Source of the DNA: a virus
Length of the DNA: 23,172 nucleotides
Direction: 5' to 3' (one strand)
IMG/VR virus record: IMGVR_UViG_3300037264_003279
Span: 1 to 23,172 of that record
Shown: one piece after another, positions 1-23,172 of the stretch
Layout of the letters: each line of letters begins with the position of its first letter
How positions within the stretch are numbered: the first letter of the stretch is position 1
The notes under the pieces: generated by a model
The model's database searches: none
The model's input: the letters and a program-made list of their open reading frames with translations, nothing else
Told to the model about the DNA's origin: nothing
Translations under genes and position numbers: made by a program

Positions 1-1
1 A

Positions 2-661
2 GAGATTATCCGAAGCCTGATCGTCGAGAAACTCCCCGAAAGAGGGATCAATCCGCCAGACGTGCAAGTCCTGTCCTCGACAAACGACCGAGGACCGCTG
101 TCGTGTGCGGCACTCAACGCCATGTGCAAGACCGCGCTCAACCCATACGCCACAGAAGATCGACTTAACACTGGAGACCGGGTCATCCGAGTCAAAAACG
201 GCCGCGTTCCCGACCACAAGACGAACGACCCGACCATCGTCTGCAACGGAGACATCGGGTACATCGAAAAAATCAACAGCGGGTCCTACATCGTCCACTT
301 CAACGACCCGGCCCGGACCGTCCGAATCCCAAAAGCGGAGTCACACCTGCGGCTGGCCTACTGTGTCACATGCCACAAAATGCAGGGCAGCGAATCGCCC
401 GCTGTCATCATCCCGCTTCACCGATCCGTGACCGGGATCCCGCTTGTCACCCGCGAATGGCTGTACACGGCATTCAGCCGCGCAAAGAAGATTATCGTCA
501 CCGTGGGATCGATCAAGGCCATTCGCCCGGCCCTGTCTCGAATCGGAACGACGCAACGGCGGACGTGGGCGGAGCGGGCCGAAAAAATCGCCGCCGTCCC
601 GGTGGAGGAGGCAGGCAACCCGTGGGCGTCCGAGCTTTCACTGCAAGGGATCGACCTATGA
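2..661 (+). CDS. RecD/Dda-like superfamily 1 DNA helicase, C-terminal part (5' truncated by window)
   Basis: The frame is open from the left edge to a TGA at 659-661, so about 219 C-terminal residues are visible and the start lies outside the window. The tail of the protein reads as the UvrD_C_2/RecD C-terminal helicase domain: VTCHKMQGSE is the T-x-H-K-x-Q-G-S-E motif and WLYTAFSRAKK is the Y-T-A-x-(T/S)-R-A-K motif (motif VI) that contacts ATP and DNA in RecD2, Dda and TraA-type 5'-3' helicases. The ATP-binding Walker A part must lie upstream. A GTG at 62 is an internal Val codon rather than a start. The stop overlaps the ATG of the next gene (ATGA), indicating one transcript with the nuclease and primase. 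A role in phage replication or recombination is inferred from family and context. Confidence 0.88.
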   Translation, partial: EIIRSLIVEKLPERGINPPDVQVLSSTNDRGPLSCAALNAMCKTALNPYATEDRLNTGDRVIRVKNGRVPDHKTNDPTIVCNGDIGYIEKINSGSYIVHFNDPARTVRIPKAESHLRLAYCVTCHKMQGSESPAVIIPLHRSVTGIPLVTREWLYTAFSRAKKIIVTVGSIKAIRPALSRIGTTQRRTWAERAEKIAAVPVEEAGNPWASELSLQGIDL

Positions 662-1239
662 TAATCGCGATCGACACACGAGAGCAGAAACCGTTCGAGT
701 TCAAGACGGTTCGACCACGGCAGACTGTCATACCCGTCACGGCCGTCGTTCAAACGCTGACTGTCGGGGACTATGCGCTGATGGTTGACGCGTCGTCTGC
801 CCCCATCGCCAGTGACAGGGCCGATGCCCTGATCGACCGGCGGATCGTCGGAGAACGAAAAAGTCTCGCCGACCTCTACTCGTCCGCAACGCACAACCGC
901 GATCGATTCGAGCGAGAACTTGAGCGAATGTCCGATTACGCCTACCGGTTCATCGTGATCGAAGCGGACTGGCTCGCTATCATGGACCCCAACTCCGTGC
1001 TCGCCCATCCCACGAAGGCGTCCCCCCGCTCGATTGCCTCATCACTTCTCGCATGGTCTCGCCGATACGGCGTCCACGTCTTTCCGTGCCCGAACCGAGA
1101 CTTTGCTGAGCAGCTTACCTTTCGACTTCTCGAAGGTGCATGGATGGAGAAGTCACCTGCACACAGGGCCGAACAGGAAACCGCCGCGGCAACCGCAGCG
1201 GCATTCGGTGTTGAGCACTACCCCGTCGAAGGTCTTTAG
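658..1239 (+). CDS. ERCC4-family nuclease (XPF/Mus81-like)
   Basis: This 193-residue protein starts at the ATG that overlaps the helicase stop. That start places the conserved core directly at the N-terminus. IDTREQKPF (residues 5-13) is the D-x-R-E strand, VGDYAL (36-41) the G-D-Y motif, and VGERKSLADL (64-73) the catalytic V/I-E-R-K-x3-D signature of XPF/Mus81/ERCC4 nucleases, with E66, R67, K68 and D72 as metal-site candidates. RFERELERM (84-92) is the helix that follows in the family. These enzymes cut branched or flapped DNA. Phage members are usually this short, without the helicase or (HhH)2 regions of the eukaryotic proteins. Its place between a RecD-like helicase and a primase-helicase suggests processing of replication or recombination intermediates. 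The Ala-rich C-terminus (170-185) is probably a flexible tail. Confidence 0.9.
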   Translation: MIIAIDTREQKPFEFKTVRPRQTVIPVTAVVQTLTVGDYALMVDASSAPIASDRADALIDRRIVGERKSLADLYSSATHNRDRFERELERMSDYAYRFIVIEADWLAIMDPNSVLAHPTKASPRSIASSLLAWSRRYGVHVFPCPNRDFAEQLTFRLLEGAWMEKSPAHRAEQETAAATAAAFGVEHYPVEGL

Positions 1240-1242
1240 CGT

Positions 1243-3729
1243 ATGGACCCAACCGTCAAGAATGGAATCCTCGCTTCTCTCGGCGTCCTGTTTGCGCCCG
1301 GCCAGGTCGTCGAGCTTCGGGTGCTTGGTATCAATGACACGCCCGGCTTTAACGCCAGCGGATGGTTCAACGACATGCAAGCGCTCGCCGACGCGGCCGT
1401 CCGCTACGAATCCAAACTGCCGACCGGCATCTACGTGACGATCAATGCTTTGCACGAAGCCTGTCTTGCCCGAACGCAAAACGCCATCGTCGAACGGCGT
1501 CGGACGTCAACCTCTGAATCAGACATCGTTCGCCGCTCGTGGCTATTCCTCGACTTAGACACCGTTCGACCGACCGACGTTTCAAGTACGGATGCCGAGA
1601 TCCGCTTTGCCGACGAGTCTGCGACGCTGATTGAGTCATTCTTGTCCGCATCGCACGGGTTTCCGGCCGCGGTACACGCCAACAGCGGGAACGGACGCCA
1701 CCTTCTTTATAGGATGGATGAAGTCAACTCGCCGGATTCATCGAAATCCATCAAGCAATTCGTCGAACGGCTATCTAAGATGTTCACGAACGAACGAATC
1801 GGCGTCGATTCCAGAGTTCACGATCCGGCCAGAATCACAAAGCTATACGGAACACTCGCCCGCAAGGGCGCAAACACGCCGGATCGGCCGCACCGCCGGT
1901 CTTTTATGATATCGACGGGCGTCTACAACGACTTCCCGCTATTGAGCATGGACGTCCTGCTCGAAGCAGCCAAGGTGATGAAGGCCAAAACCAAGGCCGT
2001 CAAGACCGACGCCGCAGATAGCGGCGGATCATCCCCGGATCACGCCGTGGACCTCGACGAATGGCTGCGTGAGAACGGAATCGCCGTTGTTCGCTCTGAT
2101 TCCTGGCAAGGCGGAGTCCGGCACATCCTCGAGAAGTGTGTTTTCGACGCGAGCCACACGGGAACAAGCGCCGCCATCGGTCGAACCGCCGGCGGAGCCG
2201 TCTTCTATTCCTGCAAGCACAACTCGTGCGCCGATCGCAAGTGGTCCGACGTTCGCAAGCTCTTCAAGTCGTCCAAAGTTGCCGTCAAAACGTCGGGTCG
2301 GCCGAAGCGGGCCGTTGACGAGGACGACTGTTATGAATCGGCTCGGCAATTCGTGCTTGACGAATACTCCGTTGACGGGTCCGTGACCATCCGCCGTTGG
2401 CGGCAGGAGTTCTACGTTTGGAACGGACTTCGGTACCTGCCCGTTGAAACCGACGCCGTGCGGATTCGGATCATACGCTGGCGGGGTGAACGGAGCGAGA
2501 AGGCCAACACGCGAAGCGTCCATGACATTCTCGCTTGTGTTGAAGCACTTGTCAGCTTACCGTCCGAATTGGAGCCGCCCTTCCATTCGTCGCTGTCGTC
2601 GGAAACGATGTGCGTTTCCGCGAAGCGGCTTTCCGCCCGGCGGCTCTCGCTTCTGAACGGGTCCGTCGATATCGACGCCGCGCTTTCCGGACGTTCGCTG
2701 CGGGACTGTATCGACCCCCTGAGTCCGTCCATCTTCTCGCTGAATAATCTTCCGTTCTCGTTCCCGACGACGGCTGAAGAGGCACTATGCACACAGTGGA
2801 CGGACTTTGTTTCCGAAGTCCTACCGGAACCCGAATGCGCGATGCTTGTCCAAGAGTCCTTTGGATATTGCTTCGACCAGTCGCTGCGCATGGAAGCGTT
2901 TTTCGTACTCCACGGAAAGGGTAACAACGGAAAATCGACGATCATGGACGTGCTCAGTGCCCTGCTTGGCGAAGAAAACGTGTGCTCGCTCTCCATGGAA
3001 TCGTTTCGGGAACGGTACACCTTAATCGAACTGAGTGGAAAGATCGCCAACGTGTGCGGGGATATGTCCGAACTCGATCGAGTCGAGGAAGGTATCCTAC
3101 GGTCGCTTGTGAGCGGCGACGCCATTACCGTGCAGCGCAAGTACAAAAACGCGGTCCGGCTCCGAAATCGCGCACGGTTCTTTTTCTGCACGAACGCGCT
3201 ACCCCGATTTTCGGATACGTCGAAAGGAGTGTGGCGGAGAATGAGGCTCATACCGTTTGACCGCGTAGTCCCAGACGATCAAATCGACATCCACCTTGCG
3301 TCGAAGCTCATTGAGGAACTACCGGGCATCCTGTTGTGGTCCTTGCAAGGACTCAAAAGGCTTCGCGAAACACAGCGGTTCAGCATATCGCTTCGATGCG
3401 AGAAGGCGGCTTATGACTACAGGCTTGCTTGTTTCCCCGTTCTGACGTTTCTTGACGAATGCACAACGAATCAATCGTACTCGGACTCGCCGGCACAGAC
3501 GGCCGCCGAAACGCTTTGGCATGGATATTGTGAGTGGGGTCGCACGAACGGCTTCACAAAGATCAAGCCGCTTCACACGTTTATATCCGATGTGCTCATC
3601 TTTAGGCCAGAGGTCCAAATGTCTACGACGAGCAAGACGCCGCGCAACCAAGCCCAACTGCACGGCATTCGGATTGTGGACTTTCCGCCGTACAGAACGT
3701 CGGTTCCGGAAAGGACGGTGTTTCAATGA
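1243..3729 (+). CDS. Fused archaeo-eukaryotic-type primase and SF3 (D5-like) helicase
   Basis: This 828-residue protein is likely the main replication initiator. The N-terminal half resembles prim-pol (AEP) domains: LFLDLD (101-106) gives the D-x-D metal pair, SGNGRHLLYR (148-157) the second motif with its His, and DPARITKLYGT (194-204) the third. C299, H305, C324 and C329 form a likely zinc-binding cluster of the C-x6-H...C-x4-C type common between primase and helicase parts. The C-terminal half is a D5/P4-type SF3 helicase: Walker A GKGNNGKST (558-566), a Walker B-like strand ending in GDMSE (606-610), and the sensor-like FFFCTNALP (647-655). Length and order match phage and plasmid primase-helicases. 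The ATG lies three bases after the nuclease stop, and the stop overlaps the next gene's ATG. No DNA polymerase is visible, so the phage may use the host's or have one outside the window. Confidence 0.9.
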   Translation: MDPTVKNGILASLGVLFAPGQVVELRVLGINDTPGFNASGWFNDMQALADAAVRYESKLPTGIYVTINALHEACLARTQNAIVERRRTSTSESDIVRRSWLFLDLDTVRPTDVSSTDAEIRFADESATLIESFLSASHGFPAAVHANSGNGRHLLYRMDEVNSPDSSKSIKQFVERLSKMFTNERIGVDSRVHDPARITKLYGTLARKGANTPDRPHRRSFMISTGVYNDFPLLSMDVLLEAAKVMKAKTKAVKTDAADSGGSSPDHAVDLDEWLRENGIAVVRSDSWQGGVRHILEKCVFDASHTGTSAAIGRTAGGAVFYSCKHNSCADRKWSDVRKLFKSSKVAVKTSGRPKRAVDEDDCYESARQFVLDEYSVDGSVTIRRWRQEFYVWNGLRYLPVETDAVRIRIIRWRGERSEKANTRSVHDILACVEALVSLPSELEPPFHSSLSSETMCVSAKRLSARRLSLLNGSVDIDAALSGRSLRDCIDPLSPSIFSLNNLPFSFPTTAEEALCTQWTDFVSEVLPEPECAMLVQESFGYCFDQSLRMEAFFVLHGKGNNGKSTIMDVLSALLGEENVCSLSMESFRERYTLIELSGKIANVCGDMSELDRVEEGILRSLVSGDAITVQRKYKNAVRLRNRARFFFCTNALPRFSDTSKGVWRRMRLIPFDRVVPDDQIDIHLASKLIEELPGILLWSLQGLKRLRETQRFSISLRCEKAAYDYRLACFPVLTFLDECTTNQSYSDSPAQTAAETLWHGYCEWGRTNGFTKIKPLHTFISDVLIFRPEVQMSTTSKTPRNQAQLHGIRIVDFPPYRTSVPERTVFQ

Positions 3730-4364
3730 CCAATCAGGAGATCAAGAAACTGATAGAATGGTCGGTCAATCAGTTCTCAACGTCGAGCCGCGTTCAACGA
3801 GACCGAGACCACTTCTTAAGTATCGCCGGAGAATCGGCCCATCGGTCTATCCAGACTTGGGACTCAAATCATCCGTCGAAAATGAAGCTTTCCAGTTTCA
3901 TCGTGGCCGGGATCGTCATTCGGATACGGAACGAGCTCAAATCCATAGTCCGAAGGGAAGCAAGATTCAAGGAGTTTGCGCCACTTTGGTTTGACCGCAG
4001 AAATCAGAACGCATCCATCGAATCCCAGGGAGGCGAATCCTTAATCGACGAACTCCGTCAAGTCGTTTCGCCGTCCGAAATCGTCGTTCTGCAACTCATA
4101 CTGAGTGGACGAACCTACAAAGAGTGCGCCAAAATCATGAACCGAAGCACGAATCGGGTACACCAGAAACGGAACAACGCAGCAAGAAAGATTCTAGGCA
4201 GAGAAAGGGACAAACTTGAACGACAAGCGGAAAAAAACCGTGAACGGCGTCAAATGTCTATTGAGTTCCATTGCACGGCTCGCCCGCTGGCTGATCATCG
4301 CCGCGTCGGCGACCCAGATCGCTTGCCGCGGGCCGATCAATTCGAGCAGCCCGTCAAACGGTAG
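3726..4364 (+). CDS. Sigma-70-like RNA polymerase sigma factor (phage-encoded)
   Basis: The protein has 212 residues and its ATG overlaps the primase stop (ATGA). Residues about 26-82 look like sigma region 2: an arginine-rich helical stretch, SFIVAGIVIRIRNELKSIVRRE at its core (quoted in parts: SFIVAGIVIR and IRNELKSIVRRE). Residues about 108-160 look like region 4, a helix-turn-helix with LSGRTYKECAKIMNRS preceding a basic recognition helix. Together this is the two-domain layout of short sigma factors. It could redirect host polymerase to late phage promoters. I am sure of the sigma-like architecture and less sure of activity. The last 40-50 residues (RPLADHRRVGDPD and beyond) overlap the next reading frame by 149 bases and look like poor protein, so the original stop may have been lost. 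Confidence 0.72.
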   Translation: MTNQEIKKLIEWSVNQFSTSSRVQRDRDHFLSIAGESAHRSIQTWDSNHPSKMKLSSFIVAGIVIRIRNELKSIVRREARFKEFAPLWFDRRNQNASIESQGGESLIDELRQVVSPSEIVVLQLILSGRTYKECAKIMNRSTNRVHQKRNNAARKILGRERDKLERQAEKNRERRQMSIEFHCTARPLADHRRVGDPDRLPRADQFEQPVKR

Positions 4365-4509
4365 CCGTTATCGGCAGCCGGTCGATCCGACCTACGCCGA
4401 GAATTGTCGGCTCGAGAAGGAGTTCAACGAGTTTATCGAAAACTGGACGGATCGGCAGATTGCCGAGTCCACAGAGTACCAAGGGAACGCCGGAAAGGAG
4501 AATGAATAA
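4216..4509 (+). CDS. Small membrane or lipoprotein-like protein
   Basis: This is a 97-residue frame starting with TTG at 4216, preceded by a good AAAGGGA ribosome-binding site. A GTG at 4240 is an alternative start. After a basic N-terminus (NDKRKK) there is a hydrophobic segment, LARWLIIAASATQIAC (about 22-37), that ends in a Cys. The residues before the Cys (Q-I-A) fit a lipobox only imperfectly, so a lipoprotein is possible but unproven. The rest is polar, with NENWTD-like acidic helical sequence. It overlaps the sigma-like gene by 149 bases in another frame. In phages, short lipoproteins at such places can be superinfection-exclusion or spanin-type proteins, but nothing here identifies a role. 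Confidence 0.5.
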   Translation: MNDKRKKTVNGVKCLLSSIARLARWLIIAASATQIACRGPINSSSPSNGSRYRQPVDPTYAENCRLEKEFNEFIENWTDRQIAESTEYQGNAGKENE

Positions 4510-4511
4510 CT

Positions 4512-5375
4512 ATGATAATCAGAAATGAACTGATTCCCGCCGTGGAGGCAACTGAGTTTTACTACGTCGATCTTGCCGTTTCCGGGCTTCTCTATTGGGG
4601 CGAAATCGCCAAGTCGTGTATCGTTGTAACCGAGAAGAACCGGCCGAATCTTCTGCAGAAAGTTCAAGACGCATTGCCAGCCGGAGTCTCCCTGATTCCC
4701 GGCATGAAGGCAAAGAGGTTCTTGACAGAAAACGGAATCACTGACGCTGGGGGATGGCACAACTTCGCAAGAGAACTGAGAGGCGAGATTGACAAGCTTA
4801 AGTCGGACGGAACGAAACCGAAGGTTGTCTACCTAGACCTCGAATCGTGCGTCAAGCCGTACGTCCACGCCGATATCACAGTTCCGGATATCAACAGGTT
4901 TTGCAAGGACCTTCGGTACGCCGTCACGGAGTTCGGTAACGAATTCCCTAACACGTCGTTCATCGTTCATCCGGGCGTGTACGGCGAGACGACTGCGGCG
5001 CAAGCTCGATCTCTTCTGATTGTACAGTTTGTCGACGACGCAATTCCGGCCACGTTCACCGATTTTCACCTGTCCGGCCCGTCGTTCGCGTCGAATACGA
5101 TGGACCAAAAGGCAGACAAGCTTGCCCGCGAACGTGGAATACGACAGATTGACATTCTGTACTGTGATACTCGCCACTACTCATGGAGTCCGCATCAGAT
5201 CGTCGAGAACCTTCTGTCCGGCGGACCGTCAATCCCCCGGCTTGCCTACTCGCGGTCCGTTATCATCTACCCCGGAATCGAGAACTTCATCGAGGCATCG
5301 AAGCGTTTGGTTTTCGAGATCAAACTGAAAGATGAGCGCTTTTCGACCGTAAGCAAACGGAGTGAACCGCTATGA
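4512..5375 (+). CDS. Hypothetical protein, 287 residues, alpha/beta
   Basis: I do not recognise this family. The ATG at 4512 follows an AAGGAG site about ten bases upstream and lies two bases after the previous stop. The sequence alternates predicted strands and helices: VVYLDLESC (about 114-122), SFIVHPGVYGE (about 153-163), LLIVQFVDD, IDILYCDTRHYSW and SVIIYPGIENF. The strands end in acidic or His residues (DLES, HPG, CDTRH), which is how TIM-barrel hydrolases arrange active-site residues. That is only a reading of pattern and no catalytic signature is secure. There is no signal peptide or membrane helix. Its stop overlaps the next ATG (ATGA), so it is part of the early/accessory transcript. 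Confidence 0.75.
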   Translation: MIIRNELIPAVEATEFYYVDLAVSGLLYWGEIAKSCIVVTEKNRPNLLQKVQDALPAGVSLIPGMKAKRFLTENGITDAGGWHNFARELRGEIDKLKSDGTKPKVVYLDLESCVKPYVHADITVPDINRFCKDLRYAVTEFGNEFPNTSFIVHPGVYGETTAAQARSLLIVQFVDDAIPATFTDFHLSGPSFASNTMDQKADKLARERGIRQIDILYCDTRHYSWSPHQIVENLLSGGPSIPRLAYSRSVIIYPGIENFIEASKRLVFEIKLKDERFSTVSKRSEPL

Positions 5376-5599
5376 GATTTTCTGATATAAGAGTCGGCGA
5401 CACCGTTGAAATCGCTCTGCCGTTTCGGCGATGGGTTCCTGCCAGAGTAATAAGAGTGCTCAAGAAGACGTTCGATGTACGGGTCAGAACTTTTCCGTCG
5501 AGTACGGTTCGGTTCCTCAAAAGAAACGGACGGACGTACGGATCATCGATCGATCCGTTCAGCCTGAAAAACTGGGAGGCACGAAAGCGTGAGTCTTGA
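5372..5599 (+). CDS. Small basic protein with SH3/Tudor-like beta pattern
   Basis: The product is 75 residues, with its ATG overlapping the stop of the preceding gene. The start MRFSDIRVGDTVEIALPF followed by VPARVIRVLKKTFDVRV alternates as four or five short strands around a VGD turn, as in small SH3-like or Tudor-like barrels. The C-terminal half is rich in Arg and Lys, which would suit nucleic-acid binding. No family is recognised. The last 11 bases overlap the start of the methyltransferase gene, and the GGGAGG ribosome-binding site of that gene lies inside this one, so the two are likely translated together. Confidence 0.62.
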   Translation: MRFSDIRVGDTVEIALPFRRWVPARVIRVLKKTFDVRVRTFPSSTVRFLKRNGRTYGSSIDPFSLKNWEARKRES

Positions 5600-6575
5600 A
5601 TTCCTTATCGACGCCGCTCTTGCGGAGTCTCCGCGATATTTCGCCGACGCGATCATCTGTGCCGACGCGATGCATCTTCCCCTGCCCGACAAGTCCGTGG
5701 ACCTTTGCATCGGCAGCCCCCCGTACTGTGGCCAACGGACCTACGGGATCGGGGCGGACCGGACGCCGGAGGCATGGGTTCCGTGGATGATCGACGTCAC
5801 GCTCGAATGCCTTCGGGTCTGCCGCGGACCCGTCTGGTGGGTTTGGGCGAACTTCCGGGAAGATGGAAGCTATAGGCCCGCGTCCCATCGCGTGGTGTGT
5901 GCTCTTGAGGACCTCGGCGTGAAGATCATGGAGCCGTGTGTATGGATCAAGAACGGAATGGCCGGACAGGGCGGAGCCGAAAACTTCCGGCGCGATCACG
6001 AATACGTCGAAGGATTCGCGAATCCAGGGGACTTGCCCTATGCGCGTTGTGCCGACGCGGGGGTGCCGCCGAAGTACGCCCCGGGGGGTGCATTCCGCAA
6101 CCGCAGGAAAGACGGCTCGCGGGAAAATCGTGACAAGTGGGGGGGCACGCCCGACACCACTTCCGGCGAGGGGCGGCGCAAGGACGGTTCGTTCAAGGCG
6201 CGAATCAAAAAGCGATTCCCGTCAAATAAACGCGCGCCGGGCAAGGTCGTCAACGGAGAGGTCGAAGTGCAATACTACACTCCCCCCGTGCTCGCCAACC
6301 CCGGCAGCGTGATCCGCGCGAACGTCGGAGGCGGATTGATCGGCGACTCTGAGGCCCACGAACACGACGCCCCGTTCCCGGAAGCGCTGCCGAAACGATG
6401 GATTACTGCGTACTGCCCGCCGGGCGGGACTGTGCTCGACCCCTTCGGCGGATCGGGAACTACGGCGAAAGTGGCTCGCGACCTTGAACGACGGTTCGTG
6501 ACGTGCGACCTGAAGTTTGAGTATTGCGAACTGACGCGGCGGCGCTTGAGCCAGAACGTGATGTCGTTTGCATGA
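5589..6575 (+). CDS. DNA amino-methyltransferase, beta class (probable N4-cytosine type)
   Basis: This is a 328-residue enzyme starting with GTG at 5589, with GGGAGG nine bases upstream. Motif IV is SPPY at residues 43-46, near the N-terminus. The SAM-binding motif I, LDPFGGSGTT (283-292), is near the C-terminus. This order (IV before I) is the beta class. SPPY is typical of N4-cytosine enzymes, whereas N6-adenine enzymes usually have DPPY or NPPY, so exocyclic cytosine methylation is the better guess. The basic Gly/Lys/Arg-rich middle (about 165-250) probably holds the target-recognition region. No restriction endonuclease is adjacent, so it is an orphan methyltransferase, probably protecting phage DNA from host restriction. 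Its stop overlaps the next ATG. Confidence 0.9.
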   Translation: MSLEFLIDAALAESPRYFADAIICADAMHLPLPDKSVDLCIGSPPYCGQRTYGIGADRTPEAWVPWMIDVTLECLRVCRGPVWWVWANFREDGSYRPASHRVVCALEDLGVKIMEPCVWIKNGMAGQGGAENFRRDHEYVEGFANPGDLPYARCADAGVPPKYAPGGAFRNRRKDGSRENRDKWGGTPDTTSGEGRRKDGSFKARIKKRFPSNKRAPGKVVNGEVEVQYYTPPVLANPGSVIRANVGGGLIGDSEAHEHDAPFPEALPKRWITAYCPPGGTVLDPFGGSGTTAKVARDLERRFVTCDLKFEYCELTRRRLSQNVMSFA

Positions 6576-6796
6576 GTCATCGTGGGTGCAGAGAACTGAT
6601 TGAAGATGCCGGACTAGCGGGGGACTGTTGTAACAGTTGCCACGAGGACGAGGATCATGGGTTTCCGCTGCTCTGGGTGGCCTTTAAAAATCAAGATTAC
6701 GAAGTGTGTTGCCGGGTTTTATTGGCTTTAGAGGTACGTAATCACTGTGGGTTATTCGAGGTCGATGATTGCCCGCGAGGTGGCGGGGCGTCCTAG
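6572..6796 (+). CDS. Cys-rich small protein (possible zinc-binding)
   Basis: The 74-residue product starts at the ATG overlapping the methyltransferase stop. It has Cys at 6, 20, 21 and 24 (GDCCNSCHEDEDHG), then a Cys pair around 47-48 (EVCCRVL) and two more Cys near the end, an arrangement that suits a small zinc ribbon or knuckle. Similar short CC-x2-CH-E/D proteins are common in phages with unknown role. The coding sequence is visibly more AT-rich than its neighbours (runs such as tttaaaaatcaagatta), suggesting a separate origin. It ends at a TAG that is followed in frame by 22 good-looking codons up to 6865, so the present stop may be a mutation or a readthrough site. Confidence 0.6.
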   Translation: MSHRGCRELIEDAGLAGDCCNSCHEDEDHGFPLLWVAFKNQDYEVCCRVLLALEVRNHCGLFEVDDCPRGGGAS

Positions 6797-6874
6797 GCCG
6801 GGAAACTGTTGGACTGGCGGACGGTGGAGTACGTCGATGACAACGAAAAGGCACTCAGCAGGTAAGGAAATATA

Positions 6875-6985
6875 ATGCGGTACATCTTAATAATCGTAAG
6901 CGGAGGAGTGGTCGGCTTCATCATTGGATTTGCCTTTGCGGTCCGCAGCGCCAAGAAAACATTCGGCCGATGGTTTGGTCGATAG
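6875..6985 (+). CDS. Single-pass membrane miniprotein, 36 residues
   Basis: The short frame begins with ATG at 6875, preceded by AAGGAAA seven bases upstream. The product begins MRYILIIVSGGVVGFIIGF, a single hydrophobic stretch of about 20 residues with a GG...G pattern. It then turns strongly basic (VRSAKKTFGRWFGR), which gives one membrane helix with a positive cytoplasmic tail. A phage membrane peptide of this kind could be a superinfection-exclusion or host-takeover factor or a pinholin-like protein, but there is no lysis enzyme next to it and I do not assign a function. The good ribosome-binding site and clean topology support a real gene. Confidence 0.5.
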   Translation: MRYILIIVSGGVVGFIIGFAFAVRSAKKTFGRWFGR

Positions 6986-6986
6986 C

Positions 6987-7028
6987 ATGACCCACCTTGA
7001 CCTCTTCTGCAGCGGAGGCGGGGCTTAA
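6987..7028 (+). pseudogene. Probable relic of a C5-cytosine methyltransferase N-terminus (motif I)
   Basis: A 13-codon frame reads MTHLDLFCSGGGA and then stops at TAA. The sequence DLF-C-x-GGG-A preceded by MTHL is very close to the start and SAM-binding motif I of Dcm-type enzymes (typical form: L-D-L-F-x-G-x-G-G). No later Dcm motif (PC, ENV) follows; the next gene begins at 7042. The best reading is an old C5-methyltransferase gene cut just after motif I and replaced by other DNA. The similarity is short, so chance is possible. Confidence 0.45.
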
Positions 7029-7041
7029 CGAGGAGAATAAA

Positions 7042-7272
7042 ATGAACGTCCAAAGAAAAGTCTACGATGATCCGATTTCCGATGACACGTTGCGCACGCT
7101 CCGTATGCAGTACGCGGGTGCCATCGCGTTCATCGCGGAACAAGCTGTATCCCTGAGAGGCGCAGAACAAGACGACGTTCGCGAGACGATCGAAAGGATT
7201 CTGGACGACGCCGTGGCTATCGGCACGATTCAGTCTTGGCGACGCACGCTGAATCGGTTCGATATCAACTAG
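7042..7272 (+). CDS. Hypothetical protein, 76 residues, helical
   Basis: I chose the ATG at 7042 because a clear GAGGAGA site sits just upstream. An in-frame TTG at 6997 lacks one and would run through the methyltransferase relic. The product is acidic and mostly helical (ISDDTLRTLRMQYAGAIAF, then RETIERILDDAVAIG), with no motif I recognise and no signal peptide. It is the last + strand gene before the convergent HTH gene; the 75-base gap holds a short hairpin at 7322-7337. Small helical proteins here are often anti-host or regulatory, but this is only context. Confidence 0.6.
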   Translation: MNVQRKVYDDPISDDTLRTLRMQYAGAIAFIAEQAVSLRGAEQDDVRETIERILDDAVAIGTIQSWRRTLNRFDIN

Positions 7273-7321
7273 CGTGGCTGCAACGGCACGGCGGATGCTG
7301 GGAGAGCCGGTGAATGATCGA

Positions 7322-7337
7322 CGGATTCGGCAATCCG
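7322..7337. terminator. Hairpin between convergent genes, possible bidirectional terminator
   Basis: CGGATT and AATCCG form a perfect 6-bp stem with a CGGC loop, in the short gap between the + strand gene ending at 7272 and the - strand gene ending at 7348. The position is right for a shared terminator, but no T-run follows on either strand, so intrinsic termination would be weak. Confidence 0.3.
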
Positions 7338-7347
7338 ACCGCCCGGA

Positions 7348-7692
7348 TCAAAACAAGAAACCTTCGGGCTCGGGAACGCCGAGCGAGAACCGAAAACCGC
7401 AACCAAAGAGTATCCGCATCGCGGTCTTGAAGTTGACGGCTCCGCGCTTCGACAAATCGGGCGAAATGAACCGTACCACCGTCTGACGGCAGACGCCGGA
7501 CTTTCGAGAGACGGCTGAAACGCTGATCTTATAGCTAGCGAGCCAATCGCGAAAGCATGAGGAGACCAGATCGACGCTATTGTTGTCAGAAGGGTTAAAA
7601 TCGACGGTCTTTGCCGTGAAAGTTCCTACGGGAGCCGGAACTTGGATCCGGACCGGGCTGGAACTCTTGGATTTCCCTTTGGCCTTTTTCAT
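7348..7692 (-). CDS. XRE-like helix-turn-helix transcriptional regulator
   Basis: This is the only convincing - strand gene. With the ATG at 7692 it gives 114 residues, beginning with a basic tail (MKKAKGKSKSS). A reading from further upstream is possible but would pass through the promoter. The second half holds a lambda-repressor-type HTH: FRDWLASYKISVSAVSRKSG, then CRQTVVRFISP as the recognition helix, then FKTAMRILFGCGFRFSLGV, which matches the usual 'TA-x-x-I-L-x-A-L-G-F' helix of small single-HTH regulators and antitoxins. A sigma-70-like promoter is readable 17 bases upstream. It ends convergently with the preceding + gene and is divergent to the terminase genes. It could repress the packaging operon or itself, or be the antitoxin half of an otherwise missing pair. 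Confidence 0.75.
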   Translation of the reverse strand: MKKAKGKSKSSSPVRIQVPAPVGTFTAKTVDFNPSDNNSVDLVSSCFRDWLASYKISVSAVSRKSGVCRQTVVRFISPDLSKRGAVNFKTAMRILFGCGFRFSLGVPEPEGFLF

Positions 7693-7708
7693 GCTCTTCA
7701 CCCGATCT

Positions 7709-7737
7709 ATGATACCAACGTGAGCAAAAAGAATCAA
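7709..7737 (-). promoter_or_regulatory. Sigma-70-like promoter of the HTH gene
   Basis: On the minus strand, TTGATT (7737-7732) and TATCAT (7714-7709) are separated by exactly 17 bases. The expected start of transcription is near 7702, about ten bases before the ATG at 7692, with GGGTGA as ribosome-binding site. The same bases lie at the start of the terminase small subunit gene, so a bound regulator could affect both directions. Confidence 0.5.
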
Positions 7738-7746
7738 CACGATGGA

Positions 7747-8340
7747 ATGGACGACCAGCCGAAAAACGACCCCATTGCGGAGATCGTTTCAGAACTGAGC
7801 ACGGAAGCGAGACGACTGGCCGAAATCGCGTTTCCCGCAGAGATCATCTTGTCCTGCGCACCAGACGGCGAGCCGTACAACGCGGAGACGCACGCCAAAA
7901 TATGCAGACTCAAAATGCTGGGACTCAACAACGAAACCGTCGCGAAAGCAATAGGAGTCCGTGCCAGCATGCTTACCGAATGGTCTCAGAGGTTCCCAAA
8001 GCTCAAAACCGACCTTGAAAGGGCCGAAGCGCTCTGCGTCGGCTCGGCGGCTGCGATTTTGCAGCAACTCATGCGTGAAGGCGGCTCTACGGGCATTCAG
8101 GCGGTCAAATACTTCCTGTCGTGCCGGTCCAGCGAGTTCAAAGAGCGAACGGAGGTCGAAATCCGAACGTCGATGACGAGAGAAGAGATCGTGCGGACCA
8201 TTCGAGTCCAGATGTACGGCATCCGAGACGAAAATGCGGTGCCCGAAGCTCTCGAAAGCGAAAAAACGGCTGCGCCGACCGCCACGGCCGACTTGAGGCT
8301 CGAATCCATCGAAAAGAGGCTCGAACCGATCGCCCTGTAG
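7747..8340 (+). CDS. terS: Terminase small subunit-like DNA-binding protein
   Basis: From the ATG at 7747 the product has 197 residues. GTG at 7720 is a possible earlier start; neither has a strong ribosome-binding site. A still earlier TTG at 7642 has a GGGAG site, but would put unlikely protein opposite the HTH gene. Residues of the first third contain an HTH: AKICRLKMLGLNNETVAKAI and VRASMLTEWSQRFPKLK match the 'G-L-S-x-x-x-I-A-x-x-L-G-V-x-x-x-T-x-x-x-W' helix pair of small terminase proteins. LERAEALCVGSAAAILQQLM and TGIQAVKYFLSCRSSEFKER follow, as in that family. Small terminase recognises the packaging site and delivers DNA to the motor. It lies directly before the large subunit. The last 40 residues are charged and repetitive (LESIEKRLEPI) and probably flexible. 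Confidence 0.75.
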   Translation: MDDQPKNDPIAEIVSELSTEARRLAEIAFPAEIILSCAPDGEPYNAETHAKICRLKMLGLNNETVAKAIGVRASMLTEWSQRFPKLKTDLERAEALCVGSAAAILQQLMREGGSTGIQAVKYFLSCRSSEFKERTEVEIRTSMTREEIVRTIRVQMYGIRDENAVPEALESEKTAAPTATADLRLESIEKRLEPIAL

Positions 8341-8341
8341 G

Positions 8342-8347
8342 TATAAT
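8342..8347 (+). promoter_or_regulatory. Isolated TATAAT, weak promoter candidate before the large terminase gene
   Basis: A perfect -10 hexamer sits right after the small terminase stop in otherwise GC-rich DNA and about 40 bases before the large terminase start. No -35 element close to TTGACA is present 16-18 bases upstream, so this may be chance or need an activator or the phage's own sigma factor. Confidence 0.22.
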
Positions 8348-8388
8348 TGGCCCAAAACCGAAAAAAAGCCGAAAATCGAGCATTTTGA

Positions 8389-9840
8389 GTGACCAGACGA
8401 GGTATTTCCATCCCACTCGGACCGAGAACCACGGACGCCCCCCGCTTTGGTCCGCCGCCGCCCCAATTCCGCGATTTTTTGGCCGGGACCGTCCCTAGGA
8501 GACCCCAAGAAAGCGTCCAGGGCGTCCCAGCGGCCGTTTTCGGCCTGTACGGGTACGAATCGGCATTCGTTCGCGACAAGAGCCGCCTGAAGGCTTGGCT
8601 CAAGGCCCGGCAGATCGGCGGATCCTCCACGGCGACGCTCGATATGGTGTTGGACGCCTTCTCGACCGGCACCGACTGGCACACAATGTCGAGAAGCCAA
8701 CGGCAGGCAAAGAAACTACTCAAAAAGGCCGCGAAGCACGTCAAGGCCATCAGTCGATTCGTCCACGAAGCCTATGGCCAGCCTCGAATCGAAGAGGACA
8801 TCGGCTCCGAAGAGATTCGACTGGCCGAATGGTGCGGCGGGGCCACCATGACGGCCGTCCCCTGTGACGCAGACACGTCCGTAGGCGAAACGACCAACTG
8901 GCTGATCGACGAATTCGCCCTTTTCCCGGACAGCCACCGGCTCTTCGGCCTTCTCAAGCCCGCAATGTCGATTTGGGGACGGCGGATGATTGTCCTATCG
9001 AGTCCGCGGGGCAAGGGCAACAAGTTCTCGGACATGTACGACGAGTTCACGCGCGGCGAGTCGCATTGGTCCTGGCACACGACGACGCTCAAGGAGGCGA
9101 ACGCACAGGGCCTGCGGCTGTACGACGAAAAAAGCCGTCTGACGACGTTCGAGCGATTCCGGGAGCTTGAAATCAAGGACGTCGGCGAGGACATGTTCAA
9201 TCAGGAGTACATGTGCGTATTCTCCGACGAAGTGACCTCCCTTTTGAAGTGGTCCACGATCGTTCGGTGTCAGTCTCCGGCCCTCAAGATCGAACGAACG
9301 ACCGCCGAAATGCGGGCCGCTGGCCGAGACTTATTCGTCGGCGTCGACGTCGGGCGAAAGGGAGACCTCACGGCCATATGGGTGCTCTCACGCAACGGAG
9401 ACGAACACTCGACGGAATGCGTCAAGACGCTCAAGAATGTTCCGTTTCCCGCTCAAAAGGCCGTCATTCAGCAAGTGCTCGACACCGGTCTTGTCGTCTC
9501 TTGCCGAATCGACGAATCGCCGATCGGAATGGAACTGACCGAGTACTTTCACCGCAGGTACCCGCTCATCTGCCAGGGCATTTCGTTCACGAACGCCAAC
9601 AAGCTCGAAATGGCCGGTCGGGTCCAGTCGTACATGGAGTCCGGCAACCTTTGGATCCCGGACGACGAGACAATCGCCCGCGACCTTGCCTCCGTCCAGC
9701 GCGAGTACACCGACACGGGCTTGATGCGGCTGACCGCCTCGCATACAAAGAGCGGGCACGCGGACCGATTCTGGGCGCTGGCGATGGCGCTTCACGCGTC
9801 GGCGAGCAAGAGGCGTTTTGAACTGGCAATGGCGTTGTGA
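8389..9840 (+). CDS. terL: Terminase large subunit (ATPase-nuclease)
   Basis: This 483-residue packaging motor starts with GTG at 8389 with no strong ribosome-binding site; a later start is possible. Motifs appear in order. KARQIGGSS (72-80) is the deviant Walker A with its Lys at the front, as in lambda gpA, rather than G-K-S/T. WLIDE (171-175) is Walker B with catalytic E175. SSPRG (204-208) is the coupling motif. FVGVDVGRKGDLTA (316-329) opens the RNase H-like nuclease with its first Asp, RIDESPIG carries the second acidic site, and HADRFWALAMAL near the C-terminus the third. The SRSQRQAKKL segment (101-110) after the first strands resembles Mu gp28-type terminases. It would dock on the portal encoded downstream and cut and translocate the phage DNA. 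Confidence 0.93.
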   Translation: MTRRGISIPLGPRTTDAPRFGPPPPQFRDFLAGTVPRRPQESVQGVPAAVFGLYGYESAFVRDKSRLKAWLKARQIGGSSTATLDMVLDAFSTGTDWHTMSRSQRQAKKLLKKAAKHVKAISRFVHEAYGQPRIEEDIGSEEIRLAEWCGGATMTAVPCDADTSVGETTNWLIDEFALFPDSHRLFGLLKPAMSIWGRRMIVLSSPRGKGNKFSDMYDEFTRGESHWSWHTTTLKEANAQGLRLYDEKSRLTTFERFRELEIKDVGEDMFNQEYMCVFSDEVTSLLKWSTIVRCQSPALKIERTTAEMRAAGRDLFVGVDVGRKGDLTAIWVLSRNGDEHSTECVKTLKNVPFPAQKAVIQQVLDTGLVVSCRIDESPIGMELTEYFHRRYPLICQGISFTNANKLEMAGRVQSYMESGNLWIPDDETIARDLASVQREYTDTGLMRLTASHTKSGHADRFWALAMALHASASKRRFELAMAL

Positions 9841-9852
9841 AAGGAGAAAAAA

Positions 9853-10239
9853 GTGTCGAATTACAGTGGTGTCTTGAAGAGTACGAACTTGATTAGCGTT
9901 ATCGATTCCGATGCGCCGGGCGTGGGGCATTGGGTCGAAGAGCCTCACGCAATCAGCAACGACGAGATCGTCGCTTCCTACGTGAACCCCGACGCCGACT
10001 TCGACGGCGGACCGCTGACCGGACTGAAAACGACGTACAGGGTGCAGGGTATCGCCAGCGGAGGCGTTCATCCGTTCGACGGACTGTCGGCAACCGACAT
10101 CTTGGTGATGGAAGGACAACCGGGTATCACGATCGACAAAAAGGTACTCGACGGCAGTTCGCCCGGCCAGAAAGAGGCGATCGGGTGGTCTGCGACTGTC
10201 GATGTCACCTATGGGCACGCCATCTTCTGGAGTGATTGA
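9853..10239 (+). CDS. Hypothetical protein, 128 residues
   Basis: The start is GTG at 9853, with AAGGAG just upstream. The product looks like a beta-rich soluble protein: regular alternation such as LISVIDSDAP, KTTYRVQGIASGG, DILVMEGQPGITIDKKV and GWSATVDVTYGHAIFW. There is no signal peptide, membrane helix or Cys. Its position between terminase and portal and its beta pattern suggest a virion component or a packaging accessory, but no family is recognised. Confidence 0.7.
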   Translation: MSNYSGVLKSTNLISVIDSDAPGVGHWVEEPHAISNDEIVASYVNPDADFDGGPLTGLKTTYRVQGIASGGVHPFDGLSATDILVMEGQPGITIDKKVLDGSSPGQKEAIGWSATVDVTYGHAIFWSD

Positions 10240-10243
10240 CGCC

Positions 10244-10435
10244 ATGAGAAACAGTCAGCCCATGCTCGCCGGACTCGTTCACGTTCGACGTAGGAACTGG
10301 TTCGAATGGTTGCGAATCCGGTGGGCATGGCGACGGCTCACCAAGGCCAAAGAGAGACTGGCCGCCTTGGATCGCCCGCCCAACCTTCGTAGGCTAGACG
10401 CCATGTCGGACAGATTGAACCGAACGAACTGGTGA
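10244..10435 (+). CDS. Small basic hypothetical protein, 63 residues
   Basis: I chose ATG 10244, four bases after the previous stop, with a GGAGTGA site upstream, over an ATG at 10202 that overlaps the preceding gene. The product is strongly basic with a Trp/Arg-rich centre (NWFEWLRIRWAWRRLTKAK) and a helical tail (KERLAALDR). It may bind DNA or a membrane surface; no family is recognised. Its TGA overlaps a GTG of the next frame. Confidence 0.55.
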   Translation: MRNSQPMLAGLVHVRRRNWFEWLRIRWAWRRLTKAKERLAALDRPPNLRRLDAMSDRLNRTNW

Positions 10436-10458
10436 AGCCTCCAACGGAGACAAGAAAC

Positions 10459-10662
10459 ATGACTCAGATGATCGTCGGCATCGACAGCGAAAACTCGCTC
10501 GTGATGCACCTCGACTGGTATTGCAACAAAAACAACACGACAAAGGTCACGGCCACCGTGGACGAAAACGGCGATCTCACCATCTTAGTTGACGGCGAAC
10601 TCCTTACCTGTCGAAGTGAGAACCAGTGCCGCGACGCGCCAGACCGCGGCTTGGCGGAGTAA
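10459..10662 (+). CDS. Small hypothetical protein, 67 residues
   Basis: I chose ATG 10459 because ACGGAGAC lies about six bases upstream. A GTG at 10432 would overlap the previous stop but has no such site. The sequence MTQMIVGIDSENSLVMHLDW followed by TKVTATVDENGDLTILVDGE reads as a compact beta-sheet domain. Two Cys are present, with no clear metal site. It lies immediately before the portal gene, with the portal ribosome-binding site inside its 3' end. Confidence 0.6.
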   Translation: MTQMIVGIDSENSLVMHLDWYCNKNNTTKVTATVDENGDLTILVDGELLTCRSENQCRDAPDRGLAE

Positions 10663-10663
10663 G

Positions 10664-12232
10664 ATGATAAATCCTAAAAATTCGCGGCCCCCTGCGGTGG
10701 CTGGCGGAGCACCGGCGGGCGTCCGTGGACTCGCCGTTCGGTTCGGAAATTGGCTTCGGTCATTCGGTCAGGCCACCGGCGACTCGACAATCAAGCTTTC
10801 TCAATTAAACCGATGGAGTTCCATCGGTGCAGATGAGCAGAGTTGCGGCACTCGAATCAGCCCGATCGATTCGTACAGGCAATCGACGTGGGTTTACGGG
10901 GCGGTCAACATGATCGCGCACGCGGTCGCCGACACGCCGTTCCGAGTTTACGACAGGTCCGACAGGCCGATCCCCGAAAGCCCGATGCAAAAGCTGATCG
11001 ACCGGCCGTCGAGTTATACGGCTCAGGACACGTCCACGAAGCTTCGCTCGGCCTACTTCATCGAACTCTTGCTAGGCGGGTCCGTGCTCCGCGCGTTCAC
11101 GGAAATGGCCGGGGAAGTGCCTATGGCCATGTACATCTACCCGCGATGGATGTTTACGGCTCAGGACCGGATGGACGAAAACGGACTGAGGGTTCCCTTG
11201 AAGTGGTCGCTTAACCGCCGGTCCGCTCGGTCGTTTATCGCAAACGACGAAATCTATCATGATGCGCTGTACAACCCGTTCCACGAGTACGAGGGAATGG
11301 CTCCGCTGGAGGCTGCGCTCCTAATGGTGGCGAACGACGTGGGATGCAGCCTCTTCACGAACCGATACTTCTCGAACGACGCGAGCAGCGGCTTGATCTT
11401 AAGCAGCGACGATCCCAACTTCGACAACAAGGCTGCGCTCGAAGCCCAGAAGATGTGGGACGAACATCATGCGGGCGCTTCCAAGGCGTTCGGAACGAAA
11501 TTCGTCGGGCACGGCCTCAAGCCCCACTCCGTAGGAAAACCGTTCGACGCGAACGCTCAGTCGATTGTCAAGTCGCTCACCAAAGAAGAGATCGTGTCCG
11601 GCATCTTCCGAATCCCGCTTGAGATTTTCGGAGCGTCGAATCAAACGGGCGGCGGAGTCGTTATCGGCGCGAACACCAAAGAACCCGCCTACGAAGGGTT
11701 TCTTGTCAACGTCGTCGTTCCGTGGGCGAAGTTCTACGACGACGAATGGAACAATGACGTGGCGTGGCGGTTTGGATCCGATCAGATCGGCAAGCATGAC
11801 TTCTCCGAAAACCCGACGCTGGAGAATCGGCGTCTGGAACGCGCCAAGACGGCGGCAACTCTTATGGACCGCGGAGTCCCGCTCAACGAGGTCATCCGCT
11901 GGCTGCACCTTAACATAGCGCCGCAGGCACACGGTGACGAGTGGTTCGCTCCCAACTGGCTGATCCCGGCGTCCGTAATCCAGAAGCACGCCGACGCGGT
12001 TTACACGCAAGTTCAGCGAGACTATCAAAAAGAGGCGGTTGGGTCCTACGTCGAGTCGATTGTCCGCGAGTCAGACCGCGTAGCGGTACGCATCATTGCC
12101 GCGCAGGATGAACGATGTAAACTAAACGGACGATCGCAGTCGAACGCTTCGCGAATTGCGGAGTTAATGGACGACAAACATGACAACCCCGAACATATGG
12201 CACAGGGCGGAAACGGTCGAACCGCTCATTAG
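10664..12232 (+). CDS. Portal protein, HK97-type
   Basis: From ATG 10664 (GGCGGAG seven bases upstream) the product has 522 residues, the usual size for the HK97/SPP1-like portal family. Typical segments are YRQSTWVYGAVNMIAHAVAD near the start (the 'V-x-A-C-I-x-x-I-A-x-x-V-A' helix), PFRVYDR, LLGGSVLRAF (the 'L-L-x-G-N-A-Y' region), the IYHDALYNPFHEYEGMAPLE loop (compare 'G-x-S-P-L'), EEIVSGIFRIPLEIFG (compare 'I-A-x-x-F-x-V-P-P-x-L-L-G') and the wing/stem that follows. Portals form the dodecameric ring through which the terminase pumps DNA and on which the adaptor assembles. The 3' end overlaps the protease gene by 53 bases, the close spacing usual for portal and protease. Confidence 0.92.
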   Translation: MINPKNSRPPAVAGGAPAGVRGLAVRFGNWLRSFGQATGDSTIKLSQLNRWSSIGADEQSCGTRISPIDSYRQSTWVYGAVNMIAHAVADTPFRVYDRSDRPIPESPMQKLIDRPSSYTAQDTSTKLRSAYFIELLLGGSVLRAFTEMAGEVPMAMYIYPRWMFTAQDRMDENGLRVPLKWSLNRRSARSFIANDEIYHDALYNPFHEYEGMAPLEAALLMVANDVGCSLFTNRYFSNDASSGLILSSDDPNFDNKAALEAQKMWDEHHAGASKAFGTKFVGHGLKPHSVGKPFDANAQSIVKSLTKEEIVSGIFRIPLEIFGASNQTGGGVVIGANTKEPAYEGFLVNVVVPWAKFYDDEWNNDVAWRFGSDQIGKHDFSENPTLENRRLERAKTAATLMDRGVPLNEVIRWLHLNIAPQAHGDEWFAPNWLIPASVIQKHADAVYTQVQRDYQKEAVGSYVESIVRESDRVAVRIIAAQDERCKLNGRSQSNASRIAELMDDKHDNPEHMAQGGNGRTAH

Positions 12233-13286
12233 AGAGTTCAAGACCACGGGCCGACTGTGCTGCGAAAGCCTACTCGGTCTTGAGACGATCGATCAGAAAG
12301 CTCGCGCCGTGTCGGGCACGGCCAGTATCGAAACGGTGAGCCGCACGGGCCTTCTGATCGACATCGAGGGAATCGACCTCTCTCAGTTCAAGAAAAACCC
12401 GATCGTGCTCGCCAATCATCACGACGTTGTGCCGTCCACGCTCTCGCCGGCGGTCATCGCGATGGTCGGCTCGATTTCCAAGAAAGGGAACGCGCTGGAG
12501 TTCCAGAACATGACCTTCGACGACGATCCGCTCTCTGAAGCGTGGTTTCAGAAGGTCACGAAGCGGTTTGTGCGAATGGTCTCGGTCGGCGTGCTTCCTA
12601 CGGAGGTCGAGCTTGTTGATCGAAGCGATGAAGAGAGCGACGGGAAGGGCGACGGCAAAACGAAAAAGCGAAAGCGGCCGGTTCGATACCTGCACGTCAA
12701 ATCGTCCGAGCTTCTTGAGATTTCCGTCACCCCCATCGGAGCGAATCGAGGGGCGTACATCGATCCCCCGGCCAAAGGCGGTGAGTCCATCAAAGCGGAC
12801 CTCCGATCGGTGCAGGACGAGCTTGACCTCTTGCGATCCGCGCTCACCGGCCCGTTCGACGACGACGACGACATTGACCTCGATTTCGACGAGGAATCCC
12901 AATCCTACGGCGATTCGGGCTTCCCGGACGCAGCCTTCATCGTCGAACGCGGGGCAACCAAAGAGGGCGGCAAAACCCCTCAGAAGTACCGCCACTTGCC
13001 TCACCACTCGCGATCGGCAAAAAGTCCGGCCGAAAACTCCACGGTGGACATCCCCCACCTTCGGAACGCGCTCGCACGGATCGGACAGGTGAAGCCCGTC
13101 CTTGAGTCCAAAGAGTCATACGTCCGCCGGGCCCGGGCGCATCTTGAGGCCCACGCTAGGATCCTTCTCAAGTCCCACAAGGAAGCGCTACTTGACATTG
13201 AGCGGTCACTATACTCAGATTCCAGAAAGCCGGTCGATGACTTGATCGGCATTTGTCGAAAAATGACGGAGAGATCGGCCGACTGA
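12180..13286 (+). CDS. Prohead protease (HK97 family, S78) with C-terminal extra domain
   Basis: The product is 368 residues, longer than the usual 180-230 for this protease. The N-terminal half carries the family's catalytic pattern: IVLANHHD (about 74-81) supplies the active-site His, FVRMVSVGV (about 129-137) the nucleophilic Ser, and SSELLEISVTPIGANRGA (about 175-192) the conserved last strand. After an acidic linker (DDDDDIDLDFDEE) comes a second module with DAAFIVERGATKEGGK, KYRHLPHH, VDIPHLRNALARI and ARAHLEAHARILLKS. The 'LP...VDxPHLRNALAR' block recurs in other phage proteases and head proteins and is of unknown function. The protease would cleave the scaffold-like N-terminus of the capsid protein downstream. 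The start codon is not marked by a strong ribosome-binding site. Confidence 0.88.
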   Translation: MTTPNIWHRAETVEPLIREFKTTGRLCCESLLGLETIDQKARAVSGTASIETVSRTGLLIDIEGIDLSQFKKNPIVLANHHDVVPSTLSPAVIAMVGSISKKGNALEFQNMTFDDDPLSEAWFQKVTKRFVRMVSVGVLPTEVELVDRSDEESDGKGDGKTKKRKRPVRYLHVKSSELLEISVTPIGANRGAYIDPPAKGGESIKADLRSVQDELDLLRSALTGPFDDDDDIDLDFDEESQSYGDSGFPDAAFIVERGATKEGGKTPQKYRHLPHHSRSAKSPAENSTVDIPHLRNALARIGQVKPVLESKESYVRRARAHLEAHARILLKSHKEALLDIERSLYSDSRKPVDDLIGICRKMTERSAD

Positions 13287-13314
13287 TCGACCGAAAGCCG
13301 AAAGGAAAAAACGT

Positions 13315-14820
13315 ATGCCAACTGCAACACTTGATGAACGGGAGTTGGCCGATCTGACGGAATCAATCAAGTCAGCGACGGCCGAACTCAACGACGCTCG
13401 GAAAAAGATCGAAGAGTCCAACAAGACCGCATCGGCTCTTGTGCCGCGGATGAAGGAACTCGACGCACTCAAGGACCAAGGCAAAGAAGTCAGCCGGGAA
13501 CTTGAAACGACTCGCGAAAAGCTGAATAAGCTTGCGATCGACATGGAGGGCTTGTCCGTCAAGCACACCAAGCTTGTCGAGACCACGCGAGAGCAGATGA
13601 AGAGCATCGGCTCGAAAACCGACGAATCCGAGGACGGGTACGTTTACAAGGGTGACGGGTCCAAGGGTTCGCTCTTCAAATCGAAGAGGCAGGCTCAAGA
13701 AATCGGCGTGTTCATTTTGGCAACTGCGTCCAACGGATCGAACCAAGGCAACCGGGACAGGGCGCGAAGATGGCTGAGAGAGAACGGCCGATCGCTGCGG
13801 TACCTGCCCGATATTCCTCAGTCCATGATTTCGGCGTTCGGTGACGAATGGACGAAACAGGTCACGGAGTCGATGCGACAGTCGAACTTCCCGTACGCCG
13901 CTCAAGACCTCACGACCGTCGCCCCGCCGGGTGCCGTACTCGTTTGGCCGGAATTCGTTCAAACCCTCATTCGGAACGTCGAAGAGCACGGCAGATTTCG
14001 GCAAAATGCGACCGTCTGGCCAATGCAAAGTGGAATCACGTACCTCCCCCGATGGAAGGCCGGATTCCCGTATCCTGAGTGGGAAGGTGAAGGCGACACC
14101 ATCGCCACGCAAGACCCGGACGTCGACATGCTGCAAATGATTGCAAAGAAAATGGCAATCCTGACGCAGCATTCTAACGAACTGTCGATGGACAACGTGA
14201 TTTCCGTCGCCGATATCGTCATGTTTGGAATCGCACTGGCTTTCGCGTCCGAGGAAGATCGGATCGGGTTCAACGGGACCGGGGCCGGCGGCAAAGGCCC
14301 TACGGGATACGCAGGGTTTGTCGGCGTGCTCGGTTCGGCGCGGAACGGCGACACCGACGCTACGCCGTTTGCCGTGACGGGTGCCATTCCGAATGACCTT
14401 ACGACCGAGATCACCGAAGCCAAGCTTCGAGCTATGACGGGCCTCCTTCACTCGTGGGCCGTTCCGAACGCCAAGTTCTACACACACAGGTCCGTCCACG
14501 CGGACCTCGACGGGATCAGCAACGCCAATGGACCGGTTGTTAAGTATCAGGACGGTAAGACGGCGACGATCATGGGCGCACCAATCGTCGATGTCGATCA
14601 AATGCCGATTTCGCCGGGCGCTGCCTCGACTGCAGTGTTGGCTTATGGCGATCTTCGTAAGTCTTGGTATCTCGGAGACCGTAGAGCCCCGGAGATCGTG
14701 ACCTCCGAGCACTTCTTGTTCAACAAGGACTTGCTCGCAATTCGGGCAACGCAACGGATCGGAATCCGGGCCGTGCAGGGCAACGGAATGGTCGTATACG
14801 TGACTGGATTGGCGTCGTAA
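13315..14820 (+). CDS. Major capsid protein, HK97 fold
   Basis: This 501-residue protein has an AAAGGA site upstream of ATG 13315. Residues 1 to about 100 form a charged helical coiled coil (ELNDARKKIEESN, SRELETTREKLNKL), the delta domain that acts as internal scaffold and is normally removed by the protease encoded just before. From about 165 the HK97 capsid fold can be followed: PPGAVLVWPEFVQTLIRNVE, the strand with WPMQSGITYLPRW, KKMAILTQHSNELSMD (the E-loop/spine region), the FNGTGAGGKGPTGYAG loop, KFYTHRSVHADL and the C-terminal DLLAIRATQRIGIRAVQG that closes the P domain. A very stable hairpin follows the gene. Cleavage near residues 100-160 is inferred. Confidence 0.93.
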   Translation: MPTATLDERELADLTESIKSATAELNDARKKIEESNKTASALVPRMKELDALKDQGKEVSRELETTREKLNKLAIDMEGLSVKHTKLVETTREQMKSIGSKTDESEDGYVYKGDGSKGSLFKSKRQAQEIGVFILATASNGSNQGNRDRARRWLRENGRSLRYLPDIPQSMISAFGDEWTKQVTESMRQSNFPYAAQDLTTVAPPGAVLVWPEFVQTLIRNVEEHGRFRQNATVWPMQSGITYLPRWKAGFPYPEWEGEGDTIATQDPDVDMLQMIAKKMAILTQHSNELSMDNVISVADIVMFGIALAFASEEDRIGFNGTGAGGKGPTGYAGFVGVLGSARNGDTDATPFAVTGAIPNDLTTEITEAKLRAMTGLLHSWAVPNAKFYTHRSVHADLDGISNANGPVVKYQDGKTATIMGAPIVDVDQMPISPGAASTAVLAYGDLRKSWYLGDRRAPEIVTSEHFLFNKDLLAIRATQRIGIRAVQGNGMVVYVTGLAS

Positions 14821-14846
14821 AAGAAATACTTCACTCCGACGACAGC

Positions 14847-14882
14847 GGGGCCGGGCGGACTCAGGCCGGTTCGCCCGGCCCC
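14847..14882 (+). terminator. Very stable GC-rich hairpin after the capsid gene
   Basis: GGGGCCGGGCG (14847-14857) and CGCCCGGCCCC (14872-14882) are perfect inverted repeats. With four further inner pairs, two of them G-U, the stem reaches 15 bp around a six-base loop. No T-run follows, so it may be a partial terminator, a 3' stabiliser of the capsid message or a processing site. Confidence 0.6.
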
Positions 14883-14909
14883 GGCTGGGAGTGTAAAGGA
14901 GAATCAAAA

Positions 14910-15158
14910 ATGAAAAACCTCATAGCAATCGGAGTCGGCGGAGTTCCGATCGGAATCGACCCGGAATCCGTCTCTTACATCATGCCTGATGCCGATAGAC
15001 CGGCTTCCTCAAAGCCGCGGACGTTGATCGGTTGCGGCATGAAGGAACTCAGGGTTGTCGGCACTCCGAAAGAGGTATGCCAATTACTGGGGATGAAGTG
15101 GCCGTTCCCCGATCCGAAGCTTAAAGACGAGAAGAGCGAGAAGGCCGACACAAAGTAA
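14910..15158 (+). CDS. Hypothetical protein, 82 residues
   Basis: ATG 14910 has a strong AAAGGAG site upstream, directly after the post-capsid hairpin. The product starts MKNLIAIGVGGVPIGIDPES and continues as a small beta-sheet with KELRVVGTPKEVCQLLG, then a charged tail (KDEKSEKADTK). The pattern (I/V-P-x-x-I-D-P, then a strand and 'V-x-x-T-x-x-E-V') faintly recalls FlbD-like small proteins, but I do not assign it. Its place among capsid genes suggests a virion or assembly protein. Confidence 0.7.
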   Translation: MKNLIAIGVGGVPIGIDPESVSYIMPDADRPASSKPRTLIGCGMKELRVVGTPKEVCQLLGMKWPFPDPKLKDEKSEKADTK

Positions 15159-15179
15159 TTCTGGAAACCGAAGAGAGCG

Positions 15180-15608
15180 ATGTACCTACCAACCCTTAGC
15201 GGACTCAAGACGTTCGACGACGCCGCGTTCGCCGCGAACGAAATGTCCTTTGCGTCGGCAGCGCCGGGGACCTACGTCTCTACCGGACTCGACGTGAGCG
15301 AGTTCGCTGAGTACTTTGCGTACTTCGCCATCGATAACGCCGGGGCCGGTTCGTGCTCTTGCAAGATTGCTGAATCGAACGACAACGTGTCGTTCGCTCA
15401 AATTCCAGACGCGATAATCAACATATCGACCGGATTGCTCGAAAGGGTTGGAATCTACGTAAACAGAAGAAGCCCGGATCGCAAGAAGTTCTTTCGGTTA
15501 GAGGTCGTTGTCTCTACGGCCAATGCACGGATTTTTGCGTTCAGTATGAGAATGTCTCCAATGGACGGTAAGATCGCGGTACCCGGCGGAGGCATTCTGA
15601 TTCCGTAA
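15180..15608 (+). CDS. Virion-type beta protein, tandem paralogue 1 of 3
   Basis: The 142-residue product is the first of three neighbouring diverged copies. Shared landmarks are an early start MYLPTLSGLKT, a 'D-V-x-x-x-A-E' strand (DVSEFAEYFAYFAI), the 'x-E-S-N' turn (KIAESNDN), the basic PDRKKFFRLEVVV and the closing FSMRMSPMDG. The 'Q/E-E-S-(N/D)-D-N...RKR-(Y/F)-(L/V)-R' plan is met in short proteins that follow the capsid gene in many siphophages. They are probably capsid decoration or other virion components, though function is not settled. It is spaced 18 bases from the next copy. Confidence 0.75.
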   Translation: MYLPTLSGLKTFDDAAFAANEMSFASAAPGTYVSTGLDVSEFAEYFAYFAIDNAGAGSCSCKIAESNDNVSFAQIPDAIINISTGLLERVGIYVNRRSPDRKKFFRLEVVVSTANARIFAFSMRMSPMDGKIAVPGGGILIP

Positions 15609-15626
15609 TCTATCAAGGAATACACA

Positions 15627-16052
15627 GTGTACCTGCCAATCGTTTACGGACTCAGAACGTGGGACAACGCGCTTGCAGCCGAGTTTGACTACGTTGGCCT
15701 CGTCGATACGTCGTACTTTTCAGAGCCGATCGACGTAAAAGATCACGCCGAATGCTTCTTTTTTATATCCACGGACAGCGCAGGCGGCGGGGCCGTGGAA
15801 CTGGCCATACAGGAATCGAACGCTCTTCTGTCCGGATTCACGGACGTACCGGGAACAAACGTAACTGTTCCGGCAAGCGGACTTGTTCGGCGACTATTCC
15901 ACGTCCTTACAAGGAATCCGGAAAGGAAAAGGTACCTGAGAGCGAAGGCCACGCCACGGACGGTCGGAAGCAACATCCTCGGATTCAGTCTGAGAATGTC
16001 ACCGTTGAATGGAGTCTTATCGGGTCAAACGGGTATGAAAATCGTTATCTGA
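15627..16052 (+). CDS. Virion-type beta protein, tandem paralogue 2 of 3
   Basis: This 141-residue product starts with GTG 15627, preceded by AAGGAA. It aligns along its whole length with the copy before it: MYLPIVYGLRTWDNA at the start, DVKDHAECFFFISTDSAGGG, ELAIQESN, PERKRYLRAKA and LGFSLRMSPLNG at the end. The hydrophobic core is kept while surface residues differ widely, so the duplication is old or the copies came from different phages. No membrane segment or signal peptide is present. Role as for the family: virion surface or assembly, inferred from position. Confidence 0.75.
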   Translation: MYLPIVYGLRTWDNALAAEFDYVGLVDTSYFSEPIDVKDHAECFFFISTDSAGGGAVELAIQESNALLSGFTDVPGTNVTVPASGLVRRLFHVLTRNPERKRYLRAKATPRTVGSNILGFSLRMSPLNGVLSGQTGMKIVI

Positions 16053-16081
16053 TTGAAAAACAGGAAACAAAGGAAACTGAT

Positions 16082-16519
16082 ATGACAAACCTCAGAACGA
16101 TCGACGGAATGCGGACCGCCGGAGACGGAGACCGGACGCACGACTTGCCGCATCTTTCCAGAGCGGCCGCTACGTACAACTCCACGGGGGTCGATACGAC
16201 CAACTACCGTGAAGTTGTGTTCCTGATTTCAACGGCCGCACTTGCCGCCACGAGTACGCTGGCCGTCAAATTGCAGGAATCCGAGACAGTCGGCGGAACA
16301 TACACGGACATTACGGGGGCCGCGAAGAGCTACGTCGATGCGGACGACGACAAGCTCGACGCAATCTACGTGAACACGGAAAACGTGGATCGAAAGAAGT
16401 TCGTCAGGGCCAACTGCGTTGTTGCCGTTGCAGCTGCCGTGTTCGGGATAATTTCGATGCGGCTCAACCCGACGTCGGGAATCATCACGGCTGGCGCAAA
16501 CGTCGTCGCCGTGAACTGA
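16082..16519 (+). CDS. Virion-type beta protein, tandem paralogue 3 of 3
   Basis: I chose ATG 16082 (145 residues); the same frame is open further upstream to 15752 but that part is out of phase with the preceding real gene. It begins MTNLRTIDGMRTAGD, and the middle DTTNYREVVFLISTAALAAT, VKLQESETVGGTYTDITGA and the late VDRKKFVRANCVV and ISMRLNPTSG match the two copies upstream. This copy is closest to the common phage form of the family ('L-Q-E-S...Y-T-D-I-T'). It is followed by a strong hairpin and a short octamer repeat. Confidence 0.8.
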   Translation: MTNLRTIDGMRTAGDGDRTHDLPHLSRAAATYNSTGVDTTNYREVVFLISTAALAATSTLAVKLQESETVGGTYTDITGAAKSYVDADDDKLDAIYVNTENVDRKKFVRANCVVAVAAAVFGIISMRLNPTSGIITAGANVVAVN

Positions 16520-16539
16520 TTGTCAGTCGCCGGGGCACT

Positions 16540-16588
16540 GCGTCCGGCGGATCGTTCGGTCGGTCCGTGGCCACGATCCGCCGGTCGC
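16540..16588 (+). terminator. Strong hairpin after the paralogue cluster
   Basis: CCGGCGGATCGT (16544-16555) and ACGATCCGCCGG (16573-16584) are perfect 12-base inverted repeats with a 17-base loop. Beyond a T-T mismatch the stem continues with GCG/CGC. No T-run follows. It separates the three-copy cluster from the next gene. Confidence 0.55.
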
Positions 16589-16609
16589 GGCCTTGCGGCC
16601 TTGCGGCCA
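16586..16609 (+). repeat. Three tandem copies of an octamer (GCGGCCTT type)
   Basis: Just after the hairpin the sequence reads cgcggccttgcggcc followed by ttgcggccaag, three successive GCGGCC units eight bases apart. They lie between the hairpin and the ribosome-binding site of the next gene. This may be replication slippage or an RNA structural element; each GCGGCC-type unit is partly self-complementary with its neighbour. Confidence 0.5.
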
Positions 16610-16633
16610 AGAAACTGAACGAGGAGTCAATAC

Positions 16634-17206
16634 ATGGCGTCAACCATATCCGACGATCTCAGAGTTACAAAAACGCTGGCCGTTGGAAACGAGGCCGGAT
16701 CGGAAGCGAACCCGCCGAAGATCACGGGCGGGTCCGGTGCGATCGACGCAACCGGAAAGGCCAAAGGGTCCGTTCATTGGCGGACTGACGTGGACACGGT
16801 ACCGGAGATTCTCGGCAACTCCGGCGAAGTCGAAAAGCTGGGCTATGCACAGCACGCGCTCGAATGCCGGATGTCGAACTTGGTGGCCAACGGGGTGCGG
16901 ACGTACACCGCCTACATGCCGAGGGACGCGAAGATCACGGGCGTATCGAGAGCGTACGCAGCAGTCCCGGCGGTCGGAACCGTCTTGGTCGGAATTACGA
17001 TCAACGCACTTCAAATACTCGCCACGGCGAACGAAAGCGACATCGGCTTAGCGAACGAAACGCTGGCCGCGCACGCACTGACCGGAACCGCTGCAAGCTT
17101 ATTAGTTTCCAAAGGGCACAAGGTCATTATCACCATTACGAGCAACAACGCGGGCATGACGGGTGGAACGGAGCCGAAGTACTACGTCTACTACGAAACG
17201 AATTGA
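16634..17206 (+). CDS. Hypothetical structural protein, 190 residues
   Basis: ATG 16634 follows an ACGAGGAG site. The N-terminus is polar and Gly-rich (MASTISDDLRVTKTLAVGNE, then PPKITGGSGAIDATGKAKG), as in the flexible attachment parts of phage fibres and decoration proteins. The C-terminal 110 residues are regular beta: RTYTAYMPRDAKITGVSRAY, VGTVLVGITINALQILAT, SKGHKVIITITSN, KYYVYYETN. It lies in the capsid/tail gene order between two hairpins, which fits an abundant virion protein. No enzyme motif is visible and I do not assign a family. Confidence 0.75.
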   Translation: MASTISDDLRVTKTLAVGNEAGSEANPPKITGGSGAIDATGKAKGSVHWRTDVDTVPEILGNSGEVEKLGYAQHALECRMSNLVANGVRTYTAYMPRDAKITGVSRAYAAVPAVGTVLVGITINALQILATANESDIGLANETLAAHALTGTAASLLVSKGHKVIITITSNNAGMTGGTEPKYYVYYETN

Positions 17207-17217
17207 CCGTTACGTCA

Positions 17218-17240
17218 AAGGGCGTGAGGCACCCGCCCTT
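17218..17240 (+). terminator. Short hairpin after the 190-residue gene
   Basis: AAGGGCG (17218-17224) and CGCCCTT (17234-17240) form a perfect 7-bp stem with a nine-base loop, starting 12 bases after the stop codon. No T-run follows. It is the first of two hairpins in this 123-base gap. Confidence 0.4.
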
Positions 17241-17271
17241 GTGTACTTCCACCGACAAAACGGTCGATCGA

Positions 17272-17311
17272 GCGGGCGGCGGGCCGTAAAGGTACGGCCC
17301 CGCCCGCCCGC
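17272..17311 (+). terminator. Long GC-rich hairpin before the adaptor gene
   Basis: GGGCCGTA (17281-17288) and TACGGCCC (17293-17300) form a perfect 8-bp stem with an AAGG loop. A small internal loop leads to a second 8-bp stem, GCGGGCGG (17272-17279) with CCGCCCGC (17304-17311). No T-run follows. It stands between the capsid block and the head-tail joining genes. Confidence 0.55.
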
Positions 17312-17329
17312 GAAACAAAGGCGAAACAG

Positions 17330-18559
17330 GTGAGCACGCTTCTCGACTTCCCGTTCGCAACGCTCAGCCAACTCAAAACGCGGCTTGGCGTCAAAACAAC
17401 GGACTTTGATTCCGCACTCTCGGACGCCCTTAGTTTCTCCGCCGCCGCCATCGAGGCCGCCGCTGGCCGGCGTCTGCGACGCGCCCACGCCGTCTCCGAG
17501 GTCTTTACGGGCGGCAGCCGCATCATCCGAGTCGCTAATTCACCCATCGTTCAAATTCACTGGATTCGCGAGTCGGTCGACAGGGACTTCGTGACCGCAA
17601 CCGAGTACGAAGAACTGGTCGAGGGGACCGACTACGTACTCGAAAGCAGCATCGACGGCGAGCCGCCCGGCGAAAGCGGAATCATTCGCCGGGTCAACGG
17701 ATGCTGGCTGGGAAGCAAGTCCGAGCCGTCGCAGATCAAGGTTCAGTACACGGGCGGGTACAAGACGGACGATGAAGTCGCCATTGAGAACAAGACGATC
17801 GTTCTGAGCAGCGATCCTCCGGCATTAGACTTTACAGTCACGAAAGATGTAACCATACCATCAAGTCCGCTATACGGAATATCGAACGAGTCAAGTATTA
17901 CACTGTTGCTTGACAAAGACCCGACCTTTAAGTCGACAAATCCGATTTTCACAATTCAGACTTCTGGACTCATTATACCAACGTGGGGAGTTACTGAATT
18001 CAGCATGAATTTGTCGGCAAAAGTAAACAGTGTTCCCGTAAGCCTGTCGGCCTACGTGCTGAGCAAAAATGGCCTGACGAATGACATCGCCGGACTATTT
18101 GAAGGAATCTCATCCGGGGTTCAGATCGGAAGCACTGCGGTAATCAGCAGTACGACTTACGTCCCGTTCAATCTTGTCATGGGAAGCCAAACCGTCAGAA
18201 CCGCAATAGAAAACGGGGTCAAGGAGGGTCATATAACAGTTGGGATTTTCAGTCCATCGCCGTCTACATCAAGTTCAACTTTGATGATATCCATGAACGA
18301 AACCAACCCCGCTCTCCGCCCCACCATCACGATCAAGCACCGGCCCGGCGTTGCGGACCCGTTCGACGTGCCCGGCGATCTTCAAGACGCGAACCTGATC
18401 CAAGCCGCCCACGATCACTACACGCGAGCCAATCCGGGTATCATCTTCGAGGGCCAGCGCGGCGTCAGCATCGCGTCGGGATCGACCATTCGGAAAGGGG
18501 AGGCATCGCTGCTGCCGCTTGTCGCCATGATCGCGAGAAGATACCGTAGGAAGTACTAA
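17330..18559 (+). CDS. Head-tail adaptor (connector) with a large inserted beta domain
   Basis: This 409-residue protein starts with GTG 17330. Residues 1 to about 150 match gp6/HK97-type adaptors: helical LSQLKTRLGV, SDALSFSAAAIEAAAGRRLR, then the strand pattern TGGSRIIRVANSPIVQIHWI and the IKVQYTGGYKT strand. Residues 344 to 409 carry the family's last helices, PFDVPGDLQDANLIQAAHDH and the ending of adaptor proteins. Between them lie about 190 extra residues (about 152-342) of pure beta pattern, closing with NPALRPTITIKH, the kind of ending seen in secreted or surface beta-sandwich (carbohydrate-binding or DNRLRE-like) domains. Hand-counted GC there is about 42-50%, against 60-65% on both sides. 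Usual adaptors are 100-210 residues. I read it as an adaptor into which a surface domain was inserted. Confidence 0.8.
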   Translation: MSTLLDFPFATLSQLKTRLGVKTTDFDSALSDALSFSAAAIEAAAGRRLRRAHAVSEVFTGGSRIIRVANSPIVQIHWIRESVDRDFVTATEYEELVEGTDYVLESSIDGEPPGESGIIRRVNGCWLGSKSEPSQIKVQYTGGYKTDDEVAIENKTIVLSSDPPALDFTVTKDVTIPSSPLYGISNESSITLLLDKDPTFKSTNPIFTIQTSGLIIPTWGVTEFSMNLSAKVNSVPVSLSAYVLSKNGLTNDIAGLFEGISSGVQIGSTAVISSTTYVPFNLVMGSQTVRTAIENGVKEGHITVGIFSPSPSTSSSTLMISMNETNPALRPTITIKHRPGVADPFDVPGDLQDANLIQAAHDHYTRANPGIIFEGQRGVSIASGSTIRKGEASLLPLVAMIARRYRRKY

Positions 18560-18757
18560 ATGAAGACTCATAGAAAAACCTCTACGCTGAAAAGGGCATC
18601 CGGTCGCAAAGGCTGGGTTCGAGCGCCAATCGACCGAGAACCAAAACCGACGCCGGCGCCACCAGAACCGAAGCCGCCCGGCCAAATAGTTGATGTCGTC
18701 AACGTGCGGATCATCGGACTTCCGACCGGAATCAAAGACCTGATCGTACAAGGCTGA
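18560..18757 (+). CDS. Proline-rich basic miniprotein, 65 residues
   Basis: The ATG directly abuts the adaptor stop codon. The N-terminal third is basic (MKTHRKTSTLKRASGRKGW), followed by a Pro/Glu/Lys linker (EPKPTPAPPEPKPPG) and a short hydrophobic end (VDVVNVRIIGLPTGIKDL). No family is recognised. Pro-rich linkers with sticky ends are frequent in small phage structural or scaffold proteins. Its place between adaptor and tail-completion genes suggests the head-tail joint. Confidence 0.55.
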   Translation: MKTHRKTSTLKRASGRKGWVRAPIDREPKPTPAPPEPKPPGQIVDVVNVRIIGLPTGIKDLIVQG

Positions 18758-18769
18758 AAGGATCACACA

Positions 18770-19228
18770 ATGGCCGCACCGCACAGAAGCACGCTTCCCA
18801 AGTTCTGGACCGCTTTTTTCGAGCACATGAAGAAACTCGAAGGAACGACCGCCGGTACCAACTTCAGATACCAGGAAGTCGTTGAAGGCGAAGCCGGATC
18901 GGCGTCAAGACAGCCTCCGTTCGTGCTCGCTCAGTTCGTTTCCGCCACGGTTCAATCACGGGCCGACAATGCCAAGACGTGGCTCTGCCAAATGCGAATA
19001 CGCGTCGTCTCGAACATACCCGCCAGAGACGGGGCGACGTCCGAACTTCTTGCAAGAATCGCACAAGTTGAGAACCACGTAGAGTCGTTTGCAAATCCCA
19101 CGGGCGTAACCGGGGCCGGATCAGAGATGTGGACGTTTACCTTCCCGATTTCACCGGAGGGCGGCGGCCGCGTTCAGGCCGACTCGATTCGCAACTACTC
19201 CGTCACCATCGACGCCGGGGCCAATTGA
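18770..19228 (+). CDS. Tail-completion or tail-terminator-like protein
   Basis: This 152-residue product has an AAAGGA site upstream of ATG 18770. The sequence has a helix start (FWTAFFEHMKKLEG), then strands around VLAQFVSATVQS and WLCQMRIRVVSNIPARDGAT, a helix ELLARIAQVENHVESF and a last pair MWTFTFPISPEGGG / NYSVTIDAG. Length, alpha/beta order and position after the adaptor fit the small tail-terminator family that caps the tail tube and joins it to the head. The sequence similarity I can see is weak, so the call rests mainly on context. Confidence 0.5.
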   Translation: MAAPHRSTLPKFWTAFFEHMKKLEGTTAGTNFRYQEVVEGEAGSASRQPPFVLAQFVSATVQSRADNAKTWLCQMRIRVVSNIPARDGATSELLARIAQVENHVESFANPTGVTGAGSEMWTFTFPISPEGGGRVQADSIRNYSVTIDAGAN

Positions 19229-19240
19229 AAGGCTCACGCC

Positions 19241-19714
19241 TTGCGAATCTTGGAAGTCATTCGCGTTCAGTACTCGCCGAGGGCCGTCGTCGACTTCCTC
19301 AACATCCCCGACTGCCTTGCGATCGAATGGATCCCCAACCGGGAGATTCGCCGCACCGACCCGCTTGGAAAGCCGACGCCCGGCGAGATCACCTTGCGAG
19401 GCACGATCTACACCTACGACCCGAACATCATCGAAAAGCTGATCGACCTCAGTCCGCTAGACCTCCAAAGTCCCGAAGGACGATTGCGATTCGACTACCG
19501 AGCCGAAGACGGGACCTACCGCCGGAAAACGATGGGACCCGTCATCTTCGGAACCGCCGGGAGCTTCGTCGCCACCGTGATCGAACAGCCGCCGAACTCG
19601 CTGCCGCGGGCCAACCGAATCTCGTTTGTGCTGAGCATACCCGAGGGCGGGACACTGGCGTCCGTTATCAAAAACGAGACGGTAAACCTTGACGGATCGA
19701 TCGTGCCGATGTAG
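19241..19714 (+). CDS. Hypothetical tail-region protein, 157 residues
   Basis: The start is TTG 19241, with GAAAGG upstream and 12 bases after the previous stop. The product is beta-rich: LEVIRVQYSPRAVVDFLNI, CLAIEWIPNREIRR, GEITLRGTIYTYDPNIIEKL, GPVIFGTAGSFVATVIEQ and ISFVLSIPEGGT. The charged loops and lack of Cys or signal peptide suit a virion protein. It could be a tail-tube or joining component, but no family is recognised. After it, gene density drops until the tRNA and the following gene. Confidence 0.65.
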   Translation: MRILEVIRVQYSPRAVVDFLNIPDCLAIEWIPNREIRRTDPLGKPTPGEITLRGTIYTYDPNIIEKLIDLSPLDLQSPEGRLRFDYRAEDGTYRRKTMGPVIFGTAGSFVATVIEQPPNSLPRANRISFVLSIPEGGTLASVIKNETVNLDGSIVPM

Positions 19715-19756
19715 CCTACACGAAGTCATCCGACTCCTTTGGGAAACGCGCGAAAC

Positions 19757-19797
19757 GGGGACACCTCCCCAGGAGCCAGTCGGCGAAAGCCGCCGAC
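19757..19797 (+). other. Structured leader with two hairpins upstream of the tRNA
   Basis: In the 128-base gap before the tRNA, GGGGA (19757-19761) pairs with TCCCC (19766-19770) and GTCGGC (19779-19784) with GCCGAC (19792-19797). They may be processing signals for the tRNA or weak terminators. I see no protein gene in this gap. Confidence 0.3.
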
Positions 19798-19842
19798 AAC
19801 GCTCCGAAGTGGCGTGACGGCCGCGAGAGAACGGCAAACCAT

Positions 19843-19915
19843 TGCGGGGTAGGGCAGTCGGCAGCCCGTGTGGCTCATAACCACAAGGTCGTTGGTTCAA
19901 ATCCAACCCCCGCGC
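19843..19915 (+). tRNA. tRNA with CAU anticodon (tRNA-Met, possibly Ile2)
   Basis: A full cloverleaf can be built. The acceptor TGCGGGG pairs with CCCCGCG (first pair T-G). The D stem is GGGC/GCCC, and the anticodon stem is TGTGG/CCACA with loop CTCATAA, giving CAT at 19876-19878. The variable loop is AGGTC and the T arm is GTTGG-TTCAAAT-CCAAC. No CCA is encoded. The anticodon stem lacks the three G-C pairs of initiator tRNA, so it is elongator Met or, if the C is changed to lysidine, an isoleucine tRNA for AUA. Phage tRNAs commonly supply a codon or replace a host tRNA cut by defence nucleases. Its place in the tail gene block is unusual. Confidence 0.88.
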
Positions 19916-20054
19916 GTGAAGTCGGCAGCCTGCTCAATGAACAGCGGACGCCCCCCGCTGGTGCTCCCACCGCCGCATTCGACGCCGATTTGGCGAAACC
20001 TCTGCCCTCGCGAGACCTTGACGGAAGTCGACTTGAAGGCGAACATGCCCAGCC

Positions 20055-20468
20055 ATGCCGTCCGAACTGGAACTGCAAACTTCTCTTGCCGAGGCACGGA
20101 CGCGCCAGCGCGACGCCATTCAGCGGTTCAACGAAACCGGCAAAAACTCGATCGACAAGACCTTCACGCTCGGCCGAAAGTTCCGACTCGTCTACCTGCG
20201 GTGCCACTTCGCCGGCGGAACCGTCTCGACGGCCCCGCTGTCCATCAGCCTCGAATCCGAGCTCGGCGTCGCCTACAACACGAAGCTCTTCACCGTTCTC
20301 GCCACAGGAAACGGAGCCGACGTGCACCTTCGCATTACCGACGAAGAGGCCCACGAGCCGTCCGCATGGACGTTCCAGTCCGCCGACAAGCTTCGCGTCC
20401 AATGGACCAACCCGGATCCGGGGACCACGGTTTGGGGACTCGAAATCGGACTTGTGCCGGCGTCGTGA
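20055..20468 (+). CDS. Hypothetical structural protein, 137 residues
   Basis: ATG 20055 is used. A GAAGGCGA site fits better to another ATG at 20045 in a different frame, whose product becomes Arg-rich nonsense, so the start is a little uncertain. The product has a short helical N-terminus (ELELQTSLAEARTRQRDAI) followed by a beta domain: FRLVYLRCHFAGGTVS, LSISLESELGVAY, ADVHLRITDEEAHE, WTFQSADKLRVQWTN and VWGLEIGLVPAS. The helix-then-jelly-roll plan is typical of small virion or fibre-attached proteins. No family is recognised. The 139 bases between the tRNA and this start hold no clear gene. Confidence 0.65.
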   Translation: MPSELELQTSLAEARTRQRDAIQRFNETGKNSIDKTFTLGRKFRLVYLRCHFAGGTVSTAPLSISLESELGVAYNTKLFTVLATGNGADVHLRITDEEAHEPSAWTFQSADKLRVQWTNPDPGTTVWGLEIGLVPAS

Positions 20469-20502
20469 TCCGGTAGAGGTTTCTCCCCAAAAGTCGATCC
20501 GT

Positions 20503-20597
20503 GGCGGCGGAGGCACAACCAAGGGCGTCCAGTTCGCTCCCGAAAACTGCCCAAAGAGATCCCGTAGGGACGCCCCCTCCTTGCTCCGCCCGCCGCC
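20503..20597 (+). other. Long imperfect hairpin leader before the fibre gene
   Basis: In the 173-base gap before the next gene, GGCGGCG (20503-20509) pairs with CGCCGCC (20591-20597), and inside this GGGCGTCC (20523-20530) pairs with GGACGCCC (20568-20575). The ribosome-binding site and ATG of the fibre gene follow. It could be a terminator for the previous gene or a leader that limits or stabilises the fibre message. Confidence 0.35.
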
Positions 20598-20641
20598 TAC
20601 GCAGTAAAATCGCCGCTCAGCAAAAAGGGAGCCTCGTAAAA

Positions 20642-21529
20642 ATGCCCAGTCTTCATACTGCCGACGACAACGTTACAACAGTCAAAGGCGACATCCTTGC
20701 CCGAGGCGACAACTACGATCGGAGACTTCCCGTAGGGTCAAACGGGCAGGTGTTCACCGCCGACTCGACGCAAGAACTAGGAGTCAAGTGGGCCGCTGGC
20801 GGGGGCGGCGGCAATACCATCACGGTCGTCCCCCACGGTGATAACGAGATCCCACGATTCGACGGCGTCGATACCAAAACCATCCAGCGAAGCGCTCTGA
20901 CGATCAGCGACTTGTGGACCCTTCTGATGCCAGCCCTGGGGGGCAGCGGACCCTCCGCCCGACTCGAATTCCAATACTCCGACGTGTACATTGAGCAGCC
21001 CAGCGCCGTCGGCGGTCATCGGCTCTTTATCAGCGGACCTCACAAGGTGTCCGTCAGAACGTCGGCCGCGGAGTTCGGATCGTCGGATACCGCGCTGGAC
21101 TGCGTAATCGGTGTTGGATTTGCCGGGGACAACTACGTCGTGATATCCGGCCGGGCCGGGCCTTCGCCGAGCCGTATCGCTCCAGCCGGGACGGGCGGCG
21201 GCGACGGCGGTCGGGACTTGGAAATCGAAGCCCTGGCACCTGGCCGTATCTGTGTTAAGGAAGACGCGGAGTCCGACGTTCCGGCGATTACGATCTCCCA
21301 GTTCCGCGAACGATACGCGATCCTTACTCGCGGGGGAATTCATGGGGTCACAACCACCAAAGGTGACATTCTGGTCCGCGATGCGAACGCAGCCCAGCGA
21401 TTGGGCGTCGGAACGGACGGTCAGGTGCTCACCGCGGACGCCGCGCAGACCTTGGGGATCAAGTGGGCCGCGGGAGGCATGGGCGCGGGAGACGTTTATC
21501 CGCCTCAACTCGGTTTTGCGGGATTCTGA
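20642..21529 (+). CDS. Fibre or virion repeat protein with two 43-residue repeats
   Basis: I start at ATG 20642 (AGGGAG about ten bases upstream), giving 295 residues; the same frame is open back to 20501 but that part is unlike protein. Residues 12-54 and 237-279 are two copies of a 43-residue module, 'TT-x-KGDIL-x-R...L-x-VG-x-(N/D)GQV-(F/L)-TAD...LG-(V/I)-KWAAGG', well known in phage fibre and virion proteins ('KGDLLVGTG...GTDGQVLTADSA...GVKWA'). Between them is a beta-rich domain with RLEFQYSDVYIEQPS and VGFAGDNYVVISGRAG. The Gly-rich joints suggest a trimeric fibre or a surface appendage. Receptor binding is possible but unproven. Confidence 0.8.
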   Translation: MPSLHTADDNVTTVKGDILARGDNYDRRLPVGSNGQVFTADSTQELGVKWAAGGGGGNTITVVPHGDNEIPRFDGVDTKTIQRSALTISDLWTLLMPALGGSGPSARLEFQYSDVYIEQPSAVGGHRLFISGPHKVSVRTSAAEFGSSDTALDCVIGVGFAGDNYVVISGRAGPSPSRIAPAGTGGGDGGRDLEIEALAPGRICVKEDAESDVPAITISQFRERYAILTRGGIHGVTTTKGDILVRDANAAQRLGVGTDGQVLTADAAQTLGIKWAAGGMGAGDVYPPQLGFAGF

Positions 21530-21532
21530 AAT

Positions 21533-21862
21533 ATGGCAACTTTTACGGCGAAAGTTCTAGCAGACGGGCAACTGCCCAATGCCAAAGGGACACTCTATAC
21601 CGTTCCGGGTGCAACCAAGGCATACGTGAAGTTCCTGCACTGCCACAACGGAACGGCAACCAACGGTGAAGCAGTCAAAATCTACACTAAGCCGGGTGCC
21701 ACGTCCCGTTTGATCGGGCAGGCCACGCTCAACGCGGGTCAGGCCGTGCGAATCATCGACAAGGATGAAGCCGTGACCCTAGAGGCCGGCGATTTGATCG
21801 AGGGCAGCACAACCACGGCGGCAACGATCGATTACGTCATCACCGGCGTGGAGGAAACGTAA
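21533..21862 (+). CDS. Small virion-type beta protein, 109 residues
   Basis: The start is ATG 21533, three bases after the previous stop. The sequence MATFTAKVLADGQLPNAKGT, LYTVPGATKAYVKFLHCHNG, then VRIIDKDEAVTLEAGDLIEG and IDYVITGVEET follows a family common among phage fibre neighbours ('LYTVPAGTKA-Y-V-K...N-x-T-A-x-x-x-x-V...L-x-A-G-D-x-I-x-G...V-D-Y-x-I-x-G-V-E'). It is entirely beta and probably sits at the tail tip or fibre. The stop TAA overlaps the next ATG (TAATG), so the two are translated together. Confidence 0.75.
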   Translation: MATFTAKVLADGQLPNAKGTLYTVPGATKAYVKFLHCHNGTATNGEAVKIYTKPGATSRLIGQATLNAGQAVRIIDKDEAVTLEAGDLIEGSTTTAATIDYVITGVEET

Positions 21863-23013
21863 TGAGAAAGTTCAACGCAGACGGCACGCCGATCGAACAG
21901 GCCAACCCCAACGGTCAGGCCACAATGGCCAACAGCCAGCCGGTTGTTTTGGCTTCCGACCAATCTGCCGTACCTGTCTCAGCGGCTTCGCTGCCCCTGC
22001 CCGCCGGGGCGGCCACATCCGCCAATCAGACCGCACTCCTGACCGAATTGCAACTCAAGGCCGATCTAACCGAAACGCAGCCGGTCAGTCTGGCTTCCGT
22101 ACCCTCCCATGCAGTAACGAATGCCGGAACGTTCGCGGTTCAGTCCGACATCGTCAAGGTCAACGGGATCGCGGTCAACGTTGGAATCGGGGCGGCGGGA
22201 ACCGGAACCCAGCGAGTCGCGGTCGCTTCCGATAGTTCCGTTACCGCCAACGCGGGGACGAATCTCAATACGTCGGCACTGGCCACGTCGGCGAAGCAGG
22301 ACACCCTGCTTACCGAATTGCAACTGAAAGCCGATTTGACTGAAACTCAGCCGGTCTCGCTGGCTTCCGTTCCATCCCACCCGGTAACGAACGCTGGAAC
22401 ATTCGCCGTCCAATCCGACATCGCAAAAGTCAACGCCGTCGCCGTCAACGTCGGAACAGGCGCCGCAGGCACCGGTACCCAACGCGTTGCCGTCGCTTCC
22501 GATAGCTCCATCGTCCTCGCCGCAGGATCAGCTCTGGCCGGAAAAGTCGGCATCGACCAAACCACGCCCGGAACCACCAACGCCGTCTCTACCATCACGG
22601 GGCAGGCCGGCGTTGCCGCCAATACCGGATTCGTCTCCGCAACCACCCAGCGAACCACCGCCGCCTACAACACCGACTGGATCACCCTCCGTACCAACTT
22701 CACCGCCGCTCAAACCGACGCCGCCCTTGTCACCGCCGCCGGAGGCCAAAGAATCGTCGTCCGAAACCTCGACGCCATGACCGATCACGCCAACGCCGTC
22801 GACGTCGCCGTCCGAATAGGATTCGGAGCCACCGTCACCCCCACCGCCGCCGGCGTCCTACTCACTCACCCAGGCATCGCACCGGGATCCGGACTCCCCA
22901 AAAATTACGGACCGGACGGAATCGTCGGAGCCGACGGAGAAGACCTCAGAATCACCAGCGAAGTACCCACCGGCGGAAGTCTCGATACTTTGGTAGTCTA
23001 CAAAATCGTGTGA
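21862..23013 (+). CDS. Repeat-containing fibre or virion protein, 383 residues
   Basis: The ATG overlaps the preceding stop. The N-terminus (ANSQPVVLASDQSAVPVS) belongs to a phage repeat family in which short 'QPV-x-LAS-x-Q-x-x-x-PV' units recur. Two long copies follow with a period of 90 residues, containing LLTELQLKADLTETQPVSLA, VTNAGTFAVQSDI, VNVG-x-GAAGTGTQRVAVAS. Residues about 235-383 form a different beta domain (RTTAAYNTDWITLRTNFTAA, AGGQRIVVRNLDAMTD, VRIGFGATVTPTAAG), likely the binding or assembly head. Codon choice in this last domain is strongly C-ending, slightly unlike the repeat part. A tail fibre or a capsid or tail decoration role is inferred from the repeats and position. 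Confidence 0.8.
   Translation: MRKFNADGTPIEQANPNGQATMANSQPVVLASDQSAVPVSAASLPLPAGAATSANQTALLTELQLKADLTETQPVSLASVPSHAVTNAGTFAVQSDIVKVNGIAVNVGIGAAGTGTQRVAVASDSSVTANAGTNLNTSALATSAKQDTLLTELQLKADLTETQPVSLASVPSHPVTNAGTFAVQSDIAKVNAVAVNVGTGAAGTGTQRVAVASDSSIVLAAGSALAGKVGIDQTTPGTTNAVSTITGQAGVAANTGFVSATTQRTTAAYNTDWITLRTNFTAAQTDAALVTAAGGQRIVVRNLDAMTDHANAVDVAVRIGFGATVTPTAAGVLLTHPGIAPGSGLPKNYGPDGIVGADGEDLRITSEVPTGGSLDTLVVYKIV
22012..22239 (+). repeat. Coding repeat, copy 1 (76 residues)
   Basis: The first of two long repeats in the 383-residue protein, offset from the second by exactly 270 bases. The pair is highly similar in protein (LLTELQLKADLTETQPVSLA is identical) with many silent changes in DNA. Confidence 0.85.
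22282..22509 (+). repeat. Coding repeat, copy 2 (76 residues)
   Basis: The second copy, 270 bases after the first. Differences from copy 1 are few in protein (for example SHAVTN becomes SHPVTN) but frequent at third codon positions, which argues for an old duplication kept by selection on the protein. Confidence 0.85.
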
Positions 23014-23114
23014 AAAAGTTCGACGAAAAATTCGGGGGAACTTAAAACCGTGAGGACGAAAACCGTCAAAAGTCATCAGAGTTGACCCACACGTCTTAAT
23101 AAAACAAAAGACCA

Positions 23115-23172
23115 ATGGCAATCTACAACGTGAATCTTCGCATACTCACAAGCTCCAAAATCGGAGCAAGTG
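23115..23172 (+). CDS. Start of a hypothetical gene, cut by the window edge
   Basis: From ATG 23115 the frame stays open to the window end and reads MAIYNVNLRILTSSKIGAS. The ribosome-binding site is weak (AAAAGACC). Only 19 residues are visible and no family can be named. The 101 bases before it hold a short direct repeat (AAAACCGT twice) and a 6-bp inverted repeat (23016-23021 with 23038-23043), which may be a weak terminator of the fibre gene. Confidence 0.45.
   Translation, partial: MAIYNVNLRILTSSKIGAS

Follow-up and report, generated by a model that had tools for sequence, protein, structure and literature searches.

A compositionally foreign segment inside a phage head-tail adaptor, and unrelated insertions at the loops of its relatives

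Head-tail adaptors are commonly regarded as conserved plumbing. The window analyzed here, i.e., the whole 23,172-nucleotide stretch of the IMG/VR virus record IMGVR_UViG_3300037264_003279, raises the question of how one of them came to hold a long additional segment in its middle and what such a segment might do at the neck of the virion. The reading frame concerned is open from 17330 to 18556, with the stop codon following, and its 409 residues constitute, as the initial annotation had proposed, a head-tail adaptor of the PHROG 442/RcGTA Rcc01688 kind (gp6-gp15 superfamily). The PHROG 442 profile ("head-tail adaptor") matches the whole protein with E=3e-13, the best stretch being residues 6-149, and the N-terminal part alone with E=1.7e-10; the adaptor profile also matches RcGTA Rcc01688 (E=9e-10), and Pfam Phage_connect_1 comes slightly short of its cut-off (E=0.0016). 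In a fold search with the AlphaFold2 model the top five PDB matches, with E from 1e-4 to 1e-2, were all neck proteins, namely those of RcGTA, DT57C, T5, Milano and 812, matched via the core of the protein. The matches from the virus library were gp6-domain proteins, mostly of 180-220 residues and some of 285-446. Upstream lie TerL, the portal, a protease-like gene and the major capsid protein (MCP) in the expected order (Table 1); the genes directly after the adaptor received no name from Pfam or PHROGs.

Elsewhere in the window, three tandem paralogues stand just after the capsid gene (15180-15608, 15627-16052 and 16082-16519), the first resembling the second with E=3e-24 and the third with E=1e-14. 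They have homologues in many related loci (L097, L169, L176, L218, L231 and others) and look like small head-decoration-type proteins that have expanded in this phage. A tRNA-Met (CAT) gene occupies 19843-19915, amid the structural gene block, and near the start of the window an ERCC4-type nuclease gene (370-1239) is followed by one for a DUF5906/VapE-like helicase-primase (1243-3729).

Table 1. Coordinates of the adaptor gene, its parts and the genes of its expected partners in the window
Feature	Coordinates	Strand	Basis
Head-tail adaptor gene with inserted domain	17330..18559	+	409 aa, GTG start; PHROG 442, fold match
Adaptor core, N-terminal: helices 1-2 and attachment-domain strands, to YTGGYKTDD	17330..17780	+	Alignment, pLDDT, GC
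Inserted accessory domain (putative), ~187 aa, orphan	17781..18340	+	Absent in insertless relatives; GC; pLDDT <50
Adaptor core, C-terminal: helix after VPGDL, adaptor-loop region, C-terminal helix	18341..18556	+	Alignment, pLDDT
HK97-type major capsid protein, upstream of adaptor	13315..14820	+	Pfam Phage_capsid E=1.9e-31
Portal protein, expected adaptor partner	10589..12232	+	Pfam Phage_portal E=1.8e-26

The additional segment comes after the final attachment-domain strand (TGGY) and before the core helix starting at VPGDL, and its extent, ~187 residues (~151-337), is deduced from insertless relatives that pass from YxGGY straight into VPxDL. Single-protein scans of IMG/VR with the adaptor, MCP, portal, TerL and the insert yielded no close relative, and tblastn against 50,697 phage records yielded none of the adaptor or the MCP; distant relatives were reached via terminase and capsid alignments. 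Core residues 1-151 and ~338-409 align end to end with insertless relatives of ~200 residues, including prophages of Planctomycetota. The first of these, a 207-residue adaptor from a Phycisphaerales genome (L089), matches the window protein at either end and passes from VVYRGGF to MPADLQ through just a short linker. Others from Phycisphaerae/Planctomycetota genomes (L169, L170, L174, L285 and L286) likewise lack the insert, and in all these planctomycetotal adaptors the strand and helix thus joined are the two that flank the insert in the window. In an alignment of 26 sequences the other 25 rows are nearly empty over window residues ~151 to ~337, the homologous linker being a few to ~20 residues long. 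Thus, the ~190 extra residues that the initial annotation had placed between the YTGGYKTDD strand and the next helix are indeed absent in the aligned related adaptors; the limits then given, 17786-18355, captured the insertion but overshot its 3' end by 15 bases (~17781-18340 here).

Structure prediction separates the same parts. AlphaFold2 run with the 26-row alignment gives a pLDDT of mostly 76-96 for residues 5-151 and 340-373 (mostly 76-95 in the N-terminal core and, within the C-terminal core, 80-96 at 341-370 and 85-87 at 391-409), as against values <50 throughout 152-287 and in most residues from there to 339. As modeled, the inserted segment is outside the normal adaptor fold, and no adaptor of the same length carrying this region at uniform GC was encountered among the relatives.

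The inserted segment is also compositionally foreign. The initial impression that its DNA is AT-richer than the flanks holds when computed: GC is 47.2% in the insert versus 61.2% in the N-terminal and 63.4% in the C-terminal core, and GC3 is 54% versus 75% and 76%, respectively, with the break coinciding with the insert boundaries. No 555-base stretch in the 23-kb window is AT-richer than the one beginning at 17759, and an unsupervised fit of two change-points on the gene, blind to the protein alignment, set the limits at 17759-18307 with a 2dLL of 33.9, the best of 200 codon shuffles reaching 16.4. Among the insert-bearing adaptors compared, only that of the window has a strong GC contrast between insert and flanks, and its insert therefore looks the youngest or most foreign of them.

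By its sequence the insert reads like a beta domain, with hydrophobic/polar alternation and few charged residues; it is rich in Ser/Thr (27%), charge-poor and devoid of Cys. The beta-sandwich that had been proposed for it is not confirmed, as a single-sequence AlphaFold model consists mainly of strands but at a pLDDT of ~31, both models score most of the insert under 50, and searches for a matching family or PDB sequence found none. The single-sequence model was left out of the fold comparison, and the fold searches with the second, alignment-based model inform on the core only. Nothing passed any cut-off in Pfam, PHROGs, NCBIfam, PDB sequences or phage records: Pfam, including the H-type lectin PF09458, gave no match at E<=10, nor did tblastn against the phage records, peptide patterns found no match in IMG/VR, and nothing rose above chance in 397 genomes from the same class as L089.

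Individual candidates fared no better. The best PDB sequence, a phage cement protein, is not significant (E=0.75); cobalamin enzymes in NCBIfam (E=0.005 over 40 residues) are far below cut-off and were dismissed; and a 47-residue match of the insert start to a cellular protein of a planctomycete genome (L288; E=0.005) is at chance level in the 397 genomes. In that genome the ORF 1204-2820, on the minus strand, has a stretch, AKSVAISTDPVALDFYVGKHILFPAGGVYG, resembling the initial 30 insert residues, again with a chance-level score. The C-terminus of the insert, NPALRPTITIKH, is by eye similar to the RPxLxI end of DNRLRE/CBM96-type domains (NF033679), but membership in that family was not supported, with an hhalign score of 15.7 versus a shuffled top of 18.1 and -0.3 bits in HMMER. 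The Ig-like domains of phages (Big_2, I-set, fn3) gave no Pfam match either.

The adaptor family as a whole offers a wider view. A profile search of 252 loci, a sample gathered by capsid (MCP) similarity and hence not random, recovered ~64 adaptors below E=1e-3, of which 53 are near-complete. Large inserts (>=78 residues) occur in 20 of these 53, at three loops: two adaptors have inserts of 111-116 aa before VTSV, eleven have inserts of 78-80 aa before SDY, and seven have them at the loop used in the window (TGGY/VPxDL). All-against-all comparison distinguishes six mutually unrelated families of inserts; MAFFT can align residues from inserts that are unrelated, and such placement was not taken as homology. 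Four of the six are at the window's loop, namely the window's own, that of L122, that shared by L240, L248, L210 and L220, and that of L214. The insert of L122, from Opitutae, is a tandem repeat whose halves match each other with E=1e-19, and Pfam H_lectin matches it above the cut-off (E=1e-6). The ~80-aa insert of the L240 group has matches among baseplate/tail-fibre PHROGs and among the tail fibres of cultured phages, and that of L202, at a different loop from the window's, matches a head-closure PHROG. In a tree of the adaptor cores the window branches with the insertless L286, L122 falls among the insertless L014, L060 and L101, and the L240 group lies elsewhere, a pattern that suggests several independent gains, their number being a rough count as the tree is read without branch supports.

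Related adaptors are also extended in other ways. A ~115-residue N-terminal domain (MAELxAKTS..) is fused to those of L223, L215, L219, L246, L245, L218 and L241, and one from a planctomycete genome (L287:1210-1695) has an N-terminal domain of ~95 residues unrelated to that of the L223 group. At L233:3418-4686 the adaptor and the downstream head-completion protein share one open frame (Pfam Phage_HCP E=2.7e-9), and the adaptor at L203:7555-8376 has ~80 extra residues near the N-terminal helices, possibly a further insertion position.

The reading that we moderately favor is that a normal adaptor has acquired an accessory domain and presents it in some twelve copies on the neck, more probably than not for weak binding to the host surface. 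A foreign domain of ~187 residues would have entered an adaptor of the normal dodecameric type, and recently so, as its base composition appears still unameliorated. The point of entry would be a short linker that borders the attachment domain and leads into the tube-domain helix that follows, and because the insert exits and re-enters via this linker, it could be carried with the ring unchanged; the core retains every element for binding the portal, capsid and stopper, and should still assemble with them. Going by the expected copy number and outward exposure, some 12 adaptor copies would each bear one extra domain outside the neck, and the task of these domains may be an accessory, low-affinity, multivalent contact with the host surface. 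It is the recurrence of lectin-like and tail-fibre-like domains at the same loop that argues for accessory surface binding; as the window insert itself has no detectable relative or confident fold, the role is assigned to it by analogy. The initial suggestion of a binding domain is accordingly plausible in light of the L122 lectin and the L240 tail-fibre domain, its carbohydrate-binding part being unproven.

A tentative but serious alternative is that the insert acts as a structural brace, clamping the adaptor to the capsid or to a neighboring adaptor or stopper and thus stabilizing the neck against DNA pressure, with no part in host binding. The attachment domain, to which the insert is directly connected, is the part that touches the capsid in RcGTA (PMC7296036); in phage 812 the adaptor beta-sandwich is likewise in contact with the capsid, and the neck seems to be strengthened by decoration proteins (PMC12886913); and the authors who described roseophage R4C favor local stability for the Ig-like domain of its adaptor, considering adsorption unlikely so near the head (PMC10276861). 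It is this closeness to the capsid, along with the opinion of the R4C authors, that speaks for stabilization. However, the nearest relatives manage without the insert, and the presence of unrelated domains at the same loop, one of them a lectin, is easier to reconcile with exchangeable surface modules than with a brace fitted to its site. When the two are weighed, surface binding is judged the likelier, with stabilization keeping an appreciable share.

An improbable third reading has the segment as a neutral or selfish passenger, a relic of a mobile insertion or an accident of recombination that lies disordered and functionless in a permissive loop. An orphan sequence of biased composition (the Ser/Thr content given above) and low predicted confidence is what such a passenger might look like, and the loop does accept many different inserts. 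Yet the 187 codons are still open and in frame, the alternation of hydrophobic and polar residues is beta-like and the single-sequence model is mostly strands, though at the low pLDDT noted, and no intein or other mobile-element family matches: Pfam and NCBIfam gave no intein, and the insert lacks both Cys and a His-Asn end. That two contigs or genes were joined in silico is very unlikely, for although the insert is known as a single copy from one 23 kb virus record, the frame is kept at either end, where the sequence returns to one and the same adaptor family at homologous positions, and natural inserts occur at this loop in relatives.

More broadly, and doubtfully as yet, the loops of adaptors, chiefly the linker between the attachment and tube domains, might be a general docking site for exchanged surface-binding domains, with a lectin-like twelve-fold ring at the neck taking part in adsorption and the window insert representing a new domain family at that site. 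At the neck, then, phages may carry and exchange accessory modules, some of which perhaps bind the host. If adaptor loops are recurrent landing sites, models of host range and adsorption built on tail tips and capsid decorations alone miss a component; variation in adaptor length in viral metagenomes would be an easy marker of such modules, and the dispute over the role of beta domains at the neck, host binding or mere stabilization of the particle, would become testable.

In the open-licence literature we found no report of a domain inserted at the TGGY/VPxDL linker, of an adaptor containing a lectin or of unrelated inserts recurring in adaptors. Adaptors with extra beta domains are already known, N-terminal in R4C (PMC10276861) and on the outer surface in phage 812 (PMC12886913); in view of these and of the 20 of 53 adaptors with inserts here, the initial description of the neck as an unusual place for such a domain was too strong. 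The closest structural reference is RcGTA Rcc01688 (PDB 6TBA/6TOA; PMC7296036), which together with the PHROG 442 adaptors shares with the window protein its core sequence, fold and domain order, from helices through attachment strands and further helices to the C-terminal part. It has 197 residues, with a linker of 3-4 residues (GFGASWSALP) where the window has ~187 extra, and by alignment this linker appears to connect its attachment domain to its tube domain. The R4C adaptor parallels that of the window in having an additional domain, thought to have been acquired by exchange among phages (PMC10276861); its domain is N-terminal with an Ig-like beta fold, whereas that of the window is an internal insertion without a confident fold. 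The adaptor of Staphylococcus phage 812 (PDB 8Q01) likewise bears an outer beta-sandwich on the neck surface, and its fold weakly matches the window core (E=0.013). The adaptor of the Opitutae prophage L122, of the same family, has an insert of comparable size (176 residues) with a PF09458 lectin domain at the same loop; the sequence of this insert is unrelated to the window insert, and its GC, unlike that of the window insert, is not lowered. Beyond adaptors, glycan-binding domains on virion proteins away from the tip, namely the MCP and tail tube, have been demonstrated experimentally in phage Douge (PMC13033339).
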